A stretch of DNA of 64,000 bases. Origin: Labrys wisconsinensis (GTDB lineage: Bacteria > Pseudomonadota > Alphaproteobacteria > Rhizobiales > Labraceae). A program made the position numbers and the translations under genes. The stretch covers positions 124,001 to 188,000 of the forward strand of contig NZ_JAUSVX010000006.1 of assembly GCF_030814995.1 (NCBI RefSeq). The letters run 5' to 3'. Below the pieces are notes generated by a model, which worked only from the letters and a program-made list of their open reading frames with translations, searched no databases and was not told where the DNA came from. This document shows, piece after piece, positions 1 through 64,000 of this stretch (positions are counted from its first letter, which is position 1; each line of letters starts with the position of its first letter).

Positions 1-63
1 GTGTGCTATTGATGCGAGCTTGAGAGAACCTGCCCGTCATGCTTGACGGACGGGCCACCGCTT

Positions 64-103
64 CGGCCGGCAGGGCGGCGCGCCCCTGCCGGCCGTTTCG
101 TTT
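64..103 (+). terminator. Rho-independent terminator
   Basis: A perfect 12-base-pair stem (64-75 with 84-95) and an 8-base loop are followed by TTTCGTTT on the plus strand. The T-rich side lies only on the plus strand, so it probably ends a rightward gene whose coding part is left of the window. Frame 2 is open from the window edge to a stop at 44-46 and could be its tail, but 14 codons are too few to identify. Confidence 0.7.
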
Positions 104-112
104 CGGGCCGCC

Positions 113-880
113 TCATGCCCCGGGAAACCAGGCGATCGCCGCCGTGCCGCGATGCAGCGCTTCGGCCGTGGCGGTGAAGCCGCCCGGGGGCTCGTGCAGC
201 ACCAGCGGCGGCAGCAGCACGGGCAGGGCTCGGCTGCCCTTGACGGCACGGACGATCAGACGCGTCGCCGCCGCCTCGGCCCGTGGCGACACGGGCTTCA
301 GCCGGATGTCGCCGAAGCGGCCGGCGAGGGCCGTGAGCAGGCGCGGCAGGGCGTCGGCGCGGTGGATCAGCGCCAGCACGCCGCCGGGCCGGAGCAGCGC
401 CGCCGCCGCGCAGATCCAGGCTTCGTCCGTCGCGGCGGGCAGCACATGCGCCTGGCGGCGATAGGCGTCCGGCGAGGCGCGCACCGCGCCGGGCAGGTGG
501 AAGGGCGGGTTCATCATCACCATGCCGGCGCTGTTCGGGGCGAGGCCCGCGGCGGTGCGCTGGCGCGCCGGGGCGGTGACGTCGGCCTCGATCACGGCCA
601 CGCGTGCGGACAAGCCGTTGGCCTCGACATTGCCGCGCGCCAGGGCCGCGATGGCCGGATCGAGCTCGACCAGCACGACGCGGCAGCCGGGAACCCGCGC
701 CGCCAGCGCCAGGCCGGCGGCACCGACGCCGGCGCCGAGATCGAACACCGTGTCGTTGGCGCCGGGGGAGAGGGCGGCCGCCAGCAGCGCCGCGTCGGTG
801 CCGGCCCTGTGGCCCTTCGGCGGCTGCGACAGGACGAGCCGCCCGCCGAGGAAGGCGTCGCGCGTCGGCGCCGTGCTCAC
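113..880 (-). CDS. tRNA1(Val) adenine-N6 methyltransferase-like protein
   Basis: This is a class I SAM-dependent methyltransferase of about 255 residues, of the small-domain type that includes YfiC/TrmN6, which methylates A37 of tRNA1(Val). The glycine-rich SAM-binding loop is seen as VFDLGAGVGAAGLALA. The N6-adenine motif NPPF is present as MMNPPFH, which supports an amino-group methyltransferase. I chose the GTG at 880 because the reading starts cleanly before the RLVLSQPPKGHRAGTDAALL block typical of the family and forms a GTGA overlap with the stop of the DUF2007 gene upstream. The RNA substrate is inferred from the family only. The two genes are probably co-transcribed. Confidence 0.85.
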   Translation of the reverse strand: MSTAPTRDAFLGGRLVLSQPPKGHRAGTDAALLAAALSPGANDTVFDLGAGVGAAGLALAARVPGCRVVLVELDPAIAALARGNVEANGLSARVAVIEADVTAPARQRTAAGLAPNSAGMVMMNPPFHLPGAVRASPDAYRRQAHVLPAATDEAWICAAAALLRPGGVLALIHRADALPRLLTALAGRFGDIRLKPVSPRAEAAATRLIVRAVKGSRALPVLLPPLVLHEPPGGFTATAEALHRGTAAIAWFPGA

Positions 881-1101
881 GCCGGCCTGAGCTCGTGGGC
901 GAGGCCGGCGTCGCGGATCAGGGTGCGCGCCTGCTGGGCTCGGCTCGCCTCGACCAGGATGCGCCGCGGCAGCATGCCGATCGAGCCTTCCAGCACGCTC
1001 ATATGCGTGTCGAGCACCATGTAGCCGATGCCCGCCCCGTCGAGCAGCGCCTCGACATAGGAAATCAAAACCGCGTCGTTGGTACGCATGAGCTCTTCCA
1101 T
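877..1101 (-). CDS. DUF2007 family small protein
   Basis: A 74-residue protein matching the DUF2007 (putative signal transducing protein) pattern: a beta-alpha-beta start around LISYVEALLDGAGIGYMVLD, then an ILVEAS strand. The biochemical role is not established. It overlaps the methyltransferase gene by four bases and sits divergently from the polyprenyl synthase gene. A second possible start is the ATG at 1089, four codons in. Confidence 0.8.
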   Translation of the reverse strand: MEELMRTNDAVLISYVEALLDGAGIGYMVLDTHMSVLEGSIGMLPRRILVEASRAQQARTLIRDAGLAHELRPA

Positions 1102-1267
1102 GGCTGGATTGTGGGTGCTCGCGCCGCCGGACGCAACGGGCAGATGCGCCGAGATGCCGCCTGTCCCCCGCTCGCCGGCGCAGGGCCGGGTTGCCGCGGG
1201 CGGCCATCGGGTCCTTGTGTCGGGAGCGCGGCGTTTCTATGGTGCCGGCGTTCAACGGAGACAGGCA

Positions 1268-2284
1268 GTGGGCGTTGTCGTTGCATTCGAGGACAAGTCG
1301 GCGGCCGGCGGATCGATCGATGCGATCGTCGCCCTGACCAAGGCGGACATGGCGCGGGTGAACGCTACCATCCTCTCGCGCACGGGATCCGAGGTCGCGA
1401 TGATTCCGGAAGTGGCCAACCACCTGATCTCGTCCGGCGGCAAGCGGCTGCGGCCGATGCTGACCCTGGCCACGGCCCAGCTCGCCAACCATCGCGGCGA
1501 CGGCCACATCAAGCTGGCGGCTTCGGTGGAGTTCATGCACACCGCCACGCTGCTGCACGACGACGTGGTCGACGAGAGCGACATGCGTCGCGGCAAGCCG
1601 GCCGCGCGCATGGTCTGGGGCAACGAGGCGAGCGTGCTCGTCGGTGACTTCCTGCTCGGCCAGGCCTTCAAGATGATGGTCGAGGTCGGCTCGCTGCGCG
1701 CCCTCGACATCCTGTCCAGCGCCGCCACCGTCATCGCCGAGGGCGAGGTCGCCCAGCTCGCGGCGGCCAAGAACACCGCCACCACCGAGGACGAGTATCT
1801 CGCGGTCATCCGCGGCAAGACCGCCGAGCTCTTCGCCGCGGCCTGCGAGGTCGGCCCGGTGCTGGCCGACCGGCCGCGCGAGGAGCAGGCTTCCTGCCGC
1901 TCCTTCGGCATGAATCTCGGCATCGCCTTCCAGCTCGTCGACGACGCGCTCGACTATGGCGGCTCCGACGTCAAGCTCGGCAAGAACATCGGCGACGATT
2001 TCCGCGAGGGCAAGATCACCCTGCCCGTGGTGCTCGCCTTCCGCCGCGGCGGCGAGGCGGAGCGCGCCTTCTGGCGGCGCACGCTCGAAGAGGGCGAGAT
2101 CCAGGAGGGCGATCTCGAGCAAGCCGTCGGCCTGATGCGCCGGCATCGCGCGCTGGAGGACACGATCGAGCGCGCCCGCCACTACGGCGCCATGGCCAAG
2201 GACGCGCTGGCGCTGTTCCCCGACGGCCCGATGAAGCGGGCCCTGGTCGACGTGGTCGAGTTCTGCGTCAACCGGACGCATTGA
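1268..2284 (+). CDS. ispB: Polyprenyl (octaprenyl-type) diphosphate synthase
   Basis: A 338-residue trans-prenyltransferase that extends an allylic diphosphate with isopentenyl diphosphate to make the long isoprenoid tail of ubiquinone. The first aspartate-rich motif DDVVD is at about residues 98-102 and the second, DDALD, at 225-229. The GGKRLRP block that binds the substrate diphosphate is at 57-63. The start is the GTG at 1268, with GGAG seven bases upstream; the frame is open further upstream but that part has no family similarity. Chain length cannot be read with certainty, but length and context fit the ubiquinone enzyme. Divergent from the DUF2007 gene. Confidence 0.9.
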   Translation: MGVVVAFEDKSAAGGSIDAIVALTKADMARVNATILSRTGSEVAMIPEVANHLISSGGKRLRPMLTLATAQLANHRGDGHIKLAASVEFMHTATLLHDDVVDESDMRRGKPAARMVWGNEASVLVGDFLLGQAFKMMVEVGSLRALDILSSAATVIAEGEVAQLAAAKNTATTEDEYLAVIRGKTAELFAAACEVGPVLADRPREEQASCRSFGMNLGIAFQLVDDALDYGGSDVKLGKNIGDDFREGKITLPVVLAFRRGGEAERAFWRRTLEEGEIQEGDLEQAVGLMRRHRALEDTIERARHYGAMAKDALALFPDGPMKRALVDVVEFCVNRTH

Positions 2285-2372
2285 GGGGAGAGCCGGGTTC
2301 GCCCGGGCACGGCTCAGGCGTCGTCCGGGGAAATGAGGCGGAAAGCGCAGCACACTTATCGGCAGACGCCGC

Positions 2373-3308
2373 TCAAGCCGGGGACTCGCGCAGCAGGTCG
2401 AACATCAGCTTGAAGAAGCGGTCGGCGTCGACCTCATGGGCGATCTGCGCATTGTCGTCCTCGCCGCGCTCGCGCCAGAAATCGGCGACGGTGGCGCCGA
2501 AGGTGGTCGTGCCGGCGAGCTCCACCGCGATATGCGCCGGGCGCGTGCGCACCAGGCTCGGATCGATCGCCAGCGCCAGGGCGAGCGGATCGTGCATGGC
2601 GCCGCCGACGCCCATCGAATTGCGGTGCAGCTTCTCGTAGAAGCGCAGCCAGTCGTGCACCAGCCGGCCGAGCGGCGTGTCGATGGCGGCGAGCTCGGCA
2701 TAATGGGGCGCTTCGATCAGCACCTGCATGGTGACGTCGAGCCCGACCATGGTGATCGGCAGGCGGGCGTCGAGCACCAGCCGCAGCGCCTCCGGGTCGC
2801 AGAAGGCGTTGAACTCGGTCGGCGTGATGATCTCGCTCTTTCGGTAGAACACGCCGCCCATCCAGATCAGCCGCCTGATCCTGGGCAGGACCTCGGGATG
2901 CTTCAGCACCAAGAGCCCGAGATTGCACAGCGGCCCGGTCGCGACCACGGTCAGCGGCTCCGGAGCGCCGAGCAGCCGCTCGGCCAGGAAGTCCACCGCG
3001 TGCTGGGCGATCGGCCCGCGGGAGGGCGGCGGCAGGTAGGGCGAGCCTTCCAGGCCGCTCGGGCCGTCGGCGGTGCCGAGCACCAGCGGCCGGGCCAGCG
3101 GGCGGTGGCAGCCGGCGGCGACCGGCACGTCGCGGGCGCCGATGAAGTCCAGCACGCGCAGCGCATTGGCCGTGGTCTTCTCCACCTCGGCATTGCCGCA
3201 GGTGGTGGTGACGCCGAGGAGCTCGATGGCTGGCGAGCGATGCGCCATGACCAGGGCGATGGCGTCGTCGTGGCCGGGGTCGCAGTCGAAGAGGATCGGG
3301 GTGGTCAT
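2373..3308 (-). CDS. Nucleoside hydrolase (inosine-uridine type)
   Basis: A 311-residue nucleoside hydrolase that cleaves the N-glycosidic bond of ribonucleosides to base and ribose. The calcium-binding aspartate cluster is at the N-terminus as DCDPGHDDAIA (about residues 9-19), and the region NAFCDPEALRLVL carries the C-terminal asparagine and aspartate of the site. It is the last gene of a six-gene minus-strand operon with a BMP-type ABC importer, so it probably acts on imported nucleosides in the cytoplasm. The neighbour at 3318-4331 is a divergent paralogue. Base preference cannot be predicted. Confidence 0.9.
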   Translation of the reverse strand: MTTPILFDCDPGHDDAIALVMAHRSPAIELLGVTTTCGNAEVEKTTANALRVLDFIGARDVPVAAGCHRPLARPLVLGTADGPSGLEGSPYLPPPSRGPIAQHAVDFLAERLLGAPEPLTVVATGPLCNLGLLVLKHPEVLPRIRRLIWMGGVFYRKSEIITPTEFNAFCDPEALRLVLDARLPITMVGLDVTMQVLIEAPHYAELAAIDTPLGRLVHDWLRFYEKLHRNSMGVGGAMHDPLALALAIDPSLVRTRPAHIAVELAGTTTFGATVADFWRERGEDDNAQIAHEVDADRFFKLMFDLLRESPA

Positions 3309-3317
3309 GGCGGGTCC

Positions 3318-4331
3318 TCAGGCGGCGCGCTCGTAGCGGGCCATCGTGGCCTTGAACATGTCGAGGAAGCGCCGGCCGTCGAGGTCGGTGGCGATGCGGG
3401 TGGTCCTGGCGCCGCCGCCGGGCAGGATCTGGCGGCCGCGCCAGGCGACGGTCTGGCCGCGCGCCAGCCGCCCGTCGAGGACGACGTCGACGAACACGGG
3501 TTCGGTCAGCCGCGCCAGCTCCGGGTGGAAGGCGAGGGCGGCGGTGATGATGTCGTCCATGGGAAAGCCGACGAGATCGAAGAACTCGCGCCAGATGTCG
3601 ATATAGATCGGGTAGGTGTCGGCGATCATCGCCACCACCGGATTGTCCCTCGCCCCGGCCTGCATGTCGGCGAGGTCGTCGCGCGTCAGCATGCTGGCGG
3701 CCACCCGGTTGTCCTCGCACACGTCGAGCGGCACCAGGATCTTGTCGACCCCGGCGTTGAGCACGATGCGCGAGGCCTCCGGATCGGCCCAGATGTTGTA
3801 TTCGGACAGCGGCGTCATGTTGCCGGGGGTCGAGAAGGCGCCGCCGAGCACCACCAGCCGCTTCAGCGCCGCCGTCAGGCCCGGCTCCTGCAGCAGCGCC
3901 ATGGCGGCGTTGGTGAGCGGCCCGGTCGTCACCAGGGTGATCTCGCCGGGATTGGCCAGCACCGTGCCGATGATGAAGTCGACGGCATGGCCCGGGCTCG
4001 CCGGCCGCCTCGGCGCCGGGGCGGGCGGGTTGAAGCGCTTCAGCCGCTCGCCGAAGCGGGCGACGAGGCGCTTCTCGAAATGCACCGGTGCCTGCATGTC
4101 GGCCTTGGCGTTGCCGACGATCGGCCGCCAGGCCCCGGCATGCACGGGAATGTCGTCGCGCCCGGCGAGGGCGAGCGTGTTGAGGACGACGTTGGTCACC
4201 TGCTCGATCGGGCCGGCCGCGCCGGTCACCGTGGTCACGCCCTCGAGCTTCAGCTCCGGGTGGGCCGCGGCGAACAGCACGGCGAGGATGTCGTCGCCGG
4301 CCGAATCCACGTCGAGAATGATGCGTTCCAT
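3318..4331 (-). CDS. Nucleoside hydrolase family protein, second copy
   Basis: A 337-residue paralogue of the gene downstream. The N-terminal metal motif is changed to DVDSAGDDILAVL: the DxDxxxDD spacing is kept but the usual proline-glycine is replaced by serine-alanine. The C-terminal motif is NIWADPEASRIVL. This pattern is common in the distant ADP-ribosylation/crystallin J1-free branch of the family, whose substrates are less certain, so a non-canonical nucleoside or N-riboside is possible. The ATG at 4331 lies one base after the stop of the permease gene upstream, so translation is probably coupled. Confidence 0.85.
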   Translation of the reverse strand: MERIILDVDSAGDDILAVLFAAAHPELKLEGVTTVTGAAGPIEQVTNVVLNTLALAGRDDIPVHAGAWRPIVGNAKADMQAPVHFEKRLVARFGERLKRFNPPAPAPRRPASPGHAVDFIIGTVLANPGEITLVTTGPLTNAAMALLQEPGLTAALKRLVVLGGAFSTPGNMTPLSEYNIWADPEASRIVLNAGVDKILVPLDVCEDNRVAASMLTRDDLADMQAGARDNPVVAMIADTYPIYIDIWREFFDLVGFPMDDIITAALAFHPELARLTEPVFVDVVLDGRLARGQTVAWRGRQILPGGGARTTRIATDLDGRRFLDMFKATMARYERAA

Positions 4332-4332
4332 G

Positions 4333-5325
4333 TCACTGCGAGTCCTTGAGGGGAGCCGATCGGGCCGGGCCGTCCTCGGCGGCGAGGGCGCGGCGCATGC
4401 TGTCCAGCGTCTCGCGCACCAGCCGCGGCCGGCTGCGGTAGGAGAGCGCGAACAGTGCCGCCAGCGCCACCGCATAGGGCACGGCGAGCACGAGATAGGA
4501 GGGGAAGCCGAAGGTCTGCAGCCTGAGCGAGAAGGCGTCGGCGAAGCCGAACAGCAGGCATCCCGCCAGCACCTTCCAGGGATCCCCGGCGGAGAAGATC
4601 AGGATCGCCACAGCCATGAAGCCGCGGCCCGACGACATGTTCTCGGTGAACATGGTGATGTAGCCGAGCGACAGATGCGCGCCGGCGAGCCCGGCGAACA
4701 GCCCGCAGCACAGCGAGGCGGTGTAGCGGATGCGGGCGATGGAGAGGCCGAGGGCCTCGGCCGCCTCCGGCTTCTCGCCGACGACGCGGATATGCAGCCC
4801 GAGCCGGGTGCGCCCGTAGAACAGAGCGAGCGCCGGCACGGCCAGGAAGGCGACGTAGACCAGCGGCGTATAGCCCGAGACGAGCTGGGCATAGGGGCCG
4901 AGCAGGTCCCGTGCCTCGGGGATCTGCAGCTTCGGCAGGCCGACGATGCCGTGGCCGACCACCGAGCCGCGCGTGCCGAAGATCGCCTTCATCAGCGAGA
5001 TCGTCATGCCGCCGGCGAGGATGTTGACGGCGAGGCCGACCACCACCTCGTTGGCGCGGAACGAGACCACCAGCACCGCATAGGCGAGGGCGAAGGCGAG
5101 CGCCGCGCCAACGCCGCAGGCGACGCCCAGGAGGGCGGAGCCGGTCCAGATCGAGCCGATCACCGCGAAGAAGGCGCCGATCAGCATCTGGCCCTCCAGG
5201 CCGATGTTGAAGATGCCGGCCTTGGTGGTGAAGGAGCCGCCGAGGGCGACGAGCAGGATCGGCGCCGTGGTCCTGAGCGTGGCGACGAGGAGGGCTGTGT
5301 TGAAGAGGTTCGTCAGAACTTCCAT
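4333..5325 (-). CDS. ABC transporter permease, BMP/nucleoside type (NupQ-like)
   Basis: A 330-residue polytopic membrane protein of the BPD_transp_2 family, resembling the YufQ/NupQ permeases that pair with BMP-type binding proteins. The block GSFTTKAGIFNIGLEGQML near residues 30-48 is characteristic. It forms the translocation pore with the permease upstream and overlaps that gene by 13 bases. The last 25 residues are hydrophilic and cytosolic. Substrate is probably a nucleoside or related N-riboside, inferred from the two nucleoside hydrolase genes directly downstream. Confidence 0.88.
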   Translation of the reverse strand: MEVLTNLFNTALLVATLRTTAPILLVALGGSFTTKAGIFNIGLEGQMLIGAFFAVIGSIWTGSALLGVACGVGAALAFALAYAVLVVSFRANEVVVGLAVNILAGGMTISLMKAIFGTRGSVVGHGIVGLPKLQIPEARDLLGPYAQLVSGYTPLVYVAFLAVPALALFYGRTRLGLHIRVVGEKPEAAEALGLSIARIRYTASLCCGLFAGLAGAHLSLGYITMFTENMSSGRGFMAVAILIFSAGDPWKVLAGCLLFGFADAFSLRLQTFGFPSYLVLAVPYAVALAALFALSYRSRPRLVRETLDSMRRALAAEDGPARSAPLKDSQ

Positions 5326-6359
5326 CGCCGCTCCCCCGCCCTGGCGTCGCCGCGGCGGCGCACCAGCACCTCGGCCGAGACGCTGAGGATGATCAGCGCC
5401 TGGATCACCGTGATGATCTCGCGCGAGGCGCGCGTCTCCACCTCCAGCAGCAGCGAGCCGCTGCGCAGCGCTCCGAAGAACAGCGCCGTGAAGATGGTGC
5501 CGATCGGCGAGCCGTTGGCGAGCAGCGCCGCGATCAGGCCGTCGAAGCCGAAGCCCGGCGCGAAGCCCTCCATGAAGCGGTGATGCACCCCGAGCGTCTC
5601 CACGCCCCCGGCGAGCCCGCCGACGGCGCCGGAGACCAGCAGCACGGCGAAGGCCTGGCGGCGGGTGTCGATGCCGCCATAGTCGGCGAATTTCGGCGCC
5701 GAGCCCGCCATGGTGACGTCGTAGCCCCGCGCGGTGTGGCGGAAGAACCAGGCCGCCGCCAGCGCCAGGGCGAGGCCGATGAGGAGGCCGGCATTGAGCC
5801 GCGAGAACGAGAACAGCTCCGGCAGGTAGGCGCTGGGCAGGATCGGCGGCGTCTCCGACCAGCCGCCCGGCCGCTTGAACAGGAAGATCGTGAGGTAGGA
5901 GGTGAGGAGCACGGCGATATAGTTGGCGAGGATGGTGGAAACCACCTCGTTGGTGTTGTAGCGCGTGCGGAAGAAGGCCGGCACCGCCACCCAGGCCGCG
6001 CCGGCCGCGACGGCCAGCGCCAGGGCGGCGAGCATGTGCAGCACCGGCGGCAGGGCGAAGGCGAAGCCGACCCAGGCGGCGGCGAAGCCGCCCATGAACA
6101 ATTGCCCCTCGATGCCGACATTGAACAGCCCGCCCCTGAGGCCGATACAGGCGGCGACGCCGCAGATCAGGATCGGCGTGGTCTGCAGCAGCGTGCCGGC
6201 GATCTTCTCCGCGTCGCCGAAGGCGCCGGCGACGAGCGTGCGGAACACCCGAACCGGGCTCTCGTCGACCAGGAGGATGACGACCGAGCCGACCGCCAGC
6301 GCGACGAGCAGGGCGAGGAACGGGCCGAGAGCCGGACGCAGCCTGGACATGTCGATCAA
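5313..6359 (-). CDS. ABC transporter permease, BMP/nucleoside type (NupP-like)
   Basis: A 348-residue permease with about nine hydrophobic segments, matching the YufP/NupP half of nucleoside importers. The conserved RGGLFNVGIEGQLFMGG block is near residues 74-90, and GVHHRFMEGFAPGFGFDGL near 245-265. It overlaps the ATPase gene by four bases (ATGA) and the next permease by 13, so all three are translated as one coupled unit. It would heterodimerise with the permease encoded downstream. Confidence 0.88.
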   Translation of the reverse strand: MIDMSRLRPALGPFLALLVALAVGSVVILLVDESPVRVFRTLVAGAFGDAEKIAGTLLQTTPILICGVAACIGLRGGLFNVGIEGQLFMGGFAAAWVGFAFALPPVLHMLAALALAVAAGAAWVAVPAFFRTRYNTNEVVSTILANYIAVLLTSYLTIFLFKRPGGWSETPPILPSAYLPELFSFSRLNAGLLIGLALALAAAWFFRHTARGYDVTMAGSAPKFADYGGIDTRRQAFAVLLVSGAVGGLAGGVETLGVHHRFMEGFAPGFGFDGLIAALLANGSPIGTIFTALFFGALRSGSLLLEVETRASREIITVIQALIILSVSAEVLVRRRGDARAGERRWKF

Positions 6360-7957
6360 CCGGCCGTGACGGCGGTGGGCGGCGTCGGGGCGATGCCGGC
6401 CATCATCAGGCCGATAGCCTCGCTGTCGGCATGCTCGCCGTCGACCTCGCCCATGATGCGGCCGTTGAACATCACCAGGATGCGGTCGGCGAGGGCCGCG
6501 AGCTCTTCGAGCTGCACCGAGATCAGCAGGATGGCGCGGCCGGCGGCGCGCTGGCGCATGATCTCGTCGTGGATCGCCTCCTGGGCGCCGATGTCGACGC
6601 CGCGCGTCGGCTGGTCGATCAGCAGGAAGGCGGCATCGTTGGTGAACTCGCGGGCCAGCACCACCTTCTGGATGTTGCCGCCGGACAGGCTCCTGGCCGG
6701 CGCCTCCGGCCCGCGGGTGCGGATGTCGAAGCGCCCGATCAGGCGCCGGGCCTCGGCGTCGGCGGCACGCCAGTCGATCAGGCCGCGGCGGTTCCAGGGC
6801 GGCCGGTGCTGGCGGCCCATCAGCATGTTGGCCGAGAGCGAGGCGTTGCGGTCGACGCCGCGCGCCAGGCGGTCGCCCGGCACGTGGGCGAGGCCGAGGG
6901 CGCGGATGGCGGCAGGCGGCAGGGCGCCGATGCCGATGCCGCGCAGGCGCACGGTGCCGTGGCTCGCCGGCCTCAGGCCCGACAGCACCTCGGCGAGCTC
7001 GGTCTGACCGTTGCCGGCGACACCGGCGATGCCGACGATCTCGCCGGCCCGCACCTGGAAGTCCAGGCCCCGCAGCGCCGGCAGCTTGCGCTCGTCGCGG
7101 GCCCAGAGCTGCTCCACCTCGAGCACGGCCGCGCCGGCGGCCGGCCGGCGGGGGCGGCGGTCGAAGCTGACGTCGCGGCCGACCATCATGCGCACGAGCT
7201 CGCTCTTGGAAAGCGCCGTCGTCGGCGCGCTCGCGACACGGCGGCCGTCGCGCAGCACGGTGACGGTGTCGGAAACCGCCATCACCTCCTCCAGGTGGTG
7301 CGAGATGAAGATCACGGTCATGCCTTCCGCGACGAAGCCCCGCAGGGTCTGGAACAGGTCGCGGCTCTCCTGCGGCGTCAGCACCGCGGTCGGCTCGTCG
7401 AGGATGATGGTGCGCGCGCCGCGGGCCAGGACCTTGAGGATCTCGATGCGCTGCTCGAGGCCGACCGACAGGAGCCCGACCCGTTCCTCCGGCTCGACCT
7501 TGAGCCCGAAGCGGCGCGACAGCGTCCGCGTCCGCTCGATCTGCGCGGCATGGTCGATCAGGCCGCGGCGCCGGATCTCCATGCCGAGGAAGATGTTCTC
7601 GGCCACCGACAGCGAGGGCACCAGCTTGAAGTGCTGGTGCACCATGCCGAGCCCGGCGGCGATGGCGGCGGCCGGGCTCGCCACCGTCGTCGGCCGGCCG
7701 CCGATGCGGATCTCGCCTTCGTCCGGCTGCAGCAGGCCGAACAGGATGTTCATCAGCGTGGTCTTGCCGGCGCCGTTCTCGCCGATCACGGCGTGGACCT
7801 CGCCGCGGCGCACGGCGAGGTCCACGCCGTCATTCGCGGTGACGGCGTCGAAGCGCTTGGTGATGCCGACCAGTTCGACGGCGGGGTCCATGGTCATCCC
7901 GAAGAGGTCGCCCGCAGACAAGTGCGCTGCGTTTTCAGCCATGACGGACGGCTTCAC
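6356..7957 (-). CDS. ABC transporter ATP-binding protein, tandem-domain (NupO-like)
   Basis: A protein of up to 533 residues with two ABC domains. Domain 1 has Walker A GENGAGKTT and the helical signature LSVGLEQRIEIL, followed by ILDEPTAVLTPQ. Domain 2 has the degenerate Walker A GVAGNGQTE, signature LSGGNIQKV and Walker B LLIDQPTRGVD. The glutamine in place of the catalytic glutamate is usual in the second domain of this BMP-linked subfamily. The start is unsure: GTG at 7957 gives the longest form, while ATG at 7942 and ATG at 7897 (MTMDPAVELVGITKRF) also fit. It energises import with the two downstream permeases. Confidence 0.9.
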   Translation of the reverse strand: MKPSVMAENAAHLSAGDLFGMTMDPAVELVGITKRFDAVTANDGVDLAVRRGEVHAVIGENGAGKTTLMNILFGLLQPDEGEIRIGGRPTTVASPAAAIAAGLGMVHQHFKLVPSLSVAENIFLGMEIRRRGLIDHAAQIERTRTLSRRFGLKVEPEERVGLLSVGLEQRIEILKVLARGARTIILDEPTAVLTPQESRDLFQTLRGFVAEGMTVIFISHHLEEVMAVSDTVTVLRDGRRVASAPTTALSKSELVRMMVGRDVSFDRRPRRPAAGAAVLEVEQLWARDERKLPALRGLDFQVRAGEIVGIAGVAGNGQTELAEVLSGLRPASHGTVRLRGIGIGALPPAAIRALGLAHVPGDRLARGVDRNASLSANMLMGRQHRPPWNRRGLIDWRAADAEARRLIGRFDIRTRGPEAPARSLSGGNIQKVVLAREFTNDAAFLLIDQPTRGVDIGAQEAIHDEIMRQRAAGRAILLISVQLEELAALADRILVMFNGRIMGEVDGEHADSEAIGLMMAGIAPTPPTAVTAG

Positions 7958-7990
7958 CCATCCCGGACGAGGCCCAGGACGGGAAGCGGG

Positions 7991-8026
7991 GGCGCGGCCG
8001 CGGGGGGAGAGGCCCGCGGCCGCGCC
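7991..8026 (-). other. Strong intergenic hairpin after the binding-protein gene
   Basis: A perfect 14-base-pair inverted repeat (7991-8004 with 8013-8026) with an 8-base loop lies just after the stop codon of the BMP gene. There is no T-tract on the minus strand, so it is not a classical terminator. Such hairpins behind binding-protein genes commonly protect the upstream message and give more binding protein than membrane components; that role here is inference. Confidence 0.65.
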
Positions 8027-8029
8027 GCC

Positions 8030-9034
8030 TCACTTCGCCTTGGCGATCTGGATCTTGCCAGCGGCGATATCCGTGCGGATCGCCTCGAGCTTGGTCTTGA
8101 CCGCTTCGGGAAGCTTGGCGCCGATGTCGTCGCAGATCTTGACCTCGACGCCGCCCGAGGCGAGGTCGAAGGTCCGCGTGCCCGGCAGGACCTTGTGGCC
8201 GTCGACCTCGTCCTTGATGATGGAATAGACCGCGACGTCGCCGCGCTTGAGCATGCTGGCCAGCACATGGCCGGGGGCGGAGGCGCACATGTCGATGTCG
8301 ACGCCGATCGAATATTTGTCGGCGGCGGCGCTTGCCTGCATCACGCCCTCGCCGGTCGGGCCGGCGACGTTGTAGACGATGTCGGCGCCCTGGCCGTAGA
8401 GCGTCATGGCGAGCTCGCTGCCCTTGGCCGGATCGTCGAAGGTGCCGGCGAACACCGCGTTCACCTTCACGTCGGGCGCGGCATATTTCGTGCCCTGCTC
8501 GTAGCCGCCGAGGAAGTTGCGGATCACCGGGATGTCGCGGCCGCCGACGAAGCCGATCGCCTTGCCGTCGCCGATCTTGTCGAAGGAGGAGCCGAGGTCG
8601 GCCACCATGCCGGCGAGGGCCCCGGCGACGAAGGAGCCCTGCTCCTCGGCGAAATTGGCATAGATCATCGACTTGGAATCGAGCACGCCGTCGATGAAGA
8701 TGAAGCGCTGGTTGGGATAGGCGGCGCTCGCCTTCTGCAGCGCGTCGACCAGCTCCCAGCCCATGACGAAGATCAGGTCGTACTGGCCGCTCTTGGCGAG
8801 GTTGGCGAACTGCTCCTCGTAGTCGAGGGCGCGGTTGCCGGTATCGACCAGCTTCAGGTCGATGCCGAAATCCTGCTTGGCCTTGTTGAGGCCGTTGACG
8901 ATCGAGACGCCGAACCCCTGGGCGAAATAGCCCGAGATCGCCGCCACCGAAACCTTCTGCGCGGCGGCTGCCGGCAGCGCCGAGGCTGCCGCGAGCGTTC
9001 CCGCGAACACGATGCGTGCAAGGATGCGGATCAT
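8030..9034 (-). CDS. BMP family ABC substrate-binding protein
   Basis: A 334-residue periplasmic binding protein of the basic membrane protein (Bmp/Med, PF02608) family, which delivers nucleosides or related ligands to an ABC importer. The first 23 or so residues (MIRILARIVFAGTLAAASA...) are a Sec signal peptide. There is no lipobox cysteine, so it should be soluble. Family features include DLIFVMGWELVDALQKA, and FVGGRDIPVIRNFLGGYEQG near the middle. The ATG at 9034 was chosen because a purine-rich AGGAAGGGGA lies upstream and the signal peptide starts there. It is the first gene of the minus-strand operon running to 2373. Confidence 0.9.
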   Translation of the reverse strand: MIRILARIVFAGTLAAASALPAAAAQKVSVAAISGYFAQGFGVSIVNGLNKAKQDFGIDLKLVDTGNRALDYEEQFANLAKSGQYDLIFVMGWELVDALQKASAAYPNQRFIFIDGVLDSKSMIYANFAEEQGSFVAGALAGMVADLGSSFDKIGDGKAIGFVGGRDIPVIRNFLGGYEQGTKYAAPDVKVNAVFAGTFDDPAKGSELAMTLYGQGADIVYNVAGPTGEGVMQASAAADKYSIGVDIDMCASAPGHVLASMLKRGDVAVYSIIKDEVDGHKVLPGTRTFDLASGGVEVKICDDIGAKLPEAVKTKLEAIRTDIAAGKIQIAKAK

Positions 9035-9103
9035 GGAGGTTCCCCTTCCTGCGCCTTTTCGGCTCTTATCCATCCCGCGCCATTCTTCGTCGCGCTGGGA
9101 TCA

Positions 9104-9147
9104 TTGATGGTCCAACGAATTTATGGATAGATCGCGACAACTGTCAA
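9104..9147 (-). promoter_or_regulatory. Promoter and operator copy A before the BMP operon
   Basis: On the minus strand a TTGACA -35 box (9147-9142) is followed by TAAATT at about 9123-9118 as a possible -10. Overlapping and downstream is the 15-mer TTGATGGTCCAACGA (plus strand, 9104-9118). This is a variant of the motif found at 9281, 13057 and 13221 (consensus TTGATGnTCnnACnA). Its place across the start region suggests repression. The binding protein is inferred to be the MarR regulator encoded at 11761-12315. Confidence 0.5.
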
Positions 9148-9253
9148 TCCACGGCTTCGCTCAAGTTTTAGGCTCGTTCGCGCTAAACTCCCGGTATTAT
9201 GCCGGAATATCGGGCTCATCGGATGCTCGCCTCGACGCGAGCCGCCTTGCCGC

Positions 9254-9295
9254 TTGACACCGGCCCCGCCGCGCGGATTGTTGATGCTCGAACAA
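9254..9295 (+). promoter_or_regulatory. Promoter and operator copy B before the PF06684 genes
   Basis: TTGACA at 9254-9259 is a good -35 box. The 15-mer TTGATGCTCGAACAA at 9281-9295 begins 21 bases after it, over the expected -10 region. A GGAGG ribosome binding site (9301-9305) follows directly and then the ATG at 9312, so the untranslated leader must be short. Confidence 0.55.
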
Positions 9296-9311
9296 AAAAT
9301 GGAGGCCGACC

Positions 9312-9896
9312 ATGCCGGAGCCGGCGGTGCGGAAATACGTGGTGCAGGTGGAGGAGATCTTTCACGAGGGCGGGCCGCCCGTCGTCGAGCCGGCGCGCCG
9401 CGCCGCGGTCCTGGCCGTGATCGACAACCCGTTCGCCGGCCGCTATGTCGAGGACATCCAGGGCTTCATGGAGGACCTGAAGCCGCTCGGCCTGGAAATG
9501 GCACGGCGGCTGATCGAGGCGCTCGGCGGCGACCCCGCCCGCATCGAAGGCTACGGCAAGGGCGCCATCGTCGGCGCCGCCGGCGAGCTCGAGCATGCCG
9601 CGCTCTGGCACAATCCCGGCGGCTATGCCATGCGCGAGCGGCTGGGGGGAGCCAAGGCGATCGTGCCCTCGACCAAGAAGGTCGGCGGTCCCGGCACGCG
9701 GCTCGACGTGCCGATCACCCATGTCGATGCCTCCTATGTCCGCAGCCATTTCGACGCGGTCGAGGTCGGCCTCGCCGACGCCCCGCGCGCCGGGGAGATG
9801 GTGGTGGCGCTGGCGATGACCACCGGTCCCAGGGTGCATGCGCGGGTCGGCGGGCTCAAGGCCAGCGAGATCAAGGGCGAGGACGGGCTGCGATGA
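9312..9896 (+). CDS. Amino acid synthesis family protein (PF06684), copy 1
   Basis: A 194-residue protein of the PF06684 family (formerly DUF1185, 'amino acid synthesis'). The name is historical and no reaction is firmly known. Conserved blocks seen are IDNPFAGRYVEDI (about 36-48), YGKGAIVGAAGELEHAA (about 76-92), and VPSTKKVGGPGTRLDVPI followed by YVRSHFD. A GGAGG site lies upstream of the ATG. It overlaps the second copy by four bases. Context with an amidohydrolase and an isochorismatase-fold hydrolase suggests a part in breakdown of a nitrogen compound. Confidence 0.85.
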   Translation: MPEPAVRKYVVQVEEIFHEGGPPVVEPARRAAVLAVIDNPFAGRYVEDIQGFMEDLKPLGLEMARRLIEALGGDPARIEGYGKGAIVGAAGELEHAALWHNPGGYAMRERLGGAKAIVPSTKKVGGPGTRLDVPITHVDASYVRSHFDAVEVGLADAPRAGEMVVALAMTTGPRVHARVGGLKASEIKGEDGLR

Positions 9897-10480
9897 GCGC
9901 GCATATCCGCCGGATCCTCACCACCGTCGAGGAGACGCTGATCGAGGGCGGCCGGCCGGTCGACCCGCCGGTGCGCCGTGCCGTCTGCGCGGCGGTGATC
10001 CGCAACCCCTTCGCCGGCCGCTTCGTGGAGGACCTGTCCAGCCTCAGCGAGATCGGCGCCGAGCTCGGCGATCTGCTGCCGCGCCGCGCCGTGGCGGCGC
10101 TGCGCCAGGCCGGCGGCGCGCCGGTCGAGAGCTTCGGCAAGGCGGCGCTGGTCGGCGAGGACGGCGAGCTCGAGCACGCGGCCGCTATCCTGCATCCTCG
10201 GCTCGGCGCCCCGTTCCGCGACATCCTCGGCGGCGGGGCGGCGCTCATCCCCTCCTCGAAGAAGCGCGGCGGCGTCGGCGCGCCCTTCGACGTGCCGCTC
10301 GGCCACAAGGATGCCGCCCGCGTGCGCAGCCATTTCGACGGCATCGAGGCGCGCGTGCCGGACGGACCGCGGCCCGACGAGATCGTGGTCGCGGTGGCGG
10401 TGGCCGCTTCCGGCCGCCCGCATCCCCGGGTCGGCGGCCTCACCAAGCACGAGATCGAGGGCAAGGACGGCGAGCGCTGA
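9893..10480 (+). CDS. Amino acid synthesis family protein (PF06684), copy 2
   Basis: A 195-residue paralogue of the preceding gene. It repeats the same blocks in order: IRNPFAGRFVEDL, FGKAALVGEDGELEHAA, IPSSKKRGGVGAPFDVPL and RVRSHFDGIEARVPDGPRPDE. The ATG lies in an ATGA overlap with copy 1, so the two products are likely made together and may form a mixed oligomer. The pair looks like an old tandem duplication, since the copies differ at many positions. Function is unknown. Confidence 0.85.
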   Translation: MSAHIRRILTTVEETLIEGGRPVDPPVRRAVCAAVIRNPFAGRFVEDLSSLSEIGAELGDLLPRRAVAALRQAGGAPVESFGKAALVGEDGELEHAAAILHPRLGAPFRDILGGGAALIPSSKKRGGVGAPFDVPLGHKDAARVRSHFDGIEARVPDGPRPDEIVVAVAVAASGRPHPRVGGLTKHEIEGKDGER

Positions 10481-10522
10481 GGGGGCGCCGTTCCCCTCGT
10501 TCCGAAGGGGGCTTCGTATATT

Positions 10523-11725
10523 CTATGAGCCGGCAACGATCTCCGGCACGCGCCCGGCCGGCGGCGTGTTGCGGCTGCGGCCGGTGCGCGCCACGCCGTC
10601 GACCATCACCATGCCGATTCCCGGCAGGTTGCCCTTGGCGATGCTGTCGAGGAAGCCCTCGCCCGCCCCGCCCATCGCCTGGTCCATGAAGACGAGGTCG
10701 GCCGCCCGGCCTTCGGCGATCACGCCCCGGTCTGCGAGGCCGCGCACGTCAGCCGCGTTGCCGGTGGCGAAGCAGAAGGCGACCTCCGGGCGCACCCCGC
10801 CGAGCGAAGCCAGCATGGTGATGGTGCGCAGGATGCCGAGCGGCTGCACGCCCGAGCCCGCCGGCGCGTCGGTGCCGAGCACGACGCGCTCGAGCTCGCC
10901 GCGCGCCTTGGCGATGTCGAGCACGAAGAGCCCGGTCCGCAGATTGCCGTTGTGCACGATCTCCAGGGCTCGCGTGCCCTGCTCGCAGACCTGGCGGATC
11001 TCCGCGTCCGGCAGGGCGGTGGGACCGCCATTGACGTGCGCGACGATGTCGGCGTCGACCTCCAGCACCACCTCGGCGCCGATCCGGCCGGAGCCGGGCA
11101 GGGAGGGGCCGCCGGTATGGGTCATCGAGGTCATGCCGTAGCGGCGCGCCCAGGCGACCATCTGCCGTCCCGTCGGCCCGTCCTTGACGCCGCCGAGGCC
11201 GACCTCGCCGATCAGCGTGACGCCGGCCTCGGCGAGCTCGCGGAAATCCGCCTCGACGAGCCCGTGCTCCAGCACGGGCGCGCCGGCCAGGATCTTCATG
11301 CCGCCCGGCCGGAAATTGGCGAAGCTGCGCTGGGCGGCGATGGCGAGCGCCTTGAGGCCGACGAGGTCGCGCGGGCGGCCGGGCGTATGCACCTCGCCGG
11401 CCGAGACCATGGTGGTGACGCCGCCGTGCAGGCAGGACTCGATCCAGCCGAGCTGGTTCTGGCGCGGCGTCCAGTCGCCGGCGACGGGATGGACGTGGTT
11501 GTCGATCAGGCCGGGCACCACGGCGCTGCCCCGGGCATCGATCACTTCGGTCGCACCGGCGGTGTCGAGATCACCCGCAAAGCCGATCGCCGCGATCCGG
11601 CCGCCGGCGACGACGAGCGTATCGGCGTCGAGGATGGGCTGCTTGAGATCGCCGCTGAGCATGAGGCCGATATTGCGGATCACCAGCTTCTCGGCGGCGG
11701 TCGGCGCCTGATCGCCGTGGGACAT
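10523..11725 (-). CDS. Amidohydrolase, enamidase-like
   Basis: A 400-residue metal-dependent amidohydrolase (PF01979 superfamily). It has the N-terminal beta domain, the metal motif LIDNHVHP near residue 75, and later histidines in SMTHTGG and VAHVNGGPTA, with the catalytic aspartate in LGTDAPAG. The EVGLGG and HVNGGPTA blocks recall enamidase of nicotinate fermentation, which opens a six-membered cyclic amide, but this is a resemblance from memory. It is the last gene of the minus-strand set isochorismatase - marR - amidohydrolase and probably hydrolyses a cyclic amide intermediate. Confidence 0.82.
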   Translation of the reverse strand: MSHGDQAPTAAEKLVIRNIGLMLSGDLKQPILDADTLVVAGGRIAAIGFAGDLDTAGATEVIDARGSAVVPGLIDNHVHPVAGDWTPRQNQLGWIESCLHGGVTTMVSAGEVHTPGRPRDLVGLKALAIAAQRSFANFRPGGMKILAGAPVLEHGLVEADFRELAEAGVTLIGEVGLGGVKDGPTGRQMVAWARRYGMTSMTHTGGPSLPGSGRIGAEVVLEVDADIVAHVNGGPTALPDAEIRQVCEQGTRALEIVHNGNLRTGLFVLDIAKARGELERVVLGTDAPAGSGVQPLGILRTITMLASLGGVRPEVAFCFATGNAADVRGLADRGVIAEGRAADLVFMDQAMGGAGEGFLDSIAKGNLPGIGMVMVDGVARTGRSRNTPPAGRVPEIVAGS

Positions 11726-11760
11726 GGGTCCAGCTCCTTCGAACGGGGACTTGCGGGGGT

Positions 11761-12315
11761 CTATTCGGACGGGCCGTCCTCGTCCGCGGCGATGCGGCGC
11801 AGGAGCTCGAGCAGCGTCGCCTGCTCGGTCGCCGACAGCGGCGCCAGCAGGCGACGCGCCACCTCCATGCTGCTGTCCAGCCGTTCCAGGCCGTAGCGCA
11901 CGCCATGGGGGGTGAGCGTGATCGTCGCCATGCGCTGATCGGTCTTCGATGGCCGGCGCTCGATCAGGCCGCGCTTCAGGAGGGCGCGCACGACCAGGCT
12001 GATGGTGGAGGGGTCCATCCGCGTCAGCCGGCCGAGATGGTTCTGCGACACCTCGCCATATCGCAGGATGGTGGCGATCGCCGCGTGCTGGGTCGGCGTC
12101 AGATCGTCACCCGCCATCACCTCCTGGAAGCAGGCGGTGGCGCGCTGATGGGCGCGTCGGATGATGTGGGCCGGGTGGTGGTCCAGGCTGTAGCCGGTGC
12201 GGGCGTAATAGGCCAGGATCTCCTCGCGGCTGAGCGGCGCTGCCGGCTCCGGAGCGTCCTGCTCGGGCAGGGATGCCGGGTCGGCGTCGGCCTCTTTGGT
12301 CATTGCATGGTCCAT
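11761..12315 (-). CDS. MarR family transcriptional regulator
   Basis: About 184 residues, with a winged helix-turn-helix in the centre (TPTQHAAIATILRYGEVSQN, then LTRMDPSTISLVVRALLKRG, then RRPSKTDQRMATITLT as the wing) and helical dimerisation segments at both ends. The N-terminal 30 residues are acidic and probably disordered. The start is unsure: ATG at 12315 is the first that clears the upstream gene, ATG 12303 is also possible, and neither has a good ribosome binding site. It lies inside the catabolic cluster and is the best candidate to bind the four TTGATGnTCnnACnA sites at 9104, 9281, 13057 and 13221. Confidence 0.88.
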   Translation of the reverse strand: MDHAMTKEADADPASLPEQDAPEPAAPLSREEILAYYARTGYSLDHHPAHIIRRAHQRATACFQEVMAGDDLTPTQHAAIATILRYGEVSQNHLGRLTRMDPSTISLVVRALLKRGLIERRPSKTDQRMATITLTPHGVRYGLERLDSSMEVARRLLAPLSATEQATLLELLRRIAADEDGPSE

Positions 12316-12352
12316 TCGGTCACGGTTCCGCGGCGGGGAAGGGATCGCCCGC

Positions 12353-12997
12353 TCACGCCGCGACCTCGGCATTGCGCAGGCTGGAGCCGCCGCGCAGCGC
12401 CGCGATCACCGCCGCCGCGTCGCTGACCACGCCGAAATGGGTGGCGATGTCGTAGAGCGAGCTCGCCTGCTCGCGTGCCCCGGTGGCCGCGCAGCAATCG
12501 CTCGGCACCACCACCGCGTAGCCGTGGAAGAAGGCGTCGTGCACGGTCGAGCGCACGCAGATATTGGTGACGACCCCGAACACGATCAGCTGGTCGACCA
12601 TCAGGTCCTTCAGCGTCAGGTCCAGGTCCGTCTGGAAGAAGGCGGAATAGCGCCGCTTGATGAGGTGGATCTCGTCGTCCCGCGCCCCGAGGTCCTCGAT
12701 GATCTCGGTCGCCCAGGTGCCTTCGACCGCGTGCGGCGTGCGCTTCACCCATTCCCGGTCGCGCCGGACATTGCCGCGGTGGGCATCGTGCACCCAGATC
12801 ACCGGCACGCCGGCCTCGCGCGCCGCTGCTATCACGGCGCGTTGGCCGGGAACCAGCGCCTCGTAGCCGGGCAGGACCATCCTGCCGCCCGGCTTGCAGA
12901 ACTCGTTGATCATGTCGACGACGATCACCGCCGTGCGCGCCGGATCGAGCACGACCGGCTCGTCCTGGCGATGGGCGGAAAACACGTCCACGGGCAT
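12353..12997 (-). CDS. Isochorismatase-fold cysteine hydrolase
   Basis: A 214-residue hydrolase with the full catalytic triad of the family: Asp28 in VIVVDMINEF, Lys114 in HLIKRRYSAF and Cys147 in GVVTNICVRST, with the usual cis-peptide VV before it. Members include nicotinamidase, maleamate amidohydrolase and ureidoacrylate hydrolase, all releasing ammonia from an amide. The ATG at 12997 has AAGGAG seven bases upstream; the longer upstream frame has no similarity. First gene of the minus-strand operon behind operator copy C. An amide from N-heterocycle breakdown is the likely substrate, by context only. Confidence 0.87.
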   Translation of the reverse strand: MPVDVFSAHRQDEPVVLDPARTAVIVVDMINEFCKPGGRMVLPGYEALVPGQRAVIAAAREAGVPVIWVHDAHRGNVRRDREWVKRTPHAVEGTWATEIIEDLGARDDEIHLIKRRYSAFFQTDLDLTLKDLMVDQLIVFGVVTNICVRSTVHDAFFHGYAVVVPSDCCAATGAREQASSLYDIATHFGVVSDAAAVIAALRGGSSLRNAEVAA

Positions 12998-13056
12998 GGC
13001 AGCGCTCCTTCTGGCTGCAGCGCCGGCCGACGGCGATCCCGGGCCGGAGATATTCA

Positions 13057-13094
13057 TTGATGATCATACAAAACTCAAGGTCCGGCAAAGTCAA
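13057..13094 (-). promoter_or_regulatory. Promoter and operator copy C before the isochorismatase operon
   Basis: On the minus strand, TTGACT (13094-13089) is a -35 box. Seventeen bases on lies TTGTAT (13071-13066), a weak -10 that is itself the edge of the 15-mer TTGATGATCATACAA (plus strand, 13057-13071). The same 15 bases occur, exactly, in inverted orientation at 13221-13235. Confidence 0.6.
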
Positions 13095-13192
13095 CCCGCT
13101 CCCGGAATCGCTCTGCTCGAAGGCGATGGAAATCCGGAGTTTTGCTCGAATTCATGCAAGTACTGCCCATTTTCGCGGCAGGAACGGTCGGC

Positions 13193-13235
13193 TTGACAAG
13201 TCGCGGACACACGGTCTTGATTGTATGATCATCAA
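13193..13235 (+). promoter_or_regulatory. Promoter and operator copy D before the sugar ABC operon
   Basis: TTGACA (13193-13198) is a consensus -35 box. The 15-mer TTGTATGATCATCAA at 13221-13235 is the exact reverse complement of copy C and covers or directly follows the -10 region. The transcript would carry a leader of about 55 bases before the ATG at 13291. Confidence 0.6.
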
Positions 13236-13290
13236 CGAAGTGATCGCGGTCCGCCCAGCGGATCAAGCGACCGGGATAGAGGGGTCCTCC

Positions 13291-14628
13291 ATGGCTGTTC
13301 CATCCTGCAGCCCGCCTGTGCGGCTGCGTCTCGCCGTCCTCGGGCTCGCCGCCGCGCTCGCCTTCGCGCCGGCGGCCGCGTCGGCCGACGGCATCGTGCT
13401 GAAGGTCTTCGGCGGCTCCTCGCTCGACGTGCTGGCCCCGCGCCAGGCGCCGGACGAGCAGAAGAAGATCCAGCAGGCGGTGTTCGACGGCTTCCTCAAG
13501 AGCCATCCCGAGGTCTCGGCCATCGAGTGGGATGCCCAGGGCCCGCAATCGGGATCGCTGCAGCGCATGATGACGGCCAAGCTCGCCGGCCAGGAGATCG
13601 ACCTCGTCGCCTGCCCGGCCTTCTGGGTGAACGGCGCCTATGTCCGCCGCGGCCTGCTGAAGCCGATCGGCGAGGAGATCAAGCCCTTCGCCGCCAATAT
13701 CGACCCGATCTCGCTCGACGCCTTCACCAATGGCGGCAAGGTCTACGGCGTGCCGATCAGCACCCTGTCGACCTCGACCGTCTTCTACAACGCCGACCTG
13801 TTCAAGAAGCTCGGCATCCCCGTGCCACCGAGCTATGACGACCTCAAGGCCGCCGTGCCGAAGCTAAAGGCCGCCGGTGTCATCCCGATGCTGCACCAGG
13901 GCGCCAATGCCCCGCTCTGGCCGATGTGGTTCTTCGAGACGCTGGCGCAGGCCTCGGGCGACGCGGTCGGCGTGACGCAGACCAACCTCGCCGGCAAGAC
14001 CCGGTTCGACGATCCCGTCGACGTCGAGGCCTTCCGGCTGATCAAGCAATGGGTCGACGACGGCATCCTGTCCAAGGATTCGCTGTCGGTCGACCAGGAG
14101 GGCATGCGCGCCGCCTTCGCCAGCGGCAAGAGCGCCATGTATTATGGCGGCACCTGGGAGGTGCCCTCGCTGAAGGAGAGCGTCAAGAGCTTCACCTGGG
14201 GCGTGTTCGCCTTCCCGAAGATGCCGGGCACGCCGGGCGCGCCCAGGCATGGCGGCGGCGCCGACAACGGCATCTGCCTGTCCTCGAGCATCCCTGCGGA
14301 GAAGGTGAAGCCGGCGCTCGACTTCGTCGCCTATCTCAGCCAGCCGGCGGTCGCCCGGCTCTATCTCGAGCCCGAGGAGCCGATCGCCACCTCGATCAAG
14401 GGCGTGGAGGGCATCGACACGCCCTATGCCCGCGACCTCCGGGCCACGGCCTTCCCCAACACCATCAAGTTTCTCGACTGGATCTGGCCGTCCGAGGTTG
14501 CCACCGCCACCGCATCGGCCATCGCCGGCGTGGTCGGCGGCACCCTGAGCCCCGAGGACGCGGCCAAATCGGTGCAGACGACGTTCCAGACGCTGGTCGA
14601 CGACGGCAACTGGCCGCCCAAGGACTGA
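13291..14628 (+). CDS. ABC sugar-binding protein (extracellular solute-binding family 1)
   Basis: A 445-residue periplasmic binding protein of the MalE/UgpB type. A Sec signal peptide occupies about residues 1-33 and ends at AAASA-DG. Typical blocks are VYGVPISTLSTSTVFYNADLFKKLG and SGKSAMYYGGTWEVP. The frame is open further upstream, but the ATG at 13291 is preceded by a GAGGGG site and starts the signal peptide. It heads a seven-gene operon with two MalF/MalG-type permeases and four sugar-modifying enzymes, so the ligand is probably a sugar, polyol or cyclitol. Confidence 0.9.
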   Translation: MAVPSCSPPVRLRLAVLGLAAALAFAPAAASADGIVLKVFGGSSLDVLAPRQAPDEQKKIQQAVFDGFLKSHPEVSAIEWDAQGPQSGSLQRMMTAKLAGQEIDLVACPAFWVNGAYVRRGLLKPIGEEIKPFAANIDPISLDAFTNGGKVYGVPISTLSTSTVFYNADLFKKLGIPVPPSYDDLKAAVPKLKAAGVIPMLHQGANAPLWPMWFFETLAQASGDAVGVTQTNLAGKTRFDDPVDVEAFRLIKQWVDDGILSKDSLSVDQEGMRAAFASGKSAMYYGGTWEVPSLKESVKSFTWGVFAFPKMPGTPGAPRHGGGADNGICLSSSIPAEKVKPALDFVAYLSQPAVARLYLEPEEPIATSIKGVEGIDTPYARDLRATAFPNTIKFLDWIWPSEVATATASAIAGVVGGTLSPEDAAKSVQTTFQTLVDDGNWPPKD

Positions 14629-14649
14629 GCGTCTTGCCCAGGAGACATC

Positions 14650-14673
14650 CCGGCCGGACAAAGCTCCGGCCGG
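14650..14673 (+). other. Hairpin after the sugar-binding protein gene
   Basis: A perfect 9-base-pair stem (14650-14658 with 14665-14673) with a 6-base loop lies between the binding-protein gene and the isomerase gene. No T-tract follows. It has the same place and likely role as the hairpin at 7991-8026 in the BMP operon: partial attenuation or message protection, by inference. Confidence 0.55.
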
Positions 14674-14698
14674 TGCGCATTCGACCCGGAGCACACCC

Positions 14699-15640
14699 AT
14701 GACGGCATCGCGCGCCGACCGCCAGCGCTTCTCGATCGGCTATCACCTCAACAGCTGGGACCTGACCGGCCAGCCCCTGCGCCCGGCGCTCGACTTCCTG
14801 GCCGCTCAGGGCTTCGGCTGGTTCGAGATCCTGGCCTTCACCAGCCTGTCCGACCAGTTCGCGCGCAAATACATGCAGCTCGGCAACCTCGCGCCGCCCG
14901 GCGTCACCACCGACACCGACATCCTGCGCCGCTTCGCCCTCCTGTCGGAGGCCCAGAGCGCGCTGGGCATCCGCCTGTCCTCGCTCTATGTCAACGCCAC
15001 CTTCGTCAACCCCGTGGCCTGGGCCTACGAGCGTGACGTGCTGGTGGCGCTCGCCCGCCTGCTCAAGGGGTTCGGCGCGCCGGTGCTGGTGCTCGGCGGC
15101 GGCCCGTCGGAAGCCTCCGGCAACCGGCACGGGCCGCAGGACTACAAGGATTTCTGCCGCGCGCTCGAGGATATCGGCCGGCGCACCGCCGATCTCGGCG
15201 TCGCCACCGTCTACCATCCGCATCTCGACACGTTCATCGAGCGGCGCGACCAGCTCGACCGCATGATGGACGAGCTCGACACCAGCGTCGCGGGCCTGTG
15301 CATTGATCCCGCCCACCTCGCCCAGACCCATTCCGATCCCGTCGACGCGCTGAAGACCTATGTCTCGGCCGTGCGCTACATGCATTTCAAGGACACCAGG
15401 GTCGACGACAGCCTGGTCGGCCCGGAACGCTACGCCGCCTTCTGCGAGCTCGGCGCCGGCGTGGTCGACCTGGCCGGCCTCGTCGACGTGCTGCTCGACG
15501 CCGACTATCGAGGCCTTGCCATCGTCGAGCTCGACGCCTCGCAGAAGACCGCCGAGCAGAGCACGCTGGAGAGCATCGCCTATCTCCGCGACACGCTCGG
15601 CCTGGCCCTGACGCCGGCGTCGGCCGCCGCCGCGGCATGA
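14699..15640 (+). CDS. Sugar phosphate isomerase/epimerase-like TIM barrel protein (IolE-like)
   Basis: A 313-residue protein of the xylose-isomerase-like TIM barrel superfamily. Probable metal ligands lie in VYHPHLDTFIE, CIDPAHLAQT, HFKDTR and the final IVELDAS strand. The YHPHLDTF and HFKD blocks resemble IolE (inosose dehydratase) and related cyclitol enzymes. The ATG at 14699 has GGAG eight bases upstream. The stop overlaps the first permease start by four bases. With the dehydrogenase and epimerase genes downstream it probably takes part in stepwise conversion of an imported polyol or keto-sugar. Confidence 0.83.
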   Translation: MTASRADRQRFSIGYHLNSWDLTGQPLRPALDFLAAQGFGWFEILAFTSLSDQFARKYMQLGNLAPPGVTTDTDILRRFALLSEAQSALGIRLSSLYVNATFVNPVAWAYERDVLVALARLLKGFGAPVLVLGGGPSEASGNRHGPQDYKDFCRALEDIGRRTADLGVATVYHPHLDTFIERRDQLDRMMDELDTSVAGLCIDPAHLAQTHSDPVDALKTYVSAVRYMHFKDTRVDDSLVGPERYAAFCELGAGVVDLAGLVDVLLDADYRGLAIVELDASQKTAEQSTLESIAYLRDTLGLALTPASAAAAA

Positions 15641-16545
15641 GCGCGCCGGCGGGGCTGCGCCGGTTCCGGCCGGGCGGCGATGCGGCCGCCGCGGCTGCCA
15701 TGCTCGCGCCGGCGGCGGTGCTGTTCGCGCTGTTCTTCGCCTGGCCCTTCCTGCGCGGCCTCTGGATCAGCCTGCAGCGCTGGGACGGCTTCTCCGCGCC
15801 GGTCTTCGTCGGCCTCGCCAATTACCGCCGCCTGGTCCATGACGGCCTGTTCCTGGCCGCGCTCGAGAACAACCTCGTCTTCGTGCTGGCAGTCCTGGTG
15901 CTGAAGAACGGCCTCGGCCTCGGCCTTGCCATGCTGCTCGACCGGGCACTGGTGCTGCGCGGGCTGGTGCGCGCCGCGGTCTTCGTGCCGGTGACCATGT
16001 CCTTCGTCGCGGCCGGGCTGCTCTGGTCCTGGATCTACAATCCGGTGTTCGGCCTGCTCAATGCCGGGCTCGACCTCGTCGGCCTCGGCTCCTGGAAGCG
16101 CTCCTGGCTGGGCGATGCCGACATCGCGCTCTATGCGGTCATCGCCGTCGACGTCTGGAAATGGCTCGGCTTCCACGCGGTGATCTATCTCGCCGGCCTG
16201 CAGACCATTCCGGCCGAGCTCTATGACGCGGCCCGCGTCGACGGCGCCGGCGCGCTCAGGCGCTTCTGGCACGTCACCCTGCCGATGATGGTGCCGATCG
16301 TGCTGATCAACACCATCCTCGGCCTGTCCGGCGCCTTCGTGCGCAATTTCGACATCGTCCAGGTGCTGACCCAGGGCGGTCCCAACCACGCCACCGAGGT
16401 GGTGATGACGCTGATGGTCAAGACCGCCTTCCAGGACGGCAACATGGGCTATGCCAGCGCCATGGGCTATGCGCTGTTCCTGATCGTCGGCCTGGCCTGC
16501 GTCGGGCTGCTCGCCCTGGTGCGGCGCGCGAGGCTGGCGTCGTGA
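15637..16545 (+). CDS. Sugar ABC transporter permease (MalF-type)
   Basis: A 302-residue inner-membrane permease with six predicted hydrophobic segments. The ATPase-contacting EAA-like loop is seen as YDAARVDGAGALRRFWHVTLP, followed by VLINTILGLSGAFVRNFDIVQVLTQGGP. It overlaps both neighbours by four bases. It would pair with the MalG-type permease encoded next. Confidence 0.9.
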   Translation: MSAPAGLRRFRPGGDAAAAAAMLAPAAVLFALFFAWPFLRGLWISLQRWDGFSAPVFVGLANYRRLVHDGLFLAALENNLVFVLAVLVLKNGLGLGLAMLLDRALVLRGLVRAAVFVPVTMSFVAAGLLWSWIYNPVFGLLNAGLDLVGLGSWKRSWLGDADIALYAVIAVDVWKWLGFHAVIYLAGLQTIPAELYDAARVDGAGALRRFWHVTLPMMVPIVLINTILGLSGAFVRNFDIVQVLTQGGPNHATEVVMTLMVKTAFQDGNMGYASAMGYALFLIVGLACVGLLALVRRARLAS

Positions 16546-17438
16546 CCCGGGCGCTGGCCGCCGCGGCATCGCTCCCGGGCCTGCCGGCGCGCCGGCGCCG
16601 CGGCCTGCCCGACATCCGCAGGCTCGGCGAGCTCGCCCTCGTCTACCTCGCGCTCGCCCTGGTGCTGGCGCAGACGCTCTATCCCCTGGCCTGGGTGCTG
16701 TTCGGCTCGCTCAAGGCCAAGGAGGAGATCATCACCAATGTCTGGGGGCCGCCGACCAGCCTCCACTTCGCCAACTATGCGGAGGCCTGGCGCATCGCCG
16801 GCATGGGCGCGCGCGTCGGCAACAGCCTGATCGTCACGGCGGCGGCGCTGGTCCTGCTCGTCGTCGTCGCCACGCCCGCCGCCTATGCGGTGTCGCGGCT
16901 GCGTTTCCCCGGCCGGGCCGCGGTCCTCGCGCTGGTGATCGCGGCCATGCTGGTGCCGCCGCAGGTGATGGCGATCCCCCTGTTCATGACCGCGCGCGAC
17001 CTCGGGCTGATCAACAGCCTGCCGGGCATCGCGGTGATCTACGCCGCCGCGGCCATGCCGCTCTCCATCGTCATCATGCGCGGCTTCTTCCTGTCGCTGC
17101 CGGCCGAGCTCGAGGACGCCGCCCGCATCGACGGCGCGAGCAGGCTGCAGATCCTGGTCCACGTCATGCTGCCGCTGATCCGCCCCGGCCTCGCCCTGGT
17201 GCTGATCTTCGGCTTCATCGAGATCTGGAACGACTTCTTCCTGGCCTTCCTCCTGCTGCGCGAGCCGTCGGTGCAGACCATCCCGCTCGGGCTCGTCGCC
17301 TTCTTCCAGCAATACGGCTCGCTCTGGCACCTCTATTTCGCGGCGCTGACGATCACGACGCTGCCGGTGATCGTCGTCTTCGTGCTGATGCAGCGGCAGT
17401 TCATCGCCGGCCTGACGGCCGGCGCGGTAAAGGCCTGA
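16542..17438 (+). CDS. Sugar ABC transporter permease (MalG-type)
   Basis: A 298-residue permease with six membrane segments and the EAA loop LEDAARIDGASRLQ, continuing LVHVMLPLIRPGLA. The start is the GTG at 16542 in a GTGA overlap with the previous gene. No ATP-binding subunit gene lies anywhere in this operon, so the transporter probably borrows a MsmK/UgpC-like ATPase encoded elsewhere. Confidence 0.9.
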   Translation: MTRALAAAASLPGLPARRRRGLPDIRRLGELALVYLALALVLAQTLYPLAWVLFGSLKAKEEIITNVWGPPTSLHFANYAEAWRIAGMGARVGNSLIVTAAALVLLVVVATPAAYAVSRLRFPGRAAVLALVIAAMLVPPQVMAIPLFMTARDLGLINSLPGIAVIYAAAAMPLSIVIMRGFFLSLPAELEDAARIDGASRLQILVHVMLPLIRPGLALVLIFGFIEIWNDFFLAFLLLREPSVQTIPLGLVAFFQQYGSLWHLYFAALTITTLPVIVVFVLMQRQFIAGLTAGAVKA

Positions 17439-17439
17439 C

Positions 17440-18522
17440 ATGACCACCAAGCCCATCGGCGTCGGCGTGATCGGCTGCGGCGAGATCGCCCAGCTGATGC
17501 ATCTGCCGATCCTCCACGAGCTGCCCGAGCTCGAGATCGCGGCGCTCTGCGACCTGTCCGCCACGATGCGGCAGGGGCTGGGTGAGCATTACGGCGTCGC
17601 CGCCCGCTACCACGACTATCGCGACCTCCTGGCCGACCCCGCCGTCGAGGCGGTGGCGGTCTGCACCTTCGATCACGCCCCGGTGGTCGAGGCGGCGCTT
17701 GCCGCCGGCAAGCATGTGCTGGTCGAGAAGCCGCTCGCCTTCACGCCTGAGGAGGCGCGGCCGCTGGTCGAGGCCGCCGAGCGCAGCGCCCTGGTGGCGA
17801 TGATCGGCTACATGAAGCTCTACGACCCCGGCTATGTCCTCGGCCTCGAGCGCATCGCCGCCATCGGCCGGCCGAAGATGATCCAGGTGCACGACTTTGC
17901 CGGCCGCTTCGACCGCTACCAGCAGCTCTACACCCAGCTGCGTGGCGCCGACGTCGACCCGGCCGTGATCGAGGCCGGCCGTGCCGCGGCGGCGGCGCGG
18001 GTGCGGGCCGCGCTCGGCCCGTCCCATGCCGGCCATCACGACCTCTACATGATGCTCTTGATGCTGGGCAGCCACGATCTCGCCGTGCTGCGCGGCGCCT
18101 TCGGCGTCGCCGAGACCGTGTCCCATGCCCAGGCGGTCGGCCCCACCCACCTGCTCGCCGTGCTCGGCTTCCCCGGCGGGGTGCCGGCGCTGCTGGAGAT
18201 CGCCTTCGGCGCGCAGTATGAATGGTGGGACGAGTGGATGAGCGTGCACGGCGAGCGTGACGAGGTGAGGATCGAGTTCCAGAACCCCTATGTCCGCAAC
18301 GCCGCCGCCCTGGTGCGCCTGCGCGAATCCGCGGGGCAGGGGCCGTCCGAGCGGCTGCTGCCGGGCACGCCGGACACTGCCTTCCGCCGGCAGTGGCAGC
18401 ATTTCGCCGCCTGCGTGCGCGGCGGCGCCGCGCCCCGCACGCCGCTGCGCGGCGGGCTCGAGGACCTGGAGCTCGCCGTGCGGATCGTGCAGGCGATGGC
18501 CCGGCGCGAGGCGGAGGCATGA
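17440..18522 (+). CDS. Gfo/Idh/MocA family oxidoreductase
   Basis: A 360-residue NAD(P)-dependent dehydrogenase. The Rossmann fold begins at once with GVIGCGEIAQLMHLP, and the conserved EKPLAF motif follows near residue 95. The C-terminal half is the GFO/IDH/MocA alpha/beta domain, with HAGHHDLYMMLLMLGSHDLAVL near 190-212. Members oxidise a hydroxyl of sugars or inositols. It starts one base after the permease stop and ends in an ATGA overlap with the epimerase gene. Confidence 0.88.
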   Translation: MTTKPIGVGVIGCGEIAQLMHLPILHELPELEIAALCDLSATMRQGLGEHYGVAARYHDYRDLLADPAVEAVAVCTFDHAPVVEAALAAGKHVLVEKPLAFTPEEARPLVEAAERSALVAMIGYMKLYDPGYVLGLERIAAIGRPKMIQVHDFAGRFDRYQQLYTQLRGADVDPAVIEAGRAAAAARVRAALGPSHAGHHDLYMMLLMLGSHDLAVLRGAFGVAETVSHAQAVGPTHLLAVLGFPGGVPALLEIAFGAQYEWWDEWMSVHGERDEVRIEFQNPYVRNAAALVRLRESAGQGPSERLLPGTPDTAFRRQWQHFAACVRGGAAPRTPLRGGLEDLELAVRIVQAMARREAEA

Positions 18523-19373
18523 AGGTCGCGGTCACCGGCTCGAGCGGCCTGCTCGGCCGCCATGTCGCGGCGGCGCTGGCCGCCGCCGGGCACGAGGTGC
18601 TCGGCATCGACACCGCGCCGCCCCCGCCCGGGGCGGCCTGGCAGCACGCCGCCGCCGATGCCGGCGATCTCGGCGCGCTGGCGCAGCTGATGCGCGGCGC
18701 TGGCGCGGTGGCGCACATCGCCGCGATTCCGCGGCCGACCGGCCGGGCGCCGGCCGAGGTGTTCTCCGTCAACGTCCGCACTGCCTATGCCGCGGTCGAG
18801 GCGGCGATCCTGGCCGGCGCCGGACGCTTCGTCTATGCCTCGTCCTTCAGCGTGCTCGGCTATCCCTTCTTCGAGCGGCCGGTGACGCCGCCCTATCTGC
18901 CGGTGGACGAGGGCCATCCCATCGGGGCCCAGGACCCCTATGGCCTGTCGAAATGGCTCGGCGAGGAGATCGTCGAGGCGGCGGTACGCCGCGGCGCCTT
19001 CGATGCCGTGAGCCTGCGCATGCCCTGGATCCAGACGCCGGCGAGCTTCTTCGCCGAGGTCGGGCCGCGGCGGCAGACCCCGCAGGCCGCCCGGGATCTC
19101 TGGAGCTATCTCGACGCGCGCGACGCGGCCGCGGCCTTCGTCGCGGCGGTCGAGCGCCCGCTCGCCGGCCATGTCCGCCTCTTCCTCAGCGCCGCCGACA
19201 GCTTCGCCGAGGAAGCGACCGAGACGCTGGTGCGGCGCGCCTATCCCGGCGTGCCTCTGGTCCGGCCGATCCCCGGCACCGGCGCGCTGATCGACACGGC
19301 CCGGGCGCGCGTGGCGCTCGGCTTCGAGCCTCGCCATGCCTGGCGATCCTATGATCGCGCGGGCGGCACCTGA
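18519..19373 (+). CDS. NAD-dependent epimerase/dehydratase
   Basis: A 284-residue extended short-chain dehydrogenase. The nucleotide-binding motif is VTGSSGLLGRHV (about residues 5-16), the catalytic serine region is YASSFSVLGY, and the YxxxK pair appears as YGLSKW. The ATG at 18519 is inside an ATGA overlap, which fixes the start. It could epimerise or oxidise a sugar intermediate made by the neighbouring enzymes; the substrate is not predictable. Confidence 0.86.
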   Translation: MKVAVTGSSGLLGRHVAAALAAAGHEVLGIDTAPPPPGAAWQHAAADAGDLGALAQLMRGAGAVAHIAAIPRPTGRAPAEVFSVNVRTAYAAVEAAILAGAGRFVYASSFSVLGYPFFERPVTPPYLPVDEGHPIGAQDPYGLSKWLGEEIVEAAVRRGAFDAVSLRMPWIQTPASFFAEVGPRRQTPQAARDLWSYLDARDAAAAFVAAVERPLAGHVRLFLSAADSFAEEATETLVRRAYPGVPLVRPIPGTGALIDTARARVALGFEPRHAWRSYDRAGGT

Positions 19374-19385
19374 ACGGAGACGGCC

Positions 19386-20195
19386 ATGCGCTTTGCCGAC
19401 AAGATCGCCCTCGTCACCGGCGGCGCCGGCGCCATCGGCAGCGCCGCCGTGCGCCGCTTCGCGGCGGAGGGCGCCGAGGTCGCGATCGTCGACCGCGACC
19501 TCGCTCGGGCGGAAGCCCTGGCCGCCGAGATCGGCGCCGCCGCCGCGGCCTTCGGCGCCGACGTGTCCCGGCCGGACGAGGTGGAGCGCGCCGTCGCCGG
19601 CACGGTGGAGCGTTTCGGCGGCCTCGACGTGGTGTTCAACAATGCCGGCATTCCCGGCAAGGTCGCGCCGGTGCACGAGCTCGCGGTCGAGGACTGGGAG
19701 GCGATCGTCCGCGTCAACCTCAACGGCATGTTTCTGGTGCTGCGCGCGGCGATCAGGGCGATGATCGCCGCCGGCACGGCGGGATCGGTGGTCAACATGG
19801 GCTCGTCCATGGCCGGCTGGGACGTGCTCGCCGGCGGCGCCGGCTATGCCGCCACCAAGCACGGCGTGGTCGGCCTGACGCGTGTCGCCGCGCTCGACGC
19901 CGCGCCCTGGGGCATCCGCGTCAACGCCATCTGCCCCGGCGTGATCGAGACCCGGCTCGGCGTTCCCGCCGCCGACGAGGCCGCCTACAGCGTCGGCATC
20001 GAGCGCTTCGCCAACCGCATCCCGCTGCGCCGCATCGGCCAGCCCGAGGACGTCGCCGCCGCGGTCGCCTTCCTCGCCTCCGACGATGCCCGCCACGTCA
20101 CCGGGGTCGACTGGCTGATCGACGGCGGCCAGACCCTGCAGAGCTGGGCGAATGCGCCGGAGGCCGAGGCCTTTCCGAGCCGGCGGGCACCGTAG
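19386..20195 (+). CDS. SDR family NAD(P)-dependent oxidoreductase
   Basis: A 269-residue classical short-chain dehydrogenase. It has the cofactor motif VTGGAGAIGSAA (about 10-21), NNAG at about 88-91, catalytic serine in MGSSMAG and the YAATK pair. The C-terminal end ITGVDWLIDGG-type block is seen as HVTGVDWLIDGGQTLQ. The ATG has a GGAG site upstream. It is the last gene of the sugar operon and is separated from the epimerase gene by 12 bases. It probably oxidises a polyol or reduces a keto-sugar. Confidence 0.88.
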   Translation: MRFADKIALVTGGAGAIGSAAVRRFAAEGAEVAIVDRDLARAEALAAEIGAAAAAFGADVSRPDEVERAVAGTVERFGGLDVVFNNAGIPGKVAPVHELAVEDWEAIVRVNLNGMFLVLRAAIRAMIAAGTAGSVVNMGSSMAGWDVLAGGAGYAATKHGVVGLTRVAALDAAPWGIRVNAICPGVIETRLGVPAADEAAYSVGIERFANRIPLRRIGQPEDVAAAVAFLASDDARHVTGVDWLIDGGQTLQSWANAPEAEAFPSRRAP

Positions 20196-20283
20196 CTGGC
20201 GATGGGGATAGGGGGCGCCGCGTCGACGCTGCTCGCCGTCGTCGTGAGGCGGTCGAGGGGAGGGCGGTGCGCGAAGTGCGCCG

Positions 20284-20700
20284 TCACGCCTGAAAGGAAT
20301 CGTGCAGGGCGACGCCCAGCCCGGTGAAATCGGCGGTGTTGCGCGTTGCGAGCGTCAAGCCGTGCACGAGGGCGGTTGCCGCAATCAGCGAATCGGCGAG
20401 ATGGAGGCCCCGGCCCCGTTGCGCCTGCGCGGCGCGCAGGACGGCGGCGGCTTTCGCTTCCGGCGTGTGAACGGACAGGATCCGATCGGAATAGAGGGCA
20501 AGGAAGCGCTCGACGGCCTCCGTCAAGGCCCGCCGGCGCGCACCGTCCTGCAGACGCTCCAGCCCGAAGGCCAGTTCGTGCAGGGTCACGACCGACACAT
20601 AGCCATCCTCCAGGGCATCGAGGAAAGCGACGACACGGGGATTGCGATCGGGCCGGGTCAGCTCGGAGATGACGTTGGTGTCGAGGAGAAAGCCCGTCAC
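20284..20700 (-). CDS. vapC: VapC-type PIN domain toxin
   Basis: A 138-residue PIN domain ribonuclease. The acidic residues of the active site are visible in LLDTNVISE (Asp near residue 7), LHELAFG, HLADSLIAATA and the final TRNTADF. Such toxins cut specific tRNA or rRNA sites and are held by a cognate antitoxin. It overlaps the antitoxin gene by four bases (ATGA). The length is normal for the family and nothing suggests damage. Confidence 0.9.
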   Translation of the reverse strand: MTGFLLDTNVISELTRPDRNPRVVAFLDALEDGYVSVVTLHELAFGLERLQDGARRRALTEAVERFLALYSDRILSVHTPEAKAAAVLRAAQAQRGRGLHLADSLIAATALVHGLTLATRNTADFTGLGVALHDSFQA

Positions 20701-20963
20701 CGAGCGTCACCGTGGTCGAAGGGATTGTCCGGAACCGGTTCCGCACGTGACGGGATCTCGAGGGGGTCGGACGCAGGCATATGCTCCAGCAGCCAACGTC
20801 CCATGGCGGGTCGGGAGGTCTGCAGGCGCTGCCACTGCGCCTCCGACACCAGCCTATAGCCGCGTCTCGTGCCGATGCGCTGCGGCCCTTCCTCGTCGGC
20901 ACGGCGCAACAGTTCGGACAGACGGGCCTTGGCCTCGGTGACGGTCCAGATGTGCTGGTTCAT
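20697..20963 (-). CDS. Phd/YefM-type antitoxin
   Basis: An 88-residue antitoxin. The N-terminal DNA-binding and dimerisation part (WTVTEAKARLSELLRRADEEGPQRI) matches the Phd/YefM pattern, including the VTEAKARLSELL helix. The C-terminal third (DPLEIPSRAEPVPDNPFDHG) is acidic and proline-rich, as expected for a toxin-wrapping tail. It precedes and overlaps the toxin gene, the standard order. It probably represses its own promoter through the palindromes at 20979-21008. Confidence 0.87.
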   Translation of the reverse strand: MNQHIWTVTEAKARLSELLRRADEEGPQRIGTRRGYRLVSEAQWQRLQTSRPAMGRWLLEHMPASDPLEIPSRAEPVPDNPFDHGDAR

Positions 20964-20978
20964 TGACCGTAAGTCCAG

Positions 20979-21008
20979 CGCTCTCGAGCGTGTAATCTAG
21001 TCTAGACT
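20979..21008 (-). promoter_or_regulatory. Palindromes upstream of the toxin-antitoxin operon
   Basis: Two small palindromes lie 16-45 bases before the antitoxin start: CGCTC-TC-GAGCG at 20979-20990 and AGTCTAGACT at 20999-21008. Their place in the promoter region suggests autoregulatory operators for the antitoxin or toxin-antitoxin complex. No binding site for this protein family is known to me that would prove it. Confidence 0.4.
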
Positions 21009-21151
21009 GGTGCTCTTTGCAAGCGAAGCGATGCTCGGTGGCGAGGCCAGACCATTGAGGGCACGATGCCGGCGTCGCATTCGAGGGTCTGGACGCGACC
21101 GGTTCACGGCGGGACGTCCATCCGCAGGAGTGCGCCCATGCCGGGGCACCC

Positions 21152-21179
21152 AAAGAAAAGGCCGCCCCGAGGGGCGGCC
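21152..21179 (-). terminator. Rho-independent terminator of the F0 ATP synthase operon
   Basis: A perfect inverted repeat GGCCGCCCC-GA-GGGGCGGCC at 21160-21179 is followed on the minus strand by TTTTCTTT. It lies 27 bases after the stop of atpF and so ends the operon. Confidence 0.88.
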
Positions 21180-21205
21180 CGTTCCGGTGTGCCGGGAGAT
21201 CGCGC

Positions 21206-21718
21206 TCAGTTGAGCTTGGTCTTCACCTCGGCGATCGCCGTGTTCATCAGGTCGCTGCCGTTCCGCGCCTGGCCCGACAGGATCGAGCCGGCGGCGGCGA
21301 TGGCGGCGTCCGCGGCGGCCGAGCGCACCTCGGCCAGGGCATGCGCCTCGGCCTGGGCGATCTTCTGCTCGGCGAGCTTGGTGCGGCGGGCGACGAAGTC
21401 CTGCACCTTGGCGACCGATTCGGTCTTGAAGCGCTCGGCCTCGTCCTTGGCGGCGGCGATGATCGCCTGCGCCTCGGCCTCGGCCTCCTGCTTCTTCTTC
21501 TGGTATTCGGCCAGCAGCTTCTGGGCTTCCTCGCGCAGCGACTTGGCCTCGTCCAGCTCCTTGCGGATGGTGTCCGCACGCTTGTCGAGCGCCTTGCCGA
21601 TCTGGCCGAAGCCACCGATCTTCCAGGCGATGAACAGGAAGATCACCGTCGCGACGAGCACCCAGAACTCGGGCCCCGAGGGATCGAACACTTCGTGGAG
21701 GATCTCTGCGAAGTACAT
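21206..21718 (-). CDS. atpF: F0F1 ATP synthase subunit b
   Basis: A 170-residue peripheral stalk subunit. One membrane helix lies at about residues 17-35 (FWVLVATVIFLFIAWKIGG). It is followed by a long charged, alanine-rich coiled coil (about 45-150) that reaches up to the F1 head. It pairs with the diverged b' subunit encoded nine bases upstream. Having two different b subunits is typical of Alphaproteobacteria, other phototrophs and plastids. Last gene of the operon. Confidence 0.95.
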   Translation of the reverse strand: MYFAEILHEVFDPSGPEFWVLVATVIFLFIAWKIGGFGQIGKALDKRADTIRKELDEAKSLREEAQKLLAEYQKKKQEAEAEAQAIIAAAKDEAERFKTESVAKVQDFVARRTKLAEQKIAQAEAHALAEVRSAAADAAIAAAGSILSGQARNGSDLMNTAIAEVKTKLN

Positions 21719-21727
21719 GTCCTCTCC

Positions 21728-22276
21728 TCAGCGGGCCGCGGCCGAATCGACGGCGGCCTCGACCGCGCCGGCTTCCGGGCTCCTGCCGGTGAGCCGCTCG
21801 ATGATGGCGCCAGCGGCGTCGATGGCGATGGCGCGCACGTTGCCGAGCGCCGCCGCCTTGGTCGCGGCGATCTGCGCCTCGGCCTCGGCGAGCCTTTCGG
21901 CCAGCTTGGCCTCGAGGCCCTTGCGCGTCGTCTCGGTCTCGGCGGCGACCGCGTCGTGGGTGCGGCCGGCGATGGCCTGCGCCTCGCCGCGGGCCTGCGC
22001 CAGCGACTGCTCGTGGGCGGCCGCGGCCGCATCGCTCTCCGCCTTCATCCGCTGCGCCGCCGCCAGATCGGAGGCGATGCTGTCGCCCCGGGTCTTGAGG
22101 ATCTCGGCGACGCGCGGCAGCGCGACCTTCGACATCAGGATGTAGAGGAGCCCGAAGGCGATCGCCAACCATACGAGCTGCGAGGGGAACGTGCCGCTCT
22201 CGAAGGGCGGGAACGCTCCCTTGCCACCGTGCTCGCCGGCCGGAACCTCGGTTCCCGCGTGCGTCGTCTCAGCCAT
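21728..22276 (-). CDS. atpG: F0F1 ATP synthase subunit b'
   Basis: A 182-residue second b-type stalk subunit. A soluble N-terminal stretch of about 30 residues (MAETTHAGTEVPAGEHGGKG) precedes the single membrane helix (LVWLAIAFGLLYILMSKVAL, about 34-53). A coiled coil follows to about residue 150. The N-terminal extension is usual for b' in Hyphomicrobiales. It is translated from the same message as subunits c and b. The gene is also called atpF2 or atpF' in different genomes. Confidence 0.93.
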   Translation of the reverse strand: MAETTHAGTEVPAGEHGGKGAFPPFESGTFPSQLVWLAIAFGLLYILMSKVALPRVAEILKTRGDSIASDLAAAQRMKAESDAAAAAHEQSLAQARGEAQAIAGRTHDAVAAETETTRKGLEAKLAERLAEAEAQIAATKAAALGNVRAIAIDAAGAIIERLTGRSPEAGAVEAAVDSAAAR

Positions 22277-22348
22277 GAAGCAAAACCTTCAACGGTCGTT
22301 GGACTCGATCGGGCTCCCCACCCGGCCGGGCAGGGCGATCGAGGCGCC

Positions 22349-22576
22349 TCAGACCGCGAACAGGAGGAGGAGGGCGATCAGCAGCGAGAAGATGCCGAGA
22401 GCTTCGGTCAGGGCGAAGCCGAGCAGCAGGGTGCCGCGCTGGCCGTCGGCCGCCGACGGGTTGCGCAGGGCGCCCGACAGGAACTGGCCGAACAGGTTGC
22501 CGAGGCCGATGCCGGCGCCCGCCATGCCGAGGCAAGCCAGACCAGCGCCGATGTACTTGGCTGCGATGGGATCCAT
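22349..22576 (-). CDS. atpE: F0F1 ATP synthase subunit c
   Basis: A 75-residue ring subunit with two membrane helices joined by the polar loop [10 protein letters not shown]. The proton-binding carboxylate is Glu58 in ALTEALGIF. The ATG at 22576 gives the standard short N-terminus and has GGAG upstream (AGGAGTCTCCC). A longer frame with a TTG start is not plausible. No sodium-binding signature is seen around Glu58, so it is a proton-driven ring. Confidence 0.95.
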
Positions 22577-22626
22577 GGGAGACTCCTGTGGGTGAACGGT
22601 GGAGGGGAGGGACGGGGGGATCGCTC

Positions 22627-23370
22627 TCAATGGCCCGGATGCAGGGCGTCGTTGAGATAGATGCAGGTGAGGGTGGCGAAGACGTAGGCCTGGAGCACGG
22701 CGACCAGGAACTCCAGCGCGATCAGGGCGATGGTCAGCAGCAGCGGCAGCGGCGAGAGCACCGCGAACACGCCGGCGCCGGCGAGCGCCACCACGAAGCC
22801 GGCGAAGATCTTCAGCGCGATGTGGCCGGCCAGCATGTTGGCGAACAGACGGACGGAGAGGCTGATCGGCCGCGAGAGGAAGGAGATCACCTCGATCACC
22901 ACCAGGAGCGGCAGGAGCCAGCCCGGCACGCCCGACGGCACGAACAGCTTGAGGAAATGGGCGCCGTGCTTGTAGAAGCCGTAGCCGAGGACGGTGAGGA
23001 TCACCAGGAGCGCCAGCGCCACCGTGACGATGAGGTGGCTGGTGACGGTGAAGAAGCCCGGGATCATGCCGAACAGGTTGCAGATCAGCACGAAGCTGAA
23101 CAGCGAGAACACCAGCGGGAAGAACCGCATGCCGTCCTGGCCGGCGGACGAGCGCACCGTGCCGGCGACGAACTCGTAGAGGCTCTCGGCCACCCCCTGC
23201 CAGCGGCCGGGGACGACGGCGCGGGCGGAGGTGCCGGCGATCATCAGGAGCGCCACCGCGCCGACGGCGAGCAGCATGAACAGGGCGGAATTGGTGAAGG
23301 CGATCTGGTGTCCGCCGATCGTCGCGATCGGAAAGAGCGTCTTGATCTCGAACTGATGTATCGGATCCAT
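22627..23370 (-). CDS. atpB: F0F1 ATP synthase subunit a
   Basis: A 247-residue polytopic subunit that forms the proton half-channels. The essential arginine is Arg174 in [10 protein letters not shown], with the conserved GH pair (AGHIAL) following. A second conserved helix is [32 protein letters not shown] at the C-terminus, with the usual glutamine. Position between atpI and atpE is the normal operon order. Confidence 0.95.
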
Positions 23371-23418
23371 CGCCGGCCCGGCCTCTGTCTCAATTGTGCG
23401 GAGCGTGCCCCGCCTTGC

Positions 23419-23787
23419 CTATTTCTTTCCGGGCAGTGACCTGCCCAGCATTCCTGCCGACCGCATCACGTTCATGATTCCGGCGACGAAGCCGAGCATC
23501 AGAAACACGATCATCCCCCAGGGGGATGTGCCGAGCAGCCGATCCCCCAGCCAACCGATTCCAAAGCCGGCGATGATGCCGGCAATGAACTCGCTCGACA
23601 GGCGCATCGCCTTGCCGATTCCGTTCGGGTCGGAACCCGTGCCCGCGCTCGACGCAGGCCTGACGTCCGCCTCGGCCCTTTCGGGCCCGAGGCGCTCGCC
23701 AAGCCGACGCAAGCGCTCGGACAACTCGGCTTCGCTGGGATTGTCGCCGGTCCCCCGACCTGGCCGGTTCGCTCCGTCGCTCGCCAT
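23419..23787 (-). CDS. atpI: ATP synthase assembly protein AtpI
   Basis: A 122-residue protein whose last 60 residues hold two membrane helices of the AtpI / F0F1-ATPase subunit family (SSEFIAGIIAGFGIGWLGDR and GMIVFLMLGFVAGIMNVMR). The first 60 residues are hydrophilic and charged. AtpI helps assemble the c ring. The ATG at 23787 was chosen since the frame upstream has no family similarity. It is the first gene of the operon, 48 bases before atpB. Confidence 0.88.
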   Translation of the reverse strand: MASDGANRPGRGTGDNPSEAELSERLRRLGERLGPERAEADVRPASSAGTGSDPNGIGKAMRLSSEFIAGIIAGFGIGWLGDRLLGTSPWGMIVFLMLGFVAGIMNVMRSAGMLGRSLPGKK

Positions 23788-24223
23788 GGCGGCAACATGC
23801 TCCCTGGCCGGCAGCAACAGCGCCGGATACCCCCCTCGAAAGTCGGGCGGACCATACCGATGGCCCCCTGCGGTGTCAAGGAGAGGCCGGATTAAACTAA
23901 GTCTTTGATACGGAACTGGAATTCTGGAAAACCGTGTGGCTTGCGACAAACCTTCCCCAGCAGCCAATCATGGCGCTCGTTTGTCCGCGGGCGAGGAGCG
24001 CGGGCTTTTTCGGCCGAGCGGGCCGTGCGGCCGGGAGCTCGCTCGATCCGGCGCCGCGCCCCGGGGAGGAGGCGGATGGGACCGCGGGCGCTCCCGAGGT
24101 GTCCTGCGCCGGTCTCGGCGACGACGGGCCGGCGCGGCATTCGACGCCCGCTTGGCTCTGCGACGGGATTGCGGCACGCTTCACGGCAAGGCCCGAGAGC
24201 GGGCTGTCGCCTGCGGCTGCAGC
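23788..24223. other. Intergenic region before the ATP synthase operon
   Basis: These 436 bases separate the leftward atp operon from a rightward hypothetical gene. They must contain the atp promoter; an AT-richer stretch around 23891-23935 is the most likely place. Open frames here have arginine/proline-rich translations without recognisable similarity. I see no RNA gene. Confidence 0.4.
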
Positions 24224-24772
24224 ATGTTTGAAACGATGGGCTGCGACATGGTCGAGACACTTCTGCCGATTGTCGTGCCGAGAAGCTACTTTCGTCTCGG
24301 CAATTGGCCCGGCTTCCATCGCCGCCTCCGTCACCCCGACCTTGCGGTCACCTGGGTGGAGCTGACCGCGCCCGACGCGATGAGCTATGTGAATGTCGAG
24401 CGCTATCGACAGATCGAGGCGCGTGGGGTCGACGTGCACGAGGCTGCCATGGCGAACCTTCGCGCCGTGTCCCGGCCGCTCGCCACGCATGGCAAGATCG
24501 TCGGCGGCCGTACGGTGTTCCAGGTGATGATGCATGCCGACGGCCTGGGCACATCGCGGCTCCTGCTCTCGCCTGAGCTGAACGAGGCCTTCCCCGAGGG
24601 GTATTGGCTCGGCATTCCCGAGCGCGGCTGCGGCATCGTCGTCCCGAAGAGCGTCTCGCCCGATGACTATGACGAAGCCCTGCAATTGACATCCAGATGC
24701 TTTCAGGACGGCACCACGCCCTTGCTGCCGGGATTGCTCGAGCCGAACGTGCTCGACGTCATCGAGCCGTAG
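24224..24772 (+). CDS. Hypothetical protein
   Basis: About 182 residues, and I do not recognise a family. The protein looks real: mixed hydrophobic-acidic composition, no membrane segment, and a natural-looking end (YWLGIPERGCGIVVPKSVS, then a DGTTPLLPGLLEPNVLDVI tail). A central segment (MSYVNVERYRQIEARGVDVHEAAMANL) is probably helical. The pattern weakly recalls DUF1444-type proteins, without being convincing. Start options are ATG 24224, 24236 and 24248 (MVETLLPIVVP); none has a clear ribosome binding site. Confidence 0.6.
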   Translation: MFETMGCDMVETLLPIVVPRSYFRLGNWPGFHRRLRHPDLAVTWVELTAPDAMSYVNVERYRQIEARGVDVHEAAMANLRAVSRPLATHGKIVGGRTVFQVMMHADGLGTSRLLLSPELNEAFPEGYWLGIPERGCGIVVPKSVSPDDYDEALQLTSRCFQDGTTPLLPGLLEPNVLDVIEP

Positions 24773-24868
24773 GCCGCGGACGGGGAGCGGGGGGCTCGGA
24801 GGGCTGCGAGGATTTGATGCCGCCCCGGGCCGGTGAGACGAGGCGGGTCCGAAGCGGCGCCAGCCGCG

Positions 24869-27800
24869 TCAGCTCGCCTCGCGGATGCGCTCGGCTTGCT
24901 GCAAGTCCACCGACACGAGCTGGCTGACGCCGCGCTCGGCCATGGTCACGCCGAACAGGCGGTTCATGCGCGCCATGGTGATCGGGTTGTGGGTGATGGT
25001 GACGAAGCGCGTCTCGGTCTGCCGGATCATCTCGTCCAGGAGGTCGCAGAAGCGCTCGACATTGGCATCGTCGAGCGGGGCATCGACCTCGTCGAGCACG
25101 CAGATCGGCGCCGGGTTGGTCAGGAACACCGCGAAGATCAGGGCCATGGCGGTGAGCGCCTGCTCGCCGCCGGAGAGCAGCGACAGGGTCTGCGGCTTCT
25201 TGCCCGGCGGACGCGCCAGCATTTCCAGCCCTGCCTCCAGCGGATCGTCCGATTCGGTGAACTGCAATTCGGCCGTGCCGCCGCCGAACAGCGTGCCGAA
25301 CAGGCGCTGGAAATGGCCGTTGACCACGTCGAACGCCGCCAGCAGCCGCTCGCGGCCCTCGCGGTTGAGGTTGGCGATGGCCTGGCGCAGCCGCTTGATC
25401 GCCTCGACCAGGTCGTCGCGCTCGGCGACGAGCCCGTCGAACTGCGCCTGCACCTCGCGCTGCTCCTCCTCGGCCCTGAGATTCACCGCCCCGAGGCGCT
25501 CGCGGTCGTGCCGCGCGAGGTCGAGCGTCTTCTCCACCTGCTCGCGCGGCGGCAGCGGGTCCTGCGGGGTCAGCCCGGCGATCTTCAGCACCGCGGCGGG
25601 CGCGACGTCGAGCGCCTCCGCGATGGAGCGGACGATGCCGGCCCGGCGGGCGCGCAGCGCCTCCAGCCGTTCCTCGGCGCGGGCCTGGTCCTCGCGGGCC
25701 TTGCCGAGCGCGGCGAGCGCTTCGCGCCCCTGGCGGTCGGCGTCGGCGAGCCGGGTCTCCGCCTCGGCCAGCCGATCGGCCGCGGCCTTGCGTGCCGCCT
25801 CGGCCGCCTCCGCCTCGCCGATCAGGGCGCGGCGCCGGGCGCCGAAGGCGGCGGGCGCGTCCTCCAGCTCCTCGCGCTCGGCCCGGAGCTCCTCCTGGCG
25901 CGCGATGAGCGTGTCGATCTGGGCCGCGCCGCCGCTCTGGCGCCGGCTCCAGGAGCTACGCTCGGCGGCGATGGCGGCGAGGCGCTTGTCGCGCAGGTCG
26001 CGCTCGCGCGCCAGGGACTGCACCGCCGCCCGCGCCTCGCCGGCCTCGGCCCGGCGCTGCGCCACCTCGGCGCGCAGCTCGGCCAGGTGGGCGCCGAGCG
26101 TCGTGGCGTCCGGCAAGGCCTCGAGCCGGGCCTCGGCCTCCTCGCGCGCCGCGGCGGCCTCCTCGGCGCCGGCGACGAGGCGCGCCTTCGCCTCGGTGAT
26201 GGCCGAGAGCCGGGAGGCGACCTGCGCCGCCCGCCGCTCGGCTGCGGCCAACGCCTCGCGGGCCTGATCGGCGGCCCGGCCGGCCATGCGCCAGGCCTCG
26301 CGCCTCGCCCGTTCCTGCTCGCCGGCCTGGCGCAGCGCCGCCTGCGCCGCCTCGGCCGCGGCCCGGGCGGGCTCGACGGCCTCGCGCGCCGCCTGCGCCT
26401 GCTCCTCCAGGTCGGCCAGGCGGTTCTTCTCCACCAGCCTCCGCGCCGCGGCGGAGGGGGCGTTGGCCGCGGCGACGAAGCCGTCCCAGCGCCAGAAATC
26501 GCCCTCGCGGCTGACCAGCCGCTGGCCGGGCCGGAGCAGCGGCGCCAGGCGCGGTCCGTCCGTCCGCGCCACCACGCCGATCTGCGCCAGGCGCCGGTGC
26601 AGCGCCGGCGGCGCCTCGACGAAGTCGATCAGCGGCTCGGCGCCCTCCGGCAGCGGCCCGTCCTCGGCGCCGGCCTCGGCACCGGCCCAGCGAGCCGGGG
26701 CGCGGGCGTCGGCCGGCGCGTCGAGGTCGTCGCCGAGCGCCGCGCCGAGCGCGGTCTCGTAGCCCCGGGCGACGCGGATGGCGTCGGCCACCGGCGGGTA
26801 CTGGGTGCCGCCCGGGGCGAGCAGCAGCTTGGAGAGGGTCCCGACCTCGGTCTCCAGCCGGCTCGCCAGCCGCTCGGCCTCCTGCAGCGGCACCCGCGAG
26901 GCAGCCTCGGCCTCGCGGGCCCGGGCATGCCCGCCTTCAGCGGCGAGGGTGAGGGCCTCGGCCTCCTCCTGGGCCTCCTGCGTCGCCTCGAGCGCGGCGC
27001 CGAGCTCCTCGATCGCGCCCGGCTCGCCGGCCTGGGCGGCCAGCGCCTGGCGCTCGCGTTCGATCTCGGCGATCTGCACCTCGGCGCGGGCCCGGCGCTC
27101 CGCCGCCTCGCGCAGCGAGCGCTCGGCCTGGCCGCGCTGGGCCTGCGCCTCGGCGAGGGCGCCCTGCGCCTCGCCCATGGCGCTCTCGCCGGTGGCGAGC
27201 GCCGCCTCGCCGGCGACGAGCCGCGCCGCTGCCGCCTCGCTCTGGTCGCCGGCGGCATCGGCCTCGCGGGTGAGCTGGGCTTCCTCCTCGTCGAGCCGCT
27301 CCAGCATGACGCCGGCGTCGGCGATCAATGTCTTCTCGCGGCCGATATCGGCCTCGCCCTGGGCGATGCGCCGGTCGAGCTCGGCGAGGCGGTCGGCCGC
27401 GCGCCGCTCCTCCTGGTCGAGCGCCTCCCGCGCCAGGTTCAGGCGCTGCAGCGCCGCCGCCGCGGCCACTTCCTTGTCGCGCAGCGGCTGCAGGTCGTGC
27501 GCGGCGACCGCCGCCAGGCGCGCCGCCTCGGCCTGGGCCCGCGTCCGCTCGGCCACGGTGCGCACGTCGAGGTCGAGCCGCTTCTCCGCCTCGATGATCT
27601 CGCGGCCGGCCTCCTCGAAGGCGATGTGGAACAGCAGCGCCTCGGCCTTGCGGATCTCGGCGGTCAGCACCCGGTAGCGCGCCGCCTGGCGCGACTGGCG
27701 CTTCAGCGCCTCGAGCTGCGCCTCGATCTGGGCCAGCACGTCCTCCAGCCGGGCGAGGTTCTGCTCGGCCGCCTGCAGGCGCAGCTCCGCCTCGTGGCGG

Positions 27801-28327
27801 CGGCTGTGCAGGCCGGAAATGCCGGCGGCCTCCTCCAGGATGCGCCGGCGCGATTGCGGCTTGGCCGCGATCAGCTCGGCGATCTGACCCTGGCGCACCA
27901 GCGCCGGCGAGCGCGCGCCGGTCGAGGCGTCGGCGAAGATCAGCTGCACGTCGCGGGCGCGCACCTCGCGCCCGTTGATGCGGTATTGCGAGCCCTTCTC
28001 GCGCTCGATGCGCCGGGAGATCTCCAGCACGTCCGCATCGTTGAAGGACGCGGGCGCGGTGCGGTCGCTGTTGTCGACGGTCAGCATCACCTCGGCGCTG
28101 TTGCGCCCCGGCCGGCCGCCGGAGCCGGCGAAGATGACGTCGTCCATCTCGGCGGCGCGCAGGTTCTTGTGGCTGCTCTCGCCCATCACCCAGCGCAGCG
28201 CCTCGACCAGGTTGGACTTGCCGCAGCCGTTCGGCCCCACCACGCCGGTGAGGCCGGGCTCGATCAGGAAGTCCGACGGCTCGACGAAGGATTTGAAGCC
28301 GAGAAGCCGAAGCCTGGTCAGTCGCAT
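24869..28327 (-). CDS. smc: Chromosome segregation protein SMC
   Basis: A 1152-residue SMC ATPase that forms the condensin ring with ScpA and ScpB. The N-terminal head has Walker A GPNGCGKSN at residues 31-39 within the family start MRLTRLRLLGFKSF. Two long coiled coils flank a hinge at about 510-640. The C-terminal head has the signature LLSGGEQALTAMALIF near residue 1045 and Walker B PICVLDEVDAPLDDANVERF shortly after. The start ATG at 28327 is preceded not by a ribosome binding site but by the T-tract of a terminator hairpin. The TTG one codon earlier is an alternative start. Confidence 0.96.
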   Translation of the reverse strand: MRLTRLRLLGFKSFVEPSDFLIEPGLTGVVGPNGCGKSNLVEALRWVMGESSHKNLRAAEMDDVIFAGSGGRPGRNSAEVMLTVDNSDRTAPASFNDADVLEISRRIEREKGSQYRINGREVRARDVQLIFADASTGARSPALVRQGQIAELIAAKPQSRRRILEEAAGISGLHSRRHEAELRLQAAEQNLARLEDVLAQIEAQLEALKRQSRQAARYRVLTAEIRKAEALLFHIAFEEAGREIIEAEKRLDLDVRTVAERTRAQAEAARLAAVAAHDLQPLRDKEVAAAAALQRLNLAREALDQEERRAADRLAELDRRIAQGEADIGREKTLIADAGVMLERLDEEEAQLTREADAAGDQSEAAAARLVAGEAALATGESAMGEAQGALAEAQAQRGQAERSLREAAERRARAEVQIAEIERERQALAAQAGEPGAIEELGAALEATQEAQEEAEALTLAAEGGHARAREAEAASRVPLQEAERLASRLETEVGTLSKLLLAPGGTQYPPVADAIRVARGYETALGAALGDDLDAPADARAPARWAGAEAGAEDGPLPEGAEPLIDFVEAPPALHRRLAQIGVVARTDGPRLAPLLRPGQRLVSREGDFWRWDGFVAAANAPSAAARRLVEKNRLADLEEQAQAAREAVEPARAAAEAAQAALRQAGEQERARREAWRMAGRAADQAREALAAAERRAAQVASRLSAITEAKARLVAGAEEAAAAREEAEARLEALPDATTLGAHLAELRAEVAQRRAEAGEARAAVQSLARERDLRDKRLAAIAAERSSWSRRQSGGAAQIDTLIARQEELRAEREELEDAPAAFGARRRALIGEAEAAEAARKAAADRLAEAETRLADADRQGREALAALGKAREDQARAEERLEALRARRAGIVRSIAEALDVAPAAVLKIAGLTPQDPLPPREQVEKTLDLARHDRERLGAVNLRAEEEQREVQAQFDGLVAERDDLVEAIKRLRQAIANLNREGRERLLAAFDVVNGHFQRLFGTLFGGGTAELQFTESDDPLEAGLEMLARPPGKKPQTLSLLSGGEQALTAMALIFAVFLTNPAPICVLDEVDAPLDDANVERFCDLLDEMIRQTETRFVTITHNPITMARMNRLFGVTMAERGVSQLVSVDLQQAERIREAS

Positions 28328-28352
28328 CAAGAAAACCCCGCGGCGCGGGGTT
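28328..28352 (-). terminator. Rho-independent terminator between dsbA-like gene and smc
   Basis: The self-complementary AACCCCGCGCCGCGGGGTT (minus strand, 28352-28334) is followed by TTCTTG and lies 6 bases after the dsbA-like stop. The T-tract ends at the smc start codon, so the hairpin sits where the smc ribosome binding site would be expected. Confidence 0.75.
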
Positions 28353-28358
28353 CGCGCC

Positions 28359-29000
28359 TCAAGACTTCAGAAAGGCCGCGACAGCCTTGTCGAACTCGTC
28401 GACCGAAAGCTCGCCGCTGTACCGCTTGCCGTTGATGAAGAAGGTCGGCGTGCCGTCGATCTTGAACACGTCCTCGGCCCGCTTCTTCACCGCCATCACG
28501 CCATCATAAAGCGTCTGATCCTTCAAGCAGGTGTCGAAGCGTTCCTGTGTAAAACCAGCCTGCTTGGCGATCTGGGTCAGGCCCGGCAGCACCTGCGCCG
28601 CGTCGACGAAGGCCCAGTTGGCCTGCTGGGCGAACAGCACGTCGATCATCGCGTAATATTTGTCGTCGCCGGCGCAGCGCGCCAGCATGAAGCCGGCCGT
28701 GGCGCGCGGGTCGAGCGGAAACTCGCGCAGGGTCCACAGCACCTTGCCGGTGTCGATGTACTTGTCCTTGATGGTCGGGAACACGTCCTTCTCGAACCGG
28801 GCGCAGTGCGGGCAGGTCATCGAGGCATATTCGTAGACCTTGACCGGCGCGTCGGCCTTGCCGAGCGTCATGTCCTTGATCGGCCCGGGCACGGCGAGGT
28901 CGGCGGGGCTGGCATCCTGCGCGTCCTGCGCCAGCGCGGGCAGGGCGGCGAGGGCCGGCGAGGCGGCGAGGGCGGCGAGAAGCGCACGGCGCGAAAACAT
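28359..29000 (-). CDS. DsbA family thiol-disulfide oxidoreductase
   Basis: A 213-residue periplasmic thioredoxin-fold protein. The N-terminus MFSRRALLAALAASPALAALPALAQ is a signal peptide with an RR pair, possibly Tat-type. The active site is CPHC in MTCPHCARF (near residue 63), and the cis-proline loop is GTPTFFING. It belongs to the DsbA/BdbD-like thioredoxin_4 group, which oxidises exported proteins. It lies between dciA and smc as in many Hyphomicrobiales, but here two antitoxin genes intervene on the dciA side. Confidence 0.9.
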   Translation of the reverse strand: MFSRRALLAALAASPALAALPALAQDAQDASPADLAVPGPIKDMTLGKADAPVKVYEYASMTCPHCARFEKDVFPTIKDKYIDTGKVLWTLREFPLDPRATAGFMLARCAGDDKYYAMIDVLFAQQANWAFVDAAQVLPGLTQIAKQAGFTQERFDTCLKDQTLYDGVMAVKKRAEDVFKIDGTPTFFINGKRYSGELSVDEFDKAVAAFLKS

Positions 29001-29156
29001 GAACGGACGTCCTTGGTGGGGGCGGTCTCGAACCGCCGGGTGAGCCTTGCGGTAATCGAGCCCGACGATGATGGCAACAGGCGGGCCATAGCACGGAGCG
29101 GCGCCGCCCGGCAGGGGCCTGCCGGCGCCCACGCGAAAGTGAACGAGCGGCGCCTT

Positions 29157-29396
29157 TCAGCCGGGCGCGTCGGAGCGCTCCCGCCGCATCGCGTCGAGGT
29201 CGCCCTCCCAGCCGAGGCCGGCCACGGTCGCGATCGCCTGCCGCTGCCGGTGACGGCCGATGAGGCGGCGCCCCGCGTCCTCGATGACAGCCGCCGGCGT
29301 GGCCAGGCCGGTCAGCGCCATCGCTTCCCTGAGTAAAGGTTCGTCGATCCCGATGGTGGTGCGCGTTGTCCGCCTCCCGCGTTCCGTCCGGCTCAC
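29157..29396 (-). CDS. VapB-type antitoxin without toxin
   Basis: A 79-residue protein that matches the VapB antitoxin family (PF09957). It has the ribbon RTTIGIDEPLLREAMALTGL, the helix TPAAVIEDAGRRLI and the typical end GLGWEGDLDAMRRER, which normally wraps a VapC toxin. No PIN toxin gene follows: the next gene downstream is the dsbA-like gene, after 156 non-coding bases. It starts in an ATGA overlap with the ParD-like gene. It may regulate in trans, neutralise a distant toxin or be a relic. Confidence 0.78.
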   Translation of the reverse strand: MSRTERGRRTTRTTIGIDEPLLREAMALTGLATPAAVIEDAGRRLIGRHRQRQAIATVAGLGWEGDLDAMRRERSDAPG

Positions 29397-29623
29397 GGGG
29401 CCTCAGCCTGTGCGTCCAGCATCGCTCCAATCTCCTCGTCACTGAAGCGTCCGCCCTCCGCAATGGATGCGTCGATCGTCCGGCGCAGGGCTTCCAGCTT
29501 CTCCTCGCGTTCCCGGACCAGGCGCAGAGCTTCGCAGACCACCTCGCTCGCAGAGCGATATCGACCGCTGGCGACGAGCGAGGTGATGAAGTCCTTCCAG
29601 TGCTCCTCGAGCGCGATGTTCAT
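29393..29623 (-). CDS. ParD/CopG-type antitoxin without toxin
   Basis: A 76-residue ParD-like antitoxin. The ribbon-helix-helix segment is LEEHWKDFITSLVASGRYRSASEVVCEALRLV, and the rest is the acidic tail that normally binds ParE. No ParE follows: its stop overlaps the start of a VapB-like gene instead. It begins in an ATGA overlap with the stop of dciA, so expression probably depends on the dciA promoter. Both neighbours fit so tightly that the arrangement is not simple read-through of a broken locus. Confidence 0.82.
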   Translation of the reverse strand: MNIALEEHWKDFITSLVASGRYRSASEVVCEALRLVREREEKLEALRRTIDASIAEGGRFSDEEIGAMLDAQAEAP

Positions 29624-30126
29624 GACATCTTTGCCTTCCCGCCCAGCACGCCGCGCCCCAGCCGCTCCAGCGCTGCCCTGAGCCCCTCGTCCTCGACGCC
29701 GGCGATGCGCGTGGCCAGCGCCCGCTCGCCGGCGGCGTCGAGCGGCCGCGGGCGTGGCGGCACCCTGGGGCTCGGCGCCTCGACCGGGCCCTGGCGCAGC
29801 CTGAGCTTGCCGATGCAGCGCCAGCCGAACACCGCGTTGACCCGCTCGACGAGCTGGGTCGCCGACATCTCCACCTCCAGGGCAAAGGCGCTCTCCACCT
29901 TCAGGACCAGCGTCGCCGGCTGGGGCGCCGCCTCCGGCAGGGCGGCCTTGGGGCGCGGCGGCCAGAGCACGCGCACCGGCATGGAATGGGCCGCCAGCCG
30001 CTCGCCGGCGATCTCCCGCCAGCGGGTGAGGATGTCGGCGGCGGCGAAGCCCTGCGCCTTCAGTGCGTCGGCGATGGCCGGCCGCACCAGCTCGGCGAGG
30101 GGACGCGCCGTGCGGGGCTTGTTCAT
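29620..30126 (-). CDS. dciA: DUF721 protein, DciA-like helicase loader candidate
   Basis: A 168-residue protein of the DUF721 family, whose members include DciA, the ancestral bacterial loader of the replicative helicase DnaB. The KH-like domain is at the N-terminus (RPAIADALKAQGFAAADILTRWREIAG, then LVLKVESAFALEVEMSATQLVERVNAVFG). The C-terminal third is proline- and arginine-rich. The ATG at 30126 starts the conserved part. It is divergent from mutY with 27 bases between start codons, so the two promoters overlap. Assignment as DciA is by family, not by test. Confidence 0.8.
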   Translation of the reverse strand: MNKPRTARPLAELVRPAIADALKAQGFAAADILTRWREIAGERLAAHSMPVRVLWPPRPKAALPEAAPQPATLVLKVESAFALEVEMSATQLVERVNAVFGWRCIGKLRLRQGPVEAPSPRVPPRPRPLDAAGERALATRIAGVEDEGLRAALERLGRGVLGGKAKMS

Positions 30127-30153
30127 GCCGGATGTCCTGTGGGATGAGGGTCC

Positions 30154-31224
30154 ATGCTTCATAAGCCAGATGTCCCGGTCATGCGAGTCGCGGCGGACGA
30201 CCTCCTGGTCTGGTACGACCGGCATCGCCGGCGCCTGCCCTGGCGGGCGGCGCCGGGCGAAACGCCCGATCCCTACCGCGTCTGGCTGTCGGAGATCATG
30301 CTGCAGCAGACCACGGTCCGGGCGGTCGGCCCTTATTTCGAGGCGTTCGTCGCGCGCTGGCCGACCGTCGCGGCGCTGGCTGCCGCCGACGGCGAGGACA
30401 TCCTCAAGGCCTGGGCGGGCCTGGGCTATTATTCCAGGGCCCGCAACCTGATCGCCTGCGCCCGCGCCGTGGCCGGGCGGCCGGGCGGCCGCTTCCCCGA
30501 CACGGAGGAGGGGCTGCGCGCCCTGCCAGGGGTCGGCGCCTACACGGCGGCGGCCATCGCCGCCATCGCCTTCGGCCGCCGTGCCGCGGTGGTCGACGGC
30601 AATATCGAGCGGGTGATCACCCGCCTCCATGCCCTGGAGACGCCGCTGCCCGCGGCCAAGCCGGAGATTCGCCGGCTGGTCGACGCCATCACGCCGGCGG
30701 ACCGCCCCGGCGACTTCGCCCAGGCGATGATGGATCTCGGCGCCAGCCTGTGCACGCCCAAGCGCCCGGCCTGCGGCCTCTGCCCGTGGATGAAGCCCTG
30801 CGCCGCGCGCCTCGCGGGCACGCAGGAGACCTTCCCGCGCAAGATGCCGAAGGCGGTGCGCCCGCTCCGGCGCGGCGCCGCCTTCTGGCTCGTCCGGCCG
30901 GACGGCTATGTCCTGGTGCGCAAGCGCCCCGACAAGGGCCTGCTCGGCGGCATGACCGAGATTCCCTCCAGCCCCTGGACCGAGGATTTCGACATGGCGC
31001 GGGCCACGGACCATGCGCCGCTGCGGGGGATGCGCTGGCGCAGGCTGCCGGGCGAGGCGCGCCACGGCTTCACCCATTTCGAGCTCGTCGTCACCGTGTT
31101 CGCCGCCGACGCGCTGACCACCACCAAGGCGCCGGAGGGCTGCCGCTGGGTGCGCCTCGCCGAGCTCGACGGCGAGGCCCTGCCGACGGCGATGCGCAAG
31201 ATCGCCGCGGTGGCGCGGGGCTGA
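30154..31224 (+). CDS. mutY: A/G-specific adenine glycosylase MutY
   Basis: A 356-residue DNA repair glycosylase that removes adenine mispaired with 8-oxoguanine. The helix-hairpin-helix is LPGVGAYTAAAIAAIAFG with the catalytic aspartate in VVDGNIERV. The iron-sulfur cluster ligands follow the C-x6-C-x2-C-x5-C pattern in LCTPKRPACGLCPWMKPC. The C-terminal NUDIX-like domain (about 240-356) recognises 8-oxoguanine. An alternative start is ATG 30181. It ends 3 bases before the stop of the convergent ccrM gene. Confidence 0.95.
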   Translation: MLHKPDVPVMRVAADDLLVWYDRHRRRLPWRAAPGETPDPYRVWLSEIMLQQTTVRAVGPYFEAFVARWPTVAALAAADGEDILKAWAGLGYYSRARNLIACARAVAGRPGGRFPDTEEGLRALPGVGAYTAAAIAAIAFGRRAAVVDGNIERVITRLHALETPLPAAKPEIRRLVDAITPADRPGDFAQAMMDLGASLCTPKRPACGLCPWMKPCAARLAGTQETFPRKMPKAVRPLRRGAAFWLVRPDGYVLVRKRPDKGLLGGMTEIPSSPWTEDFDMARATDHAPLRGMRWRRLPGEARHGFTHFELVVTVFAADALTTTKAPEGCRWVRLAELDGEALPTAMRKIAAVARG

Positions 31225-31227
31225 CGC

Positions 31228-32446
<1,219 letters not shown>

Positions 32447-32549
32447 GACCGCGGCTTGGTAAAGGCCGGGTTGCCGCCGCTCGGAAAATGGCGTGCCGCT
32501 TCGGGACGGCGGGACGAGAAGGGGAACGCGAAAGCTTTCCTTCGCCCGG

Positions 32550-33143
32550 TCAGCCCGCCCGCATCGTCTTGAGGAGGCCGAAGGAGAAGCGGTGATGCAC
32601 GCAGGGCCCGTGCGCCGTGATCGCCGCCCGGTGCTCGGCCGTGCCGTAGCCCATGTGGCGCTCGAAGCCGTAGACCGGGAACTCGGCGGCCAGGCGCGTC
32701 ATCAGCCGGTCGCGCGTCACCTTGGCGACGATCGAGGCGGCCGAGATCGCCGCCACCAGCGCGTCGCCGTCGACGATGGCGCGGCCGGGGCAGGGCAGGC
32801 CGGGCGGCACGTCCTTGCCGTCGATCTCGGCGCGGGCCGGGCGGTGGGCGAGGCCCTGCACGGCCCGCCGCATGGCGTCGAGCGTGGCGGCACGGATGTT
32901 GATGCGGTCGATCGTCGCCGGCCCGGCCATGGCGATGGAGACGGCCACCGCCTCGCGCATGATCGTCTCGAACAGCGTCTCGCGCACGGCGGCGCTGAGC
33001 GCCTTGGAATCGTCGAGCCCGGCGGGAATGCGCTCGGGATCGAGAATCACCGCCGCTGCCGCCACCGGACCGGCCAGCGGGCCGCGTCCGGCTTCGTCGA
33101 CGCCCGCGACCAGCTCCGCCGGGTTCCACCGCTCGTTGGCCAT
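32550..33143 (-). CDS. rnhB: Ribonuclease HII
   Basis: A 197-residue RNase HII that removes RNA, including single ribonucleotides, from DNA hybrids. The first acidic pair is in [15 protein letters not shown], the third aspartate in LDDSKALS, and later ones in [23 protein letters not shown]. The protein begins a few residues before the core, the usual short form. It lies upstream of ccrM in the same direction, with 146 bases between. Confidence 0.95.
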
Positions 33144-33469
33144 CTCGCGCCTGCCTCTTCACGCTCCGTCGTGGACTCGCGCCGTAGATGCGCTAGTTTC
33201 GTAAAACTGTCTCGGTCTTTCCGGAGGCTGTTCACAAGTTCGGCGGCCGGGACCGGCGAAGCCGCTGGCGTTCCGACCGCCCGCTGCGGCTGGTTTCGAG
33301 GCCCGGCATGCGGTGCTCCGCCGGGCGGAGGGCAGGCATGCCGGGACATCGCAGAGAGTCTCGAAGTCCGCCAGGCGAGCCGGACCGGCCGGCTCGCCGC
33401 GGCAAGCAGGTCCTTGGCCGGCCCGTGGCGCAGACCGCGGCCGTGCTCCACGGCGAGAGGGAGAAGACG
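33144..33469. other. Divergent promoter region between rnhB and a membrane protein gene
   Basis: These 326 bases hold no gene I can support. Open frames running through it on the plus strand join the downstream gene but translate to arginine-, glycine- and proline-rich sequence, with a better start at 33470. A GANTC site (GACTC) lies at 33174-33178. Confidence 0.4.
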
Positions 33470-33997
33470 ATGGACGCAACCGATGCCGAAGAACCCGCCC
33501 GTTCCGCGGCGCCTCCAGCCGTGCCGCAGCCAGCTGCGCCGCCTGCGGGCCAGGCGCTCGAAGGCCTGGCCGTGCTGCGCGACACCATCTTCGACAAGCT
33601 GGTGACCGGCGAGAACGACGTGGTCGGCCTGCTCGCCTATTCCCTGTCGATGCAGACCAAGCGCGAATGGCTCGCCGCCTTCCATGGCGAGACCGGCCGC
33701 GAGCCGACGGTGGCTGAGATGGCGGCCTACGACATCGGCGAGCGGATCGACCGGCGCCTCGCGACCTATCGCAAGCTCGCCGAGCACGCCCTGTCCGGCA
33801 ATTCCTTCTGGGCCTCGGCGGCGATGACGCCGGTGAGCGAGTTCTCCGGCCCTCCGGCCCCCGAGACAGCGCCGCCTGCCGCCAAGCCGGTGCCGCCGCG
33901 CCGGTTCGGCACGGGCAATGCCCTGGTCCTTGCCTGCGGCGTCTTCGTGCTGCTGGTCGTTGCCGCCTTCGCCGCACGCCATTATATCGGCGTGTAG
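33470..33997 (+). CDS. Hypothetical single-span membrane protein
   Basis: A 175-residue protein. The N-terminal 30 residues are proline/alanine-rich. A predicted helical cytosolic part follows (LEGLAVLRDTIFDKLVTGENDVVGLLAYSLSMQTKREWLAAF...), and one hydrophobic span ends the protein (NALVLACGVFVLLVVAAFAARHY), so it should be tail-anchored. The start ATG at 33470 has GAGAGGGAG upstream. I do not know a named family; proteins of this layout are common and uncharacterised in Hyphomicrobiales. Confidence 0.72.
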   Translation: MDATDAEEPARSAAPPAVPQPAAPPAGQALEGLAVLRDTIFDKLVTGENDVVGLLAYSLSMQTKREWLAAFHGETGREPTVAEMAAYDIGERIDRRLATYRKLAEHALSGNSFWASAAMTPVSEFSGPPAPETAPPAAKPVPPRRFGTGNALVLACGVFVLLVVAAFAARHYIGV

Positions 33998-34043
33998 GCA
34001 TCGTCCGCATCGGCCTGCGCCGGCGGCACCGGCCGGCGCAGGC

Positions 34044-35174
34044 TCACAGCAGCGCCAGCTGCTCGCCGATCCGCGCCGGCCGCTGGAACAGGTCGGTCCG
34101 CAGCTTCAGCTTGCCGGTGTTGAACCCGAGCCGCGCCGCGGCAAGCTCGAACCGGCGCCCGACCACCCAGGCATAGGGCCCGATGCCGGTCTGGCGCAGG
34201 CCGAAGCGCGAATCATAGTCCTTGCCGCCGCGGGTCGAGCGCACCAGCGAGAATACGTGCTCCAGCGCGTCGGGCCGGTGCTCGGCCAGCCATTGGCGGA
34301 AGAGGTCGCTGATCTCCAGCGGCAGGCGCAGCAGGACATAGCCGGCCTCGCGGGCCCCGGCCTGGCGCGCCGCCTCCAGGATGCGCTCGATCTCCATGTC
34401 GTTGATCGCCGGGATGATCGGCGCCACCAGCACCGTGACCGGGATGCCGGCCTCGGCGAGCTGGCGCACCGCATCGAGCCGCCGGCGCGGCGTGGCGGCA
34501 CGCGGCTCCATGGCCCGGGCGAGCTTGGGATCGAGCGTCGTCACCGACAGGGCGACTTTCACCAACCCACGCGCGGCCATGCGCGCCAGGATGTCGATGT
34601 CGCGCGTCACCAGCGCCGACTTGGTCACCAGGCCGAGCGGGTGGCCGGTGCGCTCCAGCACCTCCAGCACCGAGCGGGTGATCCGCCGCTGCCGCTCGAT
34701 CGGCTGATAGGGGTCGGTGTTGGTGCCCATGGCGATGGTGCGGGGCTCGTAGCCCTTGGCCGCCAGCTCCCGCTCCAGCAGCGCGGCGGCGTCGGGCTTG
34801 GCGAACAGCCTGGTCTCGAAATCGAGCCCGGGTGACAGGCCCATATAGGCATGGGTCGGGCGGGCGAAGCAGTAGATGCAGCCGTGCTCGCAGCCGCGAT
34901 AGGGATTGATCGAACGGTCGAAGGACAGGTCCGGCGAATCGTTGGTGGTGATGATCTTGCGGGCGCGCTCCTCCGTCACCTCGGTCTTCAGCGGCGGCAG
35001 CTCCTCGCTCGAGCCCCAGCCGTCGTCCTCGACGAAGCGCGCCAGGTTCTCGTAGCGGCCGCTCAGATTGGAGACCGCGCCGCGTCCTCGCCGGCGGTCG
35101 ATGTCGATGATGGTGGAGGCGCCGTCCCGCCGCGGGAAGGCTGCCCTCTCGTCGCGCTGGGCCGCGGCCGCCAT
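34044..35174 (-). CDS. PA0069 family radical SAM protein
   Basis: A 376-residue radical SAM enzyme related to spore photoproduct lyase-like proteins. The cluster motif CxxxCxxC is present as CEHGCIYC near residue 96, preceded by SFDRSINPYRG. The block IAMGTNTDPYQPIERQRRITRSVLEVL is typical of the PA0069 group. The function of the family is unknown. The ATG at 35174 has a GGAG site (CAGGAGACTTCC) and starts before the RRRGRGAVSNLSGRY block shared by the group. Confidence 0.88.
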   Translation of the reverse strand: MAAAAQRDERAAFPRRDGASTIIDIDRRRGRGAVSNLSGRYENLARFVEDDGWGSSEELPPLKTEVTEERARKIITTNDSPDLSFDRSINPYRGCEHGCIYCFARPTHAYMGLSPGLDFETRLFAKPDAAALLERELAAKGYEPRTIAMGTNTDPYQPIERQRRITRSVLEVLERTGHPLGLVTKSALVTRDIDILARMAARGLVKVALSVTTLDPKLARAMEPRAATPRRRLDAVRQLAEAGIPVTVLVAPIIPAINDMEIERILEAARQAGAREAGYVLLRLPLEISDLFRQWLAEHRPDALEHVFSLVRSTRGGKDYDSRFGLRQTGIGPYAWVVGRRFELAAARLGFNTGKLKLRTDLFQRPARIGEQLALL

Positions 35175-35320
35175 GGAAGTCTCCTGGTGATTCGTTGAGG
35201 TTCGAATCGATAGGAACATAAAGAGAACAAAAGAACAAGACGGGAACATGTCCGCGCGGTGGTGCTGACAAGCCCGTCGATCGGCGTTATGTGCGGAACA
35301 GCCTTCTCATGAGGCGGCAA

Positions 35321-35830
35321 ATGATCAGCGTGGTCATCGCGACCAGGAATGACGAGGAAGCCCTCGCCGTGACGCTGGCGGCGCTCGTGCCGGCGGCGGC
35401 GGAGGGGTTCGTGCGCGAGGTCGTCGTCGCCGATGCCGGATCCGCCGACGGCACCCGCCTGATCGCCGACGCCCTCGGCTGCACCGTGGTCGAGGGCGGG
35501 CGCGAGCAGGGGCTGCGGGCGGCGCGGGCCGAATGGGTGCTGGTGGTGCGCCCGGGCGTGCGCCTGGAGGCCGACTGGTTCCTGGAGGCGGCGCTGTTCA
35601 TCGAGCGCGTCCGGCGCGCCGGGCCGGGCCTCAGGGCCGCTTCGTTCCGGCACGCGGTCGACGATTTCGGCTGGCGGGCCCGGCTCAGCGAGCTCGCCGT
35701 GGCGATGCTGTCGCGCTTCCGTGCCTCGGGCAATATCCTCGCCCATCGCGACGCGCTGGCCGCCGGCCGCCGGCTGCGCATGTCCTGGTTGCGCTCGCGC
35801 GCCTTCGTCGGCGGCTTAACCCGGAGTTAA
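35321..35830 (+). CDS. Short glycosyltransferase-2-like protein
   Basis: A 169-residue protein with a GT2-type nucleotide-binding half (ISVVIATRNDEEALAVTLAALVP, then EVVVADAGSADGTRLIAD). The metal-binding DxD that should follow is replaced: WVLVVRPGVRLEADW stands where active enzymes have a DAD- or HAD-type motif. It may therefore be inactive or work without metal. The ATG at 35321 has GAGG upstream. The last two codons overlap a CtrA box that serves the next gene. Confidence 0.75.
   Translation: MISVVIATRNDEEALAVTLAALVPAAAEGFVREVVVADAGSADGTRLIADALGCTVVEGGREQGLRAARAEWVLVVRPGVRLEADWFLEAALFIERVRRAGPGLRAASFRHAVDDFGWRARLSELAVAMLSRFRASGNILAHRDALAAGRRLRMSWLRSRAFVGGLTRS
35816..35830 (+). promoter_or_regulatory. 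Full CtrA box before the DUF2336-like gene
   Basis: TTAA at 35816-35819 and TTAAC from 35827 are separated by exactly seven bases, the TTAA-N7-TTAAC consensus of the cell-cycle regulator CtrA. The box covers the stop codon of the preceding gene and lies 43 bases before the start of the next. CtrA control of that gene is inferred. Confidence 0.6.
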
Positions 35831-35872
35831 CCACGTCTTCTTACCGTCCGGCGACGGTTGGGAGCATGGCCG

Positions 35873-36748
35873 GTGACCGATTTCGCCGAAGAGACCGAAA
35901 GGGCCGAGGACGCGGCGCTGGCTCGCCTTGTCGGCGACCCTGCGCCGGAGCGCCGCCTGGAGGCCCTGCACATCGCCCTCGGCATCTGGCGCGGCCCGCG
36001 CCCGGCCCGCCGCCGGCAGGTGCTGGCGCTGGCGCTCAACCTGGTGCGCCGCCTCGACTATTTCGCCCGGCTGGAGCTCGCCGACCATATCGTCCGCACC
36101 GGATCGGCGCCGCGGGCCCTGATCGCGGCGCTCGGCGCCGGCGATCCGGCCATGGCCGGGATGCTGCAGGGCGTCGAGATCCTCGACGGCGAGGCCGCCG
36201 GGCCGGCGACGCGCCCGGACGATCGCCCGGTCGAAGCCGCGGCGCCCGCCGCCGAGGCCGCGCCCATGTCGCCGCCCCGCCGCGAGGAGGCGCCCGCGGC
36301 CCTCGATCTCGATGCGCTGCTCCGGCACGCCCGCGCCGATGTCGAACGCCGCCGCCGGTCCGCGCCCGTCGAGCCGCCCGCGAGCCCGGCCGGGGAGCCC
36401 CGCGTCCGCAGCGTGCCGCATCTGCAGATCCTGCCGCCGGCTCCGTCGCCGCCCTCCGGCCACGACCTGATCGACATCGCCCTCAACGGCGAGCCCGGCG
36501 AGCTCGCCGAGCGGTTGGCGCTGCGCAGCGGGCGGTCGGTCTCGGCCGTCGCCGGCTGCCTCGCCACCGCGGATGCCAAGGCGCTCGGCGCCCTGGTGCG
36601 GGATGCGGGCTGCGGCCCGGCCCTGCTGGCCGTGCTGGCGGTGGCGCGGATGCGGCGCGAGGACTTCGCCCCCAACGTCGTGGCGGCGATGTGCGCCTGG
36701 GAGATGGCCGAGCCTCAGCGGCCCCCGCTCAGAGCTGCGTCGCGCTGA
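35873..36748 (+). CDS. DUF2336-like protein
   Basis: About 291 residues with two helical parts. One spans about 10-105 (RRQVLALALNLVRRLDYFARLELADHIV, then APRALIAALGAGDPAMAGMLQG), the other about 200-280 (LAERLALRSGRSVSAVAGCLATAD...). They are joined by a proline-rich linker. The repeat pattern fits DUF2336, a HEAT-like family found in Alphaproteobacteria, but the match is by eye and imperfect. The GTG at 35873 was chosen for the GGAG site; a TTG at 35858 is also possible. Its end overlaps the convergent ypfJ gene by 20 bases. A CtrA box upstream suggests cell-cycle control. Confidence 0.65.
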   Translation: MTDFAEETERAEDAALARLVGDPAPERRLEALHIALGIWRGPRPARRRQVLALALNLVRRLDYFARLELADHIVRTGSAPRALIAALGAGDPAMAGMLQGVEILDGEAAGPATRPDDRPVEAAAPAAEAAPMSPPRREEAPAALDLDALLRHARADVERRRRSAPVEPPASPAGEPRVRSVPHLQILPPAPSPPSGHDLIDIALNGEPGELAERLALRSGRSVSAVAGCLATADAKALGALVRDAGCGPALLAVLAVARMRREDFAPNVVAAMCAWEMAEPQRPPLRAASR

Positions 36749-37631
36749 ACGTGTCGCAAGCGTTGATCTGGCCGCTCTTCAGCCCGTTGATGAACCAGCG
36801 CTGGCGCTGGGCGGCCGAGCCGTGGGTGAAGCTGTCGGGCACGACATAGCCCTGCGCCTTCTTCTGCAGCATGTCGTCGCCGATCGCCTGCGCCGTCTGC
36901 AGGGCGCCCTTGACGTCGTTCTCGTCGATGAACTTGTACTGCTGCTGGGTGCGGTTGGCCCAGACGCCGGCGAAGCAGTCGGCCTGCAGCTCGGTGCGCA
37001 CGGAGAGGGCGTTGCTCTGCGCGTCGTTCATGCGCTGGCGCGCCTGGTTGACCTTGGGCAGGATGCCGAGCAGGTTCTGCACGTGGTGGCCGATCTCGTG
37101 GGCGATCACATAGGCCTGGGCGAAGGAGCAGGCGCCCTGGCCCGCCGGGCAGGCGTTGAAGCGATTGCGCATCTCGTCGAAGAACTCGGTGTCGAGATAG
37201 ACCTTGCGGTCGTTCGGGCAGTAGAACGGCCCCATGGCCGACTGCGCCGAGCCGCAGGCCGAGCTGGTGGAGCCGTCGAACAGCACCAGGGTCGGCCGGC
37301 TATAGGCGATGCCGACGTTCTGCTCCTTGAACAGGGCGGTCCAGGTGTCCTCGGTCGAGCCCAGCACCTGGCGGACGAACTGGCCCGAGGCCTGCTCCTC
37401 CGGCGTCAGCTGGCGCTGCTGCTGCTGGGGCTGCACGCTGCCGCCCCCGCCGTTGATCGCCTCGTAGCCGCCGATCAGCGTCGCCGGGTTGATGCCGGTG
37501 AAGTAGGAGATCAGCAGCACGACGACGAGGCCGCCGAGGCCGATGCCGCCCTTGCCCACCGGCAGCCCGCCGCCGCCGCTGGCGCGCCGGTCCTCGACGT
37601 TGTCGGATTGCCGGAAATCGTCGAGACGCAT
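36729..37631 (-). CDS. ypfJ: Neutral zinc metallopeptidase, YpfJ family
   Basis: A 300-residue membrane-anchored protein of PF04228. A single membrane span lies at about residues 28-45 (GIGLGGLVVVLLISYFTG), and the catalytic domain outside carries HEIGHH (HExxH) in YVIAHEIGHHVQNLLG. The conserved CxxxCPxxxKVYLD-like block is seen as SSACGSAQSAMGPFYCPNDRKVYLD. The physiological target is not known. Glutamine-rich linker (VQPQQQQRQ) near residue 70. Confidence 0.92.
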   Translation of the reverse strand: MRLDDFRQSDNVEDRRASGGGGLPVGKGGIGLGGLVVVLLISYFTGINPATLIGGYEAINGGGGSVQPQQQQRQLTPEEQASGQFVRQVLGSTEDTWTALFKEQNVGIAYSRPTLVLFDGSTSSACGSAQSAMGPFYCPNDRKVYLDTEFFDEMRNRFNACPAGQGACSFAQAYVIAHEIGHHVQNLLGILPKVNQARQRMNDAQSNALSVRTELQADCFAGVWANRTQQQYKFIDENDVKGALQTAQAIGDDMLQKKAQGYVVPDSFTHGSAAQRQRWFINGLKSGQINACDTFSATQL

Positions 37632-37690
37632 GGCACCCTCCCTCGCTCAACGCCGCGTTGCAGCAGCTCGCCGCCGGCGCATGCATCTAT

Positions 37691-38590
37691 TTAGCTCTCC
37701 GCCAGCGCCGTTGCCAACGCCCGGAAGTCCCGCCAGGCCAGGCGCTTCTGCACCGGCTGGCGCAACAGATAGGCCGGGTGCAGCGTCGCCATGGTGCGGA
37801 TGCTGCGGCTGCCTGCGTCATAGGCCAGCCAGCGCCCGCGCAGCTTGAGGATGCCCTCGGTGACGCCGAGCAGGCCCTGGGCGCTGCGCGCGCCCAGGCA
37901 CACCAGGATGTCGGGGCTCACCAGCTCGATCTGGCGCTGCAGGAACGGCCGGCAGATCGTCGATTCCTGCGGCGTCGGATCGCGGTTGCCCGGCGGGCGC
38001 CAGGGCACGATGTTGGCGATATAGGCCCGGGTGCGGTCGAGCCCGATGGCGGCGAGCATGCGGTCGAGCAGCTGGCCGGAGGGGCCGACGAAGGGCTTGC
38101 CCTGCATGTCCTCGTCGCGGCCGGGCGCCTCGCCCACGAACATGATCCGCGCGTCCGGCGCCCCGTCGGCGAAGACCAGGCGCGTCGCCGTCGCCTTGAG
38201 GGCGCAGCCCTCGAAGCGCTCCAGCGCGTCCCGGAGCTCGTCCAGGGTCTGCGCAGCCTGGGCCAGGTCGCGCGCCGCCAGCTCCACCGCGTCCGGCGCC
38301 GTGGTCAGCAGCGCCGGGGCCGGCGCGGCCGGCCGTGGCCGCGGCCCGGCGGCGGGTGCCGCCATCGGCGCGCGCGGAACCGCCGGCACCGCCTGGAGGG
38401 CTGGGGCTGCGGCCGGCGCGGCGGCAGTGCCAGCGGCGAGTGCCACGGCAGTGCCAGCGGCAAGTGCCGCGGCGGTGCTCTCGGCAAAGCGGTCGACCGG
38501 CTCGTCCGCCACCGCCACGTCCACGCCCATCTCGGCATACCAGCGCAGCAGCGCCTCGGCCGCGGGAAGGGGGGCGGGAGCATCGGTCAT
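37691..38590 (-). CDS. Uracil-DNA glycosylase, family 4-like
   Basis: A 299-residue DNA repair enzyme with an alanine/proline-rich N-terminal third and a C-terminal glycosylase domain. Family motifs are FVGEAPGRDEDMQGKPFVGPSGQLLDRM and IVPWRPPGNRDPTPQE. Family 4 enzymes usually carry a CxxC pair for an iron-sulfur cluster ahead of the first motif; here only one cysteine is present (EGCALKATATRLVF). The cluster may be incomplete or the protein may belong to a cluster-free branch. It removes uracil from DNA if active. Confidence 0.87.
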   Translation of the reverse strand: MTDAPAPLPAAEALLRWYAEMGVDVAVADEPVDRFAESTAAALAAGTAVALAAGTAAAPAAAPALQAVPAVPRAPMAAPAAGPRPRPAAPAPALLTTAPDAVELAARDLAQAAQTLDELRDALERFEGCALKATATRLVFADGAPDARIMFVGEAPGRDEDMQGKPFVGPSGQLLDRMLAAIGLDRTRAYIANIVPWRPPGNRDPTPQESTICRPFLQRQIELVSPDILVCLGARSAQGLLGVTEGILKLRGRWLAYDAGSRSIRTMATLHPAYLLRQPVQKRLAWRDFRALATALAES

Positions 38591-38663
38591 GGCAAGGATG
38601 TAATACGCTCTCGTCGCCGATAGAAGGCCGAAAACCGTATGCGCGGCATCGGATGGGCAGGGC

Positions 38664-40235
38664 TCATTTCGGCACGAAGTAGAACTCGTTCGTCAGCCGG
38701 GACAGGCGCTCGGGCTCCTGCTGCTGGTTGGTCTTGGCCTCGACCGCCACGCTGACGCGCTTCATCAGCGTCTCGATTTCGACGCCCGGCGTCGCCACGT
38801 TCTCCAGGAAGGCCTCGGTGAAGGGGCTGTTGCGCCCGGTGCCGTCGGCGGCGGTGCTGTCGGGCTGGGTGGCGAACACCACCAGCGTGTTGGGTGCGCC
38901 GAGCTCGACGCGGGCGAGGCCGCGGGTGTCGGCGAAGCCGCGCTGCGTGGCCTTCAGCCGGGTCTTGAGGGCATCGGCCATCGGATTGTTGCGGCAGGCG
39001 TCGAGGAAGACCAGCGTGGTCTTGGCCCGCGACTGCACCTCGCCGAGCAGGGTCTGCAGCGACAGGTTGGAGGTGCGCACGTCGATGACGCTGTCGACGC
39101 TGGCATCGACGGGCATCAGCCAGTTCTCGCCGTCGATCTGCATGGCGTGGCCGGAATAGTAGATCAGGGCCACGTCCGCGCCCTGGGCCTTCGCTGCGAA
39201 GAAGGAGACATCCTCCGCGAAGTCCCGCAGCTTCAGGTCGTCGCCGCGGAACACTTCGAAGCCGAGCTGGGCCAGCTTGGTCGAGACATCCGCGGCGTCG
39301 TTGACCGGGTTGGCCAGGGCGCCGATGCTGTAGCCGGAATTGCCGATGACCAGCGCGACGCGGCGCTGTACGGCGCCCTGGGCCACCGGCGGGGCCGGCG
39401 CGGCGAGGGCCGCTTGCTGCGGCGCGGGAGTTGGCGTGGCGACGGGCTGCTCGAGGGCTGCGGTCTGCACGGGCGCGGAGAGGACCGGCGTCGCGGCCAG
39501 CTGCGCGGCGGCGGCCTGCTGCTGGATCTGAGCCTGCAACTGGAGGATGGCCCGTTGCTGAGCCTGAGCCTGAGCCTGAGCTTGGGCCTGGGCCTGGGCT
39601 TGAGCCTGAGCTTGGGCTTGGGCCTGTGCTTGCCGCGCGGCGAGCGCCCATTGCCTGGCGACCTCCTGCTGCCTGGCGATCTCCTGCAGGCGAAGGATCT
39701 CCTGCTGCCTGGCGATCTCCTGCTGCCTGGCGATCTCCTGCTGCCTGGCGATCTCCTGCTGCCTGGCGATCTCCTGCTGCCTGGCGATCTCCTGCCGCCT
39801 GGCGATCTCCTGCTGCCTGGCGATCTCCTGCTGGCGGGCAATCTCTTGCAGCCGTGCGATCTCCCGCAGCCGTGCGATCTCCTGCAGCCGTGCGATTTCC
39901 TGCAGCCTGGCGATCTCGCGGCGCCTGGCGGCGGCCCGTTGCTGTTCGGCGAAGGCATTGCCCGGATCGAACAGCGGCGGCCCGTCCGGGCTCCTGCCGA
40001 ATCGGGGTGATGCATCGAAGCGGGGCGACCGGTCGAAGGATCGCGGGCCATTGAAGGCTGCCCGGTTGAAGCCCCGCCGGAGGTCGAATTGCCCCGACGA
40101 CTCGAAGCCGCGCGACCGGTCAGCGAAGCCCTGATGCGTGGCCGGACCGGCTGTCTCGGCCTGGGCCAGGCCCGCGAGCAGTGCCGCGCCGGCGAACGCT
40201 GCCGCACCGAAGAGACGCTGAAGGGTCCAACGCAT
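38664..40235 (-). CDS. Caspase-like (peptidase C14) exported protein with EIARQQ repeats
   Basis: A 523-residue protein in four parts: a signal peptide (about 1-24, ending GLAQA-ET); a low-complexity region; 15 tandem six-residue units of the type EIARQQ (about residues 107-196), followed by an alternating Gln-Ala run; and a C-terminal caspase domain (about 295-523). The catalytic histidine is in IYYSGHAMQ and the cysteine in FLDACRNNP, both intact. The start ATG at 40235 begins the signal peptide. Bacterial caspase-like proteins cut after basic or acidic residues, but the target here is unknown. The repeat part probably forms a long helix or coiled coil. Confidence 0.87.
   Translation of the reverse strand: MRWTLQRLFGAAAFAGAALLAGLAQAETAGPATHQGFADRSRGFESSGQFDLRRGFNRAAFNGPRSFDRSPRFDASPRFGRSPDGPPLFDPGNAFAEQQRAAARRREIARLQEIARLQEIARLREIARLQEIARQQEIARQQEIARRQEIARQQEIARQQEIARQQEIARQQEIARQQEILRLQEIARQQEVARQWALAARQAQAQAQAQAQAQAQAQAQAQAQAQQRAILQLQAQIQQQAAAAQLAATPVLSAPVQTAALEQPVATPTPAPQQAALAAPAPPVAQGAVQRRVALVIGNSGYSIGALANPVNDAADVSTKLAQLGFEVFRGDDLKLRDFAEDVSFFAAKAQGADVALIYYSGHAMQIDGENWLMPVDASVDSVIDVRTSNLSLQTLLGEVQSRAKTTLVFLDACRNNPMADALKTRLKATQRGFADTRGLARVELGAPNTLVVFATQPDSTAADGTGRNSPFTEAFLENVATPGVEIETLMKRVSVAVEAKTNQQQEPERLSRLTNEFYFVPK
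39648..39917 (-). repeat. Tandem 18-bp repeat encoding EIARQQ
   Basis: Fifteen 18-base units in frame, with the most uniform copies in the middle (about 39700-39860), where units are nearly identical at DNA level. Edge units drift to EIARLQ, EILRLQ and EVARQW. Adjacent bases 39550-39635 encode an alternating Gln-Ala run that is also repetitive. Unit number is likely to vary between strains by slippage. Confidence 0.9.
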
Positions 40236-40453
40236 GGTGCTGTTCCCGGAGATTGTTCGGGAGACATTGGCGCAGCGGCACCCGCGCTGCCGTGCCGATC
40301 GGCACAGGGATCGCTGTGGCGGGCGATGCAAGCGAGCAAGGCCGCCCGGCGATGGCGGCCGGCTGCGTTAACCGCGTCTCAAGGTTAATCGTTGATCAAT
40401 GGGCGCCTGTCCGCCGGCCCCGGGGGCCGGCACCCCGATGTAGGCGTTGCGTC

Positions 40454-41923
40454 ATGGTTGCGTCGCGTTGGTCCGCCGTTTGTGCGCTTGTCGCTCCGAC
40501 CCTGATGGTCGGCAGCGTCCTCCTGTGGCAGCGCGCGAACCCGGCGGCTCCGTTCCTTCCCGAGCCGGCCTCCGCGGCCCGGCCCGCCGCCCAGCCGACG
40601 CCGCGCCAGGCGCTGCTCTCGGCCGGCACCACCCGCATCATCCGCGCCGGCGTGTTTCAGATGCCGTCGCTGAACCTGGCCGACCTCGCCGTCGGGCCCC
40701 TGACCGCGCCGTCGGCGGAGAGCCTGGGCCGCCGCGCCGCCGCCCCGGCCTGCCGCGACGCTGCCGTGCCGCTGGACTTCCGGCCGGATCCGGAAGGCCG
40801 CACCTCCTGCCTGGTGCGCCAGGCGGCCCTGGAGATCATGCCCGAGGACGGCTTCGACACGGAGCCGCCGCCCGAGGAGGGCGATATCCCCGGCGATCCC
40901 ATCCGCGACGGCCTCAAGGCCGGCGCCACGGGCTGGCCGACGGTCGACCGCTCGGCCAAGGGCGACCAGCGCGTGCCCGGCCTGCGCCCCAGCGTCAGCG
41001 AGGCGCATGGCCTGGTGCCGATGGATCCGCTGCTGCCGGACGAGGGCGCGCCGCCGCTCGCCCAGATGCCCAGCTTGCTCGACCCGCTCGCCCTCGGCGC
41101 GCCGCCGGAGCGCTTCCGCCAGACGCATATCGATGCGGGCCTCGCCGCGATCATCGCCGAGCGCCTGCGCCGGCCCGCATCCGAGTCCGACGAGGGCGAA
41201 GGCGCCGTGCCGCTCGACCACAGCCTGGCGCCCACCGGCGGCACCTCGCCGGCCGCCAGCCGGCCCGACCTCGCCCATCTCGACAGCCGCACCACCGGCC
41301 CGGACGGCGAGGCGCCGATCCAGCTCACCGCCCTGCCGGCCGATGCCGTCGTCACCATGGCCGCCGTGCGTCCCACGCCCGGGCTCGGCGAGGCCACGCC
41401 GGCCATCGGCCCGGACGAGGGTCTCACCACCCAGCCCAAGAGCGGCCAGATCGCCGGCCTGCCCGGCCTCGACGACGGCCAGCCGCGCCCGCTCACCCTG
41501 CCGCCGGTCGCCTATACCAGGGCGCAGATCTGCCTCGCCACGGCCGTCTATTTCGAGGCGCGCGGCGAGAGCGAGAAGGGCCAGATCGCCGTGGCCCAGG
41601 TGGTGATCAACCGGGTGCGCTCGCCCTACTACCCCAAGAACGTCTGCGACGTGGTCTACCAGGGCGCCAGCGAGCGGCGCTGGGGCGGCTGCCAGTTCTC
41701 CTTCGCCTGCGACCGCATCAAGGACCGCATCACCGAGGATGGCCCGTGGAAGGCAGCGCTTTCCATCGCCCAGAAGGTGATGGACGCCGAGCTCTGGCTG
41801 CCGGATGTCGGCAACGCCACCCACTACCACGCCACCTATGTCCGGCCCTACTGGGTGCGCGACATGCGCGAGATGGACCGGATCGGCCGGCACATCTTCT
41901 ACCGGGTGAAGTGGTGGACGTGA
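40454..41923 (+). CDS. Cell wall hydrolase, SleB family
   Basis: A 489-residue exported protein. An N-terminal hydrophobic segment (VCALVAPTLMVGSVLLW) acts as a signal anchor. A long low-complexity, proline- and acid-rich region follows (about 25-350), and the C-terminal 130 residues are the SleB/Hydrolase_2 domain. The catalytic glutamate lies in AVYFEARGES, followed by the family block QIAVAQVVINRVRSPYYP and GGCQFSFACD. It probably cleaves peptidoglycan glycan strands in the periplasm. The ATG at 40454 was chosen as the start of the hydrophobic segment; no strong ribosome binding site is seen. Confidence 0.88.
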   Translation: MVASRWSAVCALVAPTLMVGSVLLWQRANPAAPFLPEPASAARPAAQPTPRQALLSAGTTRIIRAGVFQMPSLNLADLAVGPLTAPSAESLGRRAAAPACRDAAVPLDFRPDPEGRTSCLVRQAALEIMPEDGFDTEPPPEEGDIPGDPIRDGLKAGATGWPTVDRSAKGDQRVPGLRPSVSEAHGLVPMDPLLPDEGAPPLAQMPSLLDPLALGAPPERFRQTHIDAGLAAIIAERLRRPASESDEGEGAVPLDHSLAPTGGTSPAASRPDLAHLDSRTTGPDGEAPIQLTALPADAVVTMAAVRPTPGLGEATPAIGPDEGLTTQPKSGQIAGLPGLDDGQPRPLTLPPVAYTRAQICLATAVYFEARGESEKGQIAVAQVVINRVRSPYYPKNVCDVVYQGASERRWGGCQFSFACDRIKDRITEDGPWKAALSIAQKVMDAELWLPDVGNATHYHATYVRPYWVRDMREMDRIGRHIFYRVKWWT

Positions 41924-42004
41924 GGGCGGGGGTGAGGCGGGACTGTCGCCCGGCTCGCTGTCTCAGGTCCGGGGGCAGTCCACAATCAAGAGGTGCAGTC
42001 CAAT

Positions 42005-42112
42005 CCTGTCCGTGTAACCGAGATCGAATACCGCGGCCGGACCCATGAAGGGCATCTGCGGCATCCGTCATTCAAAGGGCTGCGGGAAGAGGCGGACGTG
42101 TACGTGACTGAG
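42005..42112 (+). pseudogene. Remnant of an ATP-dependent DNA ligase C-terminus
   Basis: The translation VRVTEIEYRGRTHEGHLRHP followed by SFKGLREEADVY matches the last part of the OB-fold domain of LigD-type and related ATP-dependent DNA ligases, which end in a RHPSFKGLRED block. Nothing upstream in this frame resembles the nucleotidyltransferase domain. Only about 35 codons remain, so this is a relic. It borders the PIN toxin-antitoxin island and suggests past insertion and deletion here. Confidence 0.65.
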
Positions 42113-42231
42113 GGGGGCGGCGCCGCAGTTCTGACGTGGATCACAAGGATTCGACGTGCTGGCGCAGGATGTCCACTGTCTCTGTCAGCCCTTGCGCTTC
42201 CATGTCGAGAAGAAGGAGTTGCGCGGTCTTC

Positions 42232-42723
42232 TCAGGCTTTTTGAAACGTTCCCGCATTTTTCGCAAAGCGGCTACGGCTCTCCCGGGTTCGAGTGTCGGC
42301 GATAAAGGTATCTGCCGATCGCGCCTCCAGGTTCAGCGCACCAAGCACTTCCGCCGGAAAGTCCTTCATGTTGTCGGTGACGATGACAGCCGCTTGAGTC
42401 TTCAGTGCGGCGGCAACGACATGGGCGTCATTTGGGTCGGGCAGGCCGTCGCAGATGCATATATAGCTGTCGAAGTCGCTCACCATCGCGTCCTCGAATG
42501 CCGCCTCCATGGCGGCCGCCGCTCGGCCAGATCGATCGGCAGCGTCTTCAACCCCCTTCTCTGCCAGCATCTTCTGGATTGCCGCCTGGGTTTCATCCAG
42601 AACAAGCCTTGACCAACGGAGGCGGAAGAATTCCGCCTCCGCCAATGTCAGTAGAAGATTACGCTTCAATGCTCCCGCCAAAGTGCATGCATCGATAAAT
42701 GCGGTGAAGCGATTGGCGAACAT
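42232..42723 (-). CDS. PIN domain toxin (PF13470-like)
   Basis: A 163-residue PIN domain protein of the type paired with a helix-turn-helix antitoxin. Acidic active-site residues are visible in FIDACTLAGAL (near residue 10), LVLDETQ, DPNDAHVVAAAL and VIVTDNMKDFP. The gene starts 3 bases after the antitoxin stop. Codon use and base composition are visibly less GC-rich than in neighbouring genes, which points to acquisition by transfer. Confidence 0.85.
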   Translation of the reverse strand: MFANRFTAFIDACTLAGALKRNLLLTLAEAEFFRLRWSRLVLDETQAAIQKMLAEKGVEDAADRSGRAAAAMEAAFEDAMVSDFDSYICICDGLPDPNDAHVVAAALKTQAAVIVTDNMKDFPAEVLGALNLEARSADTFIADTRTRESRSRFAKNAGTFQKA

Positions 42724-42726
42724 GGC

Positions 42727-43185
42727 TTACAGAAATTCTGCATCCATTTCGGCAAGGGTTGCGAGTGCTTCACCGCGCTTCGCGTCGCGCTTCTTCTTAT
42801 ACTCAAACAGATCCATTGCCTTGATGCGGCGATGCCTGCCGGTAGTCGTGAACTGAATATCGCCCCTTTCGAGGATTGAGATCAGAAACGGCCGTGAAAC
42901 ATTGAGAATGTCCGCCGCTTGCTGTGTCGTCAGCATTTTGCTGACCGGTACCAGCGTGACTGCGTCTCCTGATCCGACGTGGCGCAGTAGCTCCATGAGG
43001 AGGCTCGAAAGTGCCGGTGTCAGCACAATCTCGGTGTCTTGCTTCGTGTCGTCGGCAACGACACGAAACCTAGCATCGGTCGTGAGGCTGCTCGCGAGGA
43101 TTTTCCTCATCTGGTTTGCGGCAGCTCTTTCCCGTTCGTTCGGCAGCCGCGCCCCGAGCCCCCCGGCAAAAGCAGGAATTGTCAT
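42727..43185 (-). CDS. Excisionase-like helix-turn-helix antitoxin
   Basis: A 152-residue protein with a MerR/excisionase-type DNA-binding domain in the second half (KMLTTQQAADILNVSRPFLISILERGDIQFTTTGRHRRI), the part shared by antitoxins of PF13470 toxins. The C-terminal tail (LFEYKKKRDAKRGEALATLAEMDAEFL) is charged and helical and probably binds the toxin. The ATG at 43185 has a good GGAG site (AGGAGACCTCGCC). Base composition is atypical as in the toxin gene. Confidence 0.85.
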   Translation of the reverse strand: MTIPAFAGGLGARLPNERERAAANQMRKILASSLTTDARFRVVADDTKQDTEIVLTPALSSLLMELLRHVGSGDAVTLVPVSKMLTTQQAADILNVSRPFLISILERGDIQFTTTGRHRRIKAMDLFEYKKKRDAKRGEALATLAEMDAEFL

Positions 43186-43584
43186 GGCGAGGTCTCCTTC
43201 ACGAATGGATCCACAGCGGATATTCGAAATATTCGCAAACCAAGAACGCCCTCTGAGTCCCCCTGGTTCCCAGATTGTCTCTCATCGTCCCACGCTGTCT
43301 GACCTGTGCATTGAGCGTCCACCTCTCTCCGGCATCACCCCCAAAGTCCTCATAACCCGATGGCACGGCATCGGCCGCGGCGATATCGCTCCGGCGCCGG
43401 CAAGACTGGCATCGGGCATGGACGGGCTCCCATATGGTCCTATTGTGTTCACTGTCGAGCCACGCCGGATCAGCGTCAACGGGAGGGGCATCGGGGTGAC
43501 GGGCGCCATCGCGGACGGCTGCGCCGGACCGGATATGGATGCGATCCGCGCGTCCAGCGAATGAGCGCTCCCGAAAACGATCCG
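43186..43584. other. Gene-free region with a palindrome before the antitoxin
   Basis: These 399 bases hold no gene I can support; open frames on both strands give no recognisable protein. ATATT-CGA-AATAT at 43220-43232 is a perfect palindrome 35 bases before the antitoxin start and is a candidate autoregulatory site. The low-GC part ends near 43350. Confidence 0.45.
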
Positions 43585-44694
43585 CTATTTCGTCCTTGCC
43601 TGCCAGAGCGTGATCCAGTCGTCGGCGGCGATGCCGCGGCATTCCGGCATGCTGGTGTAGCTGGCCAGCCGGAAGTCCCGGCCGGTCCAGGCCCAGCTCC
43701 AGGACGCGCCGCAATCGCCGATGCCGCGGCCCTTGTGGAACGAGGCCATCACGCCGGCCTCGTCGACCTCGCTCGGGTCGGTCGGCGAGGCGAGGCGCGC
43801 GGCGATCTTGCCTGTCGCCTCGTCGAGCGTCTCGAACACGAGCCGCCGCGCTGCGGCCGGTGCCGAGGGTACGCCGAGATAGAGCATGGCGCCGGACTGG
43901 TAGGCGGCGCGCCAGCAGCCGATCTGGTAGAGCGTCTCCTGGTCCGACAGGCGCTGCGCGCTGGAGACCACGTCCTTCTCCTGGTCGATGTCCTGGCATT
44001 CGCCGGCCTTCGTCTCCCGCACGTGCCGGGCGATCAGCGCCTTGGGCGCCGGCGCGTCGGCGGCATCGGCGGCCGCCTTGGGCGGGTGGACCGCGGCGAT
44101 CAGCGGCGCCGCCGGAGCCGGCGGCACGGCGGCAGCGGGCTTGTCGCCCTTGCGAGCCAGCGCCGTCACCGTGCCGACGCGCCCCTGCACGTCGTCGATG
44201 AACAGGAGCGCCGCCGCCATGCCGTCGAGCGACACCGGCAGGCCGTCCGTGGGCAGCGGCGCTCCGGCGCCGAAGCGCAGCGTCCGGCCGTTGCGGATCG
44301 CCGCAATCAGATCCGTCGCCGCGGTGCCGGAGAGCGCCACCTCGGCGGCGGCGTCGGGATCGGTCTTCGGCAGGGCCGAGAAGGCCGAGGCCGGGATCTC
44401 GACCGGCGCGGCGCCGTCGAGGCTGTAGGCGAGGCCCTTGGCGCCGATCGCGCCGTCCTGGTCCATGAAGCGCAGCGTCGGCGCGGCCTGCGGACCGCCG
44501 GGCCGGTCGAGCACGAGATAGAGGATGTCGCCGGAATCCTCGCCCACGGTGCCGAGGGCGCGGCAGGCGAGGGTGTTGTCGCAGCCGGCCAGCCAGGCCT
44601 TGAAGCTCTTCAGGGCCGAGGCCGGCGCGGCGCCGGCCGAGGCGAGCAGCAGGGCTGGGAGCAGGAGGAAGCCGAGTGGGCGGACGGCGGTCAT
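43585..44694 (-). CDS. DUF1176 family exported protein
   Basis: A 369-residue protein with a signal peptide (MTAVRPLGFLLLPALLLASAGAAPASA) and the DUF1176 pattern. This pattern comprises FKAWLAGCDNTLACRALG near residue 31, LRFMDQDGA, the repeated pairing of tryptophan- and cysteine-containing blocks, and the end DDWITLWQARTK. Several cysteines (CDNTLAC, GECQDI, GCWRAAY, DCGASW, ECRG) probably form disulfides in the periplasm. Function is unknown. It is divergent from the DUF2339 gene. Confidence 0.87.
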   Translation of the reverse strand: MTAVRPLGFLLLPALLLASAGAAPASALKSFKAWLAGCDNTLACRALGTVGEDSGDILYLVLDRPGGPQAAPTLRFMDQDGAIGAKGLAYSLDGAAPVEIPASAFSALPKTDPDAAAEVALSGTAATDLIAAIRNGRTLRFGAGAPLPTDGLPVSLDGMAAALLFIDDVQGRVGTVTALARKGDKPAAAVPPAPAAPLIAAVHPPKAAADAADAPAPKALIARHVRETKAGECQDIDQEKDVVSSAQRLSDQETLYQIGCWRAAYQSGAMLYLGVPSAPAAARRLVFETLDEATGKIAARLASPTDPSEVDEAGVMASFHKGRGIGDCGASWSWAWTGRDFRLASYTSMPECRGIAADDWITLWQARTK

Positions 44695-44830
44695 CGTGTC
44701 ACCATGGAAACAGCGGCCGAAGCCGGCGGCTTTCTCGGGCCGGACGATTCAGGCTATATCGCAGGCGACTTCCCCCGGGATAGGGGCATGGCCGCGCCAC
44801 ACCGGGACGGCCGGGCGGGACCGGAGCGCG

Positions 44831-47641
44831 ATGGACGACTTAGCGGGCTGGATCATCCTCGGCGCCATCGTGGTGCTGGGCCTGCCGATCCTGGCGATCT
44901 CGGCCTTCATCATGGCGCTCGGCCTGCGCGGGCGCGTGGGCGTCCTGGAACATCGCCTGGCCGAGCTGCAGCACGAGCTTCGGCAGCGCGCCGCCGGAGC
45001 GCCCGCGGCGGCTGCCGCACCGCCCGAGGCGCCCGAGATGCCGCTGCCTCGGCAAGCCGAGCCTGAGGTTCCGGCGCCGGAGCCGGAGCCGGAGCCTGCG
45101 CCGGCCGAGCCGGCCGTCGCCGAATCTCCGCCCGAGGCGCCGGTCTTCGCCGGCGAGCCCGTGCTGCCGCCCCCGCCGGCGGCCAGGCCACCGGGCCTGC
45201 CGCGGCCCAGCCTGGAGGAGCGGCTCGGGGCGCGCTGGGCGGTCTGGGTCGGCGGCCTGGCGCTGGCCTTCGGCGGCATCTTCCTGGTGCAATATTCGAT
45301 CGAGGCCGGCCTGCTCGGCCCCGAGGCCCGCATCACCCTCGGCCTCTTGTTCTCGCTCGTCCTGATCGCCGTCGGCGAATGGCTGCGGCGCCGGCCCGCG
45401 CCCGCCGCCGAGGCCGGCCGCGCGGTCTACATCCCCGGCGTGGTCACCGCGGCCGGCACGGCGGCGCTGTTCGCCACCGTCTATGCCGCCCATGCCCTCT
45501 ACGGCCTGATCGGCCCCGGCGCCGCCTTCGCAGCGCTCGGCCTGGTGGCGCTGCTCACCATGGCCGCCGCGGCCCTGCACGGGCCCTGGCTCGCCGGGCT
45601 CGGCCTGGTCGGCGCCTATGCGACGCCGCTGCTGGTCTCCTCGCGGACGCCCGACCCCTGGGCCCTCGTCATCTATCTCGCCGTGGTCACGGCCGCCGCC
45701 TTCGCCCTGGCGCGCCTCCGGCTCTGGCGCTGGCTGGCGGTCACCGCCATCCTTGCCGCGCTCGGCTGGGGCCTCGCCATCCTCGGCGCCACGGCCGACG
45801 GCTCGCTCGCCGGCGGCGATGTCACGCCGGCCGCGGCCTACGTCCTGGCGCTGGGAGGGCTGATCGTCGGCCTCCTGGTGGTGCAGCCGCACCGTGGCCA
45901 CACCGGCTTCTCCGGTTTTGATGGCGTCGCCCTCACCGCCCTTGCCGGACTCGCGGCCCTGGCCCTGGTCCTCGCCCATGCCGGGCATTTCGCCGGGCTC
46001 GGCCTCGGCACGGCGCTGGTCGTCGCCGCGGCCCTGCTGGCCTCGGCGCTCGCCTTCGACGGCGTCACGCCCGCCGCCGGCATCGCCGCGCTGCTCGCCG
46101 TCGGCCTGGTGCTGACATGGCCGGTGGCCGAGCAGGTCGCGGCGGAGCCTATCACCATCGTGCCGCACCGCCTGGTGTCGCCGCCGCTGATCCCGGACGC
46201 GCTCGCCGCCTATCTCGCCACCGCGGCCGTGGCCGGCCTCGCGCTGTTCGCCGCCACCACGGCCGCCCTGTTCCGGCGCGCGGTGCCGCTGCGCCCGGCG
46301 ATCGCCCTGGCGCTCGCCGGCGTCGCCGGTCCGCTCCTGATCCTCGCCTGCGCCTATGTCCGTGCCACCGGCTTTGCGCAGAGCATCCCCTACGGCCTGG
46401 TGGCGCTCGCCGCCGCGGCGGTGCTGGCCGGCACCACCGACCGGCTGATGCGGCCGGCGGCGCCCGGCTCGGACGCCGCCGCCTCGTTGCACGCCGCCGG
46501 CGCCACCGCCGCCCTGGCGCTGGCCCTGGCCATGACGCTGGAGGGCTCGCCGCTGACGCTCGCCTTCGCGCTCGCAAGCCTCGGCACCGCCTGGGTCGCG
46601 GCACAGCGTCCGCTCGCCGCCCTGCGCTGGAGCGCGGCGGCGCTGGCCGTGCTGGTGCTGGCGCGCATCGGCGGCGCCTGGACCGTGATCGGCGAGGCGA
46701 TGACCACCTTCCCGGACTGGAGCGACATCGCCCTGCGCTATGCCGTACCGGCCCTCGCCCTCGGCTTCGGCGGCCGGCTGCTGCGCCGCCAGGCCACGGA
46801 CACGCCGGCCGCCATCCTGGAGGGGGCCGCCATCGTGCTCGGCACCACGGCGGCGGCGCTCGCCATCCGCCTCGTGGTGGTGGGGCCGGAGGCGGCGCTG
46901 GCCGCCCCGCTGGGGCTGATGGAAGGCGGCCTCGACACGGCGCTCGCCTTCGGCATGGCGCTCGGCTTCGCCCGCGGCGCGCTCACCACCACGAGCCCGG
47001 TCCACCGCTTCGTCGCGCCGCTGGCGGCGCTCGGCGCCGTGGCCCTGGCCGTGGTCGGCCCGGTCCTGGCGCTCAACCCGGCCATACGGGGCGAGGATGT
47101 CGTCGGCGGCATCCTCGTCAACACGCTGCTGCTCGGCTACGCCTTCCCGGCGGTGCTGGCCGTGCTCGCCGCGCGGATGTGGCGGCGCATCGCCGGCGGC
47201 GAGGGCGCTGCCGCCGACCGGACCCGGCCCCTCGCCCATCCGCTCGCCGTCGTCCTGGGCGCGACCGGCCTCGTCCTCGCCTTCCTCTATGTCACCTTCG
47301 AGACCCGGGTGGCGGTCAGCGGCCCCGACATGAGCTTCGCTTCGATCTCCAATGCGGAATCCTACGCCTATTCCGCCGTGTGGCTGGTGTTCGGCATCAT
47401 GCTGCTGGCGGCCGGCCTCGTCTTCAACTGGCGGGGTGCGCGGCTCGGCTCGGCGCTGGTCATCCTGCTGACGGTGGCCAAGGTCTTCCTGATCGACATG
47501 GACGCGCTCGAGGGCGTCTGGCGGGCGCTCTCCTTCATCGGGCTCGGCGCGGTGCTGATCGGCATCGGGCTGGTCTACCAGCGCCTGCTGTTCGGCGCCG
47601 GCCGGCGCAGCACCGCGGGCGGAGAGGGCGGCCCGGCGTGA
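44831..47641 (+). CDS. DUF2339 multi-span membrane protein
   Basis: A 936-residue integral membrane protein. After one N-terminal helix there is a short coiled coil (VLEHRLAELQHELRQ), then a proline- and glutamate-rich linker to about residue 130. Then comes the family start RLGARWAVWVGGLALAFGGIFLVQYSIEAGLLGP, and roughly two dozen hydrophobic segments run to the end. This layout matches DUF2339. The role is unknown; an envelope or transport function is possible. The ATG at 44831 begins the N-terminal helix. Confidence 0.9.
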   Translation: MDDLAGWIILGAIVVLGLPILAISAFIMALGLRGRVGVLEHRLAELQHELRQRAAGAPAAAAAPPEAPEMPLPRQAEPEVPAPEPEPEPAPAEPAVAESPPEAPVFAGEPVLPPPPAARPPGLPRPSLEERLGARWAVWVGGLALAFGGIFLVQYSIEAGLLGPEARITLGLLFSLVLIAVGEWLRRRPAPAAEAGRAVYIPGVVTAAGTAALFATVYAAHALYGLIGPGAAFAALGLVALLTMAAAALHGPWLAGLGLVGAYATPLLVSSRTPDPWALVIYLAVVTAAAFALARLRLWRWLAVTAILAALGWGLAILGATADGSLAGGDVTPAAAYVLALGGLIVGLLVVQPHRGHTGFSGFDGVALTALAGLAALALVLAHAGHFAGLGLGTALVVAAALLASALAFDGVTPAAGIAALLAVGLVLTWPVAEQVAAEPITIVPHRLVSPPLIPDALAAYLATAAVAGLALFAATTAALFRRAVPLRPAIALALAGVAGPLLILACAYVRATGFAQSIPYGLVALAAAAVLAGTTDRLMRPAAPGSDAAASLHAAGATAALALALAMTLEGSPLTLAFALASLGTAWVAAQRPLAALRWSAAALAVLVLARIGGAWTVIGEAMTTFPDWSDIALRYAVPALALGFGGRLLRRQATDTPAAILEGAAIVLGTTAAALAIRLVVVGPEAALAAPLGLMEGGLDTALAFGMALGFARGALTTTSPVHRFVAPLAALGAVALAVVGPVLALNPAIRGEDVVGGILVNTLLLGYAFPAVLAVLAARMWRRIAGGEGAAADRTRPLAHPLAVVLGATGLVLAFLYVTFETRVAVSGPDMSFASISNAESYAYSAVWLVFGIMLLAAGLVFNWRGARLGSALVILLTVAKVFLIDMDALEGVWRALSFIGLGAVLIGIGLVYQRLLFGAGRRSTAGGEGGPA

Positions 47642-47736
47642 GCCGGGAGGGAACGCATGACGCAAGGCGGGGTTTGAGCGTATAACCGAGGTCGCAGGGC
47701 GGGGCCGTGTGCCACGACTGCCAAGGGGAGACCCTC

Positions 47737-47937
47737 ATGAGCAGGCTCTTGTTGCTTGTCGTCGTGGTCTACATCATCGGCATCTGCGTCCAGCTGGCGC
47801 CGGTCGTGCGCGCTTCCTGGGACACGGTGCCCGCCTCCCAGCTCACCGCCGACGTGCTCGCCCATCTGCCGGAGGCGTCCTCCTGGCCGGTGCGGGTCTT
47901 CGACAACCTGCGCAACAAGACCAACGGCCAGCCCTGA
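47737..47937 (+). CDS. Small membrane protein
   Basis: A 66-residue protein with one N-terminal membrane span (LLLLVVVVYIIGICVQLAPVV) and a short hydrophilic tail ending LRNKTNGQP. The ATG at 47737 has a strong AAGGGGAG site seven bases upstream, which supports a real gene. I know no named family. It may be co-transcribed with the DUF2339 gene, 95 bases upstream. Confidence 0.65.
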   Translation: MSRLLLLVVVVYIIGICVQLAPVVRASWDTVPASQLTADVLAHLPEASSWPVRVFDNLRNKTNGQP

Positions 47938-48104
47938 CGGCGCGGCGCCTCTTCCCGCGTGGCAGGGCTCGACGGTCGTCGGCACCATGGCCGAGCGAGC
48001 GACGGCTCTGTCGTCAAGCGCCGCCGACTGTGCTAACCTAGCGGCACGCGTCTCCGCCGACGCTCCCGTCTCGTTCGAGCGCCGGCCACCTTCGGGGGCT
48101 TGCC

Positions 48105-48740
48105 ATGGTCGACATCCAGTGGACTCTTCACGGCCGCGAATTCGCCAATTGCAATTGCGCCTACGGTTGTCCCTGCCAGTTCAATGCGTTGCCGACTCAC
48201 GGCCATTGCTCAGCCGTGGTCGGCATGCAGATCGACACCGGCCATCACGGCGACACCAGCCTCGATGGCCTGCGCATCGCCGGCGTGTTTTCCTGGCCCG
48301 GGCCGATCCATCTCGGCAACGGCCAGGCCTTCCCGATCGTCGACCAGCGGGCCGACGACGCCCAGCGGGGCGCCATCCTGCGCATCATGAGCGGGCAGGA
48401 CACCAAGCCGGGCGCGACCATGTTCAACGTCTTCGCCTCGATGCTGAGCAAGGTCCATGACCCGGTCTTCACCGACATCGACTTCGAGGTCGACGTCAAG
48501 GCACGGCGGGCGCGGCTGAAGGTGGCCGGCTATATCGACCAGCGCGGCGAACCGATCGTCAACCCGGTGACCGGCGCGGAGTATCGCGGCGCCATCGTGC
48601 TCGATGGCGGTTTCGAATACACGCGCGCCGAGATGGGGCGCGGCTGGTCGAAGACGCAGGGGCCGATCGCGCTCGAGCTCGCCGATTCCTACGGCCAGTT
48701 CGCCGATCTGCATCTGTGCCAGGACGGCATCATCCGCTGA
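48105..48740 (+). CDS. DUF1326 domain protein
   Basis: A 211-residue protein of DUF1326. The N-terminal motif FANCNCAYGCPCQFNALP contains four closely spaced cysteines (CxCxxxxCxC), which suggests metal or thiol chemistry. The rest is predicted beta-rich. Function is unknown. It overlaps the DUF2182 gene (TGATG), a pairing seen in many genomes, so the two probably work together. Confidence 0.87.
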   Translation: MVDIQWTLHGREFANCNCAYGCPCQFNALPTHGHCSAVVGMQIDTGHHGDTSLDGLRIAGVFSWPGPIHLGNGQAFPIVDQRADDAQRGAILRIMSGQDTKPGATMFNVFASMLSKVHDPVFTDIDFEVDVKARRARLKVAGYIDQRGEPIVNPVTGAEYRGAIVLDGGFEYTRAEMGRGWSKTQGPIALELADSYGQFADLHLCQDGIIR

Positions 48741-49615
48741 TGCCCGCGGCCGACACCGCGATCGCCGCGTTGCTGAAGCGCGACCGCGTCGTGGTCGCCG
48801 CGGCGCTGGCGGGACTGACGCTCCTCGCCTGGGCCTATCTCTTCTGGCTGTCCGCCCATATGGCGATGCCTGCGGCCGGTGCCGCCATGTCCGGCGACAT
48901 GGCGGGCATGGACATGGCGGGCATGGACATGGGCCCGGCGGGCGGGGGCGCCGGTGGAATGGCCGCCGCAGTCGCGCCGGCCTTCCGGATATGGGCGCCG
49001 GTCGATTTCGCCGTCATGTTCGCCATGTGGTCGGTGATGATGGTCGGCATGATGACGCCCTCGGTGGCGCCCATGGTCCTGCTCTATGCCGGCGTCGGCC
49101 GCAAGGCGGCACAGAGCGGCAGGCCCTTCGCCTCGACTGGCTGGTTCTTTGCCGGCTATATCGTCGTCTGGATCGGCTTCAGCGCGCTGGCGACCGGCGC
49201 CCAATGGGCCTTGACGGCCCTTGCGCTGCTCACCCCGGGCATGGCGGCGGCAAGCACGCTCCTGGGCGCCGCCGTTCTCGTCGCGGTCGGGCTCTATCAA
49301 TGGACGCCGCTCAAGCAGACCTGCCTCAGAGCCTGCCAGTCACCGCTCGGCTTCCTGATGGCGCATGGCGGCTTCCGCGCCGCGCCGCTCGGCGCGCTCC
49401 GCCTCGGCATGCTGCACGGAGCTTATTGCCTCGGCTGCTGCTTCGCCCTGATGGGCCTGCTCTTCGTCGGCGGCATCATGAACGTGCTGTGGATCGCCGG
49501 CCTGACAATCCTCATCCTGCTGGAGAAGCTCGTCCCGGCCGGCCAGCTGATCCCGCGCATCTCCGGCGCCCTGATCGCTGCGGCCGGGATCTGGCTGCTC
49601 GTCCACCCGGGTTGA
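48740..49615 (+). CDS. DUF2182 predicted metal-binding membrane protein
   Basis: A 291-residue integral membrane protein of DUF2182 (PF09948). An extracytoplasmic loop near residues 40-75 is rich in methionine (SGDMAGMDMAGMDMGP), as in copper-handling proteins. The conserved block DFAVMFAMWSVMMVGMMTPSVAPMVLLY and the HGAYCLGCCF motif follow. Start is fixed by the TGATG overlap with the DUF1326 gene. A role in copper or other metal handling is plausible but not shown. Confidence 0.87.
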   Translation: MPAADTAIAALLKRDRVVVAAALAGLTLLAWAYLFWLSAHMAMPAAGAAMSGDMAGMDMAGMDMGPAGGGAGGMAAAVAPAFRIWAPVDFAVMFAMWSVMMVGMMTPSVAPMVLLYAGVGRKAAQSGRPFASTGWFFAGYIVVWIGFSALATGAQWALTALALLTPGMAAASTLLGAAVLVAVGLYQWTPLKQTCLRACQSPLGFLMAHGGFRAAPLGALRLGMLHGAYCLGCCFALMGLLFVGGIMNVLWIAGLTILILLEKLVPAGQLIPRISGALIAAAGIWLLVHPG

Positions 49616-49652
49616 GTGCGCATCGGCGCAGGGCCGTCGTCAATCTCGAAAC

Positions 49653-51053
49653 CTATGTCAGCTTGCGCTGGAGAAAATCGTAGAATCGCGGGTCGTCCGC
49701 CCGGGACACATTGATCCGGATGCCCCTGGCAAGCGGATGGGTCTTGTCGACGCAGAACACGCTGCCGGGGGCGATGAAGATGCTCTCCCGGGCGCCGTCC
49801 CGGGCAAGCGCGATATCGTCGGCGCCCGGCGGAAGCTGGAGATAGAGGTAATATCCGCCGACGCTGTCGCTGAAGATTCGATGGCCGGCCTGCCGCAGCT
49901 TCGATTGCACGCGGCCCGATGCCGTCTCGATCCGCTGGCCCAGGCGCTTCAGGTGCCGGTCGTAATGCCCGCCCGCGAGCAGGTGGTGCAGCAGCCGCTC
50001 GACATAGCCGGAGCTGTTGACCGTCGTCAGCATTTTGAGCTCGGCGAGGGCCGCAATCCTGTCCGCGCGCGTGGCGATGAAGCCGGACCGCAGGCTCGCC
50101 GACAGGGTCTTGGAGAACGTGCCGATCGAAATGACGTTGCTCAACTGGTCGAGCGTCGCCAGCCTGTTGCCGGAGGCGATCGGCAGGTCGACGAAAGGAT
50201 CGTCCTCGACCAGCACCAGGCCATGCCGGTTGGCGATCGTCAGGATCGCATGCGCCACCGGCAGCGTCACCGAGCCGCCGGTCGGGTTGTGGCCGAGGGA
50301 CTGCGTGAAGAACAGCTTTGGCCGTTCGCCGGCCGCCTTGGCCGCCAGGTCCTCCGGGCTCGGTCCGTCCGGCGTGCGGGTGACGCCGACCATCCGGACC
50401 TGCGCCAGGGTCAGCTTGGCGAACAGGGGATAGTAGCCGGGCTCGTCCACGAGCACGGTGTCGCCGGGCGACAGCATGGCGCGGATGATCAGGTCCAGCG
50501 CGTGGTTCGCCCCGAAGGTCAGAAGGATGTTGTCTTGCCCGGCCTGGATCTGCTGGTCGGCGAGACGCCGCGCCAGCTGCTGCCTTAGCGGCAGGAAGCC
50601 GAGGGCCGAGCCATAGGCATCGGCGTCCGCCGACAGGGCGCCGCCAGGGGCGCCGAGATGACGCCGGATCTCGGATTGCTCCGTCCATGACGGCGGCGGC
50701 CGGCCGTCGCCGACGCGGATCTGGAAGCTCTGCTCGAGCTGGGCGCCGAGAAGCGAGGCGACGTCGACCGCCTCCGCGACGTGCTTCGGCCTGGAACTGG
50801 CGGCGGCGTCCGCGGCGGCGGCCACGACGAAGCCCGACCCGGCTCTCGCCGCGATATGGCCCGAGGCCACCAGCCGGTCATAGGCCTCGACGATGGTGTT
50901 CTTGGACACGCCGAGCTCCGCCGCGGCCCTGCGGATCGACAGGAGACGGCTGCCCGGCGACAGTGCGCCGCCGGCGATCTCGCCCTGCAGCTTGCGGACG
51001 ACGCCGTCCACCAGGGTCGCAGGCTGCGCGCTCCGTTCGCCACCGGCTGCCAT
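49653..51053 (-). CDS. MocR-type GntR/aminotransferase regulator
   Basis: A 466-residue fusion of a GntR winged helix (about 10-80: [20 protein letters not shown], then [28 protein letters not shown]) with a fold-I aminotransferase-like domain. The PLP lysine is in [16 protein letters not shown], with DEPGYYPLF and [11 protein letters not shown] upstream as in active aminotransferases. MocR regulators use PLP and an amine or amino acid to control neighbouring genes. The ATG at 51053 has GGGAGGG upstream. It is divergent from the mvaA operon and is the likely regulator of that operon. Confidence 0.92.
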
Positions 51054-51168
51054 TGGCCCTCCCTGGAGCAAAGCGCGTTTGGGCCGAAACGCTGCTTTGC
51101 TCTCATTCCTGGTCTCGACGCGTCTTTGCGAGTCTTGGCGATTCCGCCAAATCGCAAAACGCTTCAGG

Positions 51169-51218
51169 GGTACAGTTTCAGACAATATCTGAAAATTGTA
51201 CCTTTGCAGAAGGGTACT
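51169..51218. promoter_or_regulatory. Large palindrome between mocR and mvaA
   Basis: Outer arms GGTACA (51169-51174) and TGTACC (51197-51202) enclose inner arms TTTCAGA (51176-51182) and TCTGAAA (51188-51194) around a five-base centre. A third copy of the outer element, GGTACT, is at 51213-51218. The 34-base palindrome stands out in the AT-rich middle of the divergent spacer and lies 50 bases before the mvaA start. It is the best operator candidate for the MocR protein. Confidence 0.6.
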
Positions 51219-51251
51219 GAAGCGGTCATCTCTGCGGCAAGAGGAAAATGC

Positions 51252-52616
51252 ATGGGGAGGACGGCCTTGAGCGGCTCGGAGACGGGTGCAGCGCGCCCGG
51301 CGATCACTTCGCAGGGCGCAGCGCGACCTGCGATCAATTCGCGGCTGGAGAACCTGCGCAATCTCGTCCCCGCCGAACGGCTCGGGAAGGTCGCTGAGGC
51401 CGTCGCTCTCGGTGACGGCGAGCTGGAGGCTCTCGGCCGCGGCGGGCTGCCGCTCGCGCTCGCCAACGGCATGATCGAGAACGTCATCGGCACGTTCGAG
51501 CTGCCGCTGGGCATCGCCACCAATTTCACCATCAACGGCCGCGACTACCTGATCCCGATGGCGGTCGAGGAGCCCTCGGTCGTGGCGGCCGCCTCCTACA
51601 TGGCCCGCATCGCCCGAGCCCATGGCGGCTTCCAGACCTCGAGCAGCGCGCCGATCATGCGGGCGCAGGTGCAGGTGCTCGATGTCGCCGATCCCCACGG
51701 CGCCCGTGCTCGCGTCCTGAAGGACCAGGACGCGATCATCGCCGCCGCCAATGCCAGGGACAAGGTGCTGATCTCGCTCGGCGGCGGCTGCCGCGGCATC
51801 GAGGTGCATGTCTTCGACCGCACGCCCGTCGGCCCCATGCTCGCCGTCCATCTCATCGTCGACGTGCGCGACGCGATGGGCGCGAACACGGTCAACACCA
51901 TGGCCGAGACCGTGGCGCCGATCATCGAGCGGATCACCGGCGGCGTCGTCCGGCTGCGGATCCTGTCGAACTACGCCGACCTGCGCCTCGCCCGCGCGGC
52001 GGTGACCGTCCCGCCCGAGGCGCTGAAGACCGAGGATTATGCCGGCGAGCGCATCGCGCGCGGCATCGTCGAGGCCTGCGCCTTCGCCATCGTCGATCCC
52101 TACCGGGCGGCGACCCACAACAAGGGCATCATGAACGGCATCGATCCGATCGTGGTGGCGACCGGCAATGACTGGCGCGCGATCGAGGCCGGCGCGCATG
52201 TCTGGGCAGCCCGGTCCGGCCGGTATACCGCGCTGTCGAACTGGGAGATCGACGGGAAGGGCCATCTCGTCGGCACGCTGGAAATGCCGATGGCGCTGGG
52301 GCTGGTCGGCGGCGCCACCAAGACCCATCCGGCCGCGCGCGCCGCCCTCAAGATCCTGGGTGTCCAGAGCGCCCAGGAACTGGCCGAGGTCGCCGTCGCC
52401 GTCGGGCTGGCCCAGAACATGGCCGCCCTGCGGGCGCTCGCGACCGAAGGCATCCAGAAGGGCCACATGGCGCTGCACGCGCGCAACATCGCCATCGTCG
52501 CCGGCGCCGCCGGAGATGAGATCGAGACGGTCGCCGGCGCGCTGGCGGCCGACCACGATGTCCGCGTCGACCGGGCCAAGGAGATGCTCGAAGCCCTGCG
52601 CGGCGGCAAGGGCTGA
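51252..52616 (+). CDS. mvaA: Hydroxymethylglutaryl-CoA reductase, class II (mevalonate degrading)
   Basis: A 454-residue class II HMG-CoA reductase. In bacteria that grow on mevalonate the enzyme runs in the oxidative direction: mevalonate plus CoA plus 2 NAD gives HMG-CoA. All four catalytic residues of the Pseudomonas mevalonii enzyme have counterparts: Glu107 (VEEPS), Lys291 (THNKG), Asp307 (TGNDW) and His405 (KGHMALHA). [10 protein letters not shown] and [10 protein letters not shown] are also present. The protein is longer at the N-terminus by about 24 residues, which contain a ten-residue direct repeat ([10 protein letters not shown] / [10 protein letters not shown]). The ATG at 51252 has AGAGGA upstream. 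First gene of the operon. Confidence 0.94.
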
Positions 52617-52620
52617 GACG

Positions 52621-53631
52621 ATGAGCGCGCCCGCCGCCGAGGACATCCCCAGGCCGTTCCATCTCCGGATGCTGCGCAGCCAGGAAGGCATCGTGCTGGC
52701 GCTAGCCATCCTCGCCTTCCTCATCTTCTCCGTGCTGCTCCCGGGATTTCTCAGCCCCGGCAATCTCCTGGTGCTGGTGCGGAGCGTCTCCATCCTCGGC
52801 ATCCTGGCGCTCGGCATGGCGCTCGTCGTCATCGCCCGCGGCATCGACGTTTCCATGATCGCCATCATGGTCGTGTCGGTGTCCTGGGCCTTCGTCATCA
52901 CCCGCGCCGGCTATCCCTTCGCACTCGCCCTGCTGATCGGCGCCGGTTTCGCGCTCATCGCCGGCATGCTCATCGGCGCATTGATCGCCTTCGGCGACGT
53001 GCCGCCGATCTTCGCCACCCTTGCAGCGGGCTCGGTGATCTACGGCACCGGCCGGACGTTCTTCTTCACCCTGGAGATGCAGAACGTGCCGCCGGACACC
53101 GACTGGTTCAGCGTCATCGGACAAGGCAGCCTCTTCGGCATTCCCATCACCGTCGTCGCTTTCGCCGTGCTGTGCGGCCTGTTCCAGTTCGTGCTGCGGA
53201 GCACCCGCTTCGGCTGGATGATCTACGCCATGGGCAGCAATCCGGGCGCGGCCCGCGTCACCGGCATCCCGTTCCGGCCGATGACGGTCGCCCAATATGC
53301 GATCAGCGCCTTCGTCGCCTACATCGCCGGGCTGATCCTTGCCTCCTCGGCAGCGGCGATCAACGCCCGGCTTTTCAACTCGACGATGATTTACGACATC
53401 CTGCTCGTCGTCGTGCTGGGCGGCATCGGCCTCAATGGCGGCCATGGCAGCGTGCGCAACGTCGTCCTCGGCACCGCCTTCGTCGGCATCCTGCTCAACG
53501 GCATGACCATCCTGAACATCGACTACACGATCCAGAACCTGGTCAAGGGCGTGGTGCTGCTCCTGGCGATCGTCGTCGATTCCCTCGTCAATCCCCGCGA
53601 CGAGCAGACGTCGCAGCAGGGGGACCTCTAG
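52621..53631 (+). CDS. ABC transporter permease, ribose type
   Basis: A 336-residue permease of BPD_transp_2 (RbsC-like), with ten or so hydrophobic segments. Typical blocks are LALGMALVVIARGIDVSM (near 62-79) and VLGGIGLNGGHGSVRNVVLGT (near 270-290). It starts four bases after the mvaA stop, so it is in the same operon and probably translationally coupled. It should heterodimerise with the fused permease encoded two genes on. Proposed substrate is mevalonate, mevalonolactone or a related compound. Confidence 0.88.
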   Translation: MSAPAAEDIPRPFHLRMLRSQEGIVLALAILAFLIFSVLLPGFLSPGNLLVLVRSVSILGILALGMALVVIARGIDVSMIAIMVVSVSWAFVITRAGYPFALALLIGAGFALIAGMLIGALIAFGDVPPIFATLAAGSVIYGTGRTFFFTLEMQNVPPDTDWFSVIGQGSLFGIPITVVAFAVLCGLFQFVLRSTRFGWMIYAMGSNPGAARVTGIPFRPMTVAQYAISAFVAYIAGLILASSAAAINARLFNSTMIYDILLVVVLGGIGLNGGHGSVRNVVLGTAFVGILLNGMTILNIDYTIQNLVKGVVLLLAIVVDSLVNPRDEQTSQQGDL

Positions 53632-53660
53632 AGCCTGCGTTCAACCCGGGAGGAAAAAAC

Positions 53661-54677
53661 ATGAAAAAAGCACGTCTGACGAAACTGGCGCTCGGCATGG
53701 CCGTGCTCGCCGCCGGCCTGTCCTTCGCCAAGGCCCAGGACAAGGGCTTGGAAAACCCGCGCAGCACGGCGTTCCATACCTCGCTGAAGGACAAGAAGGT
53801 GGTGTTCGTGCCGCTGTCCATGGGCTTCGACCTGACCGAGGGTTGGGCGGCGCAGATGCGCCGGCAGGCCAGCCGGCTCGGCTACAGCTTCGAGATCCGC
53901 GATCCCGCCTGGAGCACCGACGCCGGCACCAAGGCGATCCAGTCGCTGATCAGCGAAAAGCCCGACCTGATGGTGATCCACAATCCCGACATTCAGTCCT
54001 ATGCCCGGCTGCTCAAGCAGGCGCAGGCGGCCGGCATCAAGATCGTCCAGATCAACCTGGAATCGAACACGACGACCGACTCCTATGTCGGCGCCGACTG
54101 GACCGAGATCGGCAGGACGGCGGCCGAGGCCATCGTCGGCAAATGCGACAAGGGCAAGGGCATCTCGACCAAGGTGGCGATCGACACCGGCGTGCCGACT
54201 GCCGCCTCCGACGTCTTCCAGCTCGACGGTATCTACAAGGTGCTGAGCGCCCATCCCGACATCCAGGTCGTTTCGCAGCAGGCGACCGAATACAATCCGG
54301 AAAAGGCCCGCTCGATCATGGCGACGGTGCTGCAGCAGCATCCAGACCTCTGCGGGGGGATCGGCATCTGGGACAACCAGGACACCGGCACCGCCTCGGC
54401 GATCAAGGAAGCCGGCAAGAGCGACCAAGTGTTCCTGGTCACCAGCGGCGGCGGCAACAAGGTCGGCTGCGAGAATGTCGAGAAAGGCTTGTTCAATCTC
54501 TACATCAGCTACAACGTGCCGCTGCAGGGCGACCTGCTCAACCAGGAGATTGCCAGGCTCCTGATGTCCGACAGCCCGGCGGGAGAGGTGAAGACCATGT
54601 ACTTCAATCCTCTCACCCTGATCACCAAGGCCAATGTCAACCAGCGCAACTGTTGGACGCTCGACGATCTGAAATAG
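53661..54677 (+). CDS. Periplasmic binding protein, ribose type
   Basis: A 338-residue binding protein of the Peripla_BP_4 fold. A signal peptide covers about residues 1-25 (MKKARLTKLALGMAVLAAGL, cleavage near AKA-QD). The core begins KKVVFVPLSMGFDLTEGWAAQMRRQ. The ligand pocket cannot be read from sequence, but it differs from sugar binders in having IRDPAWSTDAGTKAIQSLI, with TDAGTK where ribose binders have a related motif. A strong GGGAGG site precedes the ATG. Position inside an HMG-CoA operon makes mevalonate or its lactone the leading ligand guess. Confidence 0.87.
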   Translation: MKKARLTKLALGMAVLAAGLSFAKAQDKGLENPRSTAFHTSLKDKKVVFVPLSMGFDLTEGWAAQMRRQASRLGYSFEIRDPAWSTDAGTKAIQSLISEKPDLMVIHNPDIQSYARLLKQAQAAGIKIVQINLESNTTTDSYVGADWTEIGRTAAEAIVGKCDKGKGISTKVAIDTGVPTAASDVFQLDGIYKVLSAHPDIQVVSQQATEYNPEKARSIMATVLQQHPDLCGGIGIWDNQDTGTASAIKEAGKSDQVFLVTSGGGNKVGCENVEKGLFNLYISYNVPLQGDLLNQEIARLLMSDSPAGEVKTMYFNPLTLITKANVNQRNCWTLDDLK

Positions 54678-54689
54678 GCGAGCGGGGTC

Positions 54690-56801
54690 ATGGCAGAGAG
54701 CAACGCGCTGACGCGGTGGCGCTATAGGTATCTCTCCGGCCGCCTGGTCGGAGAGATCCTGTCCAAGAGCTGGATCGACAGCGCGATCCCGGTCGTCGCC
54801 CTCCTGGTGACGGCCGCCGTCATGGCGTTCCTGATCCCGGGCCTGCTCAAGCCGGCCTATGTCGCCGACCTCTCGCGCCAACTCGCCGAATTCGGCCTGG
54901 TCGCTCTCGCTCTCACCATCGTGCTCCTGTCGGGCGGCATCGATCTCTCCGTCGGATCCGTGTTCGCGCTCTGCGTGCTGGCGGCGCTGTCCGGCGTGAA
55001 TGTCCTGGCCCTGCCGTTTCCCGTCGCGCTCGGCATGACACTCGGCGTCGGCCTCGTCTGCGGCCTCATCAACGGCGTCCTGATCGGCTATCTCCGGCTG
55101 CGCGCCTTCATCACCACCCTGGTGACCCTGGTCATCTACCGCGCCATCTACGACATCGTCTTTCCCCGCCTGGCGAGCGCCATCGTCGGCAGCACGCCGG
55201 ACTCGCCGGGCTGGGACTTTCTCGGTTTCGGCGCCGTCCATGGCGTGCCCGTGTCCTTCCTGATCTTCGCCCTCATCGCGGTCGCCCTCCATATCACGCT
55301 GTCCCGGTTGCGGCCCGGCTGGCGCCTGCGGGCGGTCGGCGGCGCGCGCAAGTCCGCCTACAATGCCGGCATCGACGTCAAGCGCACCGTCTGCATGGCC
55401 TATGTCTCGTCCGGCCTGCTGACGGCGGTCGCCGCCTTCCTGTTCGCGGCACGCCTCGGCAGCACCGGCGCCGATACCGGCATCGGCCTGGAGATCTCGG
55501 TGCTGACGGCCGTGGTGCTGGGCGGCGTGTCGCTCGGCGGCGGCCGGGGCTCGGTCGGCAGCGCCATCATCGGCGCGATCCTGGTGCTGATCCTCACCAA
55601 CGGCCTGATCCGCCTGTCGACGCCGGGCTCGGTCAACCAGCTGCTGCTCGGCCTGATCCTGATCCTGGCGGTGCTCTTCGACGCCAAATGGGTGAAGAAT
55701 CGCGGCAAGATCCTGAGCAAGGTCTATGTCTCGCCGACCTACCTCGCCCTGCCCGAGCAGGCCGGTGCGCACGGCGACACCTTCGCCCTCAACGACCGCC
55801 TCGGCGATGTCGAGCTGATCGGCCTCGGCGAGGTGGAAGGCCCGGAGGACGTCGTCCTCGACCGGGACGGCCATCTCTACACCGGCACGCGGCACGGCAC
55901 GATCGTGCGTTTTCTCGCTCCCGACTACGGGAGGCACGAGGTCTTCGCCCGGATCGGCGGGCATCCGCTCGGCCTCTGCTTCGCCGCGAACGGGGATCTC
56001 CTGACTTGCGTGGGCGGCATGGGCGTCTACAAGGTCGGCCCCGACGGCACCGTCGCCAAGGTCACCGACGAGACCAACCGCAGCTGGCTCTCGGTCATCG
56101 ATGATTCCAGGCTACGCCTGCCCGACGACCTCGACGTGGCGCCGGACGGCCGGATCTTCTTCAGCGAGGCGACGATCCGCTACGAGATGGCGGACTGGGT
56201 GGTCGATGCGCTGGAGGGCCGCGGCAATGGCCGGCTGATCTGCCACGATCCCGCGACCGGCAAGACCCGCACGGTGCTGCGCGGCCTGATCTTTCCCAAC
56301 GGCATCACCATCTGCCGCGACGGCCAGTCACTGCTGTTCGCCGAGACCTGGGCCTGCCGGATCTCGCGCTACTGGTTCGACGGCCCGAACAAGGGGCGGA
56401 CGGAAATCTTCATCGCCGACCTTCCCGGCTATCCCGACAACATCAACCGCGGCTCCGACGGCACCTATTGGATCGCGCTGCTGGGCCTGCGGACGAAGAC
56501 GTTCGATCTCGCCATGCGCAAGCCCGGCTTCCGCCGCCGCATGGCCCGCCGGATCGCGTCCGACGAATGGCTGTTTCCGAACGTCAATCGCGGCTGCGTC
56601 GCGCAGGTCTCGGAAGAGGGCAGGGTGCTTCAGGTGCTGTGGGACCGCGGCGGCGAGAACCATCCCTCGATCACGTCCACATGCGAGCACCGGGGCTATC
56701 TCTATCTCGGCGGCGTCTCCAACAACCGCATCGGCCGCATCCGCCTGCCCGGCGCCGATCCCGACTGGACGGCGCGGCGCGACACTTGGGGGAAGGACTG
56801 A
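54690..56801 (+). CDS. Fusion of ABC permease and strictosidine-synthase/SMP-30-like propeller
   Basis: A 703-residue protein in one uninterrupted frame. Residues 1-335 are a ribose-type permease (LALTIVLLSGGIDLSVGSVFAL; VVLGGVSLGGGRGSVGSAIIGA). A linker of about 40 residues (WVKNRGKILSKVYVSPTYLA...) leads into a beta-propeller at about 375-703. It has features of the strictosidine synthase / APMAP / gluconolactonase superfamily: SEATIRYEMADWVVDALEGR, FPNGITICRDGQSLLFAETW, LPGYPDNINRGSDGTYWIAL. Since permeases of this type end in the cytoplasm, the propeller should face inward, placed to act on the substrate as it enters. Relatives are lactonases or esterases, so lactone opening is the leading idea. 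Stop overlaps the next start (TGATG). Confidence 0.9.
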   Translation: MAESNALTRWRYRYLSGRLVGEILSKSWIDSAIPVVALLVTAAVMAFLIPGLLKPAYVADLSRQLAEFGLVALALTIVLLSGGIDLSVGSVFALCVLAALSGVNVLALPFPVALGMTLGVGLVCGLINGVLIGYLRLRAFITTLVTLVIYRAIYDIVFPRLASAIVGSTPDSPGWDFLGFGAVHGVPVSFLIFALIAVALHITLSRLRPGWRLRAVGGARKSAYNAGIDVKRTVCMAYVSSGLLTAVAAFLFAARLGSTGADTGIGLEISVLTAVVLGGVSLGGGRGSVGSAIIGAILVLILTNGLIRLSTPGSVNQLLLGLILILAVLFDAKWVKNRGKILSKVYVSPTYLALPEQAGAHGDTFALNDRLGDVELIGLGEVEGPEDVVLDRDGHLYTGTRHGTIVRFLAPDYGRHEVFARIGGHPLGLCFAANGDLLTCVGGMGVYKVGPDGTVAKVTDETNRSWLSVIDDSRLRLPDDLDVAPDGRIFFSEATIRYEMADWVVDALEGRGNGRLICHDPATGKTRTVLRGLIFPNGITICRDGQSLLFAETWACRISRYWFDGPNKGRTEIFIADLPGYPDNINRGSDGTYWIALLGLRTKTFDLAMRKPGFRRRMARRIASDEWLFPNVNRGCVAQVSEEGRVLQVLWDRGGENHPSITSTCEHRGYLYLGGVSNNRIGRIRLPGADPDWTARRDTWGKD

Positions 56802-57880
56802 TGGGATTCTTCTCGAGCCTGGCCGGCCTGTTCGGCCGTGGAGACGAGGATGTCCTCAGCATCCCGGCCATGGACGGCGTGTTCAAGCCCAACGCGCGGC
56901 TCGACAGCACCGAGGCTATCCTCGGCCTGCCAGGGCTGGACAACCTCGCCGCCGGCCCGGGCGCGCTTTATTGCAGCAGCGTAGACACGGTGTTCCGCAT
57001 TGACCCGAAAGCCGGGCGCGCCGAGCCGGTCCGGACGTTCGGCGGCGCCGTGACCATGATCGCCGCATCCCCGGCCGGCCGGCTCGCGGTCGGCGTCGAA
57101 GGCATCGGCGTGGAACTGCTCGATCAGAGCGAGTGGCGCCGCTTCGATCTTCCTGCCGACTGCGCGTCCTGCGTCACCGCGGGCCTGTTCCGCGGCGAGG
57201 ACGAGCTCTGCCTGGCGATCGGCTCCCGTGTCCATGCCGCGTCGGACTGGAAGCGCGATCTGATGAGTCGTGGCTCGACCGGAGCCGTAATACTTTGCCG
57301 GCTATCGATAGGAGCGTGCGAAATCGTCAGGGAAGGCCTCGCCTTTCCCTACGGCCTGGCCGTCATGGCCGATGGCGCTCTCGCGGTGAGCGAAAGCTGG
57401 CGGCATCGGGTTCTGTCCCTGCCGGCGCGGGCGGGATCGGCGGAAGAGGTGCGGATCGGCGATCTTCCCGCCTATCCCGCCCGGCTCTCCCCGGCTTCGG
57501 ACGGCGGCTTCTGGCTGGCGCTCTTCGCCCCGCGCCGCCAGCTGACGGAATTCGTGCTCGTCGAGGATGACTATCGCCGCGAGATGATGGCGACGATCCC
57601 GCCGCAGGCCTGGATCGGTCCCGACTTCGCCGATGGCGACGAGGAGCAGCCGCTGCAGGCCGGGTCCGTGCGGCAGATGGGGATCATGAAGCCCTGGGCG
57701 CCGTCGCGCTCCTACGGGCTGGTCGCCAGGCTCGACCGGGACATGCAGCCCGTCGCCAGCTTCCATTCCCGCGCCGACGGCCGACGGCACGGCATCGCCT
57801 CAATCGTCGAATTCGAGGGGCATCTCTACGCGGCGTCCCGCGGCAGCGGCACGCTGCTTCGGATCGGCGACCCGACATGA
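56801..57880 (+). CDS. Free-standing strictosidine-synthase/SMP-30-like propeller protein
   Basis: A 359-residue protein related to the propeller part of the fused gene upstream, but diverged. It keeps the segments GLAFPYGLAVMADGALAVSESWRHRVLSL and IGDLPAYPARLSPASDGGFWLALF, which align with FPNGITIC, LPGYPDNI and TYWIALL of the fusion. In place of the DN pair of LPGYPDN, usually a metal ligand, it has ARL, so it may have lost activity. No signal peptide is seen; the start MGFFSSLAGLFGRG may be amphipathic. Overlaps both neighbours by one and four bases, so it is part of the transporter unit. Confidence 0.82.
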   Translation: MGFFSSLAGLFGRGDEDVLSIPAMDGVFKPNARLDSTEAILGLPGLDNLAAGPGALYCSSVDTVFRIDPKAGRAEPVRTFGGAVTMIAASPAGRLAVGVEGIGVELLDQSEWRRFDLPADCASCVTAGLFRGEDELCLAIGSRVHAASDWKRDLMSRGSTGAVILCRLSIGACEIVREGLAFPYGLAVMADGALAVSESWRHRVLSLPARAGSAEEVRIGDLPAYPARLSPASDGGFWLALFAPRRQLTEFVLVEDDYRREMMATIPPQAWIGPDFADGDEEQPLQAGSVRQMGIMKPWAPSRSYGLVARLDRDMQPVASFHSRADGRRHGIASIVEFEGHLYAASRGSGTLLRIGDPT

Positions 57881-59373
57881 CCGACATCGTCGAATTCCGG
57901 GACGCGACCAAGTCGTTCCGCGGCGTCGCCGCCTTCAGCCATGTGAACTTCGCCCTGCGCAAGGGCGAGGTCCATGCCCTGCTGGGCGAGAACGGCGCGG
58001 GCAAGTCGACCCTCACCAAGGTGCTCGCCGGCCTCTACCCCCTGACGTCGGGGGCGATGCTGGTGGAGGGCGTGGCGCGGACATTCGCCTCGCCGGCGGA
58101 CGCCCTCGCCAGCGGCGTCGCCATGGTGTTCCAGGAGACCAACCTCATTCCGTCGATGACGGTGGCCCAGAACCTCTTCCTGGGCGAGGAGAGCTTCTTC
58201 AACCGGCTGCGCGGCGTCAACATCAGGGCCCAGCAGCATCTGCAGCGCCTGAGCTTCCACGTCGAGCCGACGGCGCTGGTCTCCTCGCTCGGCGCCGCCA
58301 AGAAGCAGATGGTCGAGATTGCCCGGGCCGTGCAGCATCGGGCGCGCATCTTCATCTTCGATGAGCCGACCGCGACGCTGACCCCGGAGGAGAAGCAGCA
58401 TTTCTTCACGCTGGTCGAACGCCTCAAGGCCGATGGCGCCTCGATCATCTTCATCTCGCACGCGCTGGAGGAGGCGCTGGCGATCGCCGACCGCATCAGC
58501 ATCCTGCGCGACGGCGAGCTCATCGTCACCGACGAGACCCGGACCTTCACCCGCGACCGCATCATCCAGGCCATGGTCGGCCGCCAGCTCAAGGACGAGC
58601 TCTACGGCACGGCACGGACGCGCAAGGCCAGGCCGATCGGCCGCAAGGTCCTGGCGCTCGAGAACGTCTCCATGGGCAAGGCGGTGCGCAGCGCCACGCT
58701 GTCGGTCTTCGCCGGCCAGGTCACCGGCATGTTCGGCCTGGTCGGGGCGGGGCGGACGGAAATGATGAAGATCGCCGCCGGCGTCCTCAAGCGCGACCTC
58801 TTCCACGGCGGCCGCGTCAAGCTGAACGGCGAGAGCGTGCGCTTCAGCGTTCCGCGCAGCGCGGTGAGGCGGCGCGTCGCCTATGTCACCGAGGACCGCA
58901 AGCTCGACGGCCTCTTCGACACCATGGGCATTTCCCAGAACATCTTCCTGGGCAGGCTCGCGAGGGGAAGCAACCCCTTGTCGGTGGTCGGCATGGGTGA
59001 GGCCCGTGAGGCCGCGTCCGAATGGATCGAGAGGCTCAACATCCGGACGATCCGCCAGGGCGCCAAGGTCGTCGAGCTCTCCGGCGGCAACCAGCAGAAG
59101 GTGGTGATCGCCAAGAGCCTGATCCAGAGTCCGGACCTGATCATCTTCGACGAGCCGACGCGCGGGGTGGATGTCGGGGCGATCGCCGAGATCCATGCGA
59201 TGATCCAGGGCCTCGCCGATGCCGGGGCGGCCGTGGTGGTCATCTCTTCCTATCTCCCGGAAATCCTGGCCATATCGGATCGTATCCTGGTCGCCAAGCA
59301 GGGGCGTATCATCGAGGAGATGTCGATCGAGGAGGCGAGCGAGGAGAAGATCATGTACGCGGCGGTGCACTGA
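57877..59373 (+). CDS. ABC transporter ATP-binding protein, ribose type (RbsA-like)
   Basis: A 498-residue tandem ATPase. Domain 1 has Walker A GENGAGKST near residue 37, a changed signature (LGAAKKQMVEIARAV instead of LSxxxxQ) and Walker B IFIFDEPTATLTPEE. Domain 2 has the degenerate Walker A GLVGAGRTE, a normal signature LSGGNQQKVVIAKSL and LIIFDEPTRGVDVGA. It would drive the importer formed by the plain and the fused permease. It overlaps the propeller gene by four bases and the lyase gene by one. Confidence 0.92.
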   Translation: MTDIVEFRDATKSFRGVAAFSHVNFALRKGEVHALLGENGAGKSTLTKVLAGLYPLTSGAMLVEGVARTFASPADALASGVAMVFQETNLIPSMTVAQNLFLGEESFFNRLRGVNIRAQQHLQRLSFHVEPTALVSSLGAAKKQMVEIARAVQHRARIFIFDEPTATLTPEEKQHFFTLVERLKADGASIIFISHALEEALAIADRISILRDGELIVTDETRTFTRDRIIQAMVGRQLKDELYGTARTRKARPIGRKVLALENVSMGKAVRSATLSVFAGQVTGMFGLVGAGRTEMMKIAAGVLKRDLFHGGRVKLNGESVRFSVPRSAVRRRVAYVTEDRKLDGLFDTMGISQNIFLGRLARGSNPLSVVGMGEAREAASEWIERLNIRTIRQGAKVVELSGGNQQKVVIAKSLIQSPDLIIFDEPTRGVDVGAIAEIHAMIQGLADAGAAVVVISSYLPEILAISDRILVAKQGRIIEEMSIEEASEEKIMYAAVH

Positions 59374-60236
59374 TGGACGACGACAGGACGGTCACCCTTG
59401 TCGAGGTCGGACCGCGTGACGGCCTGCAGAACGAGAAGGCCGTCATCGCGACGCAAGACAAGCTTGCGCTGATCGAGCGTCTGGCCGATGCGGGCTTGAC
59501 CCGCATCGAGGCGACGGCCTTCGTCTCGCCGAAATGGGTGCCGCAGATGGCGGATCACGATGCGGTCATGCGGGGCGCCCGGCGGCGGCCCGGACTGACG
59601 CTCTCGGCTCTCGTTCCCAACGAGAAGGGCGCGGTCGCGGCCATTGCGGCCGGCGCCCAGGAATTGGCGGTGTTCGCCAGCGCGTCGGAGAGTTTCGCGC
59701 GAGAGAATACCAATTGCACCATCGCCGAGAGCATCGAGCGCTTCGGGCCCGTGCTGGCCCTGGCGCGGACGCATCGGCTTCCAGTCAGAGGTTATGTCTC
59801 CTGCGCGGTCGATTGTCCCTATGAAGGGCCGATCGCGCCGGCCATGGTGCGCGCCGTCGCGGAGCGCCTTCTGGACATCGGCTGCGCGGAGATCGCCGTC
59901 GCCGACACGATCGGCCGGGGCACGCCGGAGCGGGTCGACGCCATGCTGGCTGATGTGATCGAGGCCGTGCCGATCGGACGGCTCGCCTGCCATTTCCACG
60001 ACACGTCCGGCCAGGCGCTGGCCAATATCGACGTGGCGCTCGGGCACGGCATCCGCATCGTCGACAGCGCCATCGGCGGGCTGGGCGGGTGTCCCTATGC
60101 GCCGGGCGCGGCCGGCAATGTCGCCACGGAACGCGTGGTCGCGCACTTGGCTTCGTTGAGATACGACACCGGCGTCGATCCCGACAAGCTGGCCGTCGCC
60201 AGGGCCTTTGCATCAGGTCTGAAGACTGCGAAATAG
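59373..60236 (+). CDS. mvaB: Hydroxymethylglutaryl-CoA lyase
   Basis: A 287-residue TIM-barrel lyase that splits HMG-CoA into acetyl-CoA and acetoacetate. The N-terminal motif VGPRDGLQNE gives the catalytic arginine and metal aspartate (Arg15, Asp16). The metal histidines are in CHFHDTSGQALAN (His207, His209), and the catalytic cysteine is Cys240 in the GLGGCPYAPGAAGN loop. All signature residues are present. The ATG overlaps the ATPase stop. As last gene of the operon it completes the route that starts with mvaA. Leucine breakdown also uses this enzyme, but no leucine-degradation genes are nearby. Confidence 0.95.
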   Translation: MDDDRTVTLVEVGPRDGLQNEKAVIATQDKLALIERLADAGLTRIEATAFVSPKWVPQMADHDAVMRGARRRPGLTLSALVPNEKGAVAAIAAGAQELAVFASASESFARENTNCTIAESIERFGPVLALARTHRLPVRGYVSCAVDCPYEGPIAPAMVRAVAERLLDIGCAEIAVADTIGRGTPERVDAMLADVIEAVPIGRLACHFHDTSGQALANIDVALGHGIRIVDSAIGGLGGCPYAPGAAGNVATERVVAHLASLRYDTGVDPDKLAVARAFASGLKTAK

Positions 60237-60286
60237 GGCCGGGTGCCCGTTTCGGGTTCGGAACGATCGGGCGTCGAGCTTCGCCC

Positions 60287-60793
60287 TCACACCTCGTAGG
60301 CGAAGGGCGTGCCCTCGTGGCAATCCGCGCCGCGCCCGATCGCGGCGATGGCGGCGATCATCCGGCCGCCGCGGTTCAGCCTGGCGTCGGCCAGCGCCAC
60401 GATGCGTGGATTGGGCGTGGCGGTGGGCGAGGCGCGGCGCAGCGCCAGCGCCGCCTCCATCTCGTCGCGCGCAGGATCGAGCGCGCAGGCCGCGACATAG
60501 GCCGCCGCCGTCGAGCGGCTGACCCCGGCCCAGCAATGCACCACCAGCGGGCTCGTCCGGTCCCAGCCGGCGAGGAAGGCGAGCAACTGCTCCAGATGCT
60601 CCTCCCCCGGAGCGACATGGCCCTCCATCGGCTCGGGAATGTCGTTCATGCCGAGGAACAGGTGGTTGGCCGGGCTGATCGACGCCGGTCGCGTCACCGG
60701 CGTCGCGGCGTTGATCAGCGTCACCAGGTGCCGGGCGCCGGTCTCGGCGACGACGGCTTCGAGGCGGGCGAGGGAACAGACATGGATGCGCAT
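60287..60793 (-). CDS. Dual-specificity/tyrosine phosphatase-like protein
   Basis: A 168-residue protein with the P-loop CxxxxxR signature as VVHCWAGVSRSTAAAYVAA near the middle, where Cys is the nucleophile. It starts at the ATG at 60793. An upstream aspartate in LGMNDIPEP may serve as general acid. Bacterial proteins of this size are annotated as protein tyrosine phosphatases; substrates are unknown. It ends 51 bases from the convergent mvaB gene and lies nine bases after the HD hydrolase gene, probably in one operon with it and tag. Confidence 0.82.
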   Translation of the reverse strand: MRIHVCSLARLEAVVAETGARHLVTLINAATPVTRPASISPANHLFLGMNDIPEPMEGHVAPGEEHLEQLLAFLAGWDRTSPLVVHCWAGVSRSTAAAYVAACALDPARDEMEAALALRRASPTATPNPRIVALADARLNRGGRMIAAIAAIGRGADCHEGTPFAYEV

Positions 60794-60801
60794 GGGGGAA
60801 C

Positions 60802-61404
60802 TCAGGACGTCAGCTCTGCGAATCGGTCGAGGAAGGCGGCCTGCGCCGCTTCGGCCGGCAGCGCCGTGAGCCGCCCCGCCGCGATCGGCTGCGGCAGCGG
60901 CCTGGGATCGCCGAAGAACCGCCGCGCCTCCTCCAGGGCGAAGCCGGCGAGCTCCGTCGCCTCCAGGAAGGCGGCGACATGGTCGGCCTTCTTGGTCAGC
61001 GCCTTGGCCGCGGCCGGGGTCTGGGGCGGCAGGCCGAACCGGACGCGGATGGCCGCCAGGAGCCGCGCCTCGACGCTCTTGTAGCTCTCGCCGATCACCG
61101 CCTTGAACGGCGAGATCATGTCGCCGATCACATATTCGGGCGCATCGTGCAGCAGCACGGTCAGCCGCGTCGCGGTGCTGGCCTGCGGCTCCAGGGCGTC
61201 GGCGATGTCGGCGACCAGCACCGAGTGCTGCGCCACCGAGAAGATCGCCTCGCCCCGCGTCTGGCCGTTCCAGCGGGCGACGCGGGCAAGGCCATGGGCG
61301 ATGTCCTCGATCTCGATGTCGAGCGGCGAGGGGTCGAGAAGGTCGAGCCTGCGGCCGGACAGCATGCGCTGCCAGGCCCGCGGCGGCGCCGGCGCCCGCG
61401 CCAT
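60802..61404 (-). CDS. HD superfamily hydrolase (YfbR-like)
   Basis: A 200-residue HD-domain phosphohydrolase. Metal residues appear as VAQHSVLVADIA, then LLHDAPEYVIGDMISPFK, as in YfbR-type 5'-nucleotidases and related HD hydrolases. It overlaps the tag gene by one base (TGATG), indicating coupled translation. The substrate is not predictable; a deoxynucleotide is possible by family. Confidence 0.83.
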   Translation of the reverse strand: MARAPAPPRAWQRMLSGRRLDLLDPSPLDIEIEDIAHGLARVARWNGQTRGEAIFSVAQHSVLVADIADALEPQASTATRLTVLLHDAPEYVIGDMISPFKAVIGESYKSVEARLLAAIRVRFGLPPQTPAAAKALTKKADHVAAFLEATELAGFALEEARRFFGDPRPLPQPIAAGRLTALPAEAAQAAFLDRFAELTS

Positions 61405-62021
61405 CAGCCCGGATGCCCCGCACGGCCGAGCGCGGCGCAGTCCTCGTAGCGGAAGCAGCCGACCAAGTGGTCGTTGACCATGCCCACCGCCTGCATGAAG
61501 GCGTAGACGATGGTCGGCCCGCAGAACTTGAAGCCCTTGGCTTTCAGGTCTTTCGAGATCGCCTGCGACAGCGCCGTTTCGGCCGGCACCTCGCCGGTGC
61601 TGCGCCAGGCGTTCTGCAGCGGCCGCCCGTCCATGAAATCCCAGAGATAGCGCGAAAAACCTTCGCGCTCCTCGATGGCGAGATAGACCTTGGCGCTCTC
61701 GATCGTGCCGAGGATCTTGGCCCGGTTGCGGATGATGCCGCCGTCCTGCATCAGCGCCTCGACCTTGTCGGGCCCGAACCGCACGATGCGCTCGGCCTCG
61801 AAATTCTCGAACACGTTTCGGAAATGCTCGCGCTTGCGCAGGATGGTGATCCAGGACAAGCCCGCCTGGAACCCGTCGAGGATCAGCTTCTCGAACAGGG
61901 CCCGGCTGCCATAGTCCGGTACGCCCCAGTCGGTGTCGTGATAGGCGATGTAGAGCGGATCGGCCCCCGGCCAGGGGCAGCGCGTCTTGCCGTCGGGATA
62001 GAGCAGGGCTGTGCGGTCCAT
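61404..62021 (-). CDS. tag: DNA-3-methyladenine glycosylase I
   Basis: A 205-residue glycosylase that removes 3-methyladenine from DNA. The zinc site is formed by residues in TRCPWPGADPLYIAYHDTDWG near the N-terminus and NDHLVGCFRYEDC near the C-terminus. The base-recognition block FEKLILDGFQAGLSWITILRKREHF and the KFCGPTIVYAFMQAVGMVNDH block are intact. The ATG at 62021 begins just before the family start. Confidence 0.94.
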   Translation of the reverse strand: MDRTALLYPDGKTRCPWPGADPLYIAYHDTDWGVPDYGSRALFEKLILDGFQAGLSWITILRKREHFRNVFENFEAERIVRFGPDKVEALMQDGGIIRNRAKILGTIESAKVYLAIEEREGFSRYLWDFMDGRPLQNAWRSTGEVPAETALSQAISKDLKAKGFKFCGPTIVYAFMQAVGMVNDHLVGCFRYEDCAALGRAGHPG

Positions 62022-62102
62022 GACGCGTTCGTAGAGGGGAAACGAAACAAGATCAAATCTTGTTCGCAGCGCCGTTCGAAACCCGGTGCCCCCCGGGCGA
62101 AT

Positions 62103-63083
62103 CTACATCCTGAACATCTGCTTTCCGAGGTTCGGATGGTTCCAGGCGTCGCCGACGGCGCGTTGGAAATCTTCGAGCGGGTGGACCCCGCCGACCGGGA
62201 CATGGAAATCGGGTCGGCGGAAGAGTTCGGCGATCTCGCGCAGCACCGGCCCGTCGTCGTCGCGGGGCGGCGAGAAGAAATAGCGATAGACGCTGGCCCT
62301 GATCTCCGCCCCGCTCAGCAGCACGTCGAAATTGTGCAGCGCGAATCGCTCGGCGCTCATGCCGCCGTTGATGACCAGCCGTCCGCCGAAGGCGAGGCTG
62401 CGGACCAGTTCGCCGGTCACGGGACCGCCGACATTGTCGATGACGCCGTGAAGGCCGGCATTCCCGGTGATCGCCATCACCGTTTCCCTCACGCCCGTCG
62501 TCGCGTTCGAGAGGTCGACGACCGCGGCCGCCCCGAGATCGCCGAGGTCGAGATCGGCGTGCAGGCGCCGGACGAAGGGGATGACGTTGATGCCGCGCCG
62601 CCTGGCGAACTGCAGCACCATGGTCGAGATCGAGGAATAGCCGGCGGTGAGCGCCAGCCATTGCCCGGGCTGCACGCCCGACTCCGCCAGGAGATCCCAG
62701 GCGGTGATCGGGTTCATCAATTGTCCGGCCCGCTCGACGGGATAGCCCTCCGGCAGCGGGATCAGCCATTCCGCGGGAACGGCGGCATAGTCCGCCCAGG
62801 TGCCGTAATAGCTGAAGGCGACGAGCGTGCCGGGCTTCAGCGCGACCTGCGCGCCGACCTTCTCGATGATGCCGGCGCCGTGGTTTCCCGCGACCTGCCC
62901 CGGCAGGTGCGGCTTCTTCGGTTCGGGGTAGAGGCCCTGGATGAACAGGAAGTCTCCCGGGTTGATCGAGGCCGAGACCATTCTGACGAGCGCCTGGTCG
63001 TCGCCGATCGCCGGGACCGGAATCTCGGCGAGGCGGAGCACTTCCAGGGGCGAGCCGATGTCATCGAACAGGATTGCTTTCAT
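62103..63083 (-). CDS. Medium-chain zinc-independent dehydrogenase (quinone oxidoreductase-like)
   Basis: A 326-residue MDR-family protein. The catalytic domain begins MKAILFDDIGSPLEVLRLAEIPVP, with SINPGDFLFIQGLYP following. The nucleotide-binding region is WLALTAGYSSISTMVLQFARRRG, in which the usual AxxGxVG is changed to AGYSSIS. The structural zinc cysteines are absent, as in quinone oxidoreductases and 2-enoyl thioester reductases (MECR/ETR1-like). The ATG at 63083 starts the conserved part. The role is unknown; reduction of an enoyl thioester or quinone with NADPH is likely by family. Confidence 0.83.
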   Translation of the reverse strand: MKAILFDDIGSPLEVLRLAEIPVPAIGDDQALVRMVSASINPGDFLFIQGLYPEPKKPHLPGQVAGNHGAGIIEKVGAQVALKPGTLVAFSYYGTWADYAAVPAEWLIPLPEGYPVERAGQLMNPITAWDLLAESGVQPGQWLALTAGYSSISTMVLQFARRRGINVIPFVRRLHADLDLGDLGAAAVVDLSNATTGVRETVMAITGNAGLHGVIDNVGGPVTGELVRSLAFGGRLVINGGMSAERFALHNFDVLLSGAEIRASVYRYFFSPPRDDDGPVLREIAELFRRPDFHVPVGGVHPLEDFQRAVGDAWNHPNLGKQMFRM

Positions 63084-63168
63084 GTCTGCCTCCAGGTGGG
63101 GAAATGCGGACCGCGGGCGACTTGGGTGTCGTCCGGGCATAACCGCATCGAACGCGACGTCGGCTATT

Positions 63169-63306
63169 CCCCCTTGCGGGGAGGGGTAAGGGGTGGGGGT
63201 CGATCAGAATGGAGCGCGACGCCGGTCGAAGGGCTTTGCACTCGACTTTCTACCCGTCGAGGCTGGCGTTACGACCCCCAGCCCCTTACCCCTCCCCGCA
63301 AGGGGG
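63169..63306. repeat. Long inverted repeat between MDR and hydrolase genes
   Basis: Arms at 63169-63202 and 63272-63306 are inverted copies of about 34 bases that differ by a single inserted base. They hold the CCCCTCCCCGCAAGGGGG element seen widely as an intergenic repeat in Alphaproteobacteria. The 69-base spacer holds no gene. On RNA it would fold into one long hairpin in either direction; it may act as a terminator or message end for the hydrolase gene. Confidence 0.8.
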
Positions 63307-63399
63307 AGGGGAGGCCCAAGCGTCGCGGGCTCATCGACCAGCGTCGCGTCTTGTCCGACCGTATCGGGGTGGCGTCCTACGCTTATCTCCGGACGCCCC

Positions 63400-64000
63400 C
63401 TAGCGGCCGTCGAGGAACGAGGCGACGCGCGCGACGGTGAGGTCCGGATTCTCTTCGATGAGCCAATGGCCCGCGCCGGGGATCAGGACCTCGTCGACAT
63501 GGCTCGCCAGCGTGCGCATCGCCGCCGCCGCCGCGGCGCCGAAGGCCCGGTCCGCCCGCTCGCCGCCGACGGCCAGGACCGGCATGGTCAGCTTCGTCCT
63601 CGCGAAGACCGCATTGTCCCGCACATCCGTGTCGAAGGCGGCGAACTGGGCGAATCCCGCCCGCATGGCGCCGGGCGCGGCATATTGCCTGGCGTAGTGA
63701 TCGCGCGTCGCATCGTCGATCCGGGACGGGTCGCCGGAGAAATCGTTCCAGAACCGGTCGAAATAGATGCGCTCGCGGCCGGCGACGAGACGCTCGGCCT
63801 CGGGCCCGCGGAAGGAGAAATGCCAGACGGCCGGGATCCTGACGATCTGGTCCCACGGGCCGATGCCGGGCGGGACGGCTTCCATGACGACGAGCCGGGT
63901 TACCTCCTGCGGAAATTCCGCCGCATAGGCATAGGCGACCATGCCGCCGAGATCGTGCCCGACGATCGCGGCCCGGTCGAAGCCGAGCGCCTCGACGATG
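63400..64000 (-). CDS. Alpha/beta hydrolase, 5' part beyond the window
   Basis: The C-terminal 199 or so residues of an alpha/beta hydrolase; the start lies beyond 64000. The nucleophile elbow is GHDLGG (at about 63940-63957), so the nucleophile is aspartate. This points to epoxide hydrolase or haloalkane/fluoroacetate dehalogenase rather than an esterase. The catalytic histidine is in IPGAGHWLIEENP near the C-terminus. The cap domain is between (about FRGPEAERLVAGRERIYFDRFW). Frame is open to the window edge. Confidence 0.87.
   Translation of the reverse strand, partial: IVEALGFDRAAIVGHDLGGMVAYAYAAEFPQEVTRLVVMEAVPPGIGPWDQIVRIPAVWHFSFRGPEAERLVAGRERIYFDRFWNDFSGDPSRIDDATRDHYARQYAAPGAMRAGFAQFAAFDTDVRDNAVFARTKLTMPVLAVGGERADRAFGAAAAAAMRTLASHVDEVLIPGAGHWLIEENPDLTVARVASFLDGR

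Follow-up and report, generated by a model that had tools for sequence, protein, structure and literature searches.

Why should the permease of an ABC importer end in a domain that resembles a hydrolase? ABC importers are usually viewed as pumps that stand apart from metabolism. In a 64,000-nucleotide stretch of Labrys wisconsinensis DNA, referred to here as the window, a gene on the plus strand (54690–56801) encodes a ribose-type permease that is followed, within the same protein, by a propeller domain. A preliminary description of this gene held that the permease runs without a stop into the propeller, and proposed that the propeller would sit at the inner mouth of the channel and may act as a lactonase which traps imported mevalonolactone as mevalonate.

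The gene is a single intact open reading frame of 703 amino acids, and its translation contains no internal stops. Residues 1 to about 345 (54690–55724) form the transmembrane permease part, and residues from about 370 to 703 (55797–56798) a strictosidine-synthase-like six-bladed propeller, an assignment based on Pfam, an AlphaFold2 model and a fold match. The Pfam profiles by which the preliminary description proposed to recognise the two halves all match above their curated cut-offs, namely BPD_transp_2 (residues 60–328, E 3.9e-31), SGL (409–599, 52.5 bits) and Str_synth (479–565, E 6.2e-21, 74.8 bits); SSL_N does so too (365–408, 61.5 bits). In the AlphaFold2 model, for which 79 natural sequences served as input (mean pLDDT 81.7, pTM 0.62), the junction lies at about 336–370: the last transmembrane helix (313–335) is followed by a short helix (338–345), a low-confidence linker (346–359, pLDDT <50) and the propeller, which starts at about 370. 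The coordinates and the junction given previously (near residues 335–375) were thus correct. The model places the two domains relative to each other with low confidence. Three residues in the joining stretch, Y346, P349 and N368, are invariant in all 79 aligned fusions.

The junction is also real. The L. wisconsinensis genome contains three full-length copies of the fusion, the other two sharing 62% and 59% identity with that in the window, and 78 further full-length fusions from 77 other contigs could be aligned with the window copy. These 78 derive from 77 of 79 loci found in a pattern scan (L033 contributed two); L038, which is truncated, and L057, a contig from a metagenome-assembled genome with a frame break within the permease part and away from the junction, were left out. 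Separate permease and propeller genes, which had been named as a possible sign of error, were sought among 97 compared loci, and no split version of the module was seen. That a missed stop or a frameshift joined two genes is ruled out by the three same-genome copies and the 78 joined relatives, which come from independent assemblies, and no point in favour of such an artefact was found.

How often the fusion occurs, and which genes travel with it, had been proposed as a survey. A whole-protein search (E 1e-80) recovered it in 5 of 60 relatives and in 7 of 289 members of the class, the own genome being counted in both. A propeller-only search (E 1e-25) gave matches in 32 of 398 members of the phylum. 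Nineteen of these matches, from 11 genomes, have at least 55% identity, and each lies within one frame of 707–840 amino acids; a further 23 have 31–42% identity, and 20 of them lie in frames of 358–438 amino acids, shorter than a fusion needs, while the three with long frames were checked and gave no permease match. Two rows at 31% correspond to a second propeller, described below. From these counts, the fusion is scattered rather than common. A pattern scan of one genome per species returned at least 573 relatives of the propeller, from which the best 79 loci were kept. The 16 plasmid records that were found, of which 13 were read, are all from Proteobacteria; the fusion occurs in alpha-, beta- and gammaproteobacteria. 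A viral route of spread was considered and rejected, the scan of viral contigs giving 22 pattern matches and no relatives. Of the 12 annotated plasmid records that match over the full length, 10 carry the label 'SMP-30/gluconolactonase/LRE family protein', which conceals the permease, and two are labelled as permease, which conceals the propeller.

The companion genes form a five-gene module in the order permease A, binding protein, permease–propeller, second propeller and double-ABC ATPase. In the window, all five are on the plus strand: permease A (52621–53631, start from the open reading frame) is of the ribose type, matches BPD_transp_2 (E 2.2e-28) and has no propeller; the periplasmic substrate-binding protein (53661–54677, start inferred at the signal sequence MKKARLTK) matches Peripla_BP_4 (E 1.9e-40); the second propeller (56801–57880) has 359 amino acids; and the ATPase (57877–59373) has two ABC cassettes and is of the RbsA/AraG/XylG type according to Pfam and NCBIfam. 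The module is complete in 92 of the 97 loci, which comprise the 79 scan loci, plasmid records L023–L026 and 14 further genome loci; in the other five (L038, L058, L063, L065 and L077), parts are missing at contig ends. Nine additional plasmid records were read: all five genes are annotated in seven, one record ends after the second propeller and one is unannotated. Pairwise distances of six module parts correlate at 0.77–0.93 across 79 rows, as expected for genes that are inherited together. The five genes are jointly inherited.

On which side of the membrane does the propeller lie? In the 79 fusions, the mean number of lysines plus arginines is 4.84 for the N-terminal segment and 3.85 for the ten residues that follow the last transmembrane helix, and does not exceed 0.13 for loops l1, l5, l7 and l9. 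Loops l4, l6 and l8 are positive, and l2 and l3 have no lysine or arginine. By the positive-inside rule, this distribution places the C-terminus and the propeller in the cytosol, so the fused propeller is probably cytosolic, in agreement with the inner-mouth position proposed earlier. A point against this is l2, which would be inside by simple alternation and has no positive charge. A phmmer search with residues 1–337 found no solved homologue of the permease part at E 0.01, so the topology is derived from charge only. Separate bacterial relatives of the propeller (SSL proteins) begin with one or two charged residues and then a hydrophobic segment (13 of 14, one being unreadable), which suggests that they are extracytoplasmic; a cytosolic fused propeller would therefore represent a change of side. 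A periplasmic location of the fused propeller is disfavoured by the charge distribution, although these separate relatives look extracytoplasmic.

Structure matches listed for the whole fusion all go to the propeller. The best is rice TGW6 (8kg3; Z 33.0, rmsd 2.6, 278 aligned residues, 28% identity), followed by strictosidine synthases, DFPase (Z about 31), the RPA3624 lactonase (Z 30.5), Drp35 and PON1 (about 28 for PON1). The putative calcium positions of TGW6 are Glu59, Asn167, Asn226 and Asn272 (PMC10958001). These align with E386, D479, N537 and N584 of the fusion, each of which is invariant in all 79 sequences; in a set of 19 from the survey and the plasmids, 14 have Asp and five have Asn at position 479. 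D583, which adjoins N584, is a possible fourth ligand and is replaced in 2 of the 79. Judged by this alignment, the fused propeller retains all four of the metal positions seen in propeller hydrolases, and the loss of metal ligands, which had been named as a finding that would speak against a hydrolase, did not emerge. Two of the four residues are acidic, a trait that the TGW6 authors attribute to Ca2+-binding members but not to TGW6 (PMC10958001). It is also stated there that TGW6 hydrolyses an indole-3-acetic acid (IAA)–glucose conjugate, although no bound Ca2+ was found (PMC10958001); conservation of the ligands therefore proves neither a metal nor catalysis.

The pocket into which the ligand was docked in TGW6 has eight matching positions in the fusion. 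L427, L477 and W503 are invariant (79 of 79), F535 is kept in 77, position 553 is Thr or Ser in 77, and M500, V504 and A507 vary. Variation is greater in the set of 19, where L477 is replaced by Asp in five sequences.

The second propeller was overlooked in the preliminary description, and any mechanism has to account for it. The window copy has no Pfam or NCBIfam match of its own, and 34 of 75 members of its family match Str_synth. Its AlphaFold2 model (pLDDT 90.2, pTM 0.89) matches TGW6 (Z 30.0, rmsd 2.9, 274 aligned residues), and it is a diverged relative of the fused propeller by profile–profile comparison (99.9%, E 3.1e-37). The ligand positions, matched through this comparison, are largely altered: Gly, Ala or Ser stands in place of Asp in all 75 sequences, Asn is retained at its position in just 16, and the Glu position is mostly still acidic (Asp in 61, Glu in seven). 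The second propeller has thus lost at least two metal ligands and, by this measure, would not qualify as an active SSL enzyme.

The two propellers are closely tied. In 289 genomes, the second propeller gave 11 full-score matches, all 11 directly beside a fusion (of which there are 11). Its ATG in the window overlaps the stop of the fusion by one base (TGATG), and in each of the 12 plasmid records with annotation it starts before the fusion ends, sharing four bases with it in 11 and eight in one; such overlap suggests that the two genes are translationally coupled. The general statement rests on the annotated plasmid records, since the starts used for an analysis of the N-terminal helix in 72 sequences were picked by script nearest the fusion stop, and their offsets cannot show overlap. 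In these 72 sequences, the helical hydrophobic moment of the N-terminus averages 0.58, compared with 0.32 (sd 0.14) in background windows, about 5% of which reach 0.58. The window protein has no transmembrane-like stretch (maximum 19-residue hydropathy 1.4). The second propeller may lie on the membrane surface by means of a short amphipathic N-terminal helix.

What, then, does the importer carry? In the window, the module is flanked on the same strand by genes for a degradative (NAD-type) HMG-CoA reductase (51300–52616; TIGR00532, 443 bits, cut-off 260; start uncertain) and an HMG-CoA lyase (59373–60236; NF004283, 408 bits, cut-off 246; start from the open reading frame), and a MocR-type regulator with GntR and aminotransferase-fold domains (GntR, Aminotran_1_2) is encoded divergently (49653–51053, minus strand; start from the open reading frame). 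The mevalonate link drawn in the preliminary description is borne out to this extent, as an operon with both enzymes fits import and breakdown of mevalonate. A reductase gene is present in 14 of the 97 loci, a count that includes loci too short to show it; 11 of these 14 also have the lyase and 13 the MocR-type regulator, and L038 and L040 have the lyase and no reductase. Where the sequence extends 3.9 kb or more upstream of the fusion (78 loci), 13 loci have the reductase and 65 lack it, the latter including the two other L. wisconsinensis copies (L021 and L022). In a quick tree from which L023 and L057 were left out, the window module groups with 11 other reductase-linked modules in a single clade (support 100, SH-aLRT only), and Alcanivorax L094 represents a second association in a separate lineage; the reductase label requires two changes on the tree, compared with a mean of 12.2 for shuffled labels. 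The window clade is genetically linked to the degradative HMG-CoA reductase and HMG-CoA lyase, and this linkage makes mevalonate or its lactone the probable cargo of the window copy. A literature search on mevalonate uptake and catabolism, covering the listed titles and abstract openings and few subscription papers, returned no mevalonate ABC importer.

Elsewhere the neighbours differ. Neighbouring genes within the fetched flanks were clustered for 84 loci, and 11 cluster representatives were annotated, two of them without a family match. The clusters include short-chain dehydrogenases (34 loci), AMP-binding CoA ligases (27), aldehyde dehydrogenases (17), MmgE/PrpD proteins (15), type III CoA-transferases (11), zinc alcohol dehydrogenases (10) and enoyl-CoA hydratases (10). 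Such neighbours suggest catabolism of alcohols or acids, or CoA-linked catabolism, and no cargo common to these 84 loci emerged.

The propeller itself changes little across these contexts. Mean pairwise identity over 79 rows is 67.6% for the fused propeller and 67.1% for the ATPase, compared with 56.9% for permease A, 55.4% for the fused permease part, 51.3% for the binding protein and 43.0% for the second propeller. As the 79 loci had been chosen by their propeller, a second ranking used 14 modules, other than that of the window, which a whole-protein search had recovered. Median identities to the window are 62.5% for the propeller, 60% for permease A and 59.5% for the ATPase (the latter two on parts only, these loci being short), 51.5% for the fused permease part, 43% for the binding protein and 40% for the second propeller (12 of 14, as a size filter removed two). 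The propeller still ranks first, but by a small margin over permease A. A propeller that is conserved like the ATPase while the binding protein drifts would do the same job whatever the cargo. Together with the 65 of 78 loci that have no reductase, this leads us to prefer a cargo-independent hydrolase or gate to a lactonase specific for mevalonolactone.

In the preferred reading, to which a probability of roughly 0.4 may be attached, the inner mouth of the importer houses a hydrolase-type station that is part of the transporter itself and works irrespective of the cargo, alongside a twin that has lost the site. The importer would be a ribose/CUT2-type ABC system with two unlike permease halves, A being plain and B carrying on its cytosolic C-terminus a strictosidine-synthase-like propeller with intact hydrolase-type metal positions. 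The second propeller, a diverged relative that has lost most of the metal site, would be translated from the overlapping next gene and may share the membrane face of the fused propeller through its amphipathic helix. The pair would constitute the station, which is most likely a broad ester or lactone hydrolase that opens or releases incoming cargo, with the inactive propeller as a structural or regulatory partner; the choice of substrate would reside in the binding protein and the permeases.

This reading is consistent with the activity of TGW6, the nearest solved fold, on an IAA-glucose conjugate, with the four invariant metal positions, two of them acidic, and with the constancy of the module and the strict pairing of second propeller and fusion. 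Against it stand the hydrolysis by TGW6 without bound Ca2+, the replacement of D583 in two fusions, the switch to the cytosolic side that it entails, a topology read from charge and the low-confidence domain placement (pTM 0.62). Pocket positions also differ little between modules with different neighbours, which is no harder to reconcile with a fixed ligand or partner than with hydrolysis of varied cargoes.

The last point leads to the strongest rival, a possible but somewhat less probable account in which the propellers gate or regulate the importer without being enzymes. The fused propeller would bind a common ligand or metal, with the pseudo-propeller as its partner, and the two together would act on the ATPase or the permease, for example by trans-inhibition through an intracellular metabolite. 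Such a role would be in keeping with the equal conservation of propeller and ATPase in the main set, the top rank of the propeller in the 14-module set, the presence of a partner without metal ligands beside every fusion found, and pocket positions that barely change. However, the metal positions of hydrolases are kept in all 79 fusions, which a purely structural domain would not need, and no ABC regulator with this fold was found among the literature entries listed (few subscription papers covered).

The mevalonolactonase of the preliminary description fares less well and is now an unlikely, minor rival. In its favour are the operon with reductase and lyase, the metal positions, and a superfamily that includes lactonases such as RPA3624. 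But 65 loci have no reductase, and modules beside other catabolic genes carry this same propeller, its metal positions unchanged and its pocket positions mostly so; in the main set the propeller is better conserved than the binding protein and both permeases, the opposite of what a cargo-specific lactonase would lead one to expect. Moreover, according to a review, mevalonolactone opens readily in water (PMC13064465), so an enzyme for this step is not obviously needed. Should the window propeller be broad, opening of mevalonolactone may still be one of its reactions. Less probable still is that the propellers merely dock cytosolic catabolic enzymes onto the importer for metabolic channelling, with no chemistry of their own: the pair is probably cytosolic and membrane-held, and the modules that were read stand among catabolic genes, but the neighbouring enzymes differ between modules while the propeller changes little, and its metal positions are fixed.

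If the hydrolase-type station or the gate is real, it would provide an accessible example of coupling between transport and chemistry, or a new gating device; the window module would also name a likely bacterial mevalonate importer. It can tentatively be proposed that these modules represent a sizeable, apparently undescribed importer family with an enzyme/pseudoenzyme propeller pair at the cytosolic mouth. Fusion to a permease would have brought the propeller to the inside, and duplication would have given two copies, one that kept its metal site and one that became an inactive partner; the pair would perform the same step (ester or lactone opening), or act as a gate, for every cargo. No description of a permease–propeller protein was found in the listed titles and abstract openings, with few subscription papers covered.

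Comparison with known systems helps to place the family. The propeller resembles TGW6 in its SSL_N and Str_synth profiles, its fold, its sequence (28% identity) and the four metal-site positions; it differs in being fused to a transporter and probably cytosolic, in having D479 where TGW6 has Asn167, and in the pocket, where His192 of TGW6 aligns with the invariant Trp503. The separate bacterial SSL proteins are closer in sequence (31–42% identity to the fused propeller) and show an E, D, N, D ligand pattern (14 rows, one cut before the first two positions). Unlike the fused propeller, they have their own gene, an N-terminal hydrophobic segment and no permease, and all 14 that were aligned have another residue in place of His658. 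DFPase, Drp35, PON1 and the RPA3624 lactonase share the six-bladed fold (Z 28–31) but only 14–20% identity, and none of them is known to be fused to a transporter.

The genes mvaA and mvaB are mevalonate catabolism genes of the Pseudomonas mevalonii type. The window shares with that pathway a degradative HMG-CoA reductase and an HMG-CoA lyase, which here are tied to an ABC module and a MocR-type regulator.

With the ribose/CUT2 importers (RbsABC, AraFGH, XylFGH), the module shares a BPD_transp_2 permease, a Peripla_BP_4 binding protein and a two-cassette ATPase; in the window ATPase, ABC_tran covers two stretches, and AraG/RbsA-type models match over the full length. The named substrate-specific permease families of NCBIfam (RbsC, AraH, GguB and others) score at best 142 bits against a cut-off of 398, and the module permease, binding protein and ATPase are below the cut-offs of the NCBIfam equivalogs among the matches listed (for the ATPase, the best 25 of 191). 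Unlike the ribose/CUT2 importers, the module encodes two unlike permeases, of which one ends in a propeller, and has an additional propeller gene, and its frequent neighbours are dehydrogenases and CoA enzymes. The family is a variant of a known importer type and not a new kind of transporter; its distinction is an enzyme-type domain covalently built into the channel, accompanied by a dedicated, diverged twin, across alpha-, beta- and gammaproteobacteria.

In the whole genome, the 703-residue permease-propeller fusion protein has 145 matches at an E-value threshold of 1e-5. The majority of these are confined to its permease part and represent other ribose-type permeases, of which the genome holds a large set. 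At locus L057 (7959-10053), on a metagenome-assembled contig, the reading frame is broken within the permease part, near residue 55.

The five-gene transport modules also occur in tandem, namely at loci L033 (14678-18872), L034 (14741-19075) and L091 (15300-19076), and at the upstream ends of L085 and L105. At L033 and L034, a second set of permease A, binding protein and fusion genes comes after the module linked to mevalonate and the HMG-CoA lyase gene that belongs to it. In Alcanivorax (L094), genes for HMG-CoA reductase and lyase adjoin a module from another branch; this association is possibly a second recruitment for mevalonate.

Residue 479, one of four metal-ligand positions in the fused propeller, is Asp in the Labrys protein and Asn in a subgroup of fusions (L011, L012, L017, L019 and L026), in which the motif DPNDCD replaces L[AP]DD[LVC]D. 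This subgroup may use a different metal or ligand. Separate bacterial genes for strictosidine-synthase-like proteins are found at L117-L135, with a hydrophobic N-terminus in 13 of the 14 examined; they provide a natural set against which the fused propeller can be compared.
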